DNA from: Halomonas sp.
Lineage (GTDB): Bacteria; Pseudomonadota; Gammaproteobacteria; Pseudomonadales; Halomonadaceae
NCBI RefSeq assembly: GCF_011050415.1
Contig: NZ_DRFS01000022.1
Coordinates: 62,001-126,000 of the forward strand
Direction: 5' to 3'
Length of the DNA: 64,000 nucleotides
Positions 1 to 64,000 of the stretch are shown here, in pieces. Position 1 is the stretch's first letter, and each line of letters opens with the position of its first letter. Below the pieces are notes generated by a model that saw only the letters and a list, made by a program, of their open reading frames with translations, was not told the origin of the DNA and searched no databases. Position numbers and translations under genes: made by a program.

Positions 1-803
1 TCTTGGGTAGCGACTGAAACCTCAGACGCATCGGGTAGTACCACATGCACAATGACATAGAGCAAGCGGCCAGGACGTACCATGCGCACGCGCACTTCTA
101 CGGTGTCGATGTCGGCCAGACCACGTGCCACAGCCTGGCGTACCGGCACAGCAACGGCTTCTTCTGGGGTCTTATTGAGCAATTCCTGAAGTGCTTGGGA
201 TGCCATACGCACCGGCACACCCAGGCATAGCACCACCACCGCAATGACTAATACCGAATCTACATAGGGCAGTACGGCATACCAGCCCAACTGCTCAAAC
301 AGCATTACCAAACAAAAGGCCGCTAACACCGCTGCAGATATTACGCTGTTGACGACCCAGTTGAGTTTGTCGGCGCTGACAAGCGGGCTTCGCACATGGC
401 GCTGGCTGCGGTGCATCACCCATGCCGTTAGCGAACAGGCACAGGTAGCAAAAAAGGCATAGATGACCGCCAAACCTGCTGATATTTCACGGCCGCCAGT
501 GAGCAGGGCGGCAATGGCATCCACTAGGGCAAAAATAGACACACCTAAAATCAGTAGTCCTTTGCAAAGGTTCACCAGTGACTCAAAGTAGCTATAGCCA
601 AAGGGGTAGGACTCACTATCTGGGCGGCTGGCTAATTTGCTTACCTTTATCGTCACCAGTGCTACGCTGAAATAGATCAGGTTAAAAAGCCCATCCAGCA
701 GGATTGCTTGGGAATTTGAGGCTAACGTCGCCACAATGCCTGCGCAACCAATGAGCAGCGCCATAAAGGCGGAAAAGGCTAACGTATTCGATTCACTCTT
801 CAC
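1..803 (-). CDS. Cation diffusion facilitator (CDF) family transporter, 3' end outside window
   Basis: Translated from the minus strand, this open frame begins with a GTG at 803 preceded by a GGAG ribosome site and runs off the left edge (about 267 residues visible). Several hydrophobic segments are followed by a C-terminal cytoplasmic domain (from about residue 200, PVRQAVARGLADIDTVEVRVR) of the type that dimerises CDF proteins, which export Zn2+, Co2+, Cd2+ or Fe2+ against protons. The region after LLDGLFNLIYF corresponds to the second membrane helix. The usual HxxxD metal motif of helix 5 is not seen: the matching place reads SADKLNWVVNSV. The substrate cannot be named. It stands alone, divergent from the GNAT gene at 933. 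Confidence 0.8.
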   Translation of the reverse strand, partial: MKSESNTLAFSAFMALLIGCAGIVATLASNSQAILLDGLFNLIYFSVALVTIKVSKLASRPDSESYPFGYSYFESLVNLCKGLLILGVSIFALVDAIAALLTGGREISAGLAVIYAFFATCACSLTAWVMHRSQRHVRSPLVSADKLNWVVNSVISAAVLAAFCLVMLFEQLGWYAVLPYVDSVLVIAVVVLCLGVPVRMASQALQELLNKTPEEAVAVPVRQAVARGLADIDTVEVRVRMVRPGRLLYVIVHVVLPDASEVSVATQ

Positions 804-932
804 GAACTTTTCTGCTCCGATGCTTACTTAACAAAGAGGCTGGCAAGCATAGCAACTTCATTGGTCGCAATGTCAGCGATTTTTGTAGTAAACGTTAGCC
901 CGCTGACTTAGCACCCAGGGAGGTAAGTGCCT

Positions 933-1475
933 ATGCGCCACGCCAACGATTTGTCTTTCAAGCTGGTAACCCCAGAAGATGCTGCCGAGTTGCTGATCTT
1001 TGAAACCCAGCAACGTGACTGGTTTGAGCGGCATATTGAAGCGCGCCCTAAACATTTTTACACCCCCGAAGGCATTGTTCAGCACATTATTGAGTGCTTG
1101 GCGCTTAATGCGCAGCGTCGTATGAGTCCACTATTGATCCGTGATAAAGGTGCCATCGTGGGGCGTGCTAATTTGCGTGAGATGCGCAATGGTCACGGCA
1201 AGGTGGGCTATCGCATTGCAGAGCAAGCCTGTGGTCAAGGAATTGCCCAGCGTGCCTTGCAACATCTTGTTAATGAAGCTCGCTGCGTTTATCGGCTGAA
1301 CGCGCTCTCCGCGATTGTTTCTATTGATAACCGGGCTTCTCAGCGAGTGCTGGAAAAAGTTGGGTTTGAAGTAGGTGAGGCGCTGCCTGAGTATTCATTG
1401 GTCGCGGATCAAAAGATAGATTGTGTGGTGTATGAGAAAAACATGAAAATTACCACCCAGGATAGTGCTGTATGA
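933..1475 (+). CDS. GNAT family N-acetyltransferase (RimJ/RimL type)
   Basis: A protein of 180 residues if started at the ATG at 933. A GTG at 927 is in frame, but the GGGAGG ribosome site at 918-923 is better spaced to 933. The acetyl-CoA binding loop (GQGIAQRA, near residue 100) follows a GKVGYRI strand, and the later DNRASQRVLEKVGF segment is the conserved end of the GNAT fold. RimJ/RimL relatives acetylate N-terminal amines of ribosomal proteins, but many members act on small molecules, so the substrate is open. It is a single gene with about 100 bases before the next hydrolase. Confidence 0.85.
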   Translation: MRHANDLSFKLVTPEDAAELLIFETQQRDWFERHIEARPKHFYTPEGIVQHIIECLALNAQRRMSPLLIRDKGAIVGRANLREMRNGHGKVGYRIAEQACGQGIAQRALQHLVNEARCVYRLNALSAIVSIDNRASQRVLEKVGFEVGEALPEYSLVADQKIDCVVYEKNMKITTQDSAV

Positions 1476-1573
1476 CGCCTGCCAGAGCCGCGCTTTGGAA
1501 AGCTCGAAAAGGTTGTACTAGCCTTACATGGCATATGAAGGATTAACGTTAAGCCAAGTAGGAGGGTAAAACG

Positions 1574-2410
1574 ATGCCAACGCTAAGCGTAGGAACGGAG
1601 AAAGACACGCCGGTAGAGCTTTATTATGAAGTGTATGGTGCAGGTAAGCCTGTCGTATTGATTCACGGCTGGCCGCTCAGCGGTCGCTCCTGGGAAAAGC
1701 AGGTGCCTGCGTTGGTCGAGGCGGGTTATAAGGTGGTGACGTATGATCGCCGTGGCTTTGGCTGGTCGACTCAACCCGATGGCGGTTTCGATTACGATAC
1801 GTTAGCAGCCGATCTTAAAAAGCTGATTGAAACCCTCGATTTGAACGATGCCACGTTAGTGGGCTTTTCGATGGGCGGTGGAGAAGTCGCGCGCTACCTT
1901 TCAAACTACGGTACAGGGCGAGTTGATAAAGCCGTTTTTGCAGCAGCGGTACCTCCGTACTTGTATAAAGCAGACAATAATCCGGAGGGCGGCCTGGATG
2001 ACGCGACGATTAATCAGTTTTTAGAGGGTGTGAAAGGAGACCGCATTGCGTTTCTGGAGGACTTTACTAAGAACTTCTTTACCGCCGGTGAGCGCAGCGA
2101 TTTAATCAGCGAGCCTAACCGCCAGTATCATCGCGATATTGCCGCCTTCGCTTCGCCCAAAGCCACTTACGATTGTATCAAAGCCTTTAGTTATACCGAC
2201 TTCCGCAAAGACCTGCCCAATATCGATATCCCCACTCTGATACTGCACGGCGATTCAGATGGCATCGTGCCATTTGAAATAAGCGGTAAGCGGGCACAGG
2301 AGCTACTGCCCAATGCGCAAACAGAAGTGATCAAAGGCGGCCCGCACGGCCTAAATGCCACGCACCCTGAAGAATTTAATCAGGCTTTGATTAAGTTTCT
2401 GGGTAGCTAA
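1574..2410 (+). CDS. Alpha/beta hydrolase, non-haem chloroperoxidase/esterase family
   Basis: The 278-residue length is typical of cofactor-free haloperoxidases and related arylesterases. The oxyanion region HGWPLSGRSW (31-40), the nucleophile elbow GFSMGG with Ser99, Asp229 in HGDSD and His258 in GGPHG form a complete catalytic triad. The start is fixed by an AGGAGG ribosome site at about 1559-1564. The family hydrolyses esters, and some members perhydrolyse carboxylic acids to oxidants that halogenate substrates in vitro; the natural substrate is unknown. The gene ends just before an intrinsic terminator that now carries a group II intron. Confidence 0.9.
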   Translation: MPTLSVGTEKDTPVELYYEVYGAGKPVVLIHGWPLSGRSWEKQVPALVEAGYKVVTYDRRGFGWSTQPDGGFDYDTLAADLKKLIETLDLNDATLVGFSMGGGEVARYLSNYGTGRVDKAVFAAAVPPYLYKADNNPEGGLDDATINQFLEGVKGDRIAFLEDFTKNFFTAGERSDLISEPNRQYHRDIAAFASPKATYDCIKAFSYTDFRKDLPNIDIPTLILHGDSDGIVPFEISGKRAQELLPNAQTEVIKGGPHGLNATHPEEFNQALIKFLGS

Positions 2411-2444
2411 ATAACTCTGTTTTTATGATGCAGTCGTGACGAAT

Positions 2445-2472
2445 CGCCGCCTGTCCAGGCGGCGTTTTGTTT
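2445..2472 (+). terminator. Intrinsic terminator of the alpha/beta hydrolase gene
   Basis: An 8-bp G+C-rich stem (CGCCGCCT / AGGCGGCG) with a GTCC loop is followed by TTTTGTTT, 35 bases after the hydrolase stop codon. The group II intron begins in or just after the T-tract, so the last bases of this interval may belong to the intron. Confidence 0.8.
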
Positions 2473-3197
2473 GCCCGGCGAAGCCGGCAACCCCGGACAC
2501 CTGAAAGAAGGTGTCGTCACCCCGACTGAGGGGAAGACAACCCGACTGGCAAGGGCGCCACTGGCCAACGGTGGGGTCTGAAGGAAGCCATAGGGTGTTA
2601 ACGGTACACAACGCAAGTGAACCTGCTTCGGCAGCACAGGTGGGTAAGCGTGCAAAATAGCGCGACGCCCGATACTCAGTCAGGCCTGTGCTGTGTTTGA
2701 GGGTGGCATCGTTAACAGGGAGCCGGTGCAGTAACCGGGGAAGCCTGGCACCGTATCCAGTTTGTCTGGAAGGCACGCGTCAAGGTGAAAGCCAAGAGCG
2801 GGTCGGGTGTGAGGTGGCAGATGATGCCGTAGTAGTGAGGAAGTTCCGGCCTGTGAAGCCTGGTAACAGCGTGGAGGATAAAACCGGATCGACCGCTGGC
2901 GGAGGTTCAGTGGACTGGGCAAGGCCAAAAGCCTTGGTCGGATGCGAAGGGCGGAAGTCATTAATGAGAACGACGGATATTGATCCGAAGGTGGACGCTG
3001 CGTTCACAAGCTGTCCGACGGGGCAGGGAAGTGGGTCGAGGTGCGGTGGGAACACAGTGGCTTCGTCCTTCTCTGAACGAGGGAGTAGAACGACACCGTG
3101 GCGGCAGATTGCCAAGCGCTAGTACCCGGACGGGTCGTTTGAAACAGACCAGTAGCCAGACCGACGATCGGAGCCGTCATCACAGAGATGAGCAGGC

Positions 3198-4475
3198 ATG
3201 AGGAAATACTACAGTCTTTACGGGCAGTTGCTGTCAAAGCAGCGCCTGTATGAAGCCTTCAGACACGTCAAGCGCAACAAAGGTGCGGCCGGAATCGATG
3301 GGCAGAGCCTGAGTGCGTTCGAGGTGAATCTGGAGGTGGAGCTGTCGTGTCTGCTCCTCGAACTGAAGGAAAAGCGCTATCGAGCGCAGCCTGTCAGGCG
3401 CGTTGCCATCGCCAAGGATGACGGCGGTGAACGTCTGTTGGGTATTCCCACGGTTCGAGACCGGGTTGTGCAACAGGCATTACGCAGTATCATCGAACCG
3501 CTCTTCGAACCGGACTTTCATCCCTCGAGCTACGGGTATCGTCCGGGACGCAGTGGCCACCATGCCATTGGCAAGGCGGAGCTGTTCGTGCGCCGCTACC
3601 GGCGTGAATGGGTAGTGGATATGGACTTGTCGAAATGCTTCGACACGTTAAACCACGACCTGATCATCCGCCAGTTCCGCCAACGGATCACGGACGGCAG
3701 TGTGTTGTCGCTGCTGCGCCAGTGCCTGGAAAGCGGCGTGATGGTGGGGCACCACCTTGAAGAGACGGCGCTGGGCAGCCCCCAGGGCGGCGTGATCAGT
3801 CCGCTGATCGCCAACGTCTACCTGGACGCCTTCGACCAGTTCATGAAGGCACGGGGTCATCGAATCGTCCGCTACGCGGACGATATCCTGATCCTGTGCA
3901 GCTCACGGGCTGGAGCGGAGAACGCGTTGAGGGCAGCCCACTGTTATCTGGAAGGTGAGCTGAAGCTGACAGTCAATGCCACCAAGACCCACATCGCGCA
4001 CAGCGACGAGGGGATCAAGTTCCTGGGGGTGGTGATCCACACCAAGTACACCCGCATCCAGGAAAAGAAGGTGGTGAAACTTAAGCAGAAGGTGAAAGCG
4101 TTGACGAAGCGCAATCGAGGTGCAGGGCTTGCGGTGATCATCCGCGAACTGAATCCTGTACTCCGTGGCTTCGCCAATTACTTCCGGGTAGCGAACTGCG
4201 CACGGGTGTTGAAACAGGTGATGAGCTGGGTCAGGCGGCGTCTCCGCTGCGTCCAGCTCAAGCAGTGGAAGAAGCCGAGTCGGCTGCATCGAAGGCTGAA
4301 ACAGTTGGGCTACCGCCCGCCGTTTAAGTACATCAAGATGCAAAGCTGGCGTAACGCGGCGTCACCGCTGGCCCATCTGGCGATCCCCAGCGCCTACTTG
4401 CATGACGATCTGAAGTTGATGGACTTAACGAAGATCAAAACGGGCATCACTGTCCCCGAGTTCGGGGTAAGTTAA
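3198..4475 (+). CDS. ltrA: Group II intron reverse transcriptase/maturase
   Basis: A 425-residue intron-encoded protein. The reverse transcriptase domain (about 20-280) has the fingers motif KGAAGIDG, the GIPTVRDRVVQQAL block, SYGYRPGRS, the D-containing VDMDLSKCFD block, GSPQGGVISP and the catalytic YADD. A maturase/X domain follows (LNPVLRGFANYFRVA, then basic residues). No HNH endonuclease is present at the C-terminus, which is the pattern for class C intron proteins that insert into single-stranded or terminator DNA. It promotes splicing of the surrounding intron and its reverse transcription at new sites. Catalytic residues are intact, so activity is plausible. Confidence 0.95.
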   Translation: MRKYYSLYGQLLSKQRLYEAFRHVKRNKGAAGIDGQSLSAFEVNLEVELSCLLLELKEKRYRAQPVRRVAIAKDDGGERLLGIPTVRDRVVQQALRSIIEPLFEPDFHPSSYGYRPGRSGHHAIGKAELFVRRYRREWVVDMDLSKCFDTLNHDLIIRQFRQRITDGSVLSLLRQCLESGVMVGHHLEETALGSPQGGVISPLIANVYLDAFDQFMKARGHRIVRYADDILILCSSRAGAENALRAAHCYLEGELKLTVNATKTHIAHSDEGIKFLGVVIHTKYTRIQEKKVVKLKQKVKALTKRNRGAGLAVIIRELNPVLRGFANYFRVANCARVLKQVMSWVRRRLRCVQLKQWKKPSRLHRRLKQLGYRPPFKYIKMQSWRNAASPLAHLAIPSAYLHDDLKLMDLTKIKTGITVPEFGVS

Positions 4476-4481
4476 TGGCAT

Positions 4482-4552
4482 GAGCCGTATACGAGGCCCG
4501 TATGTACGGTTCTGTGAGAGGGATGAGGCGGTAACGCCTCACCCTACTCGAT
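4482..4552 (+). ncRNA. Group II intron domains V and VI
   Basis: Domain V starts GAGCCGTA and closes with TACGGTTC (4482-4512), the most conserved ribozyme hairpin. Domain VI follows: GAGGG-ATGAGGCG, loop GTAA, CGCCTCA-CCC-TA-CTC, where the A opposite the 5' arm is the presumed branch-point adenosine. The interval ends at the predicted 3' splice site. Confidence 0.85.
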
Positions 4553-4566
4553 AATGAGGGTACTAC

Positions 4567-4974
4567 TTACCCCTCAATCCAAACCTCTTCCCCTTTAAAT
4601 TCAATCTTCCAGGTGCGCAGCTTAACGTTCTCATCCTCTAAGCACTGCCCGTCTTCAAGGCGAAAGTGTTGCTTATAGATAGGCGAGGCGACCACCGCCG
4701 ATCCTTTAAGATCGCCGACGATGCCACGGGCGATCACGTTGGCGTTAGAGAAAGGGTCAAAGTGATCAAGGGCGAAAAGCTCACTGTTCAGCCCTTTTGA
4801 ATGTTGACTTGGAAGATAAAAGATCGCCACTTGCGCTGGGCCTTCGGCGGTTTCAAGCCAAGCGGAGACGCCAGAGAACGCCACCAAGTCAGCTTTGTTA
4901 CATACGTTTTGCCATACCATCGTATGTTGAGATCCTATTGTATCCATCTCGTTTTTCAATGCAGTTGCGGTCAT
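4567..4974 (-). CDS. nirD: Nitrite reductase (NAD(P)H) small subunit NirD
   Basis: A 135-residue protein matching the NirD Rieske-like fold, with the conserved FALDHFDPFSNANVIARGIVG stretch and KQHFRLEDGQC. As in other NirD proteins the cysteine/histidine ligands of true Rieske clusters are absent. NirD is the small partner of NirB in the cytoplasmic siroheme enzyme that reduces nitrite to ammonium with NAD(P)H. It is transcribed leftward 31 bases after nirB, in one operon. An internal Met (MVWQNV, residue 19) is another possible start, since many NirD proteins begin near there. Its stop codon is only 14 bases from the group II intron. Confidence 0.93.
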   Translation of the reverse strand: MTATALKNEMDTIGSQHTMVWQNVCNKADLVAFSGVSAWLETAEGPAQVAIFYLPSQHSKGLNSELFALDHFDPFSNANVIARGIVGDLKGSAVVASPIYKQHFRLEDGQCLEDENVKLRTWKIEFKGEEVWIEG

Positions 4975-5005
4975 TGGGTGCCTCGTTTTTAGCTATTCAA
5001 AAGCG

Positions 5006-7531
5006 TCAGTGAGATGTGGATTGGGCTGGGCGTGGCTGTCCGCGCTCGGAGGTCATAATGATCGAAGGATCCGGGCGGTCGTCGTTAACAAAGCTGCGGA
5101 AGCGCTTGAGCTTTTCCGGGTCGCTAATAGCATCCGCCCATTCGCACTGGTAGGTATCCACCACCGTCTGCATTTGGCGCTCTAGCTCGTCATTGATGTC
5201 TAAGCTGTCTTCCAGAATCACCTCTTTGAGGTAATCCAGCCCGCCTTCAAGGTTTTCGCGCCATACGGAGGTGCGCTGTAAGCGGTCGGCGGTACGCACA
5301 TAGAACATCAAGAAGCGATCAATGATGCGGTAGAGCTGTTCGTCGTTGAGGTCGGTAGCGAATAGTTCGGCATGGCGAGGGCGCATACCGCCGTTACCGC
5401 ACACATAAAGGTTCCAGCCGTTCTCGGTAGCAATAATGCCAATGTCTTTGCTTTGAGCTTCGGCACATTCACGAGTACAGCCAGAAACACCAAATTTTAT
5501 TTTGTGAGGCGCGCGCAGCCCCTTATAGCGATTCTCTAACCAGATCGCCATGCCAACGCTGTCCTGAACACCGTAGCGGCACCAGGTGCTGCCCACGCAG
5601 GATTTTACGGTGCGTAGCGATTTTCCGTAGGCGTGGCCAGTTTCAAAACCAGCTGCAATTAGCTCGCTCCATATATCCGGCAGATCTTCCAGGCGGGCGC
5701 CAAACAGGTCGATGCGCTGGCCACCGGTGACTTTGGAGTAGAGGCTGTATTTTTTGGCCACTTCGCCCAGCACGATCAGTTTATCGGGGGTGATCTCGCC
5801 GCCAGCGATGCGGGGCACTACTGAGTAGGTACCGTTTTTCTGCATGTTGGCCATGAAGGTATCGTTGGTATCCTGCAAAGGGATATGCGCAGCGTCGGTG
5901 ATTGGTTCGTTAAAGCAGGAGGCCAGAATGGACGCCACAGCAGGTTTGCAGATATCGCAACCCAGACGATGGGTGTCGGGGTTGCCGTGCTTCCCGATCA
6001 AGTCGGTGAATGTTTTGATACCTTCGACACGCACAATGTCGTAAAGCCCTTGGCGGGTGTGGGCGAAGTGCTCGCAGATCGATTTATCTACTTCTACACC
6101 GCGGGCTTCCAGCTCATGATCGACCATGCTTTTTAGCAGAGCAGTGCAACCGCCACAGCCAGTGCTGGCTTTGGTGGCGATTTTTACACCGGCGAGATCT
6201 ACCGCGCCGCTTTCAATGGTGGCGCAAATATCGCCTTTGGTAACGTTATGACAAGAGCAGATCATTGCTGTTTCTGGCAATGCATCCGGGCCTAGTGCTG
6301 GGGTGACACTGCTCTGTGGCAGAATCAGCGAGGCGGGCTCGGCGGGCAATTCAATACCGTTGGCGTAATACTGCAGCAGCGTATCGTAAACGCCGTTGTT
6401 GCCCACCAGCATGGCACCAAGCAGCTTTTTACCATCGCTAGAGACAACCAGCTTGCGGTACTCCTGCTTGATGGGGTCTAAGTAGCGGAACATACGTGCG
6501 CCAGGATTCTGGTTGCCGTGGGCGTCACCAATCGAGCCCACATCTACGCCCAGCAGCTTGAGCTTGGTGCTCATATCCGCACCGCTAAAGTGGGTGTCGC
6601 CGCCAGTTAGCGTCGAAAGCGCCGTTTTAGCCATCTGGTAGCCCGGCGCTACAAGGCCGAAAATACTCTGGTTCCACAGAGCCACTTCGCCAATCGCCAA
6701 AATGGACGGGTCGCTGGTATGGCACTGGTTATCCACCACGATGCCGCCGCGCTCGCCAATTTCCAGCCCGCAGTCCCGGGCTAATTGGTCGCGGGGACGA
6801 ATACCGGCAGAGAAGACGATGAGGTCAGTTTCTAGGACTTTATCATCCTGAAACACCATACGATGGCGGCTTGCCTCTCCATCTTCAATGCGCTGCGTCG
6901 CCCGTTCGGTCAGCACCTGTACGCCTAGTGCTTCGATTTTTTCGCGCAGCAGTTCGCCGCCTTCGCTATCCACCTGCATGGGCATTAGCCGGGAAGCAAA
7001 TTCGACTACGGCAGTGTCCAGGTTCAATCCGCGCAGGGCGTTAGCGGCTTCTAACCCCAACAAACCACCCCCAACTACAACGCCGTTAGTAGCGGTTTCA
7101 GCGGCAGCACGAATGGCATCCAGGTCGTCAAGGGTACGATATACCAGGCAGCCTTCGCGATCGTTCCCGGGGATCGGCGGTACAAACGGGTAGGAGCCGG
7201 TAGCCAGCACGATGCGGTCGTAAGGGTAGCGGCCCTGGTCGGTGACTACTTCATGGGTGGTGCGGTCAATTTGAGTGACGGTTTCGGCGCTGCGCAGTTC
7301 CACGCCGCTAACGTCATAGTAATCCGCTTCGCACAGCGCTAGTGAGTCAGCATCGCGACCGCTGAAGTATTCCGACAGATGCACTCGATCATAGGCGCGG
7401 TGGCGCTCCTCGCCAAACACGGTGACCTGATAGCGTTCTAGGGCACCATTTTCGACTAGCTGCTCGACAAGGTGGTGGCCGACCATGCCATTACCAATAA
7501 TGATGAGCTGTTCGTGATTGGTTATGTTCAT
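5006..7531 (-). CDS. nirB: Nitrite reductase (NAD(P)H) large subunit NirB
   Basis: 841 residues, the usual size. An N-terminal FAD-binding domain (GNGMVG at 13-18) and an NAD(P)H site (GGGLLGLEAA, 154-163) are followed by a BFD-type [2Fe-2S] domain with Cys425, Cys427, Cys459 and Cys462. The sulfite/nitrite reductase domain carries the siroheme-[4Fe-4S] ligands Cys645, Cys651, Cys685 and Cys689. Electrons pass from NAD(P)H via FAD and iron-sulfur centres to siroheme, where nitrite is reduced to ammonium in the cytoplasm. It sits between the FAD reductase gene (one-base gap) and nirD. The cobA gene on the opposite strand supplies a siroheme precursor. Confidence 0.96.
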   Translation of the reverse strand: MNITNHEQLIIIGNGMVGHHLVEQLVENGALERYQVTVFGEERHRAYDRVHLSEYFSGRDADSLALCEADYYDVSGVELRSAETVTQIDRTTHEVVTDQGRYPYDRIVLATGSYPFVPPIPGNDREGCLVYRTLDDLDAIRAAAETATNGVVVGGGLLGLEAANALRGLNLDTAVVEFASRLMPMQVDSEGGELLREKIEALGVQVLTERATQRIEDGEASRHRMVFQDDKVLETDLIVFSAGIRPRDQLARDCGLEIGERGGIVVDNQCHTSDPSILAIGEVALWNQSIFGLVAPGYQMAKTALSTLTGGDTHFSGADMSTKLKLLGVDVGSIGDAHGNQNPGARMFRYLDPIKQEYRKLVVSSDGKKLLGAMLVGNNGVYDTLLQYYANGIELPAEPASLILPQSSVTPALGPDALPETAMICSCHNVTKGDICATIESGAVDLAGVKIATKASTGCGGCTALLKSMVDHELEARGVEVDKSICEHFAHTRQGLYDIVRVEGIKTFTDLIGKHGNPDTHRLGCDICKPAVASILASCFNEPITDAAHIPLQDTNDTFMANMQKNGTYSVVPRIAGGEITPDKLIVLGEVAKKYSLYSKVTGGQRIDLFGARLEDLPDIWSELIAAGFETGHAYGKSLRTVKSCVGSTWCRYGVQDSVGMAIWLENRYKGLRAPHKIKFGVSGCTRECAEAQSKDIGIIATENGWNLYVCGNGGMRPRHAELFATDLNDEQLYRIIDRFLMFYVRTADRLQRTSVWRENLEGGLDYLKEVILEDSLDINDELERQMQTVVDTYQCEWADAISDPEKLKRFRSFVNDDRPDPSIIMTSERGQPRPAQSTSH

Positions 7532-7532
7532 T

Positions 7533-8840
7533 TTATGCCGCCTCTAAGGTCGATAAATGGGGAGTATCGTTCTGCTGGTCAGCAATGACCGCTTGGAGCA
7601 CTTCTATATCTGCCGCGCCAAACAGCAGTGCTTGGCGGCAGTTGCTCAGGCTATGCCCGGCGAGCGCTTGCTCGAAGTACCAAGGGCCCAGGGAGGTGTC
7701 ACCATAAAGAACAGCGCCTTCAATCTGTCCATCGCGCAGTAACAGGCGGCGGTAATCGCCTAGTTCAACGTCGTGGTAACTGAGCACTTCGTGCTCATCG
7801 TTAGTCTCGGTGGGGCCAAAGGCGTAGAGCGCAACGCCGCTGATTTTGAGTTTGGTGGCGCTGGGGACATCCACGTAGCAAGGGGTGGTTGTGCCACATA
7901 GCGTGGCGGCGAGTACCTCTACCTGACGCCAGATAGGCTCCACCAAGCCGTAGGTAGTGCCATTAAACTGACAGCATTCGCCAAGCGCAGAAATCGCTGG
8001 GTCACTGGTAGTGAGGTATTCATCCACCACAATGGCGCGCTCGGTAGTAAGACCCGCTTGGTGGCCAAGCTCCGCATTAGGCGTAATACCGGCGGTGATA
8101 ATCACGCTGGTAGCGTTTAGTTGGCGACCATCAAGAAGATGTACTTTGGATACCCGGCCGTTTTCATCGCCCTCTAATTGCGCTAATTCGGCCCCAGTGA
8201 TGATGTTCAAACCGCGCTGGGTCAGTTCCTCTTCAAGCAATTTAGAAGCAGTAGCATCTAGCTGGCGGTTCATCAGTCTATTGCTGCGCTGAAGCACGCT
8301 AACCTGCATTTCATTGCCACGTTTACGCAGGCCTTCGGCAGCTTCTAACCCAAGCAGGCCACCGCCGATAACCACCGCGTCACCACCTTGCTGAGCGATC
8401 TCTGTCAGCGTTGAAGCATCTTGTAAATCGCGGAAGCTGTGCACGCCCTCAAGCGCAATACCTGGAATACTGGGCATCGCTGGGCGCGAACCGGTGGCGA
8501 TTACCAAGTGATCATAATCAAGTGATCGGCCGCTATCCGTGGTTAATGTTTGGCGTGAGCGATCAAGCGCCTCAACCTTCTCACCCAGTATCAGTGCGAT
8601 GCCCTGTACGGCGTACCAATCGGCATCGCGCAGCGTCAGCGCGTCCTGCTGCATTTCACCGGCCAGCAGTGGGGAAAGCAGTATGCGGTTATAGGCAGGC
8701 GCGGGCTCTGCGCCAATCACGGTAATGCGTTGGGGGCGCGTAGGCTGTTTTACCAACGCCTCCACCAAACGATGACTCGCCATGCCGTTACCGATAATCA
8801 CTAGATGTTTGTGAGTCGAGCACCGGGAAGTGGTTTCCAT
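7533..8840 (-). CDS. FAD/NAD(P)H-dependent reductase subunit of assimilatory nitrate reductase (NasC-like of Klebsiella)
   Basis: With the ATG at 8840 (GGAG ribosome site at 8846-8850) the protein has 435 residues. A longer frame from 8864 lacks a ribosome site. FAD motif GNGMASHRLVEAL near the start, NAD site GGGLLGLEAAEGLRKRG, and the ITAGITPNAELG strand are typical of the pyridine nucleotide-disulfide reductase family and close to the N-terminal half of NirB. Unlike some NasC/NasB proteins no [2Fe-2S] BFD domain follows. It is the first gene of the leftward nitrite reductase operon and probably passes NAD(P)H electrons to the nitrate reductase encoded divergently. Expression is predicted to depend on the upstream NtrC/sigma-54 promoter and attenuator leader. 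Confidence 0.85.
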   Translation of the reverse strand: METTSRCSTHKHLVIIGNGMASHRLVEALVKQPTRPQRITVIGAEPAPAYNRILLSPLLAGEMQQDALTLRDADWYAVQGIALILGEKVEALDRSRQTLTTDSGRSLDYDHLVIATGSRPAMPSIPGIALEGVHSFRDLQDASTLTEIAQQGGDAVVIGGGLLGLEAAEGLRKRGNEMQVSVLQRSNRLMNRQLDATASKLLEEELTQRGLNIITGAELAQLEGDENGRVSKVHLLDGRQLNATSVIITAGITPNAELGHQAGLTTERAIVVDEYLTTSDPAISALGECCQFNGTTYGLVEPIWRQVEVLAATLCGTTTPCYVDVPSATKLKISGVALYAFGPTETNDEHEVLSYHDVELGDYRRLLLRDGQIEGAVLYGDTSLGPWYFEQALAGHSLSNCRQALLFGAADIEVLQAVIADQQNDTPHLSTLEAA

Positions 8841-8887
8841 AGGTGGCTCCTTATTTGCTAACAAGTGGTGCTTACAAAGGCCTAAAC

Positions 8888-8937
8888 AAAAAAACGCCCC
8901 TGATACCCCTCTTCGAGAAAAAGAGGTATCAGGGGCG
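8888..8937 (-). terminator. Leader attenuator terminator of the FAD reductase-nirBD operon
   Basis: Read leftward, arms CGCCCCTGATACC and GGTATCAGGGGCG, extended by CCTCTT/AAGAGG pairing, are followed directly by seven T residues (8888-8894). It lies 47 bases upstream of the first start codon and downstream of the predicted promoter, so it would stop transcription before the genes unless disrupted. Its 5' arm is shared with the competing hairpin described at 8927-8989. Confidence 0.85.
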
Positions 8938-8989
8938 TCGTTGCCCGATAGCGTTGTTTCAAAACGCGCAGCAACCGCCTTTGGCTGCT
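8927..8989 (-). promoter_or_regulatory. ANTAR-type antiterminator RNA (two hexaloop hairpins), presumed NasR target
   Basis: Read leftward: hairpin P1 (8989-8970) has a 7-bp stem AGCAGCC/GGTTGCT and loop AAAGGC. After a 19-base linker, hairpin P2 (8950-8927) has stem TATC-GGGC/GCCC-(CT)-GATA and loop AACGAC. Both loops are six bases with A at position 1 and G at position 4, the hallmark of RNA bound by ANTAR proteins. The 3' arm of P2 is the 5' arm of the terminator at 8888-8937, so the two folds exclude each other. NasR at 28955-30232 is the obvious binder (inference). Nitrate or nitrite would then permit read-through. Confidence 0.8.
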
Positions 8990-9041
8990 AGCTAACGTAA
9001 TGCTTGATGTTCGTTACAATGCTGTTCTATGCAATACAAAA

Positions 9042-9058
9042 AGCAAAACATCGGCCAA
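9042..9058 (-). promoter_or_regulatory. Sigma-54 promoter of the FAD reductase-nirBD operon
   Basis: Leftward TTGGCCGATGTTTTGCT matches the -24/-12 consensus (TTGGCACG-N4-TTGCT) at nearly every fixed position, with the required ten bases between GG and GC. Transcription would start near 9031, placing both ANTAR hairpins and the attenuator in the leader RNA. Confidence 0.7.
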
Positions 9059-9145
9059 TAAGCTTATATTACTTTGGTTATATTTTTGATTCAGTGGGTT
9101 AGCGGTGTTTTTGAGAATGCTCAACGCCTCTGTATGTTCATTTGG

Positions 9146-9161
9146 TGCACGCTGCTGGTGC
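9146..9161. promoter_or_regulatory. NtrC-like enhancer box in the divergent nas intergenic region
   Basis: TGCACGCTGCTGGTGC fits the NtrC pattern TGCAC-N6-GGTGC exactly in its fixed bases. It lies about 100 bases upstream of the leftward sigma-54 promoter and 140 bases upstream of the candidate rightward one, the usual enhancer distance, so it could serve both operons. Confidence 0.6.
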
Positions 9162-9291
9162 GCATCGGGGCCGTTATGCACTTAGATGCAGCGAAAAATC
9201 GCTATTGGCGTTTTTAAGCGCCTCGAATGAGAAGAGTATGTTGAATTTTAGGGCGTTGTTTTTATTAATTAATATCTTTTATTAGGGCAGG

Positions 9292-9308
9292 TGGGTGCGG
9301 GTCTTGCT
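9292..9308 (+). promoter_or_regulatory. Candidate sigma-54 promoter for nasA
   Basis: TGGGTGCGGGTCTTGCT has GG and GC ten bases apart and a perfect TTGCT -12 element, but a weak -24 element (GGGTGCG against TGGCACG). Transcription would start near 9319, upstream of the nasA attenuator. Confidence 0.4.
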
Positions 9309-9355
9309 GTATCTTATTAACAAAATGGTTATGTAATAAGCAACAACGGCTCATT

Positions 9356-9410
9356 GCAGTTTATTTGCAACAAGCAGTTTGCAAAAACAGTTTGTAAAAA
9401 ACGGTTTTTA
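9356..9410 (+). repeat. Four imperfect CAGTTT-type direct repeats in the nasA leader
   Basis: GCAGTTTATTTGCAA, GCAGTTTGCAA, ACAGTTTGTAA and ACGGTTTTTAA follow each other with little spacing. They are A+T-rich and lie between the candidate promoter and the attenuator. Their role is unknown; they could be an RNA or protein binding array or simple slippage. Confidence 0.4.
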
Positions 9411-9472
9411 AAAGAACAAGCTTAATCGCAGCAAAAATCTGATGAGTATGGCACCCGAGTAAAGTAGGTGTC

Positions 9473-9493
9473 CCTGAGACAACGGCGTCCAGG
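9473..9493 (+). promoter_or_regulatory. ANTAR-type P2 hairpin in the nasA leader
   Basis: Stem CCTG(A)GAC / GTCCAGG with the six-base loop AACGGC (A at 1, G at 4). Its 3' arm GTCCAGG is also the 5' arm of the terminator at 9485-9531, giving mutually exclusive folds as in the divergent operon. A clear first hairpin (P1) with the same loop rule was not found; an irregular CACC/GGTG hairpin lies just upstream at about 9451-9470. Confidence 0.65.
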
Positions 9494-9531
9494 CAGGCTT
9501 CTTTTTATGAAGCTCGCTTGGGCGCTTTTTT
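9485..9531 (+). terminator. Leader attenuator terminator of the nasA-cobA operon
   Basis: Ten-pair outer stem GCGTCCAGGC / GCTTGGGCGC with G-U pairs, an inner CTTC/GAAG stem, then six T residues (9526-9531). It ends 25 bases before the nasA start codon, so read-through is needed to express nasA. This also rules out the in-frame TTG at 9518 as the start. Confidence 0.8.
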
Positions 9532-9556
9532 GCTTTTAAGGCCGGAGGAAAGTGCC

Positions 9557-12316
9557 ATGCCCCAGGCGAACCAGCTTGCCCAGCGAGAAATGCTCACTAC
9601 CTGCCCTTACTGCGGGGTAGGCTGTGGCGTTAAAGCGACCCTGCAAGGCGATATCTTGAGTGGCGTTGAGGGCGACCGTGAGCATCCGGCTAATTATGGT
9701 CTGCTATGCGTAAAGGGGAGCGCACTTCATGAAACCTTGGGGGGGCATGGTCGTTTAACCCAGCCACGGATCGATGGCGTTGAAGTCTCCTGGGCGCAGG
9801 CGTTAACGGTCACGGCCCAGCGGCTAAACGCTCTGCGAGAGGAGCACGGCAATTATACGGTAGCGGGTTATCTGTCAGGACAGCTGCTCACCGAAGATTA
9901 CTATGTCGCCAATAAGTTGTTTAAAGGCTTTCTAGGCACGCCGCATTTAGATACCAACTCGCGGCTCTGCATGGCGTCGGCAGTGGCAGCTTACAAGCGC
10001 GCCTTTGGCGCGGATGCGGTGCCCTGCAACTACGAAGATCTGGAAGAGGCTGAATTGGTGGTGCTGGTGGGCTCTAATCTTGCCTGGAACCATCCGGTGC
10101 TTTATCAGCGCATCAAAGTCGCTAAAGAACGCAACCCGCTGATGCGCTTAGTGGTGATCGACCCTCGAGTAACGGATAGCTGCGAAATCGCTGACCTCTA
10201 CCTGGGTATCAAGCCGGGCAGCGATGCGTATCTATTTAATGGCCTGCTGGCGTGGATGGCGCAGCGAGGCAAGCTCGACACCCTCTATCTAGAGCGGCAT
10301 ACCGAAGGCTTTGTGGAGGCGTTGGCAGCCGCTCAGCAAACGGCAGGTTCGATTGCCGAGGTGGCTGCCGCCTGTGATGTTGACCTCGAGCGTCTAGAGA
10401 CTTTTTACTACTGGTTTGCTAGCCAACTGCACGTGGTCACGCTCTATTCTCAGGGTGTTAATCAATCTTCTAGCGGCACCGATAAGTGCAACGCGATTAT
10501 TAACTGTCACCTGGCTGGCGGAAAACTCGGCTTGCCTGGGGCGGGGCCATTTTCGATTACCGGGCAACCCAACGCCATGGGGGGGCGCGAAGTGGGCGGG
10601 CTTGCTAATCAGCTAGCGGCACACATGGATTACCATACGCCGGGGGCGCTCGATCTTGTTAGCCGTTTTTGGGCCACTGACAGCTTAACTCCTACTTTGC
10701 CTGAAGCGCCTGGCTACAAAGCCGTGGAGCTATTCGAAGCGATTGAGCGCGGTGAAGTAAAGGCGCTGTGGGTCATGGCGACTAACCCGGCGATTAGTCT
10801 GCCCGATGCGGCTCGCGTTCGCGCTGCACTGGAAAAGTGCCCGCTGGTGATTGTCTCCGAATGTGCCGCCCACACTGACTTACTTCCCTACGCTGATATT
10901 GTGCTGCCTGCCTCGGGATGGTCAGAAAAAGATGGCACCGTCACTAACTCCGAGCGGCGAATCTCGCGCCAACGGGGCATGCTGTCGCCTCCCGGTGAGG
11001 CACGCCATGACTGGTGGATAATGTGCGAAGTGGCGAAGCGTTTAGGGTTTGCCGAGGCGTTTAATTATTCGCATCCGTGGGAGATTTTCGACGAGCACGC
11101 GCGGTTATCAGGGTTCGAAAACGATTTTAAAATCACCGCAGCACAAGGCGGGCCGCGGCGCCTATTTGATATCTCGGGGCTTATTGGTTTGGGGCGTGAG
11201 AGATACGATGCCTTGTCACCCATTCAGTGGCCAGTCACTGAGGCGGCACCATCAGGAACCCCGCGCCTATTTGAAGATGGCATTTTTGCTACATCGAACG
11301 GTCGCGCCAAACTGCTGGCGGTTCAGCCGCGAGGGCCTTCGCAAGAACTCTCCACTACTTACCCACTGCGCTTAAATACTGGGCGAATTCGCGATCAGTG
11401 GCACACCATGACGAGAACCGGTCGCGCACCACGGTTAATGAATCACCGCGCAGAACCCTTTATGGAGATACATCCAGACGATGCAGTAGCTGCCGGTGTG
11501 CAAGATCAAGCACTCGCCATGCTCAGCGCCCCAGCAGGTGAGTTTCGCGCCCGCGTGCGGGTATCCAATGCCCAGCGGCGAGGTGAGGTGTTTGTACCTA
11601 TCCACTGGACTGACTGTTTTACAAAACAGGCCAGAAGTAGTGCCTTGATTGCTGGTATCATCGACCCGCTTTCAGGCCAGCCTGAGTCTAAACACGGGGC
11701 GGTAGCGCTTAGCCCATTACCCGCTGCGTGGCAGGCAACGTTACTCATCGCCAATACGCTAACGGATCGGGCGGCTGAGCCTTGGCGGATAAGCGACTAT
11801 TGGGCGCGTATTCCCATGGGCGCTTGCCAGCGCTGGCAACTAGCCGATACTCAACAGGTGGAGGATTGGTTTACACAATGGGCGAACTGGTTGCCAACGC
11901 CCGTTTCTATATGGTCTCAAGACAGTGCTAGCGGTCGGTTTCGCGCTGCTGGGATTGAAAACGGCAGGCTATGTTGGTGGCTGATGGTCGGGCCACCTAA
12001 TGAGCTACCAGGGCTTGCTTGGCTGGAGGCACGTTTTGAAGATGAGGCGCTGAGTACTAACCATCGACGCCGCTTACTCGCAGGCTGCGATGATGGTGCA
12101 GCGGATACCGGGCCAATAGTATGCAGTTGTCATCAGGTGGGCCAAATCACGATTGCTAATGCAATCCGCGATGGTGACACCAGCGTAGAAGCATTAGGTG
12201 CAAGGCTTGCTTGCGGAACCCAGTGCGGCAGTTGTATTCCTGAATTGAAATCACTGATTGAAGAGGAGCGGCTCAATGCGCGCGCTAAGCAAACACCTAA
12301 CACAGAAGTGGCCTGA
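9557..12316 (+). CDS. nasA: Assimilatory nitrate reductase catalytic subunit
   Basis: A 919-residue molybdenum bis-MGD enzyme of the NasA/NarB type that reduces nitrate to nitrite in the cytoplasm. An N-terminal [4Fe-4S] site uses Cys16, Cys19, Cys23 and the Cys of GLLCVKG. The long molybdopterin domains include the MASAVAAYKRAFG and NAMGGREVGGLANQ segments. A C-terminal BFD-like [2Fe-2S] domain (CSCHQVGQ ... CGTQCGSC) probably accepts electrons from the FAD reductase. The ATG at 9557 is chosen because GGAGG lies at 9544-9548; an upstream in-frame TTG falls inside the terminator. cobA overlaps its 3' end. Confidence 0.96.
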   Translation: MPQANQLAQREMLTTCPYCGVGCGVKATLQGDILSGVEGDREHPANYGLLCVKGSALHETLGGHGRLTQPRIDGVEVSWAQALTVTAQRLNALREEHGNYTVAGYLSGQLLTEDYYVANKLFKGFLGTPHLDTNSRLCMASAVAAYKRAFGADAVPCNYEDLEEAELVVLVGSNLAWNHPVLYQRIKVAKERNPLMRLVVIDPRVTDSCEIADLYLGIKPGSDAYLFNGLLAWMAQRGKLDTLYLERHTEGFVEALAAAQQTAGSIAEVAAACDVDLERLETFYYWFASQLHVVTLYSQGVNQSSSGTDKCNAIINCHLAGGKLGLPGAGPFSITGQPNAMGGREVGGLANQLAAHMDYHTPGALDLVSRFWATDSLTPTLPEAPGYKAVELFEAIERGEVKALWVMATNPAISLPDAARVRAALEKCPLVIVSECAAHTDLLPYADIVLPASGWSEKDGTVTNSERRISRQRGMLSPPGEARHDWWIMCEVAKRLGFAEAFNYSHPWEIFDEHARLSGFENDFKITAAQGGPRRLFDISGLIGLGRERYDALSPIQWPVTEAAPSGTPRLFEDGIFATSNGRAKLLAVQPRGPSQELSTTYPLRLNTGRIRDQWHTMTRTGRAPRLMNHRAEPFMEIHPDDAVAAGVQDQALAMLSAPAGEFRARVRVSNAQRRGEVFVPIHWTDCFTKQARSSALIAGIIDPLSGQPESKHGAVALSPLPAAWQATLLIANTLTDRAAEPWRISDYWARIPMGACQRWQLADTQQVEDWFTQWANWLPTPVSIWSQDSASGRFRAAGIENGRLCWWLMVGPPNELPGLAWLEARFEDEALSTNHRRRLLAGCDDGAADTGPIVCSCHQVGQITIANAIRDGDTSVEALGARLACGTQCGSCIPELKSLIEEERLNARAKQTPNTEVA

Positions 12317-13175
12317 GGCCTTTACGCGCCTGGGGCAACGGGTGCTAGCGCCTTTCGGTCGTGAGCCATCATCGCGTTTACGACTGCCGTTAAGCGGGGA
12401 TTGTCAGCCAGGTAAGGTCTATTTGGTGGGTGCAGGCAGTGGCGATGTCGAGCTACTAACGCTTAAAGCTGCAAGGCTGCTTATGCAGGCGGATGCAGTG
12501 GTGTATGACCGTCTGGTAGGCGATGACGTGCTGGCGCTGATCCCGCGGGGCACCGAACGCTACTACGTAGGCAAGGCACGTGGCCATCACAGCGTTCCTC
12601 AAACAGAAATTGGTGCCTTGATGGTTAAGCTCGCCAATGCCGGCAAATCGGTCGTGCGCTTAAAAGGCGGCGACCCCGGCGTGTTTGGGCGGATGGGTGA
12701 AGAGTTGGCTGCGTTAGCTGCTGCTCACGTGCCTGCGGCTATTGTACCGGGTATTACCGCTGCATCAGCGGCGGCGGCCTGTATGGGCATTCCGCTCACC
12801 GATCGTGGTCATGCCCAGCAACTGCGCTTTGTGACCGCGCAACTGTGCCGGGAAGATGGCACTCCCGACTGGAAGTCGCTGGCGCGTAAAGACGAGACCC
12901 TGGTGTTTTATATGGGGCTCTCCAAGGTGGACGCGATCTGCCACGGTTTACGCCAAGCGGGTCTTCCTGATGAGTGGCCAGTCATGTTGGTGGCCAATGC
13001 CAGCCAACCGGAGCAGCAGTCACTGGTAGGTACACTTGCGGATATGCCTGCTCGTTTAGCCGCTGAACCACTGCCTTCGCCGTGTTTGATTGTGGTGGGC
13101 AGCGTGGTGAGCATGGTGCGAACAAGTTCTTCAGCGTCATTAGCGAGCATCATCAAAACGGTCGACCCGGCGTAG
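12276..13175 (+). CDS. cobA: Uroporphyrinogen-III C-methyltransferase
   Basis: About 299 residues from the ATG at 12276, which has GAGGAG just upstream. The gene overlaps the end of nasA by 41 bases, implying translational coupling. SAM-dependent methyltransferase signatures are clear: VYLVGAGSGDVELLTLKA, VVYDRLV, VRLKGGDPGVFGR and the PGITAA loop. It converts uroporphyrinogen III to precorrin-2, the precursor of siroheme, the cofactor of NirB. The oxidase/ferrochelatase half found in CysG is absent, so another enzyme must finish siroheme. The first 40 residues (basic, poorly conserved) are extra relative to the family core. Confidence 0.92.
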   Translation: MRALSKHLTQKWPEAFTRLGQRVLAPFGREPSSRLRLPLSGDCQPGKVYLVGAGSGDVELLTLKAARLLMQADAVVYDRLVGDDVLALIPRGTERYYVGKARGHHSVPQTEIGALMVKLANAGKSVVRLKGGDPGVFGRMGEELAALAAAHVPAAIVPGITAASAAAACMGIPLTDRGHAQQLRFVTAQLCREDGTPDWKSLARKDETLVFYMGLSKVDAICHGLRQAGLPDEWPVMLVANASQPEQQSLVGTLADMPARLAAEPLPSPCLIVVGSVVSMVRTSSSASLASIIKTVDPA

Positions 13176-14399
13176 AGTGGGGAAGAGTTTCATCCAGGCG
13201 CCGACAACCGCCAGCGTACCGACACCTCCAATCACTGCAGCGGGAACAGCCCCAAACCAGGCTGCCATGCTGCCTGCACGAAACTCGCCTAGCTCATTGC
13301 TGGAGCCGATAAACAGCATATTGACCGCATTCACGCGTCCGCGCATTTCATCGGGGGTTGCGAGTTGAATCAGCGTCATGCGCACATATACGCTAATCAT
13401 GTCGGCAGCACCTGCTACTAACATGGCCACCAGCGAGAGCCAGAAAATCGTCGATAAGGCGAACACTAGATTGGCAACGCCGAAAATCACCACCGCGATA
13501 AACATCACTAAACCAGCGCGACGCTTAATACCGCGTATGCCTAAGTACAGCCCCATTAGCAGTGCGCCAACCGCAATAGCGCTGCGAAGCGCGCCCAACC
13601 CTTCGGGCCCAACATGGAGTACTTCCTGGGCATAAATAGGCAGTAGTGCCACGACGCCACCTAACAACACTGCAAAAAGATCCAGCGAAATAGCGCCCAA
13701 AATAATCGGCTGATGGCGGATATAGCGAATGCCCGCCGTAAAGCGCTTCACGGCGGTGCTCTCTAACGTTTTAGCCGCTTCTGCGAAACGAATCGGTACT
13801 GGAAGCAGCAGTATAAGCGCCGCTATAAAACATCCTAAACATACGCTGTAGGCAAGGCTGCCACCGCCTAACCCATACAGAATGCCGCCTAATAGCGGGC
13901 CGCCAATCACGGCAATTTTCATGATGGAGCTATTCAGGGCGATTGCGGAGGCAAGCTGCGATCGGGGCACGATGTTGGGCAGCAAGCTTTGTAATGCAGG
14001 GCCGGTAAAGGCGCGCGCGGCACCAAATAGCGCCAGTACTGCATAAAATCCCCCCACACTCTGGCTTCCATTTAGCGAAAGGGTGAGAAGAAGCGCGCTG
14101 CACAGCCCTTGCACTACCCAGCTAAGTTGCAAAATACGTTTGCGTGAGAAGCGGTCAACAAAATCTCCCGCGGGTAATAGGAGTACTACCATAGGCAGAA
14201 ATTGGGCCAATCCCACATAGGCTAGTGCCATAGGGTCACGGGTAATATCGTAGACCTGCCAAGCCACCACGACAGCTTGAATTTGCATGGCAAAGACCGC
14301 TGCCAATCGCGACAGCAGAAAGCTTAAAAAGCCCGATTGCCGGTGAAGCGGTAGTAAAGGTTCTGAAGAGCTGAGGTCATTGTTAGTAGCAGCGTTCAT
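13140..14399 (-). CDS. MFS transporter (DHA3/EntS-like)
   Basis: About 419 residues if started at the ATG at 14399; in-frame GTG (14426) and TTG (14432) starts exist and none has a good ribosome site. Twelve hydrophobic segments are expected from the pattern, with a GDFVDRFSRKR loop between helices 2 and 3, which is the MFS signature A. The family includes enterobactin exporter EntS and multidrug efflux proteins; a substrate cannot be assigned. It is convergent with cobA, overlapping its last 36 bases. Nothing suggests a role in nitrate use. Confidence 0.85.
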   Translation of the reverse strand: MNAATNNDLSSSEPLLPLHRQSGFLSFLLSRLAAVFAMQIQAVVVAWQVYDITRDPMALAYVGLAQFLPMVVLLLPAGDFVDRFSRKRILQLSWVVQGLCSALLLTLSLNGSQSVGGFYAVLALFGAARAFTGPALQSLLPNIVPRSQLASAIALNSSIMKIAVIGGPLLGGILYGLGGGSLAYSVCLGCFIAALILLLPVPIRFAEAAKTLESTAVKRFTAGIRYIRHQPIILGAISLDLFAVLLGGVVALLPIYAQEVLHVGPEGLGALRSAIAVGALLMGLYLGIRGIKRRAGLVMFIAVVIFGVANLVFALSTIFWLSLVAMLVAGAADMISVYVRMTLIQLATPDEMRGRVNAVNMLFIGSSNELGEFRAGSMAAWFGAVPAAVIGGVGTLAVVGAWMKLFPTLRRVDRFDDAR

Positions 14400-14537
14400 A
14401 GCATCGTCATGGTAGGCGAGTTTCACTAGCAAAGGGTTGAAGTGGGGAGGTTGCTACCCCATGTTAGTTAACACGCTATCAATAGAAAAGGATGTTAATG
14501 ATGCAAAATGTAATGCCTAACCCTGCTTTGCATCTCG

Positions 14538-14573
14538 TTAGGTTGTATCAGCGAATTAGGTTGTATCAGCGAA
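14538..14573. repeat. Perfect 18-bp tandem duplication
   Basis: TTAGGTTGTATCAGCGAA occurs twice head to tail in the region between the MFS gene and arfA. It looks like a recent slippage duplication; no function is evident. Confidence 0.8.
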
Positions 14574-14628
14574 AGAGTATGGGGGATAAGTGCAGCTTGG
14601 AACGCTAACAGATAAGCTATGTCATAGT

Positions 14629-14654
14629 AGATATCTGCCTACTGGCAGGTATCT
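14629..14654 (+). promoter_or_regulatory. Hairpin in the 5' leader of arfA
   Basis: AGATATCTGCC / GGCAGGTATCT form an 11-pair stem with a four-base loop, followed by TTTC and then the arfA ribosome site. It may be a weak attenuator or an RNase III site, or belong to the promoter region; the promoter itself was not identified. Confidence 0.4.
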
Positions 14655-14675
14655 TTCAAAAGTCAGGAGAAAACG

Positions 14676-14828
14676 ATGAAAAAGCGCAATATCCAAGACA
14701 ACGCCTTAAAAGCTCAGCTGCGAACGCCGATGTTCAAAATGCAGCAGCAAACCCCCAAAAAAGGCAAAGGCAGCTACTCCCGTAAAAACCGTGGTGATAC
14801 CCAGCGGGGATATAGCCAAGCCGCTTGA
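14676..14828 (+). CDS. arfA: Alternative ribosome-rescue factor A
   Basis: A 50-residue protein starting at an ATG with AGGAG upstream (14664-14668). The order DNALKAQLRTPMF then KKGKGSYSRKNRG matches ArfA, whose N-terminal half binds release factor RF2 and whose basic KGKGSY tail probes the empty mRNA channel of stalled ribosomes. It acts as a back-up when tmRNA rescue fails. In other bacteria arfA mRNA is cleaved or terminated at a hairpin so that the protein is made mainly when tmRNA is missing. Here a strong hairpin covers the last codons and the stop. It is a single gene, easily missed because of its size. Confidence 0.85.
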   Translation: MKKRNIQDNALKAQLRTPMFKMQQQTPKKGKGSYSRKNRGDTQRGYSQAA

Positions 14829-14860
14829 GCAACATTTTGACTCAAGTGATTTGGCTATAT
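14810..14860 (+). terminator. Hairpin spanning the arfA stop codon, terminator-like
   Basis: Outer stem ATATAGCCAA / TTGGCTATAT and inner stem CTTGAG / CTCAAG. The TGA stop (14826-14828) lies inside the inner stem and the last five codons in the 5' arm. TTTCTGTCTT follows, so it may terminate transcription. RNase III cleavage of the stem would give mRNA without a stop codon, the known tmRNA-dependent control of arfA (inference). Confidence 0.75.
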
Positions 14861-14955
14861 TTCTGTCTTAAAATTAGCGTATCGGTCTCAAGGATAGAAC
14901 TTTGCAACACGTAGTCGGTATAAAGTAAGTCACTTAACGAAAAAGGAGTTTTCAC

Positions 14956-15231
14956 ATGGCAGTTAAAATTCGTCACTTGGTAGCAGCTGTTGCGTTTTCC
15001 GGGTTTGCTCTTTCCGCCCATGCGGATGATGTTGAAGGTGTCATTGAGAGCATTAATGCAGATAGCCAGACGTTCACCGTACAAGGAATTGAGTTTGAAG
15101 TTGATGATCGTACCGATTATGACGATGGCCTCCGTAGCTTTGAAGGTTTACAAGAAGGTATGCGTGTCGAAGTAGATTATGACTATCAAGATGGCCGACA
15201 TATCGTACGAGAAATTGAAATTGATGATTAA
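14956..15231 (+). CDS. DUF5666-like secreted small protein
   Basis: 91 residues with a clear signal peptide (basic start, hydrophobic core, cleavage after SAHA near residue 23). The mature part (VEGVIESINADSQTFTVQGIEFEVDDRTDY ... LQEGMRVEVDY) has the short beta-barrel pattern of DUF5666, small periplasmic or surface proteins of unknown role. It is very acidic, as expected for a halophile's exported protein. An AAGGAG ribosome site sets the start. It is monocistronic, ending before a terminator shared with the gene on the other strand. Confidence 0.7.
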   Translation: MAVKIRHLVAAVAFSGFALSAHADDVEGVIESINADSQTFTVQGIEFEVDDRTDYDDGLRSFEGLQEGMRVEVDYDYQDGRHIVREIEIDD

Positions 15232-15311
15232 GTGGCAATAATTGCGGTATATTTTTTAAAAGCGCTGCTCTAAGCAATTACTAATTAGCATTTAATCGAG
15301 TAAGTGTTCAA

Positions 15312-15344
15312 AACGCCCCGACCACTCCCTGTGGCCGGGGCGTT
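15312..15344. terminator. Bidirectional terminator
   Basis: AACGCCCCG-(a)-CCAC, loop TCCCT, GTGG-(c)-CGGGGCGTT, lying between the convergent DUF5666-like gene and the DUF1127-like gene. T-tracts are short on both sides (GTTCG rightward, GTTTTGAAC leftward). Confidence 0.75.
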
Positions 15345-15346
15345 CG

Positions 15347-15595
15347 CTATGCCAGACTGCTCCCACATAGTGGACAGGTTTCGTAGGCATCTCGGGTTTC
15401 AGCCTGATGGCGCTGAGCGTGTTGATTCGGCTCATTTACACCATGAATCGATATCAACTGACCCTGCTCCCAGCGTAAGCCTATATCTTTTAATAGGTGC
15501 GGGTCATGCAAGTGCGGGTTTTCGTATAGGCGACGCTGGGTATGATAATGCTTTAAGGCGCTTAATAGCTTACATGTAATGGTTGCGATTGCCAT
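15347..15595 (-). CDS. DUF1127-like small protein with C-terminal CxxC
   Basis: 82 residues from the ATG at 15595, which has AAGGAG nine bases upstream; a longer frame from 15628 is not supported. The middle (RRLYENPHLHDPHLLKDIGL) fits the DUF1127 pattern, a short helical motif of small regulatory or RNA-associated proteins in proteobacteria. After it comes an unusual hydrophilic extension ending in TCPLCGSSLA, half of a zinc-ribbon-type site. The function is unknown. It is monocistronic. Confidence 0.6.
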   Translation of the reverse strand: MAIATITCKLLSALKHYHTQRRLYENPHLHDPHLLKDIGLRWEQGQLISIHGVNEPNQHAQRHQAETRDAYETCPLCGSSLA

Positions 15596-15733
15596 GGTGA
15601 CGGTCTCCTTAATTAGGAGGCCCGACATGATCGCGATCAGAAAGTATCAAAAGTAACGATAAAACACCTGGCCGCGACACATGCCGCGGCCAAATTTCTC
15701 ACTACTTCACTGGCCCGCGACCACAACATGCTG

Positions 15734-15759
15734 ACACCGCATTATTCATAATGCGGTGT
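15734..15759. repeat. Perfect 12-bp inverted repeat
   Basis: ACACCGCATTAT TC ATAATGCGGTGT. It lies in the 290-base region between the DUF1127 gene and the ABC exporter gene, with no T-tract. A second 8-bp hairpin (TGGCCGCG/CGCGGCCA) lies at 15669-15692. An operator or a repetitive extragenic element is possible. Confidence 0.6.
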
Positions 15760-15814
15760 AGCTTATTGATTCGTGTAACGCGGATGTGCCAGTGCATGAG
15801 TAGTTCTCGTTAGT

Positions 15815-15855
15815 AAAAGATAAGAGCTGCCTAGTAAAGACAGCTCTTATCTTTT
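15815..15855. terminator. Terminator downstream of the ABC exporter
   Basis: AAAAGATAAGAGCTG, 11-base loop, CAGCTCTTATCTTTT. It works leftward, 34 bases past the ABC gene stop, and is symmetrical enough to act in both directions. Confidence 0.8.
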
Positions 15856-15888
15856 AACCGATGCTTACCAGTAGGGTCAATCGTTAAG

Positions 15889-17814
15889 TTATCGATAGCC
15901 CTTAGCCTGAAGCTTAAACAGCTTCGCGTATCGACCATTTTCCTTAAGCAGCTCTTCGTGTGTGCCGCGCTCAATAATATGACCTTGATCAATCACAAGG
16001 ATAAGGTCAGCACTGCGCACCGTTGAGAATCGGTGCGAGATTAAAATTGCCATCTTGTCGCGGCTATGTTCACGGAAGCGTGCAAATACTTCTGCTTCTG
16101 CGGCAGCATCCATTGCAGCGGTGGGTTCGTCAAGCACAATGATATCGGCATTTTCACGCATGTAAGCGCGTGAGAGAGCAATTTTCTGCCACTGGCCGCC
16201 GGAGAGTTCCTGGCCATTTTTAAACCATCGGCCAAGCTGAGTGTTGTAACCGTTAGCCATACGCGCAATAAAGTCATCCGCCATGCCGTGTCGAGCGGCT
16301 TGCTGCCAGCGCTGCTCGTCGTCAAAGGCATGAATATCGCCTACCCCTAGGTTTTCCCCCACTTTTAGCTGATAGCGAACAAAATCCTGAAAGATCACGC
16401 CGGTACGCTCATGAAGCGCATGAGTACTCCAGTCGCGCAGGTCGCTACCATCTAACAGAATCCGCCCCTTGGTCGGGTGATAGAGCCGTGTCAGCAGTTT
16501 GATTAGCGTGGTTTTCCCTGAGCCATTTTCGCCTACTAATGCCAGGCTCTGACCAGGTGAGATGTGCAGCGAGATATCGTGCAGAACATCAGCACCGCCC
16601 GGGTAGGAGAAGCTGACGTTCTCGAAGCGCAGCCCATCTCCTGGCTGTGCGCCTTGTGTTAGCGTGCCGCTCGCGGCCTCCACCGGCTGCTCCAGATACT
16701 CGTAGAGATTGGAGAGGTAGAGGTTATCTTCGTACATGCCGCTGATCGCTGTGAGGCTAGCTGAAAGCGCTGTCTGGCCCTGTTTGAAGACCATTAAGTA
16801 CATGGTCATTTGACCAAGTGTCAGCGACCCAGCAATGGTTTCGATGACCACCCAGCCGTAGGCGGCGTAAAAGGTTAAGGTGCCAAGTAAACCGAGCAGA
16901 AATCCCCAGCTTTCCCTGCGTAAAGTGAGACGTCGATCTTCGGCAAATAGCTGAGTAAAGATATCGCGGTAGCGCTTAAGAAAGAGTCCTTCAAGGCCAA
17001 ACAGCTTGACCTCTTTAATGCTGTCTTCCCGGGCAAGAACTGTCTCTAAATAGATCTGCATACGGGTTTGCGGCGAGCGCCAGCGGAATAGCCGAAAAGC
17101 GTCACCGGAGAATTTTGCTTCCGAAATAAATACTGGCAGCGCGCCCGCTACTAAGATCAGCAGTGCCCAAGGGGAAAACTGCACCAGCAGTACACCGAAG
17201 CTGCCCAGCGAGATAGCATTTTGCAGCAGCCCAAAAGTTTTATTCACCAGCGCAAGGGGGCGCGTAGACGCCTCACGCCGTGCTCGGGTGAGCTGATCGT
17301 ATAGCTCTGAATCCTCAAACTGACTAAGTGAAAGCGCGCCCGCTTTCTCCAGAATCATCACATTAACTTTTTGCCCCAAAAGCGCTCTTAACAGCGACTG
17401 CTGAGCAGAAAGGCCGCGCTGGGCTAACGCTATTAACCCAATGATAAGCGCTTCAATCCCCACCAGTTTTAGAACCGGCGTGATCAAGACCAGCAGGTTG
17501 GGATTGGTGGCTTCGCGATGAGTCTCCATGGCGCTCACCACACCATCCACAATCAACTGGCCGACCCACGCCGCCACGGCGGGAAGTACCCCTGCGACCA
17601 ACGTGCACAGTGCAAGGCCAAGCATCATCCAGCGGGAGGTTTCCCACACCAAGCCAAGCGCGCGGCGGCTATACCGAAACACGCCAAAAAAACCGCTTAG
17701 CGGTGAGGAGGAAGTAGCTTCAGAAGGTGGTGGGGACATCATTAGGTTGGCAAAAAGCACTGAGTAAAAAAGGAGTGCCATGATGCGGTGGTTCAGCGTG
17801 GATAGCCAGCGCAA
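15889..17814 (-). CDS. ABC exporter, fused membrane and ATPase domains
   Basis: Up to 641 residues. The first 30 may be untranslated: Met codons at residues 12 and 25-26 are alternative starts, and no strong ribosome site distinguishes them. Hydrophobic helices fill residues 50-340 (type IV exporter fold). The ATPase domain has Walker A GENGSGKTT, the signature ELSGGQ, Walker B IIVLDEP and the ISHRFSTVR switch, all intact. It would act as a homodimer in the inner membrane; the substrate is unknown. It is monocistronic, with a terminator downstream and a 70-base gap to the gamma-glutamyltransferase gene. Confidence 0.9.
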   Translation of the reverse strand: MRWLSTLNHRIMALLFYSVLFANLMMSPPPSEATSSSPLSGFFGVFRYSRRALGLVWETSRWMMLGLALCTLVAGVLPAVAAWVGQLIVDGVVSAMETHREATNPNLLVLITPVLKLVGIEALIIGLIALAQRGLSAQQSLLRALLGQKVNVMILEKAGALSLSQFEDSELYDQLTRARREASTRPLALVNKTFGLLQNAISLGSFGVLLVQFSPWALLILVAGALPVFISEAKFSGDAFRLFRWRSPQTRMQIYLETVLAREDSIKEVKLFGLEGLFLKRYRDIFTQLFAEDRRLTLRRESWGFLLGLLGTLTFYAAYGWVVIETIAGSLTLGQMTMYLMVFKQGQTALSASLTAISGMYEDNLYLSNLYEYLEQPVEAASGTLTQGAQPGDGLRFENVSFSYPGGADVLHDISLHISPGQSLALVGENGSGKTTLIKLLTRLYHPTKGRILLDGSDLRDWSTHALHERTGVIFQDFVRYQLKVGENLGVGDIHAFDDEQRWQQAARHGMADDFIARMANGYNTQLGRWFKNGQELSGGQWQKIALSRAYMRENADIIVLDEPTAAMDAAAEAEVFARFREHSRDKMAILISHRFSTVRSADLILVIDQGHIIERGTHEELLKENGRYAKLFKLQAKGYR

Positions 17815-17884
17815 CCACCGGTTGCCTTCAACGGCAACACGGCGGAGAGGTATTGGCTCAATCGCGATTTATTAGAACAGCAAC

Positions 17885-19492
17885 TTACCAGGGCAGCACT
17901 GCCCCGTCGGTGCGCGGCTCGGTGCCGCCTTGCAGTACGCCGGTTTCAGGGTCGCGTAGAATGATCTGGCCACGTCCAAAGCTGATGGAGTCAGCGACTT
18001 TGACGATGTCGTGGCCACGGCGGGCTAGCGCCAGGGCTAAGTGATTAGGGAAGTCAGCTTCGACTTCGATGGTTTTGCCTTTTGTCCACTTCCAGCGCGG
18101 CATATCGAGCGCCGCCTGAGGGTTGAGTTGATCTTCTAGCATGGCTGTTACCACCTGCACATGGCCCTGGGGCTGCATATAGCCACCCATCACGCCGAAC
18201 GGCCCAACAGCTTGGTTATCTTTGGTAATAAAGCCAGGGATAATAGTGTGGTAGGTACGTTTGCCAGGTGCCAAAGCATTAGGGTGCTGAGGGTCAAGGG
18301 AGAACGACCAGCCGCGGTTTTGCAGGCTGATGCCGGTGCCAGGAACGACCATCCCCGAACCAAAGCCCTTAAAGTTGCTTTGAATCAACGACACCATATT
18401 GCCATCGCTATCCGCTGTTGCCAGATACACCGTGCCGCCTTTGATTGGGTTGCCATGTACGGGATCAACGGCTTGCTCGCCAATCAGGGCGGCACGTGAT
18501 TTCAGATACTCGTCGGCCAGCATCTGATCAACAGTGGGGCGCATCGCTTCAAGCTCAGTAACGTGCGCGAAGCCATCCACATAGGCCAGTTTAGTGGCCT
18601 CAATACGACGGTGCAGCGTTTCAACGGGGTCTGATCCCGCTTCATCTAAGCGCTCAAGCATACCCAGTGCTTGCAACACAATCATGCCGCTGCCATTGGG
18701 AGGGATTTCCCAAATATCATGGCCTTTATAGCTAACGCTAATCGGGTCTACCCACTCCGGTTGGTAAGCAGTCAAGTCTGCTTTGCGTAACAGTCCGCCA
18801 TGTTCTTGAGAAAAGGCGTCGATGGCATCAGCCAGTTCACCCTCGTAAAACGCTTTGGCGTGAGTTTCAGCAATCGCTTTTAGGCTTTTTGCATGGCCTT
18901 CAGAGCGCCACAGTTCACCAGCCTCTGGCGCCCGTCCTTCTGGCGCAAACGTATCAAACCAAGGTTTGAAAGAAGCGTCGCTATACGCTGAATAAGTATT
19001 GAAAGCCTCCTTCCACATTTGATGAATAACCGGGGAAACGGGAAAGCCTTCATCGGCCAGCGCAATGGCAGGCGCTAGCAGTTCGGCGAACGGCAGCTTA
19101 CCGAAGCGCTCGGAAAGTGCCACCCATGCAGCGGGTGCACCGGGTACTGTGACAGGCAGCATGCCGTGATTGGGCATGGCGTCGTGGCCAAGTTCTTTCA
19201 GCGCTTCAATAGTTGCCGCTTGTGGAGCAGGGCCGCTGGCATTAAGGCCGTGTAGCTTGCCGTCGACCCAGACAATGGCAAAGGCATCGCTGCCGATCCC
19301 ATTGGAGGTAGGTTCGACCACGGTTAATGCGGCGGCGGCGGCAATCGCGGCGTCAATCGCATTGCCCCCTTGCTGCAAAATGCTAACGCCCACCTGCGCA
19401 GCTAGTGGCTGTGAGGTGGCTACCATGCCATGTTTGCCGTACGTTGCCATGCGGCGCGAGGCGCTGGGGTAATAGTGTGCATTTTGTTGCAT
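17885..19492 (-). CDS. Gamma-glutamyltransferase family protein (YwrD-like)
   Basis: 535 residues, an N-terminal nucleophile hydrolase precursor that is expected to cleave itself before Thr354 (GG-T-VYLATAD). The small-subunit hallmark QSNFKGFGSGMVVPGTGISLQNRG follows, and GGNAIDAAIAAAAALTVVEP near the start is the other conserved block. No signal peptide is seen, unlike periplasmic GGT, so it probably acts in the cytoplasm. Members hydrolyse gamma-glutamyl bonds or related amides; some are cephalosporin acylase-like. It is the last gene of a leftward tctC-tctB-tctA-ggt run and may process the imported compound (inference). Confidence 0.88.
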   Translation of the reverse strand: MQQNAHYYPSASRRMATYGKHGMVATSQPLAAQVGVSILQQGGNAIDAAIAAAAALTVVEPTSNGIGSDAFAIVWVDGKLHGLNASGPAPQAATIEALKELGHDAMPNHGMLPVTVPGAPAAWVALSERFGKLPFAELLAPAIALADEGFPVSPVIHQMWKEAFNTYSAYSDASFKPWFDTFAPEGRAPEAGELWRSEGHAKSLKAIAETHAKAFYEGELADAIDAFSQEHGGLLRKADLTAYQPEWVDPISVSYKGHDIWEIPPNGSGMIVLQALGMLERLDEAGSDPVETLHRRIEATKLAYVDGFAHVTELEAMRPTVDQMLADEYLKSRAALIGEQAVDPVHGNPIKGGTVYLATADSDGNMVSLIQSNFKGFGSGMVVPGTGISLQNRGWSFSLDPQHPNALAPGKRTYHTIIPGFITKDNQAVGPFGVMGGYMQPQGHVQVVTAMLEDQLNPQAALDMPRWKWTKGKTIEVEADFPNHLALALARRGHDIVKVADSISFGRGQIILRDPETGVLQGGTEPRTDGAVLPW

Positions 19493-19550
19493 ACTAGAGT
19501 CCTTTTAAGCGGTGTTGTTGATTTAACTTATTTAGGTATTAAACATTCTC

Positions 19551-21053
19551 TTACTGAGCGGCATTTTTTAAACGCTGAATCTTACGATCCTGATAAAGCG
19601 AAAATAGAATGGAAACGACGGCTAACGCTAAGAAAAGCGCAGACAGCGGCCGAGTCAAAAAGGTTAACCAGCTTTCATTTAGCTCAAGGGCTCGGAATAG
19701 CTGGCGCTCGAGGTTGTCGCCAAGCACCACACCCAGTATTAGCGGTGTAAGTGGAACGTCAGCTTTCCAAAGTAGATAACCGATAACCCCGAAGATAAAT
19801 AACACCCAAATATCGAACAAGTTATTGTTTAGTGCGTAAGCGCCAATGGCACAGAGCATTAGCACTACAGGTACAAGAATCTGTTGAGGAATGAGCGATA
19901 TTTTGGCGAACCAGCGCACCAGTAGCAGGTTGCACAGCACCATAACCACCGCGCCAATTAACAGGCTTGCGTAGATAGCGCCCACCAATACGGGGTTCTG
20001 TTCAAACATCATCGGCCCCGGTGTAATACCGTGCAGAATCAGTACCCCCATCATGATCGCCATCGGCAAATCACCTGGTATACCCAACGCTAGAGTAGGC
20101 ACAAAAGCACCGCCCGCCACTGCGCTGTTGGAAGCTTCAGAAGCCACAATGCCGCTTGGGGTACCCTTACCAAACTCTTCCGGGGTTTTAGAGAACTTTT
20201 TAGCCTGATCGTAGCTTAAAAAGTTAGCCACGGTGCCACCCGTACCAGGAAGCGCTCCGACCAAGCTACCAATTAACGAAGAGCGCAGGGTGTTGAGCTT
20301 TTGCCCTGCCATATCTTTGAGGATTTGGCCGTAGGGAATCGAGACATTAGTATCGATTTTCTTAGTTTCGCTTTTCTCGTCCTTAAGCTTTTCGATATTG
20401 CCGAGCAGTTGGGAGAAGGCAAATATACCAATCATCACGGGTAATATTTCAAAGCCTGACCCAAACGCCGGAATACCAAAATCAAAGCGTAGATTGCTAT
20501 TACGATCGTAGCCCACAGTGGTGATTAGCAAGCCTAATGCTGCTGCGAGTAAGCCTTTTAATAACGCCCCATTTGAAAGTCCAGCTACCAGGGTTAACGC
20601 AAAAACGATCAGTGCAGTGATTTCCCAAGGGCGAAAATTCATACTGAAACTGGCAATGAGTGGCCCAAAAAAGACCAAAACCGCCACGCTGATAATGGTG
20701 CCTAGAAACGAGGACGCAACACCGATACCCAGCGCACGGCCAGGTTCGCCTTTCTGCGCCATTGGGTAGCCGTCATACACGGTCGTTATAGAAGAGGGTG
20801 TACCGGGTATTCCCAACATGACGCCAGAGACAATCCCGCCTGAATACCCCCCTACGAACACGCCGACCATTAAAGAAACACCGCTTACCGGATCCATAGC
20901 AAAGGTGAATGGGAAGACCACCAGGATGGCCATGGTGACGGTGAATCCAGGGATACTGCCGCCAATGATTCCAAACAACACGCCGAGAACAATCAGCCCC
21001 AAAACCGATGGCGTGCCGACCTCAGCGAGCGCTTGGAGGAAAAAATTAGTCAT
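19551..21053 (-). CDS. tctA: Tripartite tricarboxylate transporter, large membrane subunit TctA
   Basis: 500 residues with about twelve hydrophobic segments. Conserved TctA blocks are present: GIPGTPSSITTVYDGYPMAQKG near residue 80 and the related GALPGTGGTVANFLSYDQAKKFS later, reflecting the internal repeat of the family. It forms the transport channel with TctB and receives substrate from the periplasmic TctC protein, driven by an ion gradient. Family substrates are carboxylates such as citrate, tartrate and aromatic acids; this one is unknown. Spacing to tctB is 15 bases, so they are co-transcribed. Confidence 0.95.
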   Translation of the reverse strand: MTNFFLQALAEVGTPSVLGLIVLGVLFGIIGGSIPGFTVTMAILVVFPFTFAMDPVSGVSLMVGVFVGGYSGGIVSGVMLGIPGTPSSITTVYDGYPMAQKGEPGRALGIGVASSFLGTIISVAVLVFFGPLIASFSMNFRPWEITALIVFALTLVAGLSNGALLKGLLAAALGLLITTVGYDRNSNLRFDFGIPAFGSGFEILPVMIGIFAFSQLLGNIEKLKDEKSETKKIDTNVSIPYGQILKDMAGQKLNTLRSSLIGSLVGALPGTGGTVANFLSYDQAKKFSKTPEEFGKGTPSGIVASEASNSAVAGGAFVPTLALGIPGDLPMAIMMGVLILHGITPGPMMFEQNPVLVGAIYASLLIGAVVMVLCNLLLVRWFAKISLIPQQILVPVVLMLCAIGAYALNNNLFDIWVLFIFGVIGYLLWKADVPLTPLILGVVLGDNLERQLFRALELNESWLTFLTRPLSALFLALAVVSILFSLYQDRKIQRLKNAAQ

Positions 21054-21068
21054 TATTTACTCCACAGG

Positions 21069-21539
21069 TTAGGGCAGCCAGATATTCAGGCCATGTCGGA
21101 AAATTACATAGATGACGATCGTCAGCGCAAAACTGAGGGTCAGATTAATAATCCACTTACGCTGTGTGTTGACGCCCATCAGCAGTGCAAGTGAGGCGAC
21201 CAAGAAGCCTATAGTGGCTGCGATGTAGCCCACTACTGGGAGTAAAGCGGCATAAAGTCCAAACAGTAGAAATAGCGCGAGGATAATGCGCCTATTCTGA
21301 AACCACTCAGTAATGAGCTGTTTTGTGCCAGCCGGCTCAGGGACCTTAACCAGCAGTGAACGTACTAAGATCATCAGCGATAGCAATCCGATGACTACCA
21401 ACAATATGCGTGGGAAAAGTGCTGATCCATACGGTTGCCAACTGGTAGGCGGGCGAATATCACCCGACTCTATCCACATGACCGCCACAATGAGGAGCAG
21501 CGCCAGCGCCAGGGCGCGGTCTTTAGTTAGCGTTAGCAT
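21069..21539 (-). CDS. tctB: Tripartite tricarboxylate transporter, small membrane subunit TctB
   Basis: 156 residues from the ATG at 21539, which has GGAG nine bases upstream; a longer frame begins at 21569. Four hydrophobic segments arranged as in TctB (LALALLLIVAVMW near the start; the last is NLTLSFALTIVIYVIFRHGL). Sequence conservation in this family is low, so the call rests mainly on topology and position between tctC and tctA. Confidence 0.85.
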   Translation of the reverse strand: MLTLTKDRALALALLLIVAVMWIESGDIRPPTSWQPYGSALFPRILLVVIGLLSLMILVRSLLVKVPEPAGTKQLITEWFQNRRIILALFLLFGLYAALLPVVGYIAATIGFLVASLALLMGVNTQRKWIINLTLSFALTIVIYVIFRHGLNIWLP

Positions 21540-21593
21540 TAAAGGTGTCTCCGGGTACCTCCAGCCCACAATAGTGGGCTAGAGGAAGCATTC

Positions 21594-22589
21594 TTAGTTC
21601 TGGAAATCGATGTTTTCGGCAGCGGCGGATAGGGCTGCTTCGTTTTCATCCAAGAATGCTTGGTAATCTTCTCCCGCTAAGAATCTCACGACTGAGCCAA
21701 ACTCATTTTCGATACGGCTCTGCACTTGTTCATTCTCCAACGCTTGGCCATAAGCATCAGCAAGCGTATCTAGGACATCTCGTGGAGTGCCCTTAGGGGC
21801 AAAAATGCCGCGGCTGGTGGAGTGATCCATTTCGATGCCTAACTCACGCAGAGTGGGCACATCAGGCATGCTTTCCAGGCGCTCCGGGTGAGCGATACCC
21901 AGGGCGCGGAAGGTGCCATCTTCAAAGAAGGCACCACCAGAAGGCAGATTAAACATGGCGAAATCGATCTCTTCTGCCATTAAGGCTGACACCTGTTCGC
22001 CAGTGTCCGGGTAACCCACTAGGCGCACATCCGCCATATCAATGCCCGCTTCCTGGAAGAACTGTGCCCAGAAGAAGTGGTCGGTTGAACTGGGGATCAT
22101 GCTGAAGCGAACTTGGCCCGGATTTTCGCGAACATAATCAGCGATCTCATCAGCGCTTTGTACTTCATGATTGACGTGAGAAGTCGGAATGTTGATGGTT
22201 TGGGTGAGTAGGGCAACCGGCTCAAAGGCATCAAATGAGTAGTCAACGGTGCCCGCTAGCTTGGAAAGCGCAATGGTGTCGTGGCTACCAAGCAGCGTGT
22301 AGCCATCGGGGTCAGCATCTTTCACATTGCGTGAACCTAGGGTTGCTCCAGCGCCTGCCATATTGACGGGAACGATGGATTCACCGAGGGTCTTTTCAGC
22401 TTCCTGTGAGATTAGCCGAAAGAGAATATCGGTTGCGCCGCCAGGGCCGTAAGGAATGATCAAGCGGAGATCCTGCTCAGGATAGTCAGCTTGAGCGGCG
22501 GTCGTCATTGCCATGCCAGACGCAAGTCCGATGGCTGCGAGGGTAGCACTTAAAGTGCGAGTACTCAGAGTAAATTTTGAACGCGTCAT
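21594..22589 (-). CDS. tctC: Tripartite tricarboxylate transporter substrate-binding protein (TctC/Bug family)
   Basis: 331 residues with a signal peptide (hydrophobic core about 13-33, cleavage after AQA). The mature protein opens with YPEQDLRLIIPYGPGGATDILFR, the conserved Bug-family start that contributes carboxylate-binding main-chain contacts, and later has ERLESMPDVPTLRELG, also typical. It would capture a carboxylated solute in the periplasm and deliver it to TctAB. It is the first gene of the tct run. The 145 bases upstream, toward the CHR genes, include an imperfect ACACAATCG/CGATCGTGT inverted repeat. Confidence 0.93.
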   Translation of the reverse strand: MTRSKFTLSTRTLSATLAAIGLASGMAMTTAAQADYPEQDLRLIIPYGPGGATDILFRLISQEAEKTLGESIVPVNMAGAGATLGSRNVKDADPDGYTLLGSHDTIALSKLAGTVDYSFDAFEPVALLTQTINIPTSHVNHEVQSADEIADYVRENPGQVRFSMIPSSTDHFFWAQFFQEAGIDMADVRLVGYPDTGEQVSALMAEEIDFAMFNLPSGGAFFEDGTFRALGIAHPERLESMPDVPTLRELGIEMDHSTSRGIFAPKGTPRDVLDTLADAYGQALENEQVQSRIENEFGSVVRFLAGEDYQAFLDENEAALSAAAENIDFQN

Positions 22590-22733
22590 TCTTCTACACC
22601 TTTATATATAGTTTCGGGGTGGTGTTGTGGGATGCCGCCAATACTGCAGCGGGGTGGTGAGCGCGTGGTCCCGTTATCGGGTTCTTGTTGTCCAACACAA
22701 TCGCCTTTTATTGCGATCGTGTGTCAGTGAGTG

Positions 22734-23264
22734 TTAGCCGAGAAATAGTCCTCCATAAATCAAGGCGCCCATTACCACAAACGCAGGATGCGTTTTGAAG
22801 CGAATGAGTGCGATGGCGGCAACGGCTGCGATTATCAGCGTATGAATAGCCCCGCTGGTGTTAAGGCTTTCGAGTAGAAAGCCCAAGGTTAGCCACGCCA
22901 TCATCATGGCAATAACCGGGCGAACCCATTGGCTCATGCGCTTTACTCGGGGAGAGTCGCGGTGGCGATAGAGTAGCCCTAGCGCACCGAGCATCAGCAA
23001 CAGCGAAGGTATGACGGTGGCTGCCACAGCGATAAAGGCACCACTAATGCCAGCCACTTCATAGCCGACATATCCGGCCATTTTGGTCGCAATAGGGCTC
23101 GGCAGTGCATTGCCTAGCGCTAATGTTTCAGCAAAGGCCTGGGAAGTCATCCAGCCATAGCGGCCGACCACTTCGGCTTCTATGAGTGGAATGATTGCTG
23201 GGCCACCGCCATAGCCGATAATGTTAGGAATAAAAAACGCTAAGAAGAGCTCCCAGTAAATCAT
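22734..23264 (-). CDS. CHR family transporter, short (half-size) protein 2
   Basis: 176 residues, a single CHR domain: FIPNIIGYGGGPAIIPLIEAEVV near the start and GNALPSPIATKMAGYVGY, the conserved signature, followed by hydrophobic segments. Short CHR proteins work as oppositely oriented pairs equivalent to one full ChrA chromate exporter. It overlaps its partner by four bases. Chromate is the known substrate of several members, but these may transport another oxyanion or sulfate; the neighbouring carboxylate transporter leaves that open. Confidence 0.85.
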   Translation of the reverse strand: MIYWELFLAFFIPNIIGYGGGPAIIPLIEAEVVGRYGWMTSQAFAETLALGNALPSPIATKMAGYVGYEVAGISGAFIAVAATVIPSLLLMLGALGLLYRHRDSPRVKRMSQWVRPVIAMMMAWLTLGFLLESLNTSGAIHTLIIAAVAAIALIRFKTHPAFVVMGALIYGGLFLG

Positions 23265-23875
23265 GCTGCCCCCTGCGCTTTTTTAGTGTCAGCAGGTTTA
23301 TTACCTGGGGGTTTAGTACCCGCGGGGCGGAGCAGGGCGGCAAGCAGAATGGCTCCAATCACCCAGCCAGGGTGAATTCCGAGCCAGTAGATTAGCCCTG
23401 CCGCAACAACGGCCATAACAGCGCTTACCACCCAGCCAAGCGCCGCCTGGGATTTATCAAAAAAGTCCCAGGTGAGTTGCGCCATCATTATCATCACCAC
23501 CGGCACAACGGCTTGGCCCATACCACGAATCCATGCCACATCGCGGTATCGGCTAAAAATGCCTAACATGATAATCATCGCGACAATCATCGGAAAAATG
23601 ACTGCGATAATGGAGGCGATACAGCCAGCCGCTCCACCAACGCGGTAACCTATATAGCCGGGCATTTTGGTGGCGATAGGACCTGGAAGGGTATTGCCGA
23701 TGGCCAAAACGTCAGCAAACTCTTCATCGGTTAGCCACTGGTGACGGGTAACTACCTCTGCACGCACTAACGGAATCATGGAGGGTCCGCCACCAAAACC
23801 GAAGATGCCGACGCGGAAAAATGCCCAAAACAGCTGCCATGAGACCCCTCGTTTTTTCATGACCTGAGCTTTCAT
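23261..23875 (-). CDS. CHR family transporter, short (half-size) protein 1
   Basis: 204 residues with the same signature (FGGGPSMIPLVRAEVV and GNTLPGPIATKMPGYIGY) and a lysine-rich C-terminal tail. Together with the protein at 22734-23264 it should form a heterodimeric anion transporter. It is the first gene after the divergent GntR regulator at 24054, which suggests the regulator controls this pair and possibly the tct-ggt genes downstream (inference). Confidence 0.85.
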   Translation of the reverse strand: MKAQVMKKRGVSWQLFWAFFRVGIFGFGGGPSMIPLVRAEVVTRHQWLTDEEFADVLAIGNTLPGPIATKMPGYIGYRVGGAAGCIASIIAVIFPMIVAMIIMLGIFSRYRDVAWIRGMGQAVVPVVMIMMAQLTWDFFDKSQAALGWVVSAVMAVVAAGLIYWLGIHPGWVIGAILLAALLRPAGTKPPGNKPADTKKAQGAA

Positions 23876-24053
23876 GAACGGGAGTCCCGCAAAACCAGTA
23901 AAGAGGTGAACGTCATACCTAGACCTTATTTATCGTTTGTAGGTTAAAAAATCGATTATCTTGTCTAAAATAGAATATAGGTAGTGCCCGATCCGACGTC
24001 AACAGTGAAAATAGAATGGACAGCGGGAGCTGAGATGAATAAAGGACATCGTC

Positions 24054-24749
24054 ATGAATAATTCTTTACCTAAGCCAGCAACGTCAGCAATGCCAGCAGG
24101 GCCCGCAGGTACAGCATCAAGCCGGGTATTTGATCATCTGCGTAAAGATCTCGTGGGTGGCAGCTTTGTTGCGGGAGAGAAACTCGCGATTAACGCACTC
24201 AAAGAGCGTTACCAGGTTGGTTTAAGCCCGCTGCGTGAAGCGCTCAATAAGTTGGCAGCCTATGGGTTATTAATTCAAGAGAATCAGCGCGGCTTTCGGG
24301 TGCCAAAGCTTTCACGGGAAGAGCTGGATGATATTGCGCATATGCGTCTAGAGATGGAAGGAATGGCGCTAGAGCGTGCCATTGCACACGGTGATTCAAA
24401 GTGGGAGGCTGAGTTGTTGGCAGCGGCACACCGTTTGAAGCGCGCCGATATCACCTTAGATAAAGGCGAAGAGTGGGAGCATCTACATACTCAGTTTCAC
24501 CGTACGCTAGTGGCGCCCTGCGGTTCGGTCTGGTTACTGCGTTTTATTGAGCAACTGCATGACCAATTTGATCGCTACCGCCGGTTGGGGCCGAAAATGC
24601 CGACCATTCGACAAGAACTTGATGATCAACATCATCAGTTGGTTGAGCTTGCGCTGCAGCGAGATGCTAAGGCTGCTCGGGCATTGTTAGATGACCATAT
24701 TCATAAATCCTACGATGTCGCTTTAAAGCGTTATCAAGAACATGCTTAG
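24054..24749 (+). CDS. GntR family transcriptional regulator, FCD domain
   Basis: 231 residues. The winged-helix domain spans about 20-95 (FDHLRKDLVGGSFVAGEKLAINALKERYQVGLSPLREALNKLAAYGLL). The all-helical FCD ligand domain follows, with the metal-binding histidines expected in HTQFHRTLV and later HHQLVELALQRDAKAARALLDDHI. Such proteins usually repress catabolic or transport genes and are released by a carboxylate ligand. It is divergent from the CHR-tctCBA-ggt block, the most likely target. The 178 bases between 23875 and 24054 must hold both promoters; no operator could be fixed by eye. Confidence 0.9.
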   Translation: MNNSLPKPATSAMPAGPAGTASSRVFDHLRKDLVGGSFVAGEKLAINALKERYQVGLSPLREALNKLAAYGLLIQENQRGFRVPKLSREELDDIAHMRLEMEGMALERAIAHGDSKWEAELLAAAHRLKRADITLDKGEEWEHLHTQFHRTLVAPCGSVWLLRFIEQLHDQFDRYRRLGPKMPTIRQELDDQHHQLVELALQRDAKAARALLDDHIHKSYDVALKRYQEHA

Positions 24750-24790
24750 GAGGAGAAATTGCCGCTTAGCAGTAAAGCAATAACGACATA

Positions 24791-24816
24791 GTACGTAGGC
24801 AGTGTACGTAGGCAGT
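24791..24816. repeat. 13-bp tandem duplication
   Basis: GTACGTAGGCAGT occurs twice in direct succession upstream of the DUF1415 gene. It is probably a slippage product. Confidence 0.75.
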
Positions 24817-24877
24817 GTGTAAACTGCTGCGCAGATAATATGACAGTCGTGACCGGCTTACTGAGCAAGAGGGTGCT

Positions 24878-25432
24878 ATGAACACAGATAACGAAATAGT
24901 AGTACAAACCCTAAACTGGGTGCGCACCTTCATCGTGGCGGAGAATATTTGTCCGTTTGCGCAGCGGGAATTGGAGCGTGAATCTATTCGTGTGGCGGTG
25001 GTGCGCTCTAAAAAAATAGAAGTGGCACTTGAGGAGTTGATGGTGGAAGTGCAGTGGTTAGACGAGCATCCTGAAACCGAAACCACGCTGCTGGTGTTTC
25101 CAACGCTATTTAAAAGCTTTGACCATTACCTGGACTTTGTTGAGCTGGCCGAAAGCATTTTAGTTGACCAGGGGTATGAAGGCATTTATCAGTTAGCGAC
25201 TTTTCACCCCAACTACTGTTTTGAAGACGCCGAACCCGATGATGCATCTAATTATACCAACCGCTCTCCCTATTCGATGGTGCATCTGCTTCGTGAAGAG
25301 AGCGTAGAAAAGGCGATCGAGTTTTATGGTGACACCGAGGTTATCCCAGAACGCAATATTGCTAAATTAACGGCCATGGGCAGCGACGTTGCTGAGCAGC
25401 GGCTCCAGCGTTGCTTTGACATTAATCGCTGA
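24878..25432 (+). CDS. DUF1415 domain-containing protein
   Basis: 184 residues, full length for DUF1415, a family common in gammaproteobacteria with no known activity. Conserved features seen: [17 protein letters not shown] (includes the invariant ICPFA), [19 protein letters not shown], and the [31 protein letters not shown]-like block with NRSPY and HLLRE. No membrane segments or signal peptide, so cytoplasmic. It is a single gene with a GAGGG ribosome site upstream. Confidence 0.85.
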   Translation: [184 protein letters not shown]

Positions 25433-25476
25433 GTGATCTCTATAGGCTGATGATCACGCGCTACGCGTAAACGCTG

Positions 25477-25971
25477 CTATAACGCTTTATACATAACGTA
25501 AGTATTTACAAGGCCAAGGCGTGCGTGTCGAAATGCGTTGGGGACAGTGCCTACAATGTTAAATCCTAGCTTTTGCCATAACGCAACGGCGATGTTATTG
25601 GTCGCCACTACGGCATTGAACTGCATGGCTAAAAAGCCAAGCGCTTTAGCCTGCTGCTGTGAATGCTCGCACATGGCGCGCGCTACGCCTTTTCCACGTG
25701 CGGCGGGGGTCACCATATAACCACAGTTGCATACATGGTTACCGGGGCCAGCCGCGTTGGCTTTTAAGTAGTAAGTCCCTAGGATCTGGGCGCTTTCATC
25801 CTTAACCACCAAGCTAGCTTTGGGCGCTTTACACCAAAGCTGCTGGGCAGCTTCATAGCTGATATCTGGATCAATCGCATAGGTTTCTTGCGCTTGCACA
25901 ATGGATTGAAACGTTGGCCAGAAGGAGGCGAAGTCATCTTCCGTGATTGGGGTGAAGGTCAGTGTCGTCAT
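25477..25971 (-). CDS. GNAT family N-acetyltransferase
   Basis: 164 residues. The acetyl-CoA site is AARGKGVARAMCEHSQQQA (Q/RxxGxA pattern) after the strand CNCGYMVTP, and the C-terminal ALWQKLGFNIVGTVPNAF block is typical of GNAT proteins related to L-amino acid and phosphinothricin acetylases. The substrate is unknown. Convergent with the DUF1415 gene, 44 bases between stops. Confidence 0.85.
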   Translation of the reverse strand: MTTLTFTPITEDDFASFWPTFQSIVQAQETYAIDPDISYEAAQQLWCKAPKASLVVKDESAQILGTYYLKANAAGPGNHVCNCGYMVTPAARGKGVARAMCEHSQQQAKALGFLAMQFNAVVATNNIAVALWQKLGFNIVGTVPNAFRHARLGLVNTYVMYKAL

Positions 25972-26051
25972 CAGCGAGGTTCCTGCGGCAGTCGTTAATC
26001 AATAGTCTTTAATTAATGGCAACGGTCAGTTAACGGTAAAAAGCGAGTAAT

Positions 26052-26360
26052 TTATATCAAGCGCCAGAATGCAGCGGTGGCCATGCCCGCGGTAATTGCG
26101 ATAAGCGGTTTGTGGGTAGTGAGCATCACCATTAGTGTGGCGACCAAGGCAAGACGCGCGCCCCAATCACCCTGAACGGCCAGTGGCAAGATGACGGCGA
26201 CCAGCACCGCCCCCGCCATGGCATTGATAAATCGTTCTACTTTCGGGCCGATGGGCACCCGTGACATCACCATAACGCCGCCCGCGCGGGTGATATAAGT
26301 CACTAGCGCCATCACTAAAATCGCCAATAGCGCGGTGGCTGGTGTCAGCGGTAGGTTCAT
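26052..26360 (-). CDS. azlD: Branched-chain amino acid exporter small subunit AzlD
   Basis: 102 residues with four hydrophobic segments and the conserved TYITRAGGVMVMSR stretch of AzlD proteins. It forms a two-component exporter with AzlC for branched-chain amino acids and analogues. Its start overlaps the azlC stop by four bases (ATGA arrangement), so translation is coupled. Confidence 0.88.
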   Translation of the reverse strand: MNLPLTPATALLAILVMALVTYITRAGGVMVMSRVPIGPKVERFINAMAGAVLVAVILPLAVQGDWGARLALVATLMVMLTTHKPLIAITAGMATAAFWRLI

Positions 26361-27061
26361 GACGCCGCCTTAGGTGTTGCAACGGGCAAACATAGCCCTG
26401 CAATACCGCCCGCCAGCGCGCCAACAATGACATGGGCATTAGTTGGTAAGAAATAGATCGCCAATAGCGCGGCTACGGCGGCCACGCTCCAGGGAATTAA
26501 CATCGAGAGCTGCGGTTTGCCGCCCACTAACATGGCGAGCAGAAAGCAGCCCATGATCACGTCCAGCCCGAAGCGCTCAGGCTCACTGATGCCGCTGCCA
26601 AACACTACGCCAAGCAGGGTGCCCAGCATCCAAGCGAGCCACAATGCAATGCCGCCGCCGACTAACATGCCAACGTTGCTTTCACCGCGGCGGTAATCTG
26701 CTGCCGCCATTGCCCAGTTGGAATCACTCATTAAACCCAGGCAAGCGTAGCGCTGCCCGGTAGGAAGGTGGCGTACCCAAGGGTAGAGCGCGGCCCCCAT
26801 TAGTAAGTGGCGGGCATTAATTGCAAACGTTGTCGCTATTAACGCCACCAGGGGAATAGTAGGGCCCCATAGTTCCAATGAGGCAAACTGTGCTGCGCCC
26901 GCAAATACCAATCCGCTCATCAGCAACGCTTCAAAACCCGTCAGACCTCGCTGAATAGCGGCAACGCCGAAAGCGAGGCCAAACGCGATCACGAACAGTG
27001 AAAGCGGCACCATTCGCTTAAAGCCCCAAAGCGTGCCCTGCGTGTCTAACTGAGCACTCAC
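26357..27061 (-). CDS. azlC: Branched-chain amino acid exporter large subunit AzlC
   Basis: 234 residues with the AzlC signature ([31 protein letters not shown], then [13 protein letters not shown] and [14 protein letters not shown]). Four-base overlaps join it both to azlD and to the flavin-dependent oxidoreductase upstream, so the three genes form one tightly coupled operon. The exporter relieves toxicity from amino acids or analogues; the link to the oxidoreductase is not known. Confidence 0.92.
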
Positions 27062-28050
27062 CGAGCGGCCTCGGCAACGATCTCGTAGCTACGCATACGG
27101 TCGGCATGGTTATAGAAATCGCTATTGATCATCAGCTCATCTGCGCCGGTACGCGCCTGGAACTCTTCCAGCTCAGCTTTAACTGTTTCTGGACCGCCAA
27201 TAATCGCCGCGCCTAAAAACTGGCTGACCTGTGCCTGTTCAACCGGCGACCAGTCCAACTGCTCAACCGGTGGCTGTGACTGCGTAGGTTTGCCACGAAT
27301 TAGATTAAGAAACTTCTGCTGCGCGGTGGTGGCCAAGTAGTGCGCCATCGCATCGCTTTCAGCGGCCATCACGGGTAAACCCACCATGGCGTGAGGCTTA
27401 TCAAGGTGTGCAGATGGGCGGAAGTTGTCGCGGTATAAGCGTAGCGCTTCAAACAGATAGCCCGGCGCAAACTGAGCCGCAAACGCGAAGGGCAGGCCTA
27501 GCTTAGCCGCTAATTGAGCGCTATAGCCGCTGGAACCCAACAGCCAGATGGGCACATGGGTTCCTTGACCAGGCACTGCTTTTACACGCTGCTGGGGCTC
27601 TGCATCGTCTAAATAGCTGCGTAGCTCATTAAGCAATTGGGGGAAGTCATCGACACCTGCATGGGCGTTGCGGCGCATGGCCTGCATGGTAGCGCCATCC
27701 GAGCCAGGAGCGCGGCCTAAGCCCAAGTCAATACGGCCAGGGTAGAGCGTTTCCAAAGTACCAAACTGCTCAGCAATCACCAGTGGCGGGTGATTGGGCA
27801 GCATAATGCCACCACTTCCCACGCGGATGGTGGAGGTTTGCCCGGCCACGTGACCAATCAGCACGGCAGTGGCCGCGCTGGCGATGCCAGCAATATTGTG
27901 GTGCTCGGCTAGCCAGTACCGGGTATAGCCGAGTCGCTCGGTTAATTGCGCTAGTGCAACACTGTCGCGGAAAGTCTCTGCGGCGCTGCCGCCCTGGCGA
28001 ATAGGTGCCAGGTCAAGGACAGAAAGCGCCGTGGAAGCGAGTTGGCTCAT
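27058..28050 (-). CDS. LLM-class flavin-dependent oxidoreductase
   Basis: 330 residues with the luciferase-like fold. [22 protein letters not shown] near the start, the RYWLAEHHN motif and [23 protein letters not shown] are typical of the MsnO8/YhbW subgroup, which uses reduced FMN and oxygen. Substrates in this subgroup are mostly unknown. It is the first gene of the operon with azlC and azlD, overlapping azlC by four bases. Coupling to an amino acid exporter may be functional, but this is inference. Confidence 0.88.
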
Positions 28051-28189
28051 GGTTCACCTGCAAATTGATCGTCGTTGGCGCGTACAGCAAAATTACTTAG
28101 CGCGCTTGGTAATTAGACGTTATGCGGTCAGTACCGACGAATTGCAAGGTGTTAGTCATGCAGGTGCTGGCACGCTTTACGATTAACGT

Positions 28190-28876
28190 TCAATCAAGCG
28201 GCGGGGTAGGGCGAATAAGTATTTCATTCACATCGACATGGGCGGGTTGGGAGAGGGCGTAGATCACTGTATTGGCGATATCGCGATCTGCTAAGGCATG
28301 TTCAGGCGGTTCATCAAAAAATGGCGTGTCTACCATGCCGGGTTCAATCAGCGTGACGCGCATACCGGTGCCGCGTAACTCTTCACGCAAGTTATAGCCA
28401 ATGCCGGTGACTGCCCATTTTGTAGCGCTATACATCGAGCCAGGAATAGTCGTACGCCCCGCTGCGGAGCCGGTTAATAGCACATGGCCTTTGCTGCGCT
28501 TAAGCTGAGGTAAGCAAGCCTGTAAGGTGAGCCCAACGCCATAGATATTGGTAAGAATCATTTCACGCCATGCGTCTGGATCAGCTTCACTGAAACCACC
28601 CGGTGAACCTCCCCGGCCAGCATTAGCAAAGACCGCATCCAGGCGACCAAAGGTTTCAATCGCCTGTTCGACCATAGAGAGTTGTTGCTCTCTATTCGTT
28701 ACATCCAGCTTGCAAGTCAGGACGTTTTCCGGCCCTAGTTCTTGGGCCAGAGCAGTAAGTTTATCCACAGAGCGGGCAGCGAGTACCAGTTTGTAGCCTT
28801 CCCGGGAGGCCGCTCTTGCGGTGGCTGCGCCGATGCCACTGGATGCGCCGGTAATCAATAACACACCTTTATGCAT
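28190..28876 (-). CDS. SDR family oxidoreductase
   Basis: 228 residues from the ATG at 28876, which has AAGGAG seven bases upstream; a longer frame to 28945 has no ribosome site. The Rossmann cofactor motif TGASSGIG, NAG in VFANAGRG, the catalytic Ser of LLTGSAAGR and YSATK are intact. Classical SDR reducing or oxidising alcohols with NAD(P)H; the substrate is unknown. Downstream of nasR with a 78-base gap and probably separate from it in function. Confidence 0.88.
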   Translation of the reverse strand: MHKGVLLITGASSGIGAATARAASREGYKLVLAARSVDKLTALAQELGPENVLTCKLDVTNREQQLSMVEQAIETFGRLDAVFANAGRGGSPGGFSEADPDAWREMILTNIYGVGLTLQACLPQLKRSKGHVLLTGSAAGRTTIPGSMYSATKWAVTGIGYNLREELRGTGMRVTLIEPGMVDTPFFDEPPEHALADRDIANTVIYALSQPAHVDVNEILIRPTPPLD

Positions 28877-28954
28877 GTTTGCGCTCCTTGCTGAGTCGTT
28901 AGCCTGAGAAGCTTTCAGCATGGTCAATGCGTGACTATCTTGCAAACTTGCGCG

Positions 28955-30232
28955 TTATAAGCCTTTTTCTTTACGTTTCAACATAGCCGAGAGATCAAGA
29001 ATGGCTTGGGCCATATCCGCCATGCTTTTACTCTGATCCATCGAGGTTTTGCGCAAAAAACGGTAGGCCTCTTCTTCGCTCATGTCCTGATGGGCCATGA
29101 TCAATCCCTTGGCGCGCTCGATCAGCTTGCGTTCACGCAGGGCTTTACGGGTGTTTTCTAATTCATCGCTGAGTCCTTGCAGGCGGCCTGCCTGAGCCTG
29201 GGTAAGCTCAATTAATGAACGTCCTAAAGGCGACGTCAGCGCGCTAGCAGTTAAGTCGCCTAATGGCTGAGAGCCATTAAACGCAAGTAACTGTTCACAG
29301 GGAGCGGGTGTATAGCGGCCGGGCTCCGCTTTGGCTTTTTCCAGGTCATTCACAGCCTGAGCAATTTTGCGATGGCAGAGCGCGCTTAGCTGCACTATCA
29401 GCGCATCTTCCACCGTTTTGATCGTATCAATACGCAGCGTAGTGAGTTCATACCAGGTTTCTCCAAGCGTATCCGGTTTGTCGGTAGCCTGGTTTTTCAC
29501 CGCATGAGTACGCTGGCAGGCGATATCGCGGAGATGGCAAATACCCGCTAATGTGCGCGTTGATAACTCATTTTTCCATACCTGCCGCGCTTCAGATGAA
29601 GCAAACTCTGTAAAGGTATCAAAGCAGCGTTGCTGCTCATTCACGAGCTGATTGAGCAGCGCACGATGGGCTTCGTCAAAGTGACCATGGGTGAAACCAA
29701 ACGCGCCACAGGCGCGCTCTTGACCAGCCAGCTCTTTGCCCTGCATTAAATGGAAAATGGCCACCAACGCGCGGGTAATATCTGGGTCAGCAGACGTGTC
29801 GGCGGCCTCAAAAACAATGGCTAGTAATCCACTGATGAGCTGGTTAAATGCTTGAGTAGCTGCATCGGAAGAGATGGCAAAGGTATCAATTGCTTGACGA
29901 AGGGTGCCCAGCTCATCAAGGGCATGCCAAACCGCCGCAATGCGCCGCAATAAGCGAGCGGCGGCCTGCGGGCGGGCCTCGTGGCTAAGTGCTTCGAGCC
30001 GTTGGCGCATTAGCGTTTCGGCTTGCTGGCTGTGCTGGCGGTAAGTATCTCGGCGGGTTTTGAAACGCTGTCCTCGAGAAACAAGGTAAATCGTTGAAGC
30101 ACCTCGCTCACGCTGCAGCATATGAATAAAGCGGCTAATGTCACCGACAATATCGGCTGTCGTCGCTAGGTGCGTAAGGTTATCAATATCGCAACGAATG
30201 GCGGTTAAGAGCAATTGCTGTGCTGAAGACAT
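28955..30232 (-). CDS. nasR: Nitrate/nitrite-responsive antiterminator NasR (NIT + ANTAR)
   Basis: 425 residues from the ATG at 30232 with AAGGA seven bases before it; an in-frame start at 30250 has none. The N-terminal two thirds match the NIT sensor (helical, QRERGASTIYLVSRGQRF near residue 40, where nitrate-contacting arginines lie in Klebsiella NasR). The last 60 residues form an ANTAR domain (LRERKLIERAKGLIMAHQDMSEEEAYRFLRK). In Klebsiella oxytoca NasR binds a two-hairpin leader RNA and prevents termination when nitrate or nitrite is present. The matching leaders here lie before the two nas operons. It is encoded just downstream of narK. Confidence 0.93.
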   Translation of the reverse strand: MSSAQQLLLTAIRCDIDNLTHLATTADIVGDISRFIHMLQRERGASTIYLVSRGQRFKTRRDTYRQHSQQAETLMRQRLEALSHEARPQAAARLLRRIAAVWHALDELGTLRQAIDTFAISSDAATQAFNQLISGLLAIVFEAADTSADPDITRALVAIFHLMQGKELAGQERACGAFGFTHGHFDEAHRALLNQLVNEQQRCFDTFTEFASSEARQVWKNELSTRTLAGICHLRDIACQRTHAVKNQATDKPDTLGETWYELTTLRIDTIKTVEDALIVQLSALCHRKIAQAVNDLEKAKAEPGRYTPAPCEQLLAFNGSQPLGDLTASALTSPLGRSLIELTQAQAGRLQGLSDELENTRKALRERKLIERAKGLIMAHQDMSEEEAYRFLRKTSMDQSKSMADMAQAILDLSAMLKRKEKGL

Positions 30233-30269
30233 AAAAGATTCCTTGGGCACTCGCCGCCTGAAAGTAAGA

Positions 30270-30299
30270 CTCCCTGACGGTTTATAAGCCGTAAGGGAG
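30270..30299 (-). other. Hairpin between narK and nasR
   Basis: CTCCCT-(t)-ACGG, loop, CCGT-(c)-AGGGAG in the 72-base gap. It is followed leftward only by TCTTACTTTC, so it may be a partial terminator that lowers nasR expression relative to narK. Its loop does not fit the ANTAR rule. Confidence 0.5.
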
Positions 30300-30304
30300 C
30301 AAGA

Positions 30305-31657
30305 TTATCGTAATGATAGGGCGCCTGCCCCTGTTTCATCACCCGCCGCATCGCGGTAAGCCTCAGCCTCTTCGGCTTCGGTGGCATCGCTAAAGCGCAC
30401 AAGCAACACACACGATGCCAGTACCAGCACAGTGAGACCTAAATAGAACAACCCCTGTTGATAGCTCAGGCTTTCACTGCGGAAAAGAAATGCAGCGCCA
30501 ACGGCGCCAACGTTACCGCCAGCACCAACAATGCCCGCCACTGCCCCCAACGCTTTTTTATTGATAAACGGGACAACGCCATAGGTGGCCCCTTCGGCCA
30601 TCTGCACAAACAAACTAAACACTAGCATGATGCCAATCGCGAGGCTTAATACGTGCATCTGCGAGAATGCTATTAGGGCAAGACCTTCGCAAATCAACGC
30701 GATAAACAGCCAGCGTACCCGGCCCTTCAGGCCGCCTTGCTTGGCAAAAAGGTCCGAAAAAACGCCACCCAAGGTGCGGGCAAAAATATTCATTAGGCCG
30801 AATAAACCAGCGATTAGGCCAGCCGTGGCCAGCGTTAAATCGAACTTATCAAAGAAGTAGATAGCGGCAATATTATTAATCGTCAGCTCTACACCAAAGC
30901 AGAGGCCATAGACCACGAACAGCGCCCAAACACGGATATCTTTAGCAGCCGCTAAAAAGCTTTGACCTGCGCCATTTTCACCCGTTGCTTCAGGAAGTTC
31001 GCCTCGGGCACGTAGCTCGCTAAAGTTGCCATTTGGCGCATCTTGGGTAAACAGCCAATACCCGATGCCGGTAAAGAACATGACAACGCCTGGCACCATC
31101 ATGGCCAAGCGCCAGCCGAAAGCTTCGTTCACGCCCAGCATTAGCAGGCCGGAGAAGATTAGCGGCATCAGAATTTGTGTAGTACCGCCGCCAAGATTCC
31201 CCCAGCCTGCACTGGTGGCATTGGCGGTGCCAACCACATTAGGCGCGAACATCATGGTGGTATGGTACTGAGTAATCACGAAAGAGGCGCCGATAGCACC
31301 AATCGCTAAACGGGCCAGTAGGAAGGTTTCGAAGCTATTCGCTAAGCCGATACCCATGACTGGAAGGGCGCCTAACATCAGCAGACCGGTATAGGTTTTA
31401 CGCGGCCCAATGCGGTCGCAAAGCACGCCAATCACAAGCCGTACGATCACGGTAACCGCGACCGAGGCAATGATGGTATTGCCGATCTGTGTTTGGGTTA
31501 GCGAGAGGTCTTCGCGGACAATGGCCATTAATGGCGCAATGCCGAACCAGCCAAAAAAGCAGATATGGAATGCAAACCATGAAAAATGGAAAGCGCGCAT
31601 TTGCGGCGAGGAGAAATTGAACAGTCGTATACGGTTAGCTTTGTTGCGTATATCCAT
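30305..31657 (-). CDS. narK: Nitrate/nitrite transporter NarK (MFS, NNP family)
   Basis: 450 residues, twelve hydrophobic segments. The NNP signatures are visible: IGPRKTY between helices 2 and 3, and the two glycine-rich motifs (NATSAGWGNLGGG and the later GIVGAGGNVGAVGAAF), plus arginines in helices 2 and 8 expected to bind nitrate. It would import nitrate for NasA, or exchange nitrate and nitrite. Transcribed leftward with nasR, so sensing and uptake are genetically joined. A sigma-54 promoter match and NtrC-like box lie upstream, with a leader of about 155 bases. Confidence 0.95.
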   Translation of the reverse strand: MDIRNKANRIRLFNFSSPQMRAFHFSWFAFHICFFGWFGIAPLMAIVREDLSLTQTQIGNTIIASVAVTVIVRLVIGVLCDRIGPRKTYTGLLMLGALPVMGIGLANSFETFLLARLAIGAIGASFVITQYHTTMMFAPNVVGTANATSAGWGNLGGGTTQILMPLIFSGLLMLGVNEAFGWRLAMMVPGVVMFFTGIGYWLFTQDAPNGNFSELRARGELPEATGENGAGQSFLAAAKDIRVWALFVVYGLCFGVELTINNIAAIYFFDKFDLTLATAGLIAGLFGLMNIFARTLGGVFSDLFAKQGGLKGRVRWLFIALICEGLALIAFSQMHVLSLAIGIMLVFSLFVQMAEGATYGVVPFINKKALGAVAGIVGAGGNVGAVGAAFLFRSESLSYQQGLFYLGLTVLVLASCVLLVRFSDATEAEEAEAYRDAAGDETGAGALSLR

Positions 31658-31743
31658 GGGATGGCCTCACGGGGCATCAAACGAGTTTATCGTTACGCAA
31701 CGTCATTCAGGTGGAGCGCTGCGTAAGCAATTTACGAGAACTT

Positions 31744-31762
31744 GCCTTCACCGTTGAAGGGC
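31744..31762 (-). promoter_or_regulatory. Candidate ANTAR hairpin in the narK leader
   Basis: Leftward GCCCTTC / GAAGGC with one bulged C and the six-base loop AACGGT (A at 1, G at 4). It is nearly identical in loop to the nasA hairpin. No intrinsic terminator overlaps it; a CGTAA/TTACG hairpin follows without a T-tract. Control may be at translation, or the hairpin may be unrelated to NasR. Confidence 0.45.
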
Positions 31763-31823
31763 AGGTTCGACGCACTCGTACCCTGTTGGGCCTGGTCCAC
31801 GCCTACAACCACTAATGGAAATT

Positions 31824-31841
31824 ATGCAGATAATTTGCCAA
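31824..31841 (-). promoter_or_regulatory. Sigma-54 promoter of narK
   Basis: Leftward TTGGCAAATTATCTGCAT has TTGGCA at -24 and TGCA at -12 with ten bases between GG and GC. Start near 31815 gives a leader that contains the hairpin at 31744-31762. Confidence 0.6.
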
Positions 31842-31903
31842 ATGGAGTTTTGTGTATGAAATTCAGTTGTTTAAGTATTTTTCGCTTGCTGGATTTTGGT
31901 GTC

Positions 31904-31943
31904 AAAAAGCACGCATGCTGCATGGGTGGGCATGCAACATGCG
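31904..31943 (-). terminator. Terminator of the patatin-like gene
   Basis: Read leftward, 13-base arms beginning CGCATGTTGCATG and ending CATGCAGCATGCG (one mismatch, six-base loop) are followed by TGC and five T residues, 49 bases past the patatin stop. Confidence 0.65.
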
Positions 31944-31946
31944 CTC

Positions 31947-31963
31947 TGCGTCATTTTGGTGCT
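31947..31963. promoter_or_regulatory. NtrC-like box upstream of narK
   Basis: Leftward AGCACCAAAATGACGCA matches the glnA-type NtrC site in 13 of 17 places (GCAC-N-AAAATG core kept). It is about 110 bases upstream of the sigma-54 promoter. Confidence 0.4.
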
Positions 31964-31991
31964 TAAACGGCTGGGATGATGAGCATAGGGG

Positions 31992-33011
31992 TTATTCGTG
32001 GAGGTAGACGGTATCAATATCCAACGTAGAGTAGTTGCCAATAGCATCAAAGTTTTCGCTTAGCCAGCGCTCTGCGGCAGCTTGGCCTTGCTCAAATAGG
32101 TGACATAAGAATGGCCATTCAGAATTTGATTTGCTGGAGACCGAAAGATCTTCAAGCGCTTGTTCGCCACTAATGCGGTGAAACAGTGCCTGTTGATAGC
32201 AGTTTTCAATGCCTTGTTCATCAAGCGCATGCTTAAGTAATGCGATCATGCGTATCTCTTTAATCAGCGCTGAATTAAAGGTGATCTCATTAAGACGGTT
32301 CATAATAGCCGAGGCTGTCGTCGGCACTTCATTACGGCTGATGGGGTTAATCTGGATCAGCATGATATCCCGCGCACTACACTCTTCCATTAAGGGAAAC
32401 AGGGCGGGGTTGCCCATATAGCCGCCGTCCCAGTACGCTTCGCCGTCAATTTCTACCGCTTGAAACATAAACGGCAAGCAGGCGGAGGCCATGACAACAT
32501 CAACGCTCATCTCTTCGCGGCGGAAAACGCGCTGTTTACCTGAGCGTACGTTGGTTGCTGCGATAAATAGCTTCAACTGCTCACACTGTCGTACACGATC
32601 AAAATCAATGTGACTGAGCAGGATGTCGCGTAGCGGATTAATATTGAGCGGATTAAGTTGATAGGGCGAAACAACGCGGCTCAAAAGGTCCATGGCGATA
32701 AAACCTGGCGAATTATCCAGGCTCCAATTGCCGGTTAGTACATCCATGGGGGAGCGGCGAATAGGGCTCGCCATGCCTGCTCGGCTGACCGCCTTCCAAA
32801 AATCATGAAGCGCTTGGCGTGCGGTCTGTTTGTCACCGCGCGTTAGCGCATCAGCCATCACGACGCCATTCATTGCCCCCGCGCTGGTGCCGCTGATGCC
32901 CTCTATCTCAATGCGATCATCCGCCAGCAGACGATCAATCACGCCCCAGGTATATGCTCCGTGTGCGCCGCCGCCCTGTAAGGCGAGGTCTAGCTTTTTG
33001 ACCGCTGTCAT
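31992..33011 (-). CDS. Patatin-like phospholipase
   Basis: 339 residues. The oxyanion loop GGGAHGAYTWG, nucleophile GTSAG (GISGTSAGAMNG) and the catalytic Asp in DGGYMGNPALFPL form the Ser-Asp dyad. No signal peptide or membrane segment, and no POTRA or barrel domain, so it is probably a cytoplasmic or inner-face esterase acting on phospholipids or stored polyhydroxyalkanoate-associated lipids. The C-terminal 100 residues are family-typical but unassigned. Monocistronic, followed by the terminator at 31904-31943. Confidence 0.9.
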   Translation of the reverse strand: MTAVKKLDLALQGGGAHGAYTWGVIDRLLADDRIEIEGISGTSAGAMNGVVMADALTRGDKQTARQALHDFWKAVSRAGMASPIRRSPMDVLTGNWSLDNSPGFIAMDLLSRVVSPYQLNPLNINPLRDILLSHIDFDRVRQCEQLKLFIAATNVRSGKQRVFRREEMSVDVVMASACLPFMFQAVEIDGEAYWDGGYMGNPALFPLMEECSARDIMLIQINPISRNEVPTTASAIMNRLNEITFNSALIKEIRMIALLKHALDEQGIENCYQQALFHRISGEQALEDLSVSSKSNSEWPFLCHLFEQGQAAAERWLSENFDAIGNYSTLDIDTVYLHE

Positions 33012-33150
33012 ATGCTCTTTCCCATTGCGACTAGTGAAAAATTGGTAGCAGTGGGTTCAGCATGGCATAGGCTAACCAGTAAGACGATACGCTATTTCAA
33101 AGATGATATATCTGATCAAGGCCATTATCTGTTTGGAGTATGAGCTGCTG

Positions 33151-34332
33151 CTAAGGAGCGCCTGCTAACGGTAAGTGGTTGGAAGGATAAGGTGCTTCAT
33201 AGACGGCATGCTCCATAAGATTATTCAACTGAAGGGCGAGCTGCTCGCTCGCCTCTTCCATCACCCCGAGGGCAGCCAGTTGAGCGTTTCGATCACCCAT
33301 ATGAGCAAATTTAAGCGCCTCAGCACCGCTTTCATGCATACGCCTATGGGGGCCGGCTAATGCACGATAAGCATCCGTTCTTGCATAGCGACGATGGCCT
33401 TCGCCATGGTAATACCAGCGGCCTAAGCGGCACTGGTGATGATCTTCAAGCGTTGCGTCTGTGTTTGCTGAGAGAAGTTGCTTATAAATTTGGCACTTCC
33501 ACACCGCATGATCAAGCTTAGCGGAGTGAAGGAATGCCGCCGTGGCGCTGTGATGAATGACTTTATGCATGTGCCTTGTTTGATCACATAGCTGGTTGAC
33601 TGCGTGCTTAGCCGATAACGCTACGTTAGCTGTTTCTGAAGTGGCTTGGCGCTTCAGTGACAATGCTTTCGAGTGCTCTCTAACCTGGCTATTGATCTGC
33701 TCCATCAATTGGCTCAACTGGTGGCTCAATTGATGCATTTGCAATGCTAGACGGTGAATATCATCCGCAATGACTGCTAAGCCCGGTGAAGGCTGTGTTT
33801 GGCTAATTGGTTGGCTTTGACTGTTCGATCGACAGTAACTGTCCGGTTGGTTATGGCTTTCAAGTAAACCTTGGCTATGAGCCGTTTCTAACGCCGCGTT
33901 CACCGCCAGCGCTTGGGCGTGGCCTGCATTACGGGCGAGAGCAACCTGCAATTGACTGAGAGCGTGCAGCGTTTTGGCTAACACCAGCGGAGAGGCGGGC
34001 AGCTCGTTAGCATTTTCGGAGGTTTGACAGCGCAGGTTCAGCGTTTCAACCGCCTGCTCGGCTGTGGCAATAAGCTTAAGCGTCTCTGTTAAGGTAGCGC
34101 GCTCACCTGCTAGCTGATCAGCATGCTCTTGAATACCTGTGCTCAAGGAGGTCAGCATGCCTGCCCCCCTGGCTTGCAGCATGCCAATTGATTGCGACGG
34201 TTTCATCATGCTTATCAAACGGCAGCTGGGTGAAGGCGTCGTTGCTTCAAGCTGTGCACGCAAATCCGCGAGCTCTTGTTCTAAACGGCGAATTTTTTGG
34301 TAGGGATGCATAAAGGTGAACATGTCAGACAC
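33151..34332 (-). CDS. Soluble CZB-domain protein with degenerate chemoreceptor signalling region
   Basis: 393 residues without membrane segments. An N-terminal coiled coil (YQKIRRLEQELADLRAQLE) leads to a methyl-accepting-chemotaxis-like helical hairpin, whose tip is altered (NAALETAHSQG and GLAVIADDIHRLALQ instead of the standard tip with EVR and R-L-A). The C-terminal CZB domain has all four zinc ligands: His275, Cys301 (in CRLGRWYY), His329 and His333. CZB domains sense zinc release by hypochlorite in other bacteria, or control diguanylate cyclases. A stretch rich in Ser, Gln and Asn (about 160-185) interrupts the hairpin. The signalling partner is not nearby. Confidence 0.75.
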   Translation of the reverse strand: MSDMFTFMHPYQKIRRLEQELADLRAQLEATTPSPSCRLISMMKPSQSIGMLQARGAGMLTSLSTGIQEHADQLAGERATLTETLKLIATAEQAVETLNLRCQTSENANELPASPLVLAKTLHALSQLQVALARNAGHAQALAVNAALETAHSQGLLESHNQPDSYCRSNSQSQPISQTQPSPGLAVIADDIHRLALQMHQLSHQLSQLMEQINSQVREHSKALSLKRQATSETANVALSAKHAVNQLCDQTRHMHKVIHHSATAAFLHSAKLDHAVWKCQIYKQLLSANTDATLEDHHQCRLGRWYYHGEGHRRYARTDAYRALAGPHRRMHESGAEALKFAHMGDRNAQLAALGVMEEASEQLALQLNNLMEHAVYEAPYPSNHLPLAGAP

Positions 34333-34482
34333 CTGCGCAAGAAAATTGCTATATGTGTTTATTTGTTACGAAGTATTGCAGATGAGTGTTCTTGGGGCCT
34401 GCTTTAAATGTAGATAGTGAAGAAAATGAGCTGCTAAATGAGCCAAAAGGCTTAAATGATGGAAGATGAAACGACCAAACAA

Positions 34483-35205
34483 CTAGCGCTTGGCAAGCTG
34501 TGAAGCCGCAGCAGTACAGCCCAAAAAGGCCGAGGTGGCTAGCCACTCTGCATCCGGATAATAGGCGAAGACATATTGATCTTCTTTGAGGCTGTCAATC
34601 AGCGGGTAAGTCACATCTTCACGCACCGCAGGGCAGCCATGACTTCGCCCAAGCCGGCCAGTTTGGCTAATGAAATCGTCGCTCACATAGTCGGCTCCAT
34701 GAATAACAATGGCTCGCTCATAGGCAAGGTCGTTTACATTAGGCTCAAGACCGTTTAGGCGCAGTGAATAGCCGTTACGACCGTAGTAACTGTTCATGGT
34801 GCGAAACAAGCCAATGCTTGACTGGTGGCTATCGGGGGTATTGGAAAACGTTTCCGCGTGAGCGTCTCCCGACCCTTGTCCATGAGAGACCAGCTCTTCG
34901 AAAAGTAGCTTATGTTGGTGCAAATCAAACACCCATAAACGCGGTTCGGTTGAAGGTAACGAGTAATCGATAACGGCAAGGCGCTCGGCGTTAGGTTCAG
35001 CGCAGTTGAGTGCTTGGGCGGCTAAGCGTAGCGCTTCAGGCGTTGCCTGTGGGGCGAGCTGCTGTAGCTGGTGGTGGAGAGGAAGAACGCCGGGAGGTGG
35101 CGTTGAAGCCACGTTGGCAAAAAAGCTGGCGGCATGAAGTGGTAATGTAAATAGCGCTAAAGGTAAGGAAAATAATAACGTGGCAGTGTTTAGGTGAAGA
35201 GCCAT
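34483..35205 (-). CDS. Exported L,D-transpeptidase catalytic-domain protein
   Basis: 240 residues from the Met at 35205 (an upstream Met at 35226 is less likely). A signal peptide (cleavage after LHA near residue 25) precedes a YkuD-like fold of the murein L,D-transpeptidase group: IVIHGADYVS supplies the catalytic His and GRSHGCPAV the nucleophilic Cys. It would act in the periplasm on peptidoglycan cross-links or lipoprotein attachment. Divergent from the YcbB-like gene at 35327, so two wall-modifying enzymes share one 120-base promoter region. Confidence 0.85.
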   Translation of the reverse strand: MALHLNTATLLFSLPLALFTLPLHAASFFANVASTPPPGVLPLHHQLQQLAPQATPEALRLAAQALNCAEPNAERLAVIDYSLPSTEPRLWVFDLHQHKLLFEELVSHGQGSGDAHAETFSNTPDSHQSSIGLFRTMNSYYGRNGYSLRLNGLEPNVNDLAYERAIVIHGADYVSDDFISQTGRLGRSHGCPAVREDVTYPLIDSLKEDQYVFAYYPDAEWLATSAFLGCTAAASQLAKR

Positions 35206-35326
35206 ATTAAACGATCCTGCAAACAATATGCGTCATGATTAAGAATGAGTCGACTAAGATAAAAAGAGAGCGTCGGCTGATGTGGAAGGCTAATGTTGGG
35301 AACTATAGTAACGCAAGGAGAGGGCG

Positions 35327-36961
35327 ATGAACGAGAGACAGCCAATAAAACGATGGACGATAGGGATCGCTCTGTGCGTAACGCTTACCCATGGCCCTTT
35401 GGGGTTCAGCCATGCTTATGCAGACTCAATGCCATTGCAGCTTGCACTAGCCCAGCAAGTAACCGCTGCTGCAACGCCAAGCCTGCCGGTTGCCGAATTT
35501 TACCAACTGCGTGATGGTAAGCCTGTATGGCAATCAGAGCTAGCTGTCGCGTCATTAGTCGATGCCTTAAACAGTCTAAAAGACGATGGCTTAGTGCCGG
35601 CAGATTATTACGCCGACACGCTGCTCACTGAGTTTCAGCGCAGCCAAACAGGAGGGGCTACAGCCCAAGCAGCTTTTGATGTTAAGGCAACCCAAGCACT
35701 ACTGCTGGCGTTGGATCATCTAGAGCGTGGTAAAGTGAACCCGCGCGATGTTGAGCCTCAGTGGGATGCTCCACGTCCAGAAAGGCGTTACTCGCTACTT
35801 CGCGTTATGCACGCCGTAGAGGATCGTCAGCTAGACAATGCCATCCTCCTTGCGCGGCCCTCGTCAAATGAGTATCAACAGCTACGTGAAGCGCTGAGGG
35901 CTCACTATCAGTTAGCAACCCTTGGCAGTGCGCCCATGTTAGCGGCGCGCAACGAATCGCTTCGTCCTGGGGTTCAGGCAGACGATGTCATTGTGCTGCG
36001 CCAGCGCCTGGCGTTGTGGGGGGAGACTGGCTTAATGGTGGCGGATAGCAGTGCTTATCCGCTGATCCAGCTGGAAACAGCTGAAAACCGGCGTACCTAC
36101 GATGTGGGATTAGAAGCTGCGGTTAGACGCTTCCAGCGCCGCCACTTACTTCAAGAAGATGGCGTGGTTGGCGAGCAAACGCGTCTAGCGCTCAATACGC
36201 CAGTGACATCAAGAATTGACCAATTGAGAGTCAATTTAGAACGTGCCCGCTGGATTGCGCCCAGCCAAGCAGCCGAATCTCGGGTATGGGTCGATATTGC
36301 CGGCTACCGGATGCACTATGTGCGCCCTAATGGTCAGCATTGGGATGCCAGGGTCGTTGTGGGCACGCCGCGACGGGAAACGCCCATTATTCACTCCACC
36401 ATTAGTCACCTGACGATTAATCCTTCCTGGACGATTCCGCCAACGATCATGCGTGAAGATGTATTGCCACAAGTACGCGCTGATATTGGCTATTTAGCCC
36501 GGCAAAATATTCAGGTGATTAGTACTTCCGGTGAGTCGCTTATCGCTGAAGAGGTAGATTGGCAGCGCCCTGGAGGCATTATGCTGCGTCAAATGGCAGG
36601 GGCAGGAAATCCATTGGGGCGTGTGGTAGTGCGCTTTCCCAATAATGACATGATTTATTTGCATGACACGCCAGCGCGAGGACTTTTTCAGAGAGATCAG
36701 CGCGCGCTAAGTTCAGGCTGTGTTCGCGTTGAAGGCGTAGCAGAGCTTGCGCAAATGCTACTGCAGGATACCGGTAGTCGCTATCAAATGAGTAGCCTGC
36801 TGAATGGAGCAAGTGACCGCAACATTAACCTTCCCCAGCGGATCCCTGTCGCGCTGCACTATTTGACCGCTTGGCCAAATGCGCAAGGTGAGGTTGAGTT
36901 TAGACCTGATATTTACCGGCGCGATGCTGCGCTGTTATCAGCATTACAGCGCCCGGTGTAG
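35327..36961 (+). CDS. L,D-transpeptidase, YcbB/LdtD type
   Basis: 544 residues. A signal peptide (about 1-32) is followed by a scaffold domain, a peptidoglycan-binding helix set (AVRRFQRRHLLQEDGVVGEQTRLALN, about 264-290) and the YkuD catalytic domain (YLHDTP then SSGCVRVE with the nucleophile Cys465). LdtD enzymes make 3-3 cross-links in peptidoglycan and can support beta-lactam tolerance. Start ATG has an AGAGGGCG-like purine run upstream. Ends before a strong bidirectional terminator shared with the convergent M23 peptidase gene. Confidence 0.92.
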   Translation: MNERQPIKRWTIGIALCVTLTHGPLGFSHAYADSMPLQLALAQQVTAAATPSLPVAEFYQLRDGKPVWQSELAVASLVDALNSLKDDGLVPADYYADTLLTEFQRSQTGGATAQAAFDVKATQALLLALDHLERGKVNPRDVEPQWDAPRPERRYSLLRVMHAVEDRQLDNAILLARPSSNEYQQLREALRAHYQLATLGSAPMLAARNESLRPGVQADDVIVLRQRLALWGETGLMVADSSAYPLIQLETAENRRTYDVGLEAAVRRFQRRHLLQEDGVVGEQTRLALNTPVTSRIDQLRVNLERARWIAPSQAAESRVWVDIAGYRMHYVRPNGQHWDARVVVGTPRRETPIIHSTISHLTINPSWTIPPTIMREDVLPQVRADIGYLARQNIQVISTSGESLIAEEVDWQRPGGIMLRQMAGAGNPLGRVVVRFPNNDMIYLHDTPARGLFQRDQRALSSGCVRVEGVAELAQMLLQDTGSRYQMSSLLNGASDRNINLPQRIPVALHYLTAWPNAQGEVEFRPDIYRRDAALLSALQRPV

Positions 36962-36974
36962 CGCCCGTAATATA

Positions 36975-37006
36975 AAACGCCGCCTTTAAAATTAAAGGCG
37001 GCGTTT
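36975..37006. terminator. Bidirectional terminator
   Basis: AAACGCCGCCTTT AAAATT AAAGGCGGCGTTT between convergent genes; T-tracts are on both sides. Confidence 0.9.
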
Positions 37007-37019
37007 ATAGAGTTAGCGA

Positions 37020-38798
37020 TTAGTTATCGCTTTGCTGTTGATAGTTAGCCATGTTAACAGGACCTGACTCCCCGCTTTCAAGTGCTGCTAGCATGGGCTC
37101 AGCTTGGTTCTTAAACGCAATTAAGGTATCGCCGCTCAAGCTTGTGTTTTCAGGTAAGTCGACCGTCATCGCGTTAACGGGAGTGTTATTAACGATGACT
37201 TCGTAGTGCAAATGAGGACCCGTACTACGGCCCGTATTACCTGAAAGCGCAATGCGCTCACCCATGGTTACGCGGTCACCTTGACTAACCAATGGGCGCG
37301 ATAGGTGCAAGTAGCGCGTTCGGTAACCATTGTCATGACGAATAACCACGTAGCGTCCCGCTGCGTGGTGGCTGCTGACACGCTCAACGCGCCCGTTGGC
37401 AGGCGCTACAATAGGCGTGCCAATCGGCATCGCAAAGTCAGTACCGTTATGCGGGCTGACACGTCCAGTCACCGGGTGCAGGCGCCGGGGATTAAAGCCG
37501 GAGCTTAAACGGTAACTACCTTCAAAGGGGTGGCGGGCAAACGCGGGGTCTAAGCTGCCGCCTTCAGGGGTATAGAAGTTATCGTCGTTGGCATTGCGTA
37601 CGACGGTTAAATCCATTCGCTCACCGTCGTATTTAACCGCTAATACACGGGAGTCGAGGGTTTCACCATCAATCATATCCGACTCAACCAAGACCTGAAA
37701 ACGGTCACCACGACGACTATCTCGACGGAAGTCGAGTTTCTTTTCGAGCAGTCGGGTTAGTTCAGTGACTGAGTTGCTGTTTAAACCGGTGGCCTGAGCT
37801 GAACGTGCGAAGCTACCGCTAACACTGCCTGCATAAAGACGCTGAACGGGTTCGCCTTGGCGCTCAATGGTAGTAACAGCGAAATGATCCTCATCCCGCT
37901 CTAGCATGATGCCGTCACGGGTATTTTGCATCATGCGCAGCGAAAGCAGGCGCCCATCTTCATCCAGCTGATAATCGAAGCTGTTGCCAGCGCGCCAATT
38001 GGTCAGTAAGCGCTGGTCAGGTAAGTCTTCAAGAAGAGCAAGCACTTCACTATAGCCAAGGCCAAGATGATTTTGTGCTAATACAGCGAAGGTTTCGCCG
38101 GATTCAACAATATGGGTTTCCCATTCAGGTACAAACGGCTCTTCTGCAGCCAGTTCTAGTTCCAGAAATGAGATGTCGTCGAATAGCTCAACACCATAGT
38201 CTTCATAAGAAGTGGCATCGGCAATTTCGATCGGGGAGGTGTGGTCAACATCCAGCATGCCGCTAGTCAGCGTGCCAATGACCACGGCCATATGCAGCGC
38301 GCCACTGTCTAGTCCTGCTGTACCGAGCATGGCGAGATCAAGCGCAGGTGCATTAAGTGCTAGCACCGGTGTTGATGCCATATTGGCTTCTGCGGACTCA
38401 ATCACGTCGAGGTCAACGATCTCGGTGACGGTTAGCTCGCTTAGAGGGATATTTTCGCGGGTAGCGTCAATGGCGCGTGAGGCGCGATCAATCGCTTCAG
38501 CCACCGGTGTACGCTCTTGACGTAGTGAAGGTACGCCGGGTGCTGAATCACTAGGAAGCGGCACTAACACGCTTTCTAATGGTGTATGGGGGTGATTTAA
38601 ATCTTGATAAGTCGTCAATAACTTTTGTGTGCCCAGCACGGTGACCATAGTGGCCACGGGTAATAGTAATAATTTGTGCGTGCGAGGCAGCGAATGAAGG
38701 ATTCGCAACATGGGTAAATGGACCGCCGAGTTCGTGATTAAAAGTAACAATAAAGCGTATAAACCCGGAAACCATACCCCATGAGAGAGGGGGTGCAT
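37020..38798 (-). CDS. Murein DD-endopeptidase, LysM-like/OapA and M23 domains (MepM-like)
   Basis: 592 residues, or about 563 if started at Met30 (38711); no clear ribosome site decides. A hydrophobic anchor near HKLLLLPVATMVTVLG precedes a long linker, an OapA/LysM-like region (VESGETFAVLAQNHLGLGYSEVLALLED) and a C-terminal M23 zinc peptidase: HNGTDFAMP (first His and Asp ligands) and HLHYE. It would cut D,D-cross-links in the periplasm so new murein can be inserted. The linker is strongly acidic, as in halophile exported proteins. Third cell-wall enzyme in this 5-kb stretch. Confidence 0.9.
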   Translation of the reverse strand: MHPLSHGVWFPGLYALLLLLITNSAVHLPMLRILHSLPRTHKLLLLPVATMVTVLGTQKLLTTYQDLNHPHTPLESVLVPLPSDSAPGVPSLRQERTPVAEAIDRASRAIDATRENIPLSELTVTEIVDLDVIESAEANMASTPVLALNAPALDLAMLGTAGLDSGALHMAVVIGTLTSGMLDVDHTSPIEIADATSYEDYGVELFDDISFLELELAAEEPFVPEWETHIVESGETFAVLAQNHLGLGYSEVLALLEDLPDQRLLTNWRAGNSFDYQLDEDGRLLSLRMMQNTRDGIMLERDEDHFAVTTIERQGEPVQRLYAGSVSGSFARSAQATGLNSNSVTELTRLLEKKLDFRRDSRRGDRFQVLVESDMIDGETLDSRVLAVKYDGERMDLTVVRNANDDNFYTPEGGSLDPAFARHPFEGSYRLSSGFNPRRLHPVTGRVSPHNGTDFAMPIGTPIVAPANGRVERVSSHHAAGRYVVIRHDNGYRTRYLHLSRPLVSQGDRVTMGERIALSGNTGRSTGPHLHYEVIVNNTPVNAMTVDLPENTSLSGDTLIAFKNQAEPMLAALESGESGPVNMANYQQQSDN

Positions 38799-39150
38799 AG
38801 ACTGTATATCTATACATAAAATATATTTAAATCAAAACAGACAAATAATAAGTAAAGATAAGCATTAATAAAACGCTGTTTGCAAATAAATGTAACTGAC
38901 TAAGCATGCTAATTAAATCACTTGAGCTAATCATAGACGAAAACTGTTATTTTGAAAGCATTAATATAACAAGTGTCTAGTATTGCCCAGTTGTTAGGCT
39001 TTAAAAACCATACGCTACGATGATCGATAGGGCGTGGCTAGCAATATTTAGTAGTGATAAGCAGAACTTTAGAGCGATTCCTGGCATTCTAGTGATGTTT
39101 TTTCGAATAATAAGCGCATTGTTTCGCTCTTTCGCGTCGAGGAAATCGAA
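38799..39150. other. A+T-rich divergent intergenic region
   Basis: 352 bases between the M23 peptidase gene (leftward) and the LysR gene (rightward). It is markedly A+T-rich and must hold both promoters. No hairpin, repeat or convincing small gene was seen; short frames here have no ribosome site. Confidence 0.7.
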
Positions 39151-40074
39151 ATGTCCCGGGTTACACTTGCACAATGGCAAATGCTGGCAGCCGTGGTTGA
39201 CCATGGAGGGTTTGCGCGTGCGGCAGAGGCCGTCCATAAAAGTCCTTCCACGCTTAACCATGCGGTCCATAAATTAGAAGAGCAGCTAGGCGTTCAGGTG
39301 CTGGAGCCCATTGGGCGTCAGGTGCGCTTAACAGAAGCGGGGGAGCTGCTACTTCGCCGTGCACGTCAATTAATTGAAAGTGCGGCATCTCTTGAAGACG
39401 TAGCTTCGCGTCTGGCGGCTGGTTTAGAAGCGGAAGTGGTGGTGGCGATTGATCAAGTATTTCCTGCTGCCGCACAAGCTAAGGCGTTAGAGCGTTTCTC
39501 AGAAACCTATCCCCAGGTACGTGTTCAATTGCACGAAAGCGTGCTCAATGGCGGCATCGAAATGCTCTACGATAGCCGCGCAGACCTCGTGGTCTCCGGT
39601 ATTGAAGCGCAGGGATTCTTAGGCGAGCCGCTGGTAACGGTGCGCTTCATCGCCGTGGCACATCCCCGACATGCGTTGCATCAGCTAGGGCGTTCTTTAG
39701 ACCTGCGTGACTTGGCACAGCATCGTCAGCTTGTCGTGCGCGACTCGGCATTGCGTCAATCAACCAACGCGGGGTGGTTGAAAGCCGAACAGCGCTGGAC
39801 CGTCGGTCATCTAAATACCTCCCTGGATATGCTGCGTCGTGGGCTTGGGTTTGCGTGGATGCCCGAAACGCGTATTGCCGACGAGTTAAAAAGCGGCCAC
39901 TTAAAGCCGCTGCCATTAACAGCGGGTGGTATTCGTGAGGTGCCTATTCAGTTGATCTTCCGCGACCGTGACCGCGCAGGCCCGGCAGCACACGCCATGG
40001 CTGCAGCGCTAAAGCAGGCTGTCGTGAGCGAATGCTCAGCGCATGATTCGACTCACTCGAATGAAAGGGCGTAA
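39151..40074 (+). CDS. LysR family transcriptional regulator
   Basis: 307 residues. The N-terminal winged helix-turn-helix (LAQWQMLAAVVDHGGFARAAEAVHKSPSTLNHAVHKLEEQLG, 5-45) is clear, followed by the two-lobed effector domain. GAGGAAATCG lies just before the ATG. The downstream gene, a glutathionyl-hydroquinone reductase 66 bases away on the same strand, could be co-transcribed or a target. The effector is unknown. Confidence 0.9.
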   Translation: MSRVTLAQWQMLAAVVDHGGFARAAEAVHKSPSTLNHAVHKLEEQLGVQVLEPIGRQVRLTEAGELLLRRARQLIESAASLEDVASRLAAGLEAEVVVAIDQVFPAAAQAKALERFSETYPQVRVQLHESVLNGGIEMLYDSRADLVVSGIEAQGFLGEPLVTVRFIAVAHPRHALHQLGRSLDLRDLAQHRQLVVRDSALRQSTNAGWLKAEQRWTVGHLNTSLDMLRRGLGFAWMPETRIADELKSGHLKPLPLTAGGIREVPIQLIFRDRDRAGPAAHAMAAALKQAVVSECSAHDSTHSNERA

Positions 40075-40140
40075 AACATCCGCTTGAGCATCCTCTGTGC
40101 GGGAGTATGCTACTTCCAAACCCCTTTCAGGAGATGCCCA

Positions 40141-41133
40141 ATGGGATTATTGGTCAACGGTGAATGGCAAGACCAGTGGTATGACACTAAAAAGCATGGC
40201 GGTGAATTTGTCCGTGAGTCAGCACAGCTACGCGACTGGGTTGGCGATCAGCCTGAAACTGATGGCGCTTGCTACCCGGCAGAGCAAGATCGCTACCATT
40301 TATATGTATCGCTCGCCTGTCCTTGGGCTCATCGCACTCTGATTATGCGCCAGCTAAAAGGGCTAGCGCCGCTGATTGGCACCTCCCATGTGAGCCCTTT
40401 GATGCTTGATCAGGGGTGGACTTACCGACAAGACGAGGGCGCCAGCGGCGACCCCATTAACGGTGCCGACTTTCACTATCAGCTCTACACCAAAACGGAT
40501 CCGCACTACACGGGCAGGGTAACCGTGCCGGTGCTGTGGGATAAACAGCGTAGCGCGATTGTTAATAACGAATCCGCTGATCTGTTGCGGATGTTTAATC
40601 ATGCATTTGACGGGCTGACGGGTAATGACCTGGATTTCTACCCAAAAGATCTGCGTAGCGTCATTGATGAAGTGAATGACGATGTGTACAACAACATCAA
40701 TAATGGTGTGTATAAATCAGGCTTTGCCACCGAGCAGGCTGTTTATGAGAAGCACGTTAAGGCGTTATTTGAATCATTAGAGCGAATGGAAGAGCGTTTA
40801 GGACACCAGCGTTACCTAGCAGGGGAGTGGCTGACGGAAGCAGATGTTCGTCTATTCACCACCTTGGTGCGTTTTGACGCGGTCTACTACGGCCATTTCA
40901 AATGCAATCTAAAGCGCATTGAAGACTACCCTCATCTTTCGAATTACGCGCGGGAAATTTATCAATGGCCGGGTGTGGCGGAAACGGTCAATATGGATCA
41001 CATCAAACGCCACTACTATTATAGTCACGAGACTATCAACCCCACGCGCATCGTACCTACTGGCCCACTGCTTGACTTTCAGCAGCCCCATGATCGTGAA
41101 CGCTTGCCAGGGCAGGGTGTGCGACGCAAATAG
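40141..41133 (+). CDS. Glutathionyl-hydroquinone reductase (YqjG/EcfG, Xi-class GST)
   Basis: 330 residues from the ATG at 40141, preceded by AGGAG; a longer frame from 40084 is not supported. The LACPWAHRTLI motif holds the catalytic Cys of Xi-class glutathione transferases, and the SPLMLDQGWTYRQ and NNESADLLRMFN regions fit the family. These enzymes reduce glutathionyl-hydroquinones, recycling quinones and protecting from oxidised aromatic compounds. Cytoplasmic. A terminator follows at 41175. Confidence 0.93.
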   Translation: MGLLVNGEWQDQWYDTKKHGGEFVRESAQLRDWVGDQPETDGACYPAEQDRYHLYVSLACPWAHRTLIMRQLKGLAPLIGTSHVSPLMLDQGWTYRQDEGASGDPINGADFHYQLYTKTDPHYTGRVTVPVLWDKQRSAIVNNESADLLRMFNHAFDGLTGNDLDFYPKDLRSVIDEVNDDVYNNINNGVYKSGFATEQAVYEKHVKALFESLERMEERLGHQRYLAGEWLTEADVRLFTTLVRFDAVYYGHFKCNLKRIEDYPHLSNYAREIYQWPGVAETVNMDHIKRHYYYSHETINPTRIVPTGPLLDFQQPHDRERLPGQGVRRK

Positions 41134-41174
41134 CCACTTAACTGTAGTTATTTGTATCAAGCAGTTTTGCATCA

Positions 41175-41204
41175 AAAAGGGCCACCCAAATGGGCGGCCC
41201 TTTT
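41175..41204 (+). terminator. Terminator
   Basis: AAAAGGGCC-(a)-CCC AAAT GGG-(c)-GGCCCTTTT with T-run, 41 bases past the reductase stop. Confidence 0.85.
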
Positions 41205-41238
41205 CTTATTGCCATAAGCTAAATGTTTAACTTAGGCC

Positions 41239-41721
41239 TTACTCGTCGGCATTAACTGCTTCACGAGTGCGCTGCCAAGCGCTTTCAGCACCTTCTTGGG
41301 TGGTCTGCCAAGCGTCGCGGGCGTTAGCTTTAGTCTGTTCCCACCAATCGTTGTTGTAAGCAGGGAAGGCTTCAACTTCTTCGGCGGTGGCTTCGATAAT
41401 AATACGGTGTTCAGTATCACCATCGCTTTCTGTATGAGTTTCAAGAGTGAAGTAGTCGGTGCTAACTACAATTTCGCGGCCGCCTAGACCAAGAACGGAG
41501 CCGCTCTCGATGACCAGCGCGGTAATACGCATTTCTTCATCAAACAGAATGTCATCGACATCACCAATCTCTTCACCAGAACCGCCAGCGAAATAGACTT
41601 CAGCGTCAAGGATGTCATCAGCAGAGTACATGCCCTGAGGCTCATTTTGCGCATGAGCACTCATGGCAACGGTGCCCATAAGCGCGGTACCAATTACTGT
41701 TGTGAGGATTGTCTTACGCAT
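41239..41721 (-). CDS. Exported PRC-barrel domain protein
   Basis: 160 residues with a signal peptide (cleavage after AHA near residue 24). A PRC-barrel (DILDAEVYFAGGSGEEIGDVDDILFDEEMRITALVIESG) spans residues 36-80, followed by an acidic helical tail with repeated Trp-rich segments (NDWWEQTKANARDAWQ). The tail of DAWQTTQEGAESAWQRTREAV resembles the repeating helices of CsbD/YtxH stress proteins, and the gene just upstream on the same strand is a CsbD gene, so a stress-response pair is likely. Function unknown. Confidence 0.75.
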   Translation of the reverse strand: MRKTILTTVIGTALMGTVAMSAHAQNEPQGMYSADDILDAEVYFAGGSGEEIGDVDDILFDEEMRITALVIESGSVLGLGGREIVVSTDYFTLETHTESDGDTEHRIIIEATAEEVEAFPAYNNDWWEQTKANARDAWQTTQEGAESAWQRTREAVNADE

Positions 41722-41813
41722 AGCATCTCTCCATGTGGCTACGTTAAAAACTTTTAATAAAAGCAGCTAATCAATAAAGAATAGTCAACAAATTACTATC
41801 AACGAATCGGTAA

Positions 41814-42011
41814 CTACTGCTTATCAGCCCACTCGTCAGCTTTTCGTTCAGCTTCTTCACGTGCAAGCCCATACTTTTGCTGCAGCTTGCCGACCAGTTG
41901 GTCTTTCTTACCGCCAATCTGATCCAGTTCATCATCGGTAAGCTCGCCCCAGCTAGAGCGGGCCTTACCTTTCATTTCTGTCCATTTGCCTTCAATCTGA
42001 TCCCAGTTCAT
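41814..42011 (-). CDS. CsbD family stress protein
   Basis: 65 residues matching CsbD (MNWDQIEGKWTEMKGKARSSWG then DELDQIGGKKDQLVGKLQQKYG). The ATG has AAGGAG at eight bases. CsbD proteins are small, charged, induced by general stress and of unknown molecular role. It is separated from the PRC-barrel gene by 92 bases, both leftward. Confidence 0.9.
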   Translation of the reverse strand: MNWDQIEGKWTEMKGKARSSWGELTDDELDQIGGKKDQLVGKLQQKYGLAREEAERKADEWADKQ

Positions 42012-42267
42012 CGCGTCGCTCCTTGAGTGTAGTGAACTTTAATAAGGCATCTATCAGGTTAGACGAAATTTGCACAAGTGCAAGTCCTTGATTCACTGTG
42101 GTGCAAGGTTGGGGGTAAGACAGTACGCTTAAAAAAACTGGTCATAGCCTAAAGGTGGTGTTAGGATGCGCCCTCCTCGCATGTGTTGACCCCTCCATCA
42201 CGACGATAAGCGTTTGCTTGCGTAGTTATTGTATATGTAAGCACTGTATACGTAATAACGCTTGCTG

Positions 42268-42560
42268 GAACATCTCGCCAATTGCTAGATGTTCATTGCT
42301 GTGAAGATGGCGCGCCTCCAGTATTTCACCAAACGGGTGAAATCGGCGCAGAAGGTCGCCACAACGGTTGGCCCGCTCACGCGGTGCTTGCCAACCGGAT
42401 GCTAGGTGCGACCGGCGTCTCCGACTCCATTGATGGCTATGACCGCTAAGGCGGTGCCTGTTTCCTTAACGACCACACGTTATGTCGTTATGCGATGACA
42501 GAGTCAGAGACGCTTATGATGTTTTTTGCCGGTACTTGCCGGCCTACCAAGGTGTGATTA
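42268..42560 (+). ncRNA. Long structured 5' leader of the DEAD-box helicase gene
   Basis: A series of strong, nested helices in about 290 bases: GAACATCT/AGATGTTC (42268-42294); TTTCACC/GGTGAAA (42324-42342); a three-tier arm GGTCGC/GCGACC (42354-42359 with 42408-42413), CGGTTGGC/GCCAACCG (42365-42372 with 42390-42397), CCGC/GCGG inside; a closing helix of 12 pairs with one mismatch (42415-42427 with 42501-42513) enclosing ACCGC/GCGGT and AACGAC/GTCGTT hairpins; and GCCGG/CCGGC near the start codon. The E. coli csdA/deaD gene also has a very long leader used in its control. No Rfam family was recognised by eye. Confidence 0.65.
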
Positions 42561-44279
42561 ATGACCTCGACTTCTGTCGCCTCGCCGAGCTTCGGCGATC
42601 TGGCTCTATTGCCTGCCGTTCTGTCTGCTGTTGAAGCACAGGGCTATCTGATCCCTTCGCCGATTCAGGCGCAAACCATTCCTGCGCTGCTTGAAGGCCG
42701 CGATATGCTGGGTCAAGCCCAGACAGGTACTGGTAAAACCGCTGCTTTTGCTTTGCCTTTGCTATCGCGTTTGGAACTTCAGCGTCGCGAACCGCAAGTG
42801 CTGGTAATGGCACCGACCCGCGAGCTTGCGCAGCAAGTGGCTGCCTCGTTTAGCAAGTATGGTCAAAACCTCAAGGGTCTCGAAGTTGCGATCCTGTGTG
42901 GTGGCCAAGAGTACCGTGAGCAGTTGGGCGCCCTTAAGCGTGGCGCACATGTAGTAGTAGGCACCCCGGGCCGTATTATTGATCACCTGGACCGTGGAAG
43001 CCTAAAGCTTGATGGCTTGTCTGCACTAGTGCTGGACGAAGCTGATGAAATGCTGCGCATGGGCTTTATCGACGACGTAAAACGCGTGGTTGCCGATACC
43101 CCTAAAGATGCTCAGCGTGTGTTCTTCTCGGCTACTCTGCCGACTGAAATTGAGCGCATTGTTAACCGTTACTTGGTTAACCCAGTGAAGGTGGCGATTG
43201 AGTCTGGCACCACTACTGGCGAAAACATCGAACAGCGTATTGTGCGCGTTGATGGCGGCGCTAAGCTGGAAGCCCTTTCACGTATTCTTGAAGTCGAGCC
43301 GGTTGACGGTGCTATCGTCTTCGTACGTACGCGTGCGGCCTGTACTACATTGGTTGAGCAACTGACGGCGCGTGGCGTTAACGCTGCAGGCCTGTCAGGT
43401 GATCTGGATCAGAGCCTGCGTGAGCGCACGATTACGCGCTTGAAGCGTGGCAAAGTTGATGTGTTGATTGCCACTGATGTGGCCGCGCGTGGTCTTGACG
43501 TGTCGCGTATCACTCACGTTATCAACTACGACCTGCCCCAAGACGCGGAAGCGTATACGCACCGCATTGGTCGTACGGGTCGTGCTGGTCGTAGCGGCAT
43601 CGCGATTACCTTTGCTGGCTTCCGTGAAGGTCGCAAAGTAGGCTGGATGGAGCAGGCAACCGGTCAGAAAATGACTGAAATGCCACTACCTGATGAAGCT
43701 GCCATTCGCGCTCATCGCGATAACGTCTTCTATCAGCGTGTTACCGCCTCCTTAACCAAAGGCGCCGAAGAGCAGCGTGCTTTGATTGAGCGCCTGATTG
43801 AAGAAGGCCATGATCCGATCGAGCTGACCTGTGCCTTTGCCGCGATGGCACGTGCTGACGAAGCCCCGATTGGTCGTCTGCAAGCACCGCGTAAAGAGAA
43901 GCCTACGCGTGACGGCGCACCTGCCGGTAAGCCGGGCGCTCGTCGTGAGCGTCCTAGCAGCGGCCCGACCGAAGGCATGACGCGCTACCGCGTATCTGTT
44001 GGCCATAAAGATGGCGTCAAGCCAGGCCAACTAGTGGGTGCTCTGGCTAATGAAGGTGGCATTGAAGGCGCACGCATCGGTCGTATCGATATCCGTAACG
44101 CTTTCTCTGTCGTAGAACTGCCGAGCGGCTTGCCTTCGACAATTCTCGCCAAGATGGCGCGTGCCCGCGTGGCCGGTCGTCCGCTAGAAATTAGCGAAGA
44201 TAGCGCCCCGGCTGAGCGCGCACCGCGCCGCCGCCGTGACGAAGGCGATGCGCCGATTCGTCGTCGCGAACGCGCATAA
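42561..44279 (+). CDS. deaD: DEAD-box ATP-dependent RNA helicase DeaD/CsdA
   Basis: 572 residues. Helicase motifs in order: Q motif (LIPSPIQAQTIP), AQTGTGKT, PTRELAQQ, GG, TPGR, DEAD (159-162), SAT, the ARGLD and HRIGRTGRAGR blocks. A basic linker leads to a C-terminal DbpA-type RNA-binding domain (RYRVSVGHKDGVKPGQLVGALANEGGIEGARIG). It unwinds structured RNA in ribosome assembly, mRNA decay and cold adaptation. The ATG at 42561 has AAGG nine bases upstream. The long leader may allow self-control of its own mRNA. Confidence 0.95.
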   Translation: MTSTSVASPSFGDLALLPAVLSAVEAQGYLIPSPIQAQTIPALLEGRDMLGQAQTGTGKTAAFALPLLSRLELQRREPQVLVMAPTRELAQQVAASFSKYGQNLKGLEVAILCGGQEYREQLGALKRGAHVVVGTPGRIIDHLDRGSLKLDGLSALVLDEADEMLRMGFIDDVKRVVADTPKDAQRVFFSATLPTEIERIVNRYLVNPVKVAIESGTTTGENIEQRIVRVDGGAKLEALSRILEVEPVDGAIVFVRTRAACTTLVEQLTARGVNAAGLSGDLDQSLRERTITRLKRGKVDVLIATDVAARGLDVSRITHVINYDLPQDAEAYTHRIGRTGRAGRSGIAITFAGFREGRKVGWMEQATGQKMTEMPLPDEAAIRAHRDNVFYQRVTASLTKGAEEQRALIERLIEEGHDPIELTCAFAAMARADEAPIGRLQAPRKEKPTRDGAPAGKPGARRERPSSGPTEGMTRYRVSVGHKDGVKPGQLVGALANEGGIEGARIGRIDIRNAFSVVELPSGLPSTILAKMARARVAGRPLEISEDSAPAERAPRRRRDEGDAPIRRRERA

Positions 44280-44320
44280 GGATTAATCAGCTGCCGTTAA
44301 GCGGCACCTGAGGACATCTC

Positions 44321-44359
44321 AACGCCCCCGCACCTTTACTGGTGCGGGGGCGTTTTTTT
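44321..44359 (+). terminator. Terminator of deaD
   Basis: ACGCCCCCGCACC TTTACT GGTGCGGGGGCGT then seven T residues, 42 bases past the stop. Confidence 0.95.
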
Positions 44360-44367
44360 GCTACCTT

Positions 44368-44395
44368 CTATTCACTATTCACTATTCACTATTCA
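44368..44395. repeat. Four perfect copies of a 7-bp repeat before nfi
   Basis: CTATTCA repeated four times without change, ending 19 bases before the nfi ATG and just before its AAGGAA ribosome site. Such a repeat could vary in number by slippage and move the promoter relative to the start site. Confidence 0.85.
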
Positions 44396-44414
44396 CCAAA
44401 TCAAGGAAGAAAAC

Positions 44415-45101
44415 ATGCCAACACCGCTACACGAATGGAATCTGGCACCCCGAGAGGCGAGGGCGCTGCAAACAGCGTTGGCAAAGCGCTTAGAGCTTGC
44501 TGATCGATTAGCGCCGGTTGAGCATATTGCTGGTGTGGATATTGGTTTTGAAGAGGGCGGCGAAATAACTCGGGCGGCGGTGGTTGTACTGAAATGGGAT
44601 CCAGCCAGCGCACCAGACTTAAGCGTGGTGGAGCAAGTGATTCACCGCGAGCCCACCCGGATGCCGTACATCCCTGGCTTACTATCGTTTCGTGAAATTC
44701 CCGCGGCGTTGGGCGCATTTGAAAAGCTAAGCGTCATGCCGCAGCTAGTAATGGTCGATGGTCAGGGCATTGCCCACCCACGCAGGCTCGGAGTGGCCGC
44801 TCATTTAGGCCTGTGGCTGGATTTGCCGACTATCGGCATTGCCAAGTCACGTCTGTATGGCAAGCACGCGGAGGTAGGTGAGCAGCGGGGTGATGTGGCA
44901 CCGCTTTATGCAGGCAGCGAGACGCTCGGTGTGGTGCTGCGCTCACGGGCCAAGGTTAAACCCGTTTATGTGTCGCCTGGGCATCGTATCACCCTTGAAA
45001 CTTCCCTTGAATGGGTGATGCGCTGCCTGGGGCGTACCAAACTGCCTGAGCCAACGCGCTTAGCCGATCGTTTAGCCTCGCGCCGTGACCAGCGTAAATG
45101 A
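44415..45101 (+). CDS. nfi: Endonuclease V
   Basis: 228 residues from the ATG at 44415 with AAGGAAG before it; a longer frame from 44358 would translate the 7-bp repeat and is unlikely. The metal-binding and catalytic residues lie in VAGVDIGFEEG-type (HIAGVDIGF), PYIPGLLSFREIP, MVDGQGIAHPRRLG and GIAKSRLYG. It nicks DNA one base past deoxyinosine and related deaminated bases, as part of repair. Monocistronic, placed after the deaD terminator. Confidence 0.93.
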   Translation: MPTPLHEWNLAPREARALQTALAKRLELADRLAPVEHIAGVDIGFEEGGEITRAAVVVLKWDPASAPDLSVVEQVIHREPTRMPYIPGLLSFREIPAALGAFEKLSVMPQLVMVDGQGIAHPRRLGVAAHLGLWLDLPTIGIAKSRLYGKHAEVGEQRGDVAPLYAGSETLGVVLRSRAKVKPVYVSPGHRITLETSLEWVMRCLGRTKLPEPTRLADRLASRRDQRK

Positions 45102-45131
45102 GTGGCTATGACTAAGGGCTATTACTAAGGG

Positions 45132-45848
45132 CTATACAAACGTCAAAAAGCGCTGCAGCAGGCTGGTCGCTTCAGGGGCATCCGTCACTTCAGCGGCTAG
45201 GGTGATCGGGTCTTCGCCCTGGTCGCGCAGTGCAGCACCTTGACGTTCAATGTAAGCGCGCATCACAGGGACATTGAACTCAGGGTGGAACTGCACGCTC
45301 CATTGGCGAGGGCCGTAGCGCAGCGCCTGGTGAGCATCATGGCTATTGTGGGCCAGTACGGTAGCGCCGTGAGGGGCTTGCATAACGGATTGCGCATGGG
45401 AAAGGTGGGCAGCGAAAGTTCCCGGCAATTGATTAAATAGTGGGTCTTGTTGGCCTGCCTGGGTCAGTCTTACGGCGCGAGTGCCAGACTCGCGACCGGC
45501 AGGGTGATAGTCACTGACCCCGCCAAAAGCGGCGGCCATTAACTGGTGGCCGTAACACACGCCCAGCATTGGAATGTCATTAGCCAGTGCTGTTTGCAGC
45601 CATGGTTTGAGCGCCTCGCTCCAGGGCTCAGCGTGGCTGACCATGCTATGCGAACCGGTAATCACAATGCCCGCTAACGACTCAAGTTCAGGGGCTTCAG
45701 TATCGCGTTGGGCATCCCACACCTGCAGGACTAAATGCGCCGGTAGAGAGTGGCTTAGCTGATTGACAAAGAGTGTTTCAAAATCACCGTGTTGGTCGAC
45801 CACTTCTGGAAAGGCGTCGCCGGTTTTAACTATTAAGACACTTGCCAT
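45132..45848 (-). CDS. Class I glutamine amidotransferase-like protein
   Basis: 238 residues. The nucleophile elbow GVCYGHQLMA (Cys) and the VQFHPEFN His, with a following Glu partner, form the class I triad. It resembles the GMP synthase-like stand-alone group whose members hydrolyse gamma-glutamyl or similar amides, or act with an unlinked synthetase. The start has GAGG nine bases upstream. Convergent with nfi, and divergent from tpx. A substrate cannot be named. Confidence 0.85.
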   Translation of the reverse strand: MASVLIVKTGDAFPEVVDQHGDFETLFVNQLSHSLPAHLVLQVWDAQRDTEAPELESLAGIVITGSHSMVSHAEPWSEALKPWLQTALANDIPMLGVCYGHQLMAAAFGGVSDYHPAGRESGTRAVRLTQAGQQDPLFNQLPGTFAAHLSHAQSVMQAPHGATVLAHNSHDAHQALRYGPRQWSVQFHPEFNVPVMRAYIERQGAALRDQGEDPITLAAEVTDAPEATSLLQRFLTFV

Positions 45849-45982
45849 GTCACTACCTCAGTGAAGTGAAACGAAACGTTGAACAAAGTCCTTCGCGTAT
45901 GTCCGCAAAAGCATGAAGATAGCCTACCATGGCTTTTCGAATGGTAAGAACGCATTAATTTTAACGATATAAGGAGTCGATC

Positions 45983-46483
45983 ATGCAACAGATCACCCGC
46001 GCAGGCGAACCCATGGACGTCGCTGGCTTGCTGCCAGCAACAGGCCAAGCGGCACCTGCCATGGCGCTGACAAACAGCGACCTGCAAGACGTCTCGCTTG
46101 AGACGTATGCAGGCAAGCGAAAAGTGCTCAATATCATCCCGAGCGTAGATACGCCCACTTGTGCCACGTCCACGCGCCGCTTTAACGAACTGGCCTCTAA
46201 GCTTGCTGATACGGTGGTATTGGTGGTGTCTGCGGATTTACCGTTTGCCACCAAGCGCTTTTGTGGGGCAGAAGGCCTGGATAACGTGGAAACGCTGTCT
46301 ACCTTCCGTCACCCAGAGTTTCTTGAAGCGTGGGGCGTGGCACTGTGCAATAGCCCCATGCAAGGTTTGTGCGCTCGCGCAGTGGTAGTGCTGGATGCTG
46401 ACAACCGCGTACTGCACAGCGAGTTGGTGAGTGAGCTGAAAAACGAGCCGAATTACGAGGCCGCGTTAGCGGTCTTGAGCTAA
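45983..46483 (+). CDS. tpx: Thiol peroxidase, atypical 2-Cys peroxiredoxin
   Basis: 166 residues. The peroxidatic Cys60 is in PSVDTPTC and the resolving Cys94 in FATKRFCG, spaced as in E. coli Tpx. It reduces alkyl and lipid hydroperoxides in the periplasm or cytoplasm using thioredoxin. No signal peptide is apparent. AAGGAG lies seven bases before the ATG. Its last 18 bases overlap the convergent C26 amidotransferase gene. Confidence 0.95.
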
Positions 46484-47164
46484 TAGCGAGCGTTTTCTAG
46501 CATGACGTTGTGATGCCGTCACCAGCGCGCGAATCAAGCGCTGCTGGGGGCGGTTGAATATCAGCCACTCAGGGTGCCACTGCACGCCGATTAAAAAGTC
46601 GTGCTCACGGGACTCAATGCCCTGCACTAAGCCATCCCGATCCCGGGCGACAATCTCGATACCGCGACCGGCTTGGTAAACGGCTTGATGATGTAAGCTG
46701 TTGACTCGGCACCATGTGACGCCCAGCAAACGATGCAGCTTGCTAGCCCCGACAATATCGACGGTTTTACGTGGCAGCACTGTGCGTCGCCGTTTCAAAC
46801 CCTCATGGGTGGTGTAAATATCCGGGTCAAGAGTGCCGCCTAAGTGTACGTTAATTAACTGCGCTCCCCGGCAAATGCCGAGCACGGGAGTATGCAGCGG
46901 AATAAACCGTTCAAGCAGCGCAAGCTCCAGCTCATCCCTGGCAGGGTCAAGACGCACATTCAACTGCACCTCGCCGCCATAAAGATGCGCCTGAATATCG
47001 TCGCCGCCGCCAATGATCAATCCATCCAGGTTTTCCGGCTGTGGCCGTGAAGGGGATAAGCGTAGCGGTTTACCGCCGTGGCGCCAAACGGCAAACCAAT
47101 CGAACCACCACGCTAAATGGCTTTTCTGGTCAGAGGTCGTGATACCGATAAGCGGGCGTGACAT
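46466..47164 (-). CDS. Gamma-glutamyl-gamma-aminobutyrate hydrolase-like (C26) amidotransferase
   Basis: 232 residues. The Cys nucleophile is in [11 protein letters not shown] and the catalytic His-x-Glu in [20 protein letters not shown] is the PuuD/C26 N-terminal motif. Characterised relatives remove gamma-glutamyl groups from gamma-glutamyl-GABA in putrescine breakdown or from other gamma-glutamyl compounds. It lies 72 bases downstream of the amidoligase gene on the same strand. That pair is a known genomic association for making or cleaving novel amide-linked metabolites. Confidence 0.88.
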
Positions 47165-47236
47165 GCAGATAATTACTCACTTTTAGAGAACATAAATTGT
47201 TAGACAAACACCAGTAGCTTCAACAAAGGGAGCGGC

Positions 47237-48268
47237 TTAGTGCCTACGCTGCAACCAGTGGCCCAATTTTGCCGAACAACGGGCTAGTTTCTCTTTCACT
47301 CGGGTTGGCAGTGGCCGGTTATGGTAGGCAATATACTCTGCACAGCGAGCATCCAGCACCTCGGTATTAGCCGCAAGTTTCTCAACTTCAACCCACCGGT
47401 TCCACTCAACCACCGACCCCCAGCCAGGCTGTGAAAGCTGGGCGTTAGGCAGCCGGTAGTGAAAAGTGGGGCGTGGCTTGGTGAGCTTTTCATGTAACAG
47501 CTTATGAGAATGGTCGGGGCGTAAATAGGTAAATAGCGGCAACATATCCAGCTCGCGATTACGCGTTGGATTGTGGTGCAAGTAGTCGTCAATCAACGTG
47601 TCGAGATCAGGCGTGTAGCGGCTATCCAGTACCTTTAGCGTGTAATCTTTAGGGAATGGATTTGCATGGGGCAGCATTTCACGGGTGATATCGACTTTAA
47701 TTTCGTCACGTAGCCACCCAGCGAGCAGTAAATAGGCGCGCAGCATAGCGAGTAAATAGTCGACGTCAAAGCCTTCCACTTCAGGATTGAGGTGTAAGCC
47801 AAAGCCATACATCAAACTGGCATCGGTGCCTTTGGCACCATGCTCGCGGAGTGCTTCAAATAGCACGTCTAGCGCTTCTAGCTCGTTCCATGGGATGGGA
47901 GGGGAAACAATTTCGGTAGGTACCAGTCCAGTGACCATGTCGCCGATTAATTCACGGGTTTTTTGATGAAACTCTACACGCCGCTGGTGCTGGTAGCGTG
48001 TCCACTCGCCGTCTTCGGCGTGGGTGTGGTCGACCAGTGATTTATCGGGATGGGCATATTGGGTGTCGAGCTCAATGCCAAATTCTCCCCAGCGCGTATT
48101 CTCTACCAGTAGCCGATGGGGGCTTACCACGTTAAGCTCCCCGCCAAACAAGTCACGCACGATTAATGCAGTATCGCGGGGTGGCAGGCCAGCAAATTCA
48201 ACTTCCACGCCGACATGCCGGGTTTTCCCGTTACTGTTTAAGCGATTAGGCGGAGCTTGTAGCGTCAT
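47237..48268 (-). CDS. Putative amidoligase (glutamine synthetase-like, Amidoligase_2)
   Basis: 343 residues with the glutamine synthetase/GCS-type COOH-NH2 ligase pattern: HVGVEVEFAGLPP near the start (GVEVEF, metal-binding glutamates), GIELDTQYA, EIVSPPIPW and the MYGFGLHLNPEVEG block (GLHLN). These ATP-dependent enzymes join a carboxylate to an amine. No protein of this family has a fixed substrate. A GGAGG-like site lies ahead of the ATG at 48268. The partner C26 amidotransferase is directly downstream. Confidence 0.85.
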   Translation of the reverse strand: MTLQAPPNRLNSNGKTRHVGVEVEFAGLPPRDTALIVRDLFGGELNVVSPHRLLVENTRWGEFGIELDTQYAHPDKSLVDHTHAEDGEWTRYQHQRRVEFHQKTRELIGDMVTGLVPTEIVSPPIPWNELEALDVLFEALREHGAKGTDASLMYGFGLHLNPEVEGFDVDYLLAMLRAYLLLAGWLRDEIKVDITREMLPHANPFPKDYTLKVLDSRYTPDLDTLIDDYLHHNPTRNRELDMLPLFTYLRPDHSHKLLHEKLTKPRPTFHYRLPNAQLSQPGWGSVVEWNRWVEVEKLAANTEVLDARCAEYIAYHNRPLPTRVKEKLARCSAKLGHWLQRRH

Positions 48269-48407
48269 CTCAACATCCTGGAGGTGAACGTTTAAGTGAC
48301 CAGCCTATCATAGTCACGCATAAGACTGAGCGCATTAAGGGCGCTAAGCTATAGCGGTAGCAAACGATAAGTAGGCCGCTATCTACGCTAATTTTCGGGA
48401 GTAAAAT

Positions 48408-50876
48408 GTGCGACAGCACTGGTTAATCACTACGCTAATAAGCATCGTCTTCTTTGTGCTGACGAGTATAACGGTAAGCCAAGCACACGCTCAGGTAGTT
48501 TCATTACCAAGCTTGGGCGGCAGCTCTGAGCAGGAAGAGGCGGAAATCAGTGGGGCTGATTTTCAGAGCTCGCTGACTGACGTTATCGGCATGCTTGAAA
48601 ACGAAGAGCAGCGCACCCAGCTGCTTGAGTCGTTGCGCGAACTTCAGGTCACTACAGACGCTGCAACTGAAGATGAGAGCATCGTGCGTCAAGGCTTGCT
48701 TGGAGCGCTTGCGGATACGTTGAGTGATCTTGGTGAACAGGCTCAAGCGGGCGGCTCGCCCATTGATGAGTGGTCACGCCAACTAGCCCAAGGCGCCGAA
48801 GATTTACGTGCGCTGAACGCTGATGCGGACCAAGGGGAAGCGCTTCGGGCGGTTGCAGATGGTGCTGTGCTTGCCATCGTTTGGACAGTGCTTTTGGTGG
48901 TAATGGTGGCTTTTGGCCGACTGATTGCGACCCGTCGAGAATGGCCGCTGGACCTACCCCGCGACCCAAAAGGCTGGCTTTTGGTGGTGCACTTTTTACG
49001 CCGCATGCTGCCTTGGGTGCTGGCGTTTGCCATTACGCTGGGGATTGGTCAGATAATGCCCGATAGCCCAGGGCGTATCCTAGTTCTGGTGGTTGCGTAT
49101 ATCTGCCTATGTGGTCGTGCGCTCTCGGTGGTATTTGAAACTGTGATCGCATTCTTTAGCCGTGGCCACAGGTTTACTGCTGTACAGCTACTTCAGCAGA
49201 GCGCCTTGCGCGGGCTGTTTGTGATAGGTGCGCTCATTGCACTTGGCGATGCGGCCAACTCTACCCGTTTGGTCGAAATGCTGGGTAGCGAGCTCTCAAG
49301 CCTGGTCTCGATGCTTGCTAACATGCTGGCAGCGCTGCTATCGGCACGCTTTATTCTTAAATTCAAACGCCCCGTACGCCACTTGATCTGCAACCGGCCG
49401 TTCAAGCAGCGCCGTGAAGCCAGTACAGCCGTTGAGATGATTCGCTCGTTAGGTGGCCTCTGGCATATACCGGCACTGCTACTGGTAAGCGGTTCGTTGC
49501 TGGCGATTTTTATTACCGTTGGCGATGTGGGGACCGCCCTGGCGCGCTCGATAATTTCAGCCAGCCTATTGGTGCTTACGCTGGTGATTGTAGGGTTGCT
49601 GCGCCGCCAAGCGGAGCGGATGGGCAAGCGTCGCCATCGTCATCGCTACAGTCAATACCGTAAACGTTTAGAGCGCTTTGGCTTTGTGTTGGCGCACATC
49701 AGTGCGTGGATGGTATTCGCTGAACTCTCGATGCAGGTGTGGGGTAGCTCGTTTTTTGGTCTGGGTCAGCAGGCCGTGGCAAGCGCGCGTATCGGTCAAG
49801 CGCTGATCAGCCTGGGTGCCACTGTATTACTGGCGTGGTTGGTCTGGATTTTTGCTGATACCGCCATTCAGCGGGCGCTGACATCTTCGGCACGCTCCCG
49901 TGGGCGGCGGGTGAATCAAGCGCGGGCGCAAACCATTACGCCGATGATTCGCAACGTCATCTTTGTGACGATCCTGATTATTGCGGTGATTGCTGGGTTA
50001 GCAAATCTAGGTGTTAACGTAACACCGCTACTCGCGGGTGCCGGTGTCATTGGTCTGGCGATTGGTTTTGGTGCGCAAACCCTGGTACAAGACTTGATAA
50101 CCGGGATATTTATCCTTATCGAAGACTCACTGGCCGTCGATGATTTTGTGCAGATCAATGGGCATATGGGCACGGTAGAAGGGCTTACCCTACGTACCGT
50201 GCGGCTGCGTGACTTGGACGGTGTGGTGCATATCATTACCTTCAGCCGCATTGAGTCGATTCACAACATGTCCCGCCAGTTCGGCATTGCGCTGATGCGT
50301 ATCCGCATTCCTTACGATATGAAAATCGACGATGCGATTACGCTAATGCAAGAGACGGCACAAGAGCTGCGTAAAGACCCGATGATGCGCCACTACATCT
50401 GGTCGCCATTGGAAATGCAGGGGGTGCAAGGCTTCGAGGATGGCTGTCCTATTCTGCGCATGCGCTTTCGCACTGCGCCGGAAATGCAGTGGGATATATC
50501 GAGGGCGTTTAACCTGTTGCTGAAGCAGCGCATGGAAGCTCAAGAGATTGACCTGGGCGTGCCGCGCCTCAGTGTCAGTATGGAAGCACGCTCTGAAGAT
50601 CGCATGGATGAAACGGCGGGCAGCTCATTCGCACTGGATAAGCGCTCATCGGAGGAAGCCTCATCAGAAAGTGATCAGCATGAGTCTGACAAGAAGCCGA
50701 CGCCGCCTAAACCGGCGCCACGCCCGACTGAGGCGGAAATTCGCCGTGATGAGCAGGAACGGCATCAAGAAGCGCCTACTAGTCGCCTGCCATCACATCG
50801 CCATCAGCCACAGGCACAGGGTGAGCCCCAAAGCGAGGCCTACGCTAGCCCCGGTCGCGAAAATGGTGATGAGTAA
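48408..50876 (+). CDS. Large MscS-family mechanosensitive channel (MscK-like)
   Basis: 822 residues starting at a GTG with GGGAG six bases upstream; an overlapping ATG is out of frame and short. Signal/anchor near the start, a periplasmic acidic region, then multiple membrane helices (from about residue 145) and the MscS pore and beta domain (GVNVTPLLAGAGVIGLAIGFGAQ then LVQDLITGIFILIEDSLAVDDFV, about 530-590). It would release solutes on hypo-osmotic shock. A C-terminal tail of about 100 residues is rich in Asp, Glu, Pro and Lys with no known domain. Its last 84 bases overlap the gene on the other strand. Confidence 0.9.
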   Translation: MRQHWLITTLISIVFFVLTSITVSQAHAQVVSLPSLGGSSEQEEAEISGADFQSSLTDVIGMLENEEQRTQLLESLRELQVTTDAATEDESIVRQGLLGALADTLSDLGEQAQAGGSPIDEWSRQLAQGAEDLRALNADADQGEALRAVADGAVLAIVWTVLLVVMVAFGRLIATRREWPLDLPRDPKGWLLVVHFLRRMLPWVLAFAITLGIGQIMPDSPGRILVLVVAYICLCGRALSVVFETVIAFFSRGHRFTAVQLLQQSALRGLFVIGALIALGDAANSTRLVEMLGSELSSLVSMLANMLAALLSARFILKFKRPVRHLICNRPFKQRREASTAVEMIRSLGGLWHIPALLLVSGSLLAIFITVGDVGTALARSIISASLLVLTLVIVGLLRRQAERMGKRRHRHRYSQYRKRLERFGFVLAHISAWMVFAELSMQVWGSSFFGLGQQAVASARIGQALISLGATVLLAWLVWIFADTAIQRALTSSARSRGRRVNQARAQTITPMIRNVIFVTILIIAVIAGLANLGVNVTPLLAGAGVIGLAIGFGAQTLVQDLITGIFILIEDSLAVDDFVQINGHMGTVEGLTLRTVRLRDLDGVVHIITFSRIESIHNMSRQFGIALMRIRIPYDMKIDDAITLMQETAQELRKDPMMRHYIWSPLEMQGVQGFEDGCPILRMRFRTAPEMQWDISRAFNLLLKQRMEAQEIDLGVPRLSVSMEARSEDRMDETAGSSFALDKRSSEEASSESDQHESDKKPTPPKPAPRPTEAEIRRDEQERHQEAPTSRLPSHRHQPQAQGEPQSEAYASPGRENGDE

Positions 50877-51224
50877 CCACGATCCGCGAAAGCGCCGCCA
50901 GCGGTTATACAGCGAAACGGCATGTTCTACGCGACCAATCAATTCATCGTGGCGCGAGACCGCTTGGTCGGGCGGCATTGAGAAGTCGTTGGCCACGTCG
51001 CCTTGCCAGTGTGCGCCATGCGTAAGGCCCAGACGGGCGCGTAGCCTGCCAATATCGCTAACGGTTCCGTGCAGTGTATCGTAGACATCGCGACGTTCGG
51101 CAACAGCGAACACCGACTCTGCATCCTGGCGCAGCACGCTATGATGGCAACTCGCCACTGCTCGTTTGATATCTTGTTCGTTAGCCTCGGGAGAAATCGC
51201 GAGACGTTGGTACAAATCACGCAT
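50793..51224 (-). CDS. J-like domain membrane protein, lacking the HPD motif
   Basis: 143 residues. The first 60 (MRDLYQRLAISPEANEQDIKRAVASCHHS ... VAERRDVYDTLHGTV) follow the helix pattern of a J domain (LxxLxxxxxAxxxDIKRA, then Y-D-x-L), but the HPD tripeptide that stimulates Hsp70 is missing, so it would be a J-like rather than active J protein. Two close hydrophobic stretches (GSWLLITIFATGASVGLALGLTLCLWLMAM) end the protein. Its 3' end runs 84 bases antisense into the mscS gene. It may work with the DnaJ-domain protein just upstream on the same strand. Confidence 0.7.
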   Translation of the reverse strand: MRDLYQRLAISPEANEQDIKRAVASCHHSVLRQDAESVFAVAERRDVYDTLHGTVSDIGRLRARLGLTHGAHWQGDVANDFSMPPDQAVSRHDELIGRVEHAVSLYNRWRRFRGSWLLITIFATGASVGLALGLTLCLWLMAM

Positions 51225-51283
51225 AGGGTTAACTAATCTCTTTGGCTGGCAGAGTAAAAGTGAGTGCTTAGCGTTACACGTCT

Positions 51284-52309
51284 TCAGTAAGTTTTCATCA
51301 AATAATCATAGGCGTTTTTAATACGCTGGAAACGCGCAGAAGCTAACGCTATTTGTTGATCGCTTTTGGTATAAAAGCGATCTGGATGGTGCAGTTGTGC
51401 CATGCGACGATAGGCGTGGCGAACTTCGATACGACTGGCCCCCGGTCTTAGGCCCAATACGGACAGCGCGCGCGTTGTTCGGTCGGGGGGCGGTGATGGT
51501 CGCTGCTGCTGCGAATAGTGATTACGAGAGTGTTGTTGGTGATGCTCATGTTGGCGTGAATAGTGTTCCCTAGAGCGTTGCTCTCGCTCTGATTGCTCGC
51601 GCTGTCGCTGTTTTTCCTGCTCTTGTTGATGTGTCTGCTCTCGCTTACGTTGCTGCTCTTGCTCTCGAGTTCGTCGAGCCTCATCCTGGCGCCGCTGCTT
51701 GTCTTGTTGCTTTTGCTGTTTATGTTGCTCACGTTCATTCTTTTGGCGCTGATGCTGCTCTGCCCGTGCTTGTTCTTGGCGTGCCTTTTGCTCAGCCGCC
51801 GCGGCATCGCGTGCTTTACGGGCATGGTAGTCTGGGTCATGAATTTGCCAGTAGGCATCTCTGCTGGGATCTTCAGGGGAACTCAGCGGGGCGCCGGTGA
51901 GTTCCTGAAAAAGCGTGGCGAGCGTTACGGGAGCTACGTTTAACAAATCGGCCAGAAAACGCAAAATATAGTGGTTGGCTATTGAAAGGGCACCGTCATC
52001 CGTTGCCACGCTAATCGCTTGGTGAATAATGCTTAAACTACGTTCTTTGGAACACTCTTTACGTAAAACTTCTGCTGCTAGTTGAATCGCCTGTAAGTCC
52101 TGACTATGGGCAATACTCATCACCGGGGTTAGCTCATGCCCGTGTCGGAAATGCGCAGAGACGTCGGTCAGACGACGCCGTCGCTGGCCTTCGGAAATGT
52201 GTTGACGGTGCACCAGCACCCAAGCCAGCAGCAGCAATGTGGCCGTATCCACTTGGCTGCGACTTTTTAATAGCAGCAGCTCAAAGGGTGAAAAACGGGC
52301 AATGGACAT
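51284..52309 (-). CDS. DnaJ-domain protein with TerB-like N-terminus
   Basis: 341 residues. The N-terminal 125 residues (LLLAWVLVHRQHISEGQRRR, then IAHSQDLQAIQLAAEVL) resemble the TerB/DjlA helical domain. Residues about 165-265 form an extreme Gln/Arg/Glu/Lys-rich coiled coil. A true J domain closes the protein (LSVLGLRPGASRIEVRHAYRRMAQLHHPDRFYTK, HPD intact). Unlike DjlA, the J domain is C-terminal and there is no membrane helix at the start. It should recruit DnaK to an unknown client. It is divergent from the 473-residue membrane protein gene at 52455. Confidence 0.85.
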   Translation of the reverse strand: MSIARFSPFELLLLKSRSQVDTATLLLLAWVLVHRQHISEGQRRRRLTDVSAHFRHGHELTPVMSIAHSQDLQAIQLAAEVLRKECSKERSLSIIHQAISVATDDGALSIANHYILRFLADLLNVAPVTLATLFQELTGAPLSSPEDPSRDAYWQIHDPDYHARKARDAAAAEQKARQEQARAEQHQRQKNEREQHKQQKQQDKQRRQDEARRTREQEQQRKREQTHQQEQEKQRQREQSEREQRSREHYSRQHEHHQQHSRNHYSQQQRPSPPPDRTTRALSVLGLRPGASRIEVRHAYRRMAQLHHPDRFYTKSDQQIALASARFQRIKNAYDYLMKTY

Positions 52310-52454
52310 TTCCTAGCTCCATAGAAGAAGAGATACACAGTGCGCTTGGGAAGTGTTTTAGCTCGCCTAAAACCAAGCCAGGTTCGTGCGGCACCATGAT
52401 TATTGCAGCCATGGTATATCATCAAGTTAGGCAAAGGAGTAGGAGATTGGTGAG

Positions 52455-53876
52455 TTGATCAACGTTGAGAGGAAAAACAGCTTTCAGCTGCGTCTTACTC
52501 GGCGGCTCAAGGAAGAGACATCGCATAACCTCGACGTCTATCTTTTCGTGCCAGGCGAACTGGGATTAAGCACCCAGCTTATCTCAGAAGAGGCCTTTTA
52601 CCACGCTGCTATCAACGTTTCGCGCACTTATTACAGCGATGAGTATCTGTTGCCGTTAGTGCATAGCCGGCTGGCAAGCCGTAATCGGCTTGGCAGCGAC
52701 TCCTACCGCTTAAGTTTGAGTTTGTATGCCTACCAATATGTTGAAGCCATGGAGCGCACCACTCAAGCGATGCTGGCTAATGCTAATAAGCTGCGTCACG
52801 CTCGCCAAGAAGAGCGGGAAGAGAACGGTGAAACCCAAGAAAGTGCTATGGCTCTTCACGATCAATTCCAGGAGATGGTCGACTTAAGCGATGGCATCCT
52901 GAAGCGTTTGAGACGCAATCAGCCCAGCGATGAAAGCTTATATAAGTACTTTGCCAATATTGATAACTACCTTTCATGGTTTACCGAACAGCAGCTGCTA
53001 GCGCTGGTGGCGCATATGCCCCGGGGCGGCGAGTTTACTGAAATCCGGCGACGCTTTATCAGTGTCTGCCAGCGTGAAGGTGAGTATCGCCGCGACCAAG
53101 AGTACAACGCTGAACGGGTCATGGCCGACCCCACTCGTATGTCGAATAAAATGCGCCTGCTGCGCCGTTTAATCGAGCACCCGATTACCTTGAAACAGCA
53201 GTCTCTGGAACTAGGTGGTGGCGAACAGAAGGCCGTTAAAGCCCTTGCCACCGCCGTCGTCATGGCATTTGTGTCACTGGGTGTGCTGCATTTACGCACG
53301 GTAATTGGCGACATTACCGCGCTATTCGTGTTGGCGATGGCGCTGCTTTACGCCATGCGTGAGGTATTTAAAGACGACTTGCGCAACACCCTCTGGCGTT
53401 GGCTACGTAAGGGGCGTCCCAAATGGCGTCGCCAGTATTTAGACCCCACCCGAAACGCCGTTGTGGGTCGCCAATTGGAGTGGTTTGACTATAAGCGCTT
53501 TGTAGCGTTGGGCGATGATATCCAGCAGATGCGTCGCCGCACGGTAGCCCAGCGTGAGGAGATGGTGCTCCACTATCGCTCAAGCTCGCGTATGTCGCCC
53601 ACGCGTTTCTTAAGCGGCTACGAACACACCCGTGAAACGCTGAATCTTGATATCTCTATGCTTACCCGCTTAATGAGTAAAGGTAAGCATCACATCTACC
53701 GCTTAAAAGATGGTCAGGCGGTGCGTGAGAGCGTAGAACGTCGCCACCTGTTCAACTTGGTGATTCGTGAGACGGGCAGTGAGGACACGGCTTATCTCGC
53801 CCGTTGGAAGGTCGTTGTTAGCCGTTCAGGTATCGTTGATATAGAGATGGTTGAAGAGCGAAGCGCGGAAAAATGA
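52455..53876 (+). CDS. Conserved membrane protein of unknown function
   Basis: 473 residues starting at a TTG with AGGAG nine bases upstream. I do not recognise a characterised family. Residues 1-255 are soluble and rich in charged residues, with an Arg/Glu-rich segment at 115-130. Two membrane helices lie at about 262-278 and 286-302 (KALATAVVMAFVSLGVL and ITALFVLAMALLYAM). The second soluble half (303-473) is basic, WRRQYLDPTRNAVVGRQLEW and later ESVERRHLFNLVIRETG, with no catalytic motif I can name. It shares its promoter region with the TerB-DnaJ gene, which suggests a linked function (inference). Confidence 0.6.
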   Translation: MINVERKNSFQLRLTRRLKEETSHNLDVYLFVPGELGLSTQLISEEAFYHAAINVSRTYYSDEYLLPLVHSRLASRNRLGSDSYRLSLSLYAYQYVEAMERTTQAMLANANKLRHARQEEREENGETQESAMALHDQFQEMVDLSDGILKRLRRNQPSDESLYKYFANIDNYLSWFTEQQLLALVAHMPRGGEFTEIRRRFISVCQREGEYRRDQEYNAERVMADPTRMSNKMRLLRRLIEHPITLKQQSLELGGGEQKAVKALATAVVMAFVSLGVLHLRTVIGDITALFVLAMALLYAMREVFKDDLRNTLWRWLRKGRPKWRRQYLDPTRNAVVGRQLEWFDYKRFVALGDDIQQMRRRTVAQREEMVLHYRSSSRMSPTRFLSGYEHTRETLNLDISMLTRLMSKGKHHIYRLKDGQAVRESVERRHLFNLVIRETGSEDTAYLARWKVVVSRSGIVDIEMVEERSAEK

Positions 53877-54047
53877 TCCAAATAACCTGCGCCAGATCAA
53901 AGCAGCCTGAATGCGTTCTCTGAAATAGCTATCTCGCATAGTCAAACTGCCAAGAGCGAACTAGGCTCAAAGAACGGGCGGGACAACCTGCATCTGCATC
54001 ACAATTTTAAAAGGAGGTCTCTAGGGCCCGTCACAAGGAGGAGAACC

Positions 54048-54737
54048 ATGCAAGCTATCGATATTATGACACCCAAAGTCGTGAGCGTGGGGCCCGATGC
54101 TGAAGTGAGAGAAATCGCGCAGCTGTTGCTCAATCACCATATTAGTGCTGTTCCGGTAGTGGATGAAGAACACCGGGTGATAGGGATTGTCAGCGAAGGC
54201 GATTTAATGCGCCGGGTAAAAAACGATGAAGACCACGGTCGTTCGTGGTGGCTGACGCTCTTCACCGGCGGTAAGAGTGATAGCGATTATGTGAAATCTC
54301 ACGGACGTAAAGCCCATGAGGTCATGACGCCAAACCCAATGACCGTTGAAGAGAACACGCCACTACATACTATTGCGCGACTGTTAGAGAAGCACCGCAT
54401 TAAGCGTGTGCCCGTGGTGAGGGACGGCAAATTGGTCGGCATTGTCAGCCGCGCTAATTTGCTGCAAGGAATGGCCAATGCCGCCGTGGCGCCGACGCAG
54501 TCGCCTATGGATGATCGTAAGATTCGCGAGGCCATCCTCAAAGAGCTTGAGGACAATACCAGCGTGCAAACTGAAAGTATTAGCCTGGTAGTGGATGGTG
54601 GTGTGGTTGAGATCTGGGGACTGGTTGAATCACAGGAACAAAAGCAGGCAGTAACGGTGGCGGCAGAAAACGTGTCTGGCGTAATGAAGGTCGAAAACCA
54701 TCTAGGTATGATGCCACGGGGCGTGGGGTACCTATAA
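54048..54737 (+). CDS. CBS-domain pair with C-terminal BON domain
   Basis: 229 residues. Two CBS domains: DIMTPKVVSVGPDAEVREIAQLLLNHHISAVPVVDEE (5-45) and VMTPNPMTVEENTPLHTIARLLEKHRIKRVPVVRDGKLVGIVSRANLL (90-140). A BON domain (DDRKIREAILKELEDNTSVQTESISLVVDGGVVEIWG) ends the protein. CBS pairs bind adenine nucleotides and act as energy sensors; BON domains bind membranes or outer-membrane lipids. AGGAGG occurs close to the ATG. Monocistronic, followed by a terminator at 54778. Confidence 0.88.
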   Translation: MQAIDIMTPKVVSVGPDAEVREIAQLLLNHHISAVPVVDEEHRVIGIVSEGDLMRRVKNDEDHGRSWWLTLFTGGKSDSDYVKSHGRKAHEVMTPNPMTVEENTPLHTIARLLEKHRIKRVPVVRDGKLVGIVSRANLLQGMANAAVAPTQSPMDDRKIREAILKELEDNTSVQTESISLVVDGGVVEIWGLVESQEQKQAVTVAAENVSGVMKVENHLGMMPRGVGYL

Positions 54738-54777
54738 GCTATCTATAAGCCCCGCTTAACTGGGATCAAGTTCGACC

Positions 54778-54806
54778 CAATGCCCGCTAGCGATAGCGGG
54801 CATTTT
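54778..54806 (+). terminator. Terminator of the CBS-BON gene
   Basis: AATGCCCGCTA GCGA TAGCGGGCATT then TT, between two convergent genes. Confidence 0.75.
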
Positions 54807-54853
54807 CAATTGTATTACTTATATTCAACTATATTATTTATATTCAATATTAC

Positions 54854-55978
54854 TTATAAGATCGCCTTAATCGCCTGCTCTAGGTTCTCCACACTGCGCT
54901 CCGTGTGGTGCAGCTTATCCAGCCCAAACAAGCCAATGCGGAACGTTTGGAAGTTATCGCCTTCATCGCACATTAGCGGCACGCCGCCTGCAACCTGAAT
55001 GCCCGCTTGGGCAAATTTGCCCACTAGTCCGCTATCATCGCTGTAGCACACTACCACGCCTGGGGCTTCAAAGCCTTGCACAGCAACGCTGACAAAACCG
55101 TAGCGTTTAAGTAGGGCGCGGACTTCCCGACCAATCGCTTGCTGCTCCTCTTTTACCTTGGCAAAGCCGTAGTCGCGGGTCTCCTGCATAATGTCGCGCA
55201 GCTGCCGTAAAGCATCGGTGGGCATGGTGGCGTGGTAAGCGTGACCGCCGTTTTCGTAGGCCTGCATAATGCTGTGCCATTTGCCTAAATCACAGGCAAA
55301 GCTGTTGCTTTGGGTCTCGCTTAAGCGCTGAGTGGCACGTTCTGAGAGCATTACCATTGCGCAGCAAGGTGAACCGCTCCAGCCCTTTTGCGGCGCGCTG
55401 ACTACCACATCAATCCCGAGGGCCTGCATATCCACCCACAGGGTGCCAGCGGCGATGGCATCGAGCACGAATAGGCCGCCTACCTCGTGAGTAGCTTCCG
55501 CAAGCGCCTGAATATAGCCATCAGGGAGCAGCAAACCAGCAGAGGTTTCTACCTGCGGGGCGAACACCACGGCAGGTTGTTCGCTACGAATCTGCGCAAC
55601 GGCTTCATCAATAGGCACCGGCTGAAAAGGAGAGCGTGTGTCGTCGGCATTGAGACGCCGCGCCTTAAGCACCGTGTGCTGATCGGTTAAACGGCCCATT
55701 TCAATAATTTGCGTCCAGCGGTAGCTAAACCAGCCGTTGCGGATAACCAAGGTTTTTTGATCAACGGCAAACTGACGCGCTACCGCCTCCATACCAAAGG
55801 TGCCGCTGCCGGGCACAATCACCGCTGCGTGGGCGTTGTACACCTCTTTCAGCGTAGTGGAAATGTCGCGCATTACTCCTTGAAACTGCTGCGACATATG
55901 ATTTAGCGAGCGGTCGGTGTAAACCACTGAGTACTCAAGCAAGCCGTCGGGGTCGATGTTGGGCAGTAAACCAGCCAT
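54854..55978 (-). CDS. Class V aminotransferase (alanine-glyoxylate/serine-glyoxylate type)
   Basis: 374 residues. The PLP-binding Lys is in VSAPQKGWSGSP, with the AIVIPGSGTFGMEAVARQFA-type phosphate motif (IVPGSGTFGME) near residue 60. The fold and the short LDAIAAG segment fit the alanine-glyoxylate transaminase group. It would transfer amino groups between alanine, serine or a related amine and a 2-oxo acid. The AAAAGGAGAACG ribosome site supports the start. Monocistronic; convergent with the CBS-BON gene. Confidence 0.9.
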   Translation of the reverse strand: MAGLLPNIDPDGLLEYSVVYTDRSLNHMSQQFQGVMRDISTTLKEVYNAHAAVIVPGSGTFGMEAVARQFAVDQKTLVIRNGWFSYRWTQIIEMGRLTDQHTVLKARRLNADDTRSPFQPVPIDEAVAQIRSEQPAVVFAPQVETSAGLLLPDGYIQALAEATHEVGGLFVLDAIAAGTLWVDMQALGIDVVVSAPQKGWSGSPCCAMVMLSERATQRLSETQSNSFACDLGKWHSIMQAYENGGHAYHATMPTDALRQLRDIMQETRDYGFAKVKEEQQAIGREVRALLKRYGFVSVAVQGFEAPGVVVCYSDDSGLVGKFAQAGIQVAGGVPLMCDEGDNFQTFRIGLFGLDKLHHTERSVENLEQAIKAIL

Positions 55979-56383
55979 GGCGTTCTCCTTTTTTAGAGGC
56001 TATTACACGCAAGGTAACGCCATAGATTACGTATAACCACATCACTATGCCATCACGGGTCAGTGCAATGATAGGCACTCAAACTGACGTCAATATCGCT
56101 CGAATATCAACTTCAAAGTGATGCCCAAAAACTGGAAAGTAAAGTTTTGCTGCTGTTTAGAATTAATATTTTCAACGAAACTGCGAAATATAAAAGCCCT
56201 CCAATACACCCTTGAACTAATTATCGTAGGTTTAGGAACTGTCTCAACTAAGTTAATAAACTGTCCTGTAGTGCCGAATTTTCGAACGTTAGTATGACTT
56301 TGCCTTTTTTTATATGGTCGGGCCAAAGTGTCGAAGGTGCAACTTATCCTCGACTAAATAACGTTAATCAAGAGGAATACATC
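55979..56383. other. Intergenic region before the symporter operon
   Basis: 405 bases. A+T-rich compared with the operon that follows. It must carry promoters for the leftward aminotransferase and rightward symporter genes. Minus-strand frames here (for example 56090-56326) have no ribosome site and no recognisable domain and are not called. Confidence 0.6.
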
Positions 56384-57787
56384 ATGGGTAGCACCTTCCA
56401 TGGCGTCATCGCCTTTGCACTGCTCGCGGCCCTACTAGTTGTTGGCAGCTTGTTGCGCAGCCGTTTCTCCTGGCTTCGTGCCAGTCTGATTCCCGGTAGT
56501 ATTGTTGCGGGCATCATTGGCTTCGTTGGACTCTCTGCGGGGCTGATCCCCGGCTATGGACCTTCTGACTTCACCGCGTTGGCTTTTCATTTCTTCACCT
56601 TGAGTTTCATGTCGCTGTGTCTGACCGGAAGTCCCAAATCGGGCACGGATGAACAGTCCCAGGGTATCGTCGTTGGCGGGCTGTGGCTGACGCTAATCTG
56701 GACCGCCAGTCTCGGCGCCCAGGCGGTGATCGGTTACGGTCTAATGGCGGGCTATGATCTGGTTACCGGCAGCGATCTTAGTCCGCTACTCGGCGCTATC
56801 GTCACTCATGGGTTCACTCAGGGACCGGGCCAGGCGTTGACCTACGGCACTATCTGGGAGAACGATTACGGCATCGCCAATGCCGCGCAGGTGGGCGTCA
56901 TTTTCGCCTCGCTGGGTTTCGTGGCCGCCTTCGTCGTAGGCGTACCGGCCGCGCGCTACTTTCTCAAACGGGGCCTAAACGTCAACCGTAATTCGACGCT
57001 GGACGACGATTTCGTTCGCGGCTTTCACACGCCCCAAACACAGCCCACTGCTGGTAAGCAGGTGTCGCACTCCGGCACAGTCGACTCGCTCGCCTGGCAC
57101 ATCGGCTTATTGGGCGTGGCTTATGTCATCACCTACGTGTGGCTGAGCGTGATGCAACCGCTGGTGGCGGGCAATCAGGTGCTGTCGGTGTTCTTCAGCT
57201 ACAACCTGTTCTTCATTCACGGGCTGACGGTCTGCGTGTTGATGCGAATGGCGATTGATCGGTTCGGATGGTCCGACAAAGTCGACGACGGCACGCTCAA
57301 ACGCATCACCAGCGGCTCGGTAGACTTCATGGTCGTCGCCACCCTGATGAGCATCCAGATCGCCGTTCTCTCCGCGCTGCTGGTGCCGATTCTACTCATC
57401 TCGGTCGCCGTCACGCTGGTCACTTTCTTGGGCGCAGTGTCGATTGGTCGACTCAGCGGCCAGCTTGGCCCGGAGCGCGCTGTCACCGCTTTCGGCTGCT
57501 GCTGTGGCTCCACCGGCAGCGGCCTGCTGTTGCTGCGCATGATGGATGCCGACTTCAGCACTTCGGTGCCCAAGGAGTTGGCGTTCTTCAATATTGCGAT
57601 TATCGTGGTCAACATTCCGACGCTGTTCTTCATCGCCCCGATTGCGCCTTCCCTGGGCACCTGGAGCTACCTGGCGATCTTCGGCGGTTATGTGGTCCTC
57701 ATGTTGATCTGCATCCCGTTGCTGCTGAAATGGCAGCGTAGCAGGAGTCGCCAGACCTATTCCGTTCAGGAGCCAAAATCATCATGA
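56384..57787 (+). CDS. Sodium/glutamate symporter-type (ESS/GltS family) transporter
   Basis: 467 residues from the ATG at 56384, which has AAGAGGAA seven bases upstream; a longer frame to 56294 has no ribosome site. The two-repeat ESS fold is visible, with GSIVAGIIGFVGLSAGLIPGYG, HGFTQGPGQALTYGTIWE (substrate/Na+ motif HGFxxGPGQA) and GCCCGSTGSGLLLLRMMDAD in the second repeat. Na+-driven uptake of glutamate or a similar dicarboxylate/amino acid. Unlike its neighbours on both sides, this gene and the next two look G+C-richer. Its stop overlaps the amidohydrolase start by four bases. Confidence 0.88.
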   Translation: MGSTFHGVIAFALLAALLVVGSLLRSRFSWLRASLIPGSIVAGIIGFVGLSAGLIPGYGPSDFTALAFHFFTLSFMSLCLTGSPKSGTDEQSQGIVVGGLWLTLIWTASLGAQAVIGYGLMAGYDLVTGSDLSPLLGAIVTHGFTQGPGQALTYGTIWENDYGIANAAQVGVIFASLGFVAAFVVGVPAARYFLKRGLNVNRNSTLDDDFVRGFHTPQTQPTAGKQVSHSGTVDSLAWHIGLLGVAYVITYVWLSVMQPLVAGNQVLSVFFSYNLFFIHGLTVCVLMRMAIDRFGWSDKVDDGTLKRITSGSVDFMVVATLMSIQIAVLSALLVPILLISVAVTLVTFLGAVSIGRLSGQLGPERAVTAFGCCCGSTGSGLLLLRMMDADFSTSVPKELAFFNIAIIVVNIPTLFFIAPIAPSLGTWSYLAIFGGYVVLMLICIPLLLKWQRSRSRQTYSVQEPKSS

Positions 57788-59412
57788 GCCATCGCATTTT
57801 CTCTGCCCGGCGCATTCTGACTATGAACCCTTCGCAGCCGGAAGCTACTCACATTGCGGTCCGCGACGGCCGGATTCTAGGCGTTGGTTCGCTGGAAACG
57901 CTGTCGGACCTGGGAGACTTCGAGCTCGATGAGCGCTTCGCCGATAAGATCATTCTGCCCGGCTTCGTCGAAGGCCATAGCCACGCGCTGGAGGGCGTGC
58001 TTTGGGAGTATGCCTATGCCGGTTTCTTCCCGCGCCAGGATCCCGACGGCCATGCCTGGCCGGGGCTAACCGACATCGTCTCATTACACCGCCATCTCGG
58101 CGAGCAGATTGCTAGGCTGTTGCCGGATGCCCCGCTAATCGCCTGGGGCTTCGACCCCATCTATTTTCCTCAGCGTCGACTCGACCGCGACGATCTCGAT
58201 GCCATAGACGCCGAGCGTCCGATTGTTGTCATTCACGCCAACCTGCACATGATGACCGTGAACAGCGCGATGCTCCGGGCCGCCGGTCTTGAGTCGCAAG
58301 CTAATATCGAAGGCGTCTTGACGTTCAACGACGGTCGGCCCAACGGCGAGCTGCGCGAAATGGCAGCGATGTTCGCGATATTCGACACCCTGAATTTGGA
58401 TCTTTTTGATCGTGGAAGCGAACAGACGACGTTAGAGCGTTACGCGCGTATCGCTCAGCGCCACGGCGTGACCACGTTGACCGACCTGTACAATCCGCTC
58501 AGCGATGAAGGCGTAGCGAGCATGCAGCGCACCTGCAACCGGGCTGACGTTCCGATGCGTCTGGCTCCGGCCATGAGTGCTCTGACCTACACGCCGGAAG
58601 AGGGCATCGAACGGGTTCTCAGTTGCCTCGACAAGCGTAGCGACAAGTTACACTTTGGGCTGGTCAAGCTGATGACCGACGGTTCCATCCAAGGCTATAC
58701 CGCGCGTCTGAAGTGGCCGGGCTATCACGACGGATCGCCCAACGGTATGTGGAACGCCGAACCGGAACGTCTGACTGAGATCGTCCATCGCTATCATCAG
58801 GCCGGGCTGCAGTTGCATATCCATACCAACGGCGACGAGGCCATCGAGCTGATTCTGGATGCCATCGAATCGGCGCTGGAACTATGGCCCCGCGCAGATC
58901 ACCGTCACACCCTGCAGCACTGTCAGATCATCAGCCACGCCCAGTTGAAACGCGCCGCGAGGCTAGGGGTGTGTCTTAACATGTTCGCCAACCATATCTA
59001 CTACTGGGGCGACATCCACCGCTCGCGCACGCTGGGTTTCGAACGCTGCCAGCGGCTCGAACCGTTGGCCTCGGCGGATCGGCTGGGCATCCCTATCGCG
59101 GCGCATTGCGATGCTCCGGTCACCCCACTTGCACCACTGTTCACGGCGTGGTGTGCTGTCGCTCGCCAGACCGCCAGCGGTGAAGTACTGGGGCCTTTCG
59201 AGGCGCTAAGCGTAGAACGTGCACTGCGCCTGATCACTCTGGACGCGGCCTATACCCTGAAGCTTGACGATTGCGTCGGCAGTCTGGAAATCGGTAAGTT
59301 CGCTGACATGGCGGTGCTCGACGAGGATCCGTGTGATGTGCCGCTGGAGCGGCTGGCATCGGTTCGCGTTGCGGCGACGGTCGTGGGTGGCGACGTTTTC
59401 GCTAATGATTAA
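57784..59412 (+). CDS. Metal-dependent amidohydrolase (YtcJ-like)
   Basis: 542 residues of the amidohydrolase 3 group. The metal-binding His pair is in GFVEGHSH, with later His residues in LQLHIHTNGD, HRHTLQHCQII and the C-terminal Asp of HCDAPVTP, as for YtcJ. Members cleave amides such as N-acyl amino acids, formamides or exoenzyme S factors; the substrate here is unknown. No signal peptide, so the substrate is probably first imported by the symporter whose stop it overlaps. The CobW GTPase gene starts within its 3' end. Confidence 0.88.
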   Translation: MSHRIFSARRILTMNPSQPEATHIAVRDGRILGVGSLETLSDLGDFELDERFADKIILPGFVEGHSHALEGVLWEYAYAGFFPRQDPDGHAWPGLTDIVSLHRHLGEQIARLLPDAPLIAWGFDPIYFPQRRLDRDDLDAIDAERPIVVIHANLHMMTVNSAMLRAAGLESQANIEGVLTFNDGRPNGELREMAAMFAIFDTLNLDLFDRGSEQTTLERYARIAQRHGVTTLTDLYNPLSDEGVASMQRTCNRADVPMRLAPAMSALTYTPEEGIERVLSCLDKRSDKLHFGLVKLMTDGSIQGYTARLKWPGYHDGSPNGMWNAEPERLTEIVHRYHQAGLQLHIHTNGDEAIELILDAIESALELWPRADHRHTLQHCQIISHAQLKRAARLGVCLNMFANHIYYWGDIHRSRTLGFERCQRLEPLASADRLGIPIAAHCDAPVTPLAPLFTAWCAVARQTASGEVLGPFEALSVERALRLITLDAAYTLKLDDCVGSLEIGKFADMAVLDEDPCDVPLERLASVRVAATVVGGDVFAND

Positions 59413-60334
59413 TTGCACTTCCGAATCGAAATCGAACATAGAGTCAGCCGTCATCCCGGTGACACTGATTGCCGGTTATCTCGGCGCCGGCAAGACCACC
59501 TTGCTCAACGCCTATCTGCGAGGCGGTGTAACACCGGGCACGCTGGTACTGGTCAATGACTTTGGCACCATCAATGTCGATGCCGAGCTGATCGATTATG
59601 CCGGGGAGCACCTGCTCAAGCTCAGCAGCGGCTGTCTATGCTGCTCGCTGAGCGACGAGTTGGGTATGCAGCTCTCGCGTATTGGCCGCTGGCCGGAGCC
59701 ACCCGCGGCGTTGATCATCGAGACCAGCGGAGTGGCTCGTCCGAATCGCATTGCCGACATGATTCGCGTGGCACGCCGCTTCAGCCTGGATCGTATCGTT
59801 ACTCTGGTCGACCTGACGAGCCTTGCGCACCGCCTGGATGACAGTCGCATTGGCGAACTGGTGGCAAACCAGATCGCTAGCGCCGATAAACTTTCGCTCA
59901 ATCGCGGCGGATGTCTTGACATCGTCGAGAGGGAGTCTCTTATGCGTCGGCTGCAGTTGCTCAACCCCACTGCGTCCGTCTCTTACGCAGGCTCCAGCAC
60001 TGGCAGTCCAGTGGGGCCCGCGCCAGCGCGGCCAATGACATTGCGCCGCGCCGGTGGTGAGTACGATCCCGACTGGCAACGCTTTGCGATCAATCTTCCC
60101 GCTTCGCTGACACGCCACACACTGGAATCACTGCTTGCCGAGCACGTCGAGGGCTTGGCGCGGGCCAAGGGATTCATTCAGGCTGATGGCCGACACTACA
60201 TCTTTCAATGGAGCGGCGGACGCGCCGAATGGACGCCCACCGCGTCGCGTCTGGGTACCAGCCAGCTAGTAGGCATCGGCTTTGCCGGCGAACCCTTCGA
60301 ATCCTTGATAACGGCATTGAAAGCGCTCGTCTGA
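59405..60334 (+). CDS. CobW/COG0523-type G3E GTPase (metal-insertion)
   Basis: 309 residues; the ATG at 59405 overlaps the amidohydrolase stop by eight bases, so translation is coupled. Walker A GYLGAGKTTLL, the metal-binding SSGCLCCSL (CxCC) and ETSGVARP are intact; the C-terminal CobW_C domain follows. The G4 motif NKxD is changed to NRGG, although DIVERESLM still aligns, so nucleotide selectivity may differ. G3E proteins deliver Zn or other metals to metalloenzymes; the amidohydrolase next to it is an obvious client (inference). Confidence 0.88.
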   Translation: MINCTSESKSNIESAVIPVTLIAGYLGAGKTTLLNAYLRGGVTPGTLVLVNDFGTINVDAELIDYAGEHLLKLSSGCLCCSLSDELGMQLSRIGRWPEPPAALIIETSGVARPNRIADMIRVARRFSLDRIVTLVDLTSLAHRLDDSRIGELVANQIASADKLSLNRGGCLDIVERESLMRRLQLLNPTASVSYAGSSTGSPVGPAPARPMTLRRAGGEYDPDWQRFAINLPASLTRHTLESLLAEHVEGLARAKGFIQADGRHYIFQWSGGRAEWTPTASRLGTSQLVGIGFAGEPFESLITALKALV

Positions 60335-60718
60335 ATTGCTGGAGGCATACGTTTTCAGTGGCCATCATGAGTTCGCGAACGGCTTTGCGGCACGGGCCAA
60401 CATGTGGTCGTCTCAATACCATATGTCTTCGCCAAAGGCTCGTTGGTTTCTAGAGCCGGTCACGTACTCTAGTCGATTTTCAAGTCGAGCCAAGTACTAC
60501 TCTCCTACATAACCTAGCCCATGGGTTATGTAGGAGTCTGGCCTAGCAGCTGCAGGAACGGTGGTTTGGTGAGAGGTTCTCGACCTGCCCGACGAATCGC
60601 TTGAAAGCGTCGAATAGGTCCACCAGCGGCGGATAGGAACGATTGACCTGAGTACCAGAATCCGTCACTTATACTACTTCTGATTACCTCCCGTTGAACC
60701 ACGCCCTGCATTTGATAA
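60335..60718. other. Non-coding region with a long inverted repeat
   Basis: 384 bases between the CobW gene and cdd. CTCCTACATAACC and GGTTATGTAGGAG (60502-60514 and 60524-60536) form a perfect 13-bp inverted repeat with a nine-base loop, not followed by a T-tract. Short frames (for example 60526-60711, minus) are possible remnants of an inserted element, but no transposase motif could be confirmed. The region marks the right edge of the G+C-richer symporter operon. Confidence 0.5.
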
Positions 60719-61138
60719 TCAACGCGGTGGCAGTTGCTCGGGCCCGAAGGCGTCGGGCAGCAGCGTTGCCATGGTGTAGGTTTTCATTAGCTCACCGCTG
60801 CCGGACAGCACCTTGATTTGCGTCTCTGGCGTGGCGAACTCACGAATGCGCTGGCGGCAGTCGCCGCAGGGCGTACAGAGGTGATCGCCGGGCCCCATCA
60901 CGTAGACGGTTGTCAATTGGCGCTGGCCCGCGGTGACCATCGCGGAAATCGCCGAGGCTTCGGCACACAGGCCTTTGTAGTGAGCGACTTCTACATTCGT
61001 GCCTGCAAACTGTTGGCCATCAGGGGTGATCATTACCGAGGCCACCGGATGCGCTGAGTAGGGCACGTAGGCGTTAGCCCGCGCACTGAATAACTTTTGA
61101 ACGATCTCTTCTGGTACTTGATCCGTTTGCTGGTTCAT
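60719..61138 (-). CDS. cdd: Cytidine deaminase
   Basis: 139 residues from the ATG at 61138 with AGAGGA upstream. Numbered from one codon earlier (the GTG at 61141), the zinc ligands are Cys59 (in LCAEA), Cys92 and Cys95 (PCGDC) and the proton-shuttling Glu61. This is the small tetrameric type. It deaminates cytidine and deoxycytidine to uridine and deoxyuridine in nucleoside salvage. Last gene of the leftward deoABD-cdd run, 12 bases after deoD. Confidence 0.95.
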   Translation of the reverse strand: MNQQTDQVPEEIVQKLFSARANAYVPYSAHPVASVMITPDGQQFAGTNVEVAHYKGLCAEASAISAMVTAGQRQLTTVYVMGPGDHLCTPCGDCRQRIREFATPETQIKVLSGSGELMKTYTMATLLPDAFGPEQLPPR

Positions 61139-61150
61139 CACGACTTCCTC

Positions 61151-61876
61151 TTAAGCGCGGGCTGCGTCGTCGCGAAGTACTGTGTCCAAAGCAATCAGCA
61201 TCATGTCATCAAAGGTGGTTTGACGATCAGCGCTGGAGAGCGAGTCGCCTTTCAGGATGTGATCCGACACGGTGCAGATAGTCATGGCGCGAGCGCCAAA
61301 CTCGGCGGCGACGCCATATAGGCCAGCAGCTTCCATCTCAACGCCGACAATGCCGTAGCGCTTGAGCATTTCGGCCATGTCGGTTTGCGGGTTGTAGAAC
61401 AAGTCAGCTGAGAAAATGTTGCCGACTTTCACCGGCACATTCTTGGCCTTGGCGGCGGCAACAGCGTGCTGAACTAGTTCAAAATCCGCAATCGCGGCGA
61501 AATCGTGGTCGTTAAAGCGCATGCGGTTTACTTTTGAATCGGTGCTGGCGCCCATGCCGATGACCACGTCACGCACGTTGACATCGTCGCGCACCGCGCC
61601 GCAGGAGCCGACGCGAATCAGCGATTTAACGCCGTAGTCGGTAATCAGCTCTTTGGCGTAGATGGAAACCGACGGAATGCCCATGCCGTGGCCCATGACG
61701 GAAATCTCGCGGCCTTGATAGGTGCCGGTGTAGCCGAACATATTGCGCACATCGTTGACCTGGCGAACGTTCTCAAGATAAGTGTCGGCGATGTATTTGG
61801 CGCGCAGCGGGTCGCCGGGCATCAGTACGGTATCAGCGAAATCGCCCATTTCGGCATTAATATGTGGTGTTGCCAT
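61151..61876 (-). CDS. deoD: Purine nucleoside phosphorylase DeoD-type
   Basis: 241 residues from the ATG at 61876 with AAGGAG ten bases upstream. [28 protein letters not shown] carries the phosphate-binding Arg and GDP motif of hexameric [23 protein letters not shown] and the [12 protein letters not shown] segment are family hallmarks. It splits purine (deoxy)nucleosides with phosphate to a base and (deoxy)ribose 1-phosphate, the substrate of DeoB. Third in the deo run. Confidence 0.97.
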
Positions 61877-61905
61877 CAAAGGTCTCCTTTAAGCGGCGCT
61901 AGCCT

Positions 61906-63150
61906 TTAAGCAGCGTCAGGTAGAAAGCTTGTGCCATCGGCCATGGCCGGAAGCAGGAAAAAGTCGGCCAGGGTTTGGCCAATATCAGCAAAGGTGTCGC
62001 GTTCGCCCAATGGGCCGGGAGTAAAGCCGGGGCCGTGTACCAGAATCGGGATGTACTCGCGGGTGTGCTCGGTGCCGTACCAACTAGGGTCGCAGCCGTG
62101 GTCGGCGGTGAGAATCAACAGATCATCTTCGCTGAGCGCAGCCAACAAAGCTGGCAGCTTGGCATCGAAGTCTTCCAGCGCGGCGGCGTAGCCCGGCACA
62201 TCACGGCGATGGCCGTAAACCGAGTCGAAATCGACAAAGTTGGTCATAATCATCACGCGCTCACCGACCTCGCGCTTACTGGTACGCTCGATCTCCTTAA
62301 GCGTGGCCTTCATTAGCGCGTCGTGGCCGCTGGCTTTTACCTTATGGGTAATGCCGCAGTGGGCGTAGATGTCGGCAATTTTACCAATCGAGACCACTTC
62401 GCCACCGGCATCATCAAGCTTTTGCAGCACGGTAGGTGCCGGTGGCTCAACGCTATAGTCGCGGCGGTTGCCGGTGCGGGCAAAGGTCTTGCTGTCTTCG
62501 CCGATAAACGGACGGGCAATGACGCGGCCAATGTTATAAGGCTCCAGTAGCTCACGCACGGTTTCGCACAGCTTATAAAGCCGTTCCAGGCCGAAATGCT
62601 CTTCGTGAACGGCAATCTGAAATACCGAGTCCGCCGAGGTGTAAACAATCGGCTTGCCGGTGGCAATGTGCTCTTCACCCAGGCGAGCGATAATCTCGGT
62701 GCCCGAGGCGTGGCAGTTGCCAATCACCCCAGTTAAGTCAGCTTTCTGGATAATGGCGTCAAGTAGCTCAAGGGGGAAGCTGTCGGTTTTATCCAGAAAG
62801 TAACCCCAGTCAAAGCGAACCGGTACACCAGCGATTTCCCAATGGCCCGAAGGGGTGTCTTTGCCTGACGAGATTTCTTTAGCGTGAGCGTAAGCACCTT
62901 CCAGGCTTTCCGGCAGTGCGACGCCTTCGGCCACGCTGCCCGTGGCATCGCGGTGGGCATGGAATAGCCCCAGCTTGGCCATATTGGGTAGCTTTAGCGG
63001 GCCTGAACGGTTGGCGTTATCCGCCTCACCACGGGCACAGGCTTCAGCGATATGGCCCAGGGTGTCAGAACCTTCATCACCAAAGGTGGCGGCATCTGGG
63101 GCGGCGCCAATCCCGAAGGAGTCAAGCACCAGAACTATCGCGCGACTCAT
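61906..63150 (-). CDS. deoB: Phosphopentomutase
   Basis: 414 residues. Alkaline-phosphatase superfamily: metal-binding Asp in [14 protein letters not shown], catalytic Thr in [12 protein letters not shown], and the late [18 protein letters not shown] metal site. It converts ribose or deoxyribose 1-phosphate to 5-phosphate. Its start overlaps the deoA stop by four bases, so translation is coupled. Confidence 0.97.
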
Positions 63151-64000
63151 AAGGCTTCTCCACGGAAAGTGTCTTGCAGCAGCGTGTCGGCGGTGGCTGC
63201 CGCTTCGCCAATGGTGAACGCGGCACGTAGTTGATCAGCAGCGCGCTCGGCGGCGGCGTCACTACGTGCGTGCACCATGGCGATGGGGCGCTGGCTGTCT
63301 ACGCGCTCGCCAATTTCGACGATATCGGTAAAGCCGACGCTATGATCGACGCTGGCATCGTTACGCAGGCGGCCACCGCCTAGTTCTACCACGCTCATAC
63401 CTACGGCCCGGGTATCAATGCGCTGTACGATACCTGCTTGCTCGGCATACACCGGCTTAATCACATCGGCTTTAGCAAGGTAGTGCTCGGAGCGCTCCAT
63501 AAAGTCGCTGGGGCCACCTAGTTCGCGCACCATGCGGGCGAAGACTTCAGCGGCGGCGCCTGAGGTGAGTGCCTTCTCAAGTTTAGTCAGCGCTTCGTCA
63601 CGGGAGCCTACGAGTTTACCGGCGATTAGCATTTCTACCGCCAGTTCGCGAGTGACTTGCATCACGCGGCTGTCAGGGCGGTCGCCGCGCAGCAGGGCTA
63701 ACGTTTCGACGATTTCCACCGCGTTACCGGCACAGGGCGCCAGCGGCTGGCTCATATCAGTGAGTAGGGCGGTGGTGGGGGTGCCTGCCTGGGTGGCGAC
63801 ATTGGCGATACTTTTCGCCAGTTCGCGGGATTTTTCTAGCGTGGGCATAAAGGCACCGCTGCCGACTTTAACGTCCATCACTAAGGCATCCAGGCCGGAG
63901 GCCAGCTTCTTGCCAAGGATAGATGCGGTAATCAGCGGGATCGATTCTACGGTGGCGGTCACGTCACGCACGCCGTAGATGCGTTTATCCGCAGGCGCCA
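63147..64000 (-). CDS. deoA: Thymidine phosphorylase, 5' part outside window
   Basis: About 284 C-terminal residues visible; the N-terminus lies beyond the right edge. The first visible stretch ([31 protein letters not shown]) is the conserved pyrimidine phosphorylase core, with [21 protein letters not shown] next and the [22 protein letters not shown]-terminal domain. It splits thymidine to thymine and deoxyribose 1-phosphate. First visible gene of the deoABD-cdd run; no deoC aldolase is in the window. Confidence 0.95.

Follow-up and report, generated by a model that had tools for sequence, protein, structure and literature searches.

The window, by which we mean the whole 64,000-nucleotide stretch of Halomonas sp. 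DNA that was analyzed, carries on its minus strand a reductase-nirB-nirD operon, with a molybdopterin oxidoreductase gene diverging from it and the genes of a NIT-ANTAR regulator and a transporter farther along. The genes concerned are as follows.

8840-7533, minus strand: pyridine nucleotide/FAD-type reductase, first gene of the operon (domain and family matches)
7531-5006, minus strand: nirB, nitrite reductase large subunit (family match above cut-off)
4974-4567, minus strand: nirD, nitrite reductase small subunit (TIGR02378 above cut-off)
9557-12316, plus strand: molybdopterin oxidoreductase, probably assimilatory nitrate reductase (nasA), divergent from nirBD (Pfam domains)
30250-28955, minus strand: NasR, with a NIT nitrate/nitrite sensor domain (6.9e-49) and an ANTAR RNA-binding domain (1.6e-20)
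31657-30305, minus strand: NarK-family nitrate/nitrite transporter, encoded ahead of nasR in the same orientation (306.7 bits, just under the cut-off of 311.7)

The divergent oxidoreductase is probably nasA because of its domain and structure matches and because nirBD and a siroheme-synthesis gene lie alongside; its NCBIfam matches, to formate dehydrogenase and to NasC/NasA, are all below cut-off, and among solved structures it comes closest to a periplasmic nitrate reductase (E 1.3e-102). Just past the end of nirD lies a group II intron (2558-4552, plus strand) with a reverse transcriptase/maturase open reading frame at 3198-4475.

The upstream region of the operon is occupied by a structured leader, whose elements follow one another on the minus strand from the promoter match at 9058 to the first ATG at 8840 in this order.

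9058-9041, minus strand: sigma-54-type promoter match, TTGGCCGATGTTTTGCTT, with GG at -24 and GC at -12
8990-8969, minus strand: P1 hairpin, UAGCAGCC-AAAGGC-GGUUGCUG, hexaloop AAAGGC at 8982-8977, stem with covariation
8967-8951, minus strand: predicted linker hairpin, GCGUU-UUGAAAC-AACGC, between P1 and P2
8946-8933, minus strand: P2 hairpin, GGGC-AACGAC-GCCC, hexaloop AACGAC at 8942-8937, stem with covariation across genera
8938-8888, minus strand: intrinsic terminator, 21-bp stem and U tract

An earlier note, made from the sequence alone, had described two hairpins whose hexaloops both have A at position 1 and G at position 4 (A1/G4), a strong terminator that reuses the 3' arm of the second hairpin, and a location between a sigma-54 match and the first start codon, and all of this holds at this place on the minus strand; the predicted linker hairpin, and the leaders of the divergent gene and of nrtA described below, were absent from that note. 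Indeed, the 5' arm of the terminator contains the 3' arm of P2, and the terminator by itself has a folding energy of -35.9 kcal/mol (z -8.8; none of 200 shuffles equally stable). P2 and the terminator are mutually exclusive: the fold predicted without the 3' arm of the terminator consists of P1, the linker hairpin and P2 (z -2.3; 4/200 shuffles as stable), and once that arm is present P2 is replaced by the terminator. Both hexaloops are closed by a C-G pair (C8983-G8976 in P1, C8943-G8936 in P2), the loop closure given as the NasR preference in SELEX in the accessible part of PMC7496416. The raw linker between P1 and P2 is 22 nt long.

NasR, which the earlier note had placed about 20 kb from the leader with NIT and ANTAR domains, is confirmed as such by the domain matches and by its alignment with the Klebsiella NasR structure 4akk (residues 19-424 of 431, E 3.4e-50). 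We hypothesize, and regard as very probable, that the leader is an ANTAR-protein-dependent transcription attenuator, through which NasR together with nitrate or nitrite causes reductase-nirB-nirD to be transcribed; most likely, this conserved RNA element is a switch by which a nitrate-sensing protein activates the genes of nitrite reduction. RNA polymerase would start at the sigma-54-type promoter, and P1 would be the first element made. If neither nitrate nor nitrite is present, the highly stable terminator would win over P2 and transcription would end about 47 nt short of the first gene; with either ion present, NasR would open and its ANTAR domains would bind the hexaloops of P1 and P2, so that P2 would be held, the terminator blocked and the operon transcribed. 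NasR binding, nitrate sensing and read-through at the leader we infer by analogy with Klebsiella NasR.

A variant that overlaps with this explanation, and that we consider improbable, holds that NasR does read P1 and P2 while the main input is another, for example NtrC acting through sigma-54, with nitrate playing a minor part. The sigma-54 match before the leader is what nitrogen control would lead one to expect; the exact pattern lies at 9057-9042 but carries little weight by itself, the window having 4 matches where 2.2 are expected, and a broad version of it was seen in 116/148 upstream regions of the family, a count made without a shuffled control. NtrC/sigma-54 control and antitermination are combined at Klebsiella nasF. 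The two controls are thus compatible, as they also are at Pseudomonas nirBD, where the sigma-54 promoter is described as working with NtrC in the available text of PMC12830290, and the NIT domain of the protein encoded here matches the nitrate/nitrite sensor of structure 4akk.

It is less likely still that the leader is an ANTAR target on which an AmiR-like protein acts in place of NasR. The genome does encode a second ANTAR domain (one further match, on contig C30), and ANTAR proteins share a loop preference according to the accessible part of PMC7496416; however, the N-terminal domain of this second protein is of the AmiR type and its gene is flanked by two genes for substrate-binding proteins, which makes an amide-type signal likely, and in 36 of the 44 genus genomes that carry the first gene there is a single ANTAR match, in an open frame of at least 413 aa as in NasR.

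The specificity of the motif was assessed in the upstream regions of the first gene, which was found in 148 of 201 family genomes (all 148 were used; the first detection runs covered 30 loci and were later extended). The named relatives found belong to Vreelandella, Halomonas and Billgrantia, together with similar strains, the closest being 77-84% identical in the first gene. With a detection rule that requires two C-G-closed hexaloops and a terminator formed by re-pairing of the second, 92/148 genomes were found to have A1/G4 in both loops; among the 15 other letter pairs, one was recovered once and 14 not at all. When G was also allowed at position 1 of the P2 loop, as is seen in several genera, leaders were found in 115/148, and strict detection rules gave 57/148. 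An intermediate version of the script returned 114/148, with A1/G4 in both loops in 94 and the other letter pairs at 0 or 1, and a shorter script applied to named-species loci found leaders in 39/50. A noisy scan free of letter rules pointed to the same positions (P2 loops: A1 in 87/127, G4 in 107/127; P1 loops: A1 in 89/119, G4 in 84/119). A covariance model of 25 leaders (R3, alignment A6), from which the window sequence and 16 loci with a first gene at least 78% identical were left out, placed the window site first in the whole 4.7-Mb genome (51.4 bits, E 1.6e-9). A model that includes the window sequence (R1) scored 60.6 bits at the site and matched 43/51 genus genomes at E up to 0.1. A chance origin of the motif as a whole is excluded. 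In an Rfam search of the window, no family reached gathering score at the leader, the only matches being two to group II introns.

The two stems also covary. The earlier note had proposed looking for covariation in both stems across relatives, and compensatory changes are seen in P1 and P2 alike: among 31 distinct leaders, 66 paired cells are changed on both sides (22.0 in shuffles), 95.9% of cells are paired (84.2% in shuffles) and the covariation score is 0.52 (0.29 in shuffles; 0/500 shuffles as high). The evidence from counting whole pairs with changes on both sides is less clear (7 vs 4.4; 11/500 shuffles as high), and further pair types are no more numerous in these 31 leaders than in shuffles (16 vs 15.7). 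Leaving out the window and its closest relatives does not alter this pattern (42 both-sided cells vs 14.1).

Leader presence tracks ANTAR presence across the family. The 148 genomes were sorted by ANTAR and NIT matches, with regulator labels taken from open-frame length and NIT matches in place of NasT/NasS family models and with extra weak ANTAR matches ignored; among the matches listed, 61 genomes carry NasR only, 11 both types, 70 a NasT-like protein only and 6 neither. Leaders were found in 56/61, 8/11, 51/70 and 0/6 of these classes, respectively (classes among the matches listed), that is, in 115/142 ANTAR-positive and 0/6 ANTAR-less genomes (Fisher p 8.4e-5, uncorrected for kinship). 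The script detected no leader in 27 of the 142 ANTAR-positive genomes, several of which show P1 and P2 by eye with weaker T tracts or bulged stems. The six ANTAR-less genomes retain the first gene and are 99-100% complete among those listed; by eye, their upstream regions lack hairpins of the leader type and keep a sigma-54-like sequence. These six fall into two genera and therefore probably represent only two independent losses. In a class-level comparison, NirB relatives were found in 25/143 genomes, and of nine such loci scanned one (L216) gave a candidate leader, with a 58-nt linker. One genome (G160) offers a natural case without P1: its nirBD leader (L017) has P2 and the terminator, P1 was not found, the P1 stem of its divergent leader is also broken, and NasR is present.

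The A1/G4 specificity, the covariation of P1 and P2 and the absence of leaders from ANTAR-less genomes make it the least credible reading of all that the element is a plain terminator limiting transcripts that start at the sigma-54-type promoter or enter from outside, with P1 and P2 incidental, even though P2 is far less stable than the terminator. The same three lines, together with the leave-out model R3, the presence of NasR in the window and the further leaders before nrtA and a nasA-type gene, support the leader as an ANTAR target, and with it the ANTAR-antiterminator architecture that had been proposed before this nas-nir operon. Counted against NasR-dependent attenuation are the 22-nt linker, longer than the 5-12 nt of eut leaders, a linker hairpin no better than shuffles, the near-chance sigma-54 match taken alone, the 27/142 ANTAR-positive genomes with undetected leaders and the probably only two independent losses among the ANTAR-less genomes.

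The mechanism itself is already known from Klebsiella nasF with NasR. In the accessible sections of PMC3369931 and PMC7496416, the Klebsiella oxytoca nasF/NasR system shares with the present one a NIT-ANTAR regulator, an A1/G4 two-hairpin RNA, a terminator that overlaps P2 and the control of nitrate assimilation genes; what sets the present system apart is that nirBD and the nasA-type gene point away from each other, each behind its own leader, that a third leader precedes nrtA and that the linker of the nirBD leader includes a predicted hairpin. The Pseudomonas nirBD/NasT system is alike in its nirBD operon, sigma-54 promoter and leader hairpin overcome by an ANTAR protein (available text of PMC12830290), and differs in that the sensor NasS is a protein of its own, which inhibits NasT, whereas here the sensor domain is within NasR. 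A dual-hexaloop RNA whose P2 is exclusive with the terminator is likewise present in Enterococcus faecalis eut/EutV, where linkers are 5-12 nt (22 nt here, up to 140 nt in relatives) and the input is a two-component system (NIT here). The NasS-NasT leaders of Paracoccus and Bradyrhizobium also pair an ANTAR protein with a leader RNA of nitrogen-oxide genes (PMC3795266 and PMC6759348, in the parts available), although the sensor there is a separate protein, as in other Halomonadaceae genera. Halomonas genomes are described as split into NasR and NasST clades (PMC8014003, available part), with which the open-frame lengths of the ANTAR matches here agree; the term "leader" is absent from that paper on NasR/NasST distribution, in the text as available. 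Among the titles and abstracts listed by the literature searches, none reports a halomonad ANTAR leader; such an element might appear in Table S2 of PMC3369931. Our results indicate that Vreelandella and its relatives share an RNA-level control of nitrate assimilation of the NasR type.

Further leaders accompany nitrate genes in the same genome. Upstream of the divergent nasA-type gene, the following elements are seen.

9450-9472, plus strand: hairpin in the P1 position, with an 11-nt loop here and a hexaloop in relatives
9478-9489, plus strand: P2-type hairpin, hexaloop AACGGC
9484-9531, plus strand: terminator, U6 (z -4.2)

Covariance model R2 gives this leader 14.4 bits (E 0.11 in the window, 8.3 genome-wide). 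In a letter-controlled scan of 30 nasA-side loci, a terminator-overlapping hexaloop was found 26 times with A1/G4, 17 times with G1/G4 and 0-5 times with other pairs; a pattern fitted to these sites matched P2 and a T tract in 27/27 genus loci (the downstream gene being not annotated in each) and was unmatched in three loci of other genera (of the 30). A P1 hairpin is present in 26/27 genus loci, with linkers of 4-7 nt, and its loops deviate, 16/26 starting with G and 2/26 having A and G4; given these deviations and the 11-nt loop in the window species, P1 may be weak or lost on this side.

Elsewhere in the genome, a complete leader lies in front of the gene of an NrtA-type nitrate transporter (contig C19, L155, 1502-1554, minus strand). 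It comprises a sigma-54-like match, a P1 loop AACGCU, a 17-nt linker, a P2 loop AACGGC and a terminator, and the protein encoded after it matches solved NrtA 2g29 (E 3.6e-176). The leader is visible in all five homologues among 51 genus genomes, and the pattern matched in 4/4 tried. Model R3 places it third in the genome (19.3 bits, E 0.19), and its R2 score is not independent because it was in the training set of that model; the case for the nrtA leader rests on anatomy, conservation and the gene downstream. A site that ranks above it in the R3 genome search, C24:300233 (E 0.14, 0.55 and 0.08 in three genome searches), was rejected as another leader, since no P2 and terminator could be seen by eye in 200 bases. 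The nirBD, nasA-type and nrtA leaders probably make up a small nitrate regulon, in which uptake and the reduction of nitrate and of nitrite may each be under a separate leader.

The distance between P1 and P2 sets these leaders apart from those of eut, for which the accessible parts of PMC3369931 and PMC8934654 give linkers of 5-12 nt, drastically lowered induction in vivo at 14 nt and antitermination abolished in vitro by a 20-nt extension; an actinobacterial ANTAR curation accepted 2-25 nt (PMC8164766, available part). Across the family, detected leaders have linkers of 5-140 nt, some of the longest being doubtful picks. Among the matches listed, linkers span 10-120 nt in NasR-only genomes (median 33.5; more than 25 nt in 30/56), 6-17 nt in genomes with both regulators and 5-140 nt in NasT-like-only genomes (more than 25 nt in 24/51). 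Within single genomes, nasA-type linkers are 4-7 nt long whereas nirBD linkers are 10-62 nt long (6 vs 62 nt in G164).

Distant P1 copies appear to be real because their A1/G4 letters are enriched: among C-G-closed hexaloop hairpins with 5-bp stems, of which about 1/16 would be A1/G4 by letters alone, A1/G4 was found in 16/20 at 31-60 nt, 14/20 at 61-100 nt and 8/16 at 101-160 nt, in sequences that are related and in leaders preselected for an A1/G4 P1 somewhere. In 27 distinct P1 stems with linkers of at least 33 nt, the first four positions are fully paired, with several pair types. Cryptic nearer copies of P1 inside long linkers were considered and set aside, A1/G4 being little enriched among the hexaloop hairpins there (6/46). 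P1 starts 7-41 nt after the predicted start site in 36/41 genus leaders; the other five look like mis-picked promoters.

Folding of the linker may restore a short spacing within the genus, on modest statistics. If the predicted hairpin forms, 5 nt of the window linker remain unpaired (against shuffles, p 0.33 for exposed bases and p 0.11 for energy). In the folding test, which left out linkers below 15 nt, duplicates and the doubtful-P1 leaders L050, L111, L122, L125 and L136, at most 6 bases are predicted to be unpaired in 21 of 35 distinct genus linkers, and exactly 5 in 16 (shuffled mean 11.4); taken singly, 2/35 reach p<0.1 and 12/35 reach p<0.05 for energy. Pairing of the linker hairpin is kept in 93% of cells over 20 genus sequences, with changes that are mostly one-sided, so that its structure is weakly supported. 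Outside the genus, 37 distinct linkers have a median of 17 unpaired bases (at most 6 in 6/37), and hairpin bridging is therefore not a family rule. We consider it possible, with rather more doubt than confidence, that Halomonadaceae ANTAR antitermination spans P1-P2 linkers far longer than EutV tolerates, P1 serving as a promoter-proximal recruitment site and the distance to P2 being either bridged by linker hairpins or unconstrained; NasR would then act on the short nasA-type linkers and the long nirBD linkers of one and the same genome. Two leaders of genus g12 (L029 and L032), from genomes sorted as carrying both NasR and a NasT-like protein, have three successive A1/G4 hexaloop hairpins before the terminator. 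With a natural series of linker lengths available within one protein class, the spacing requirement reported for ANTAR antitermination becomes directly testable.
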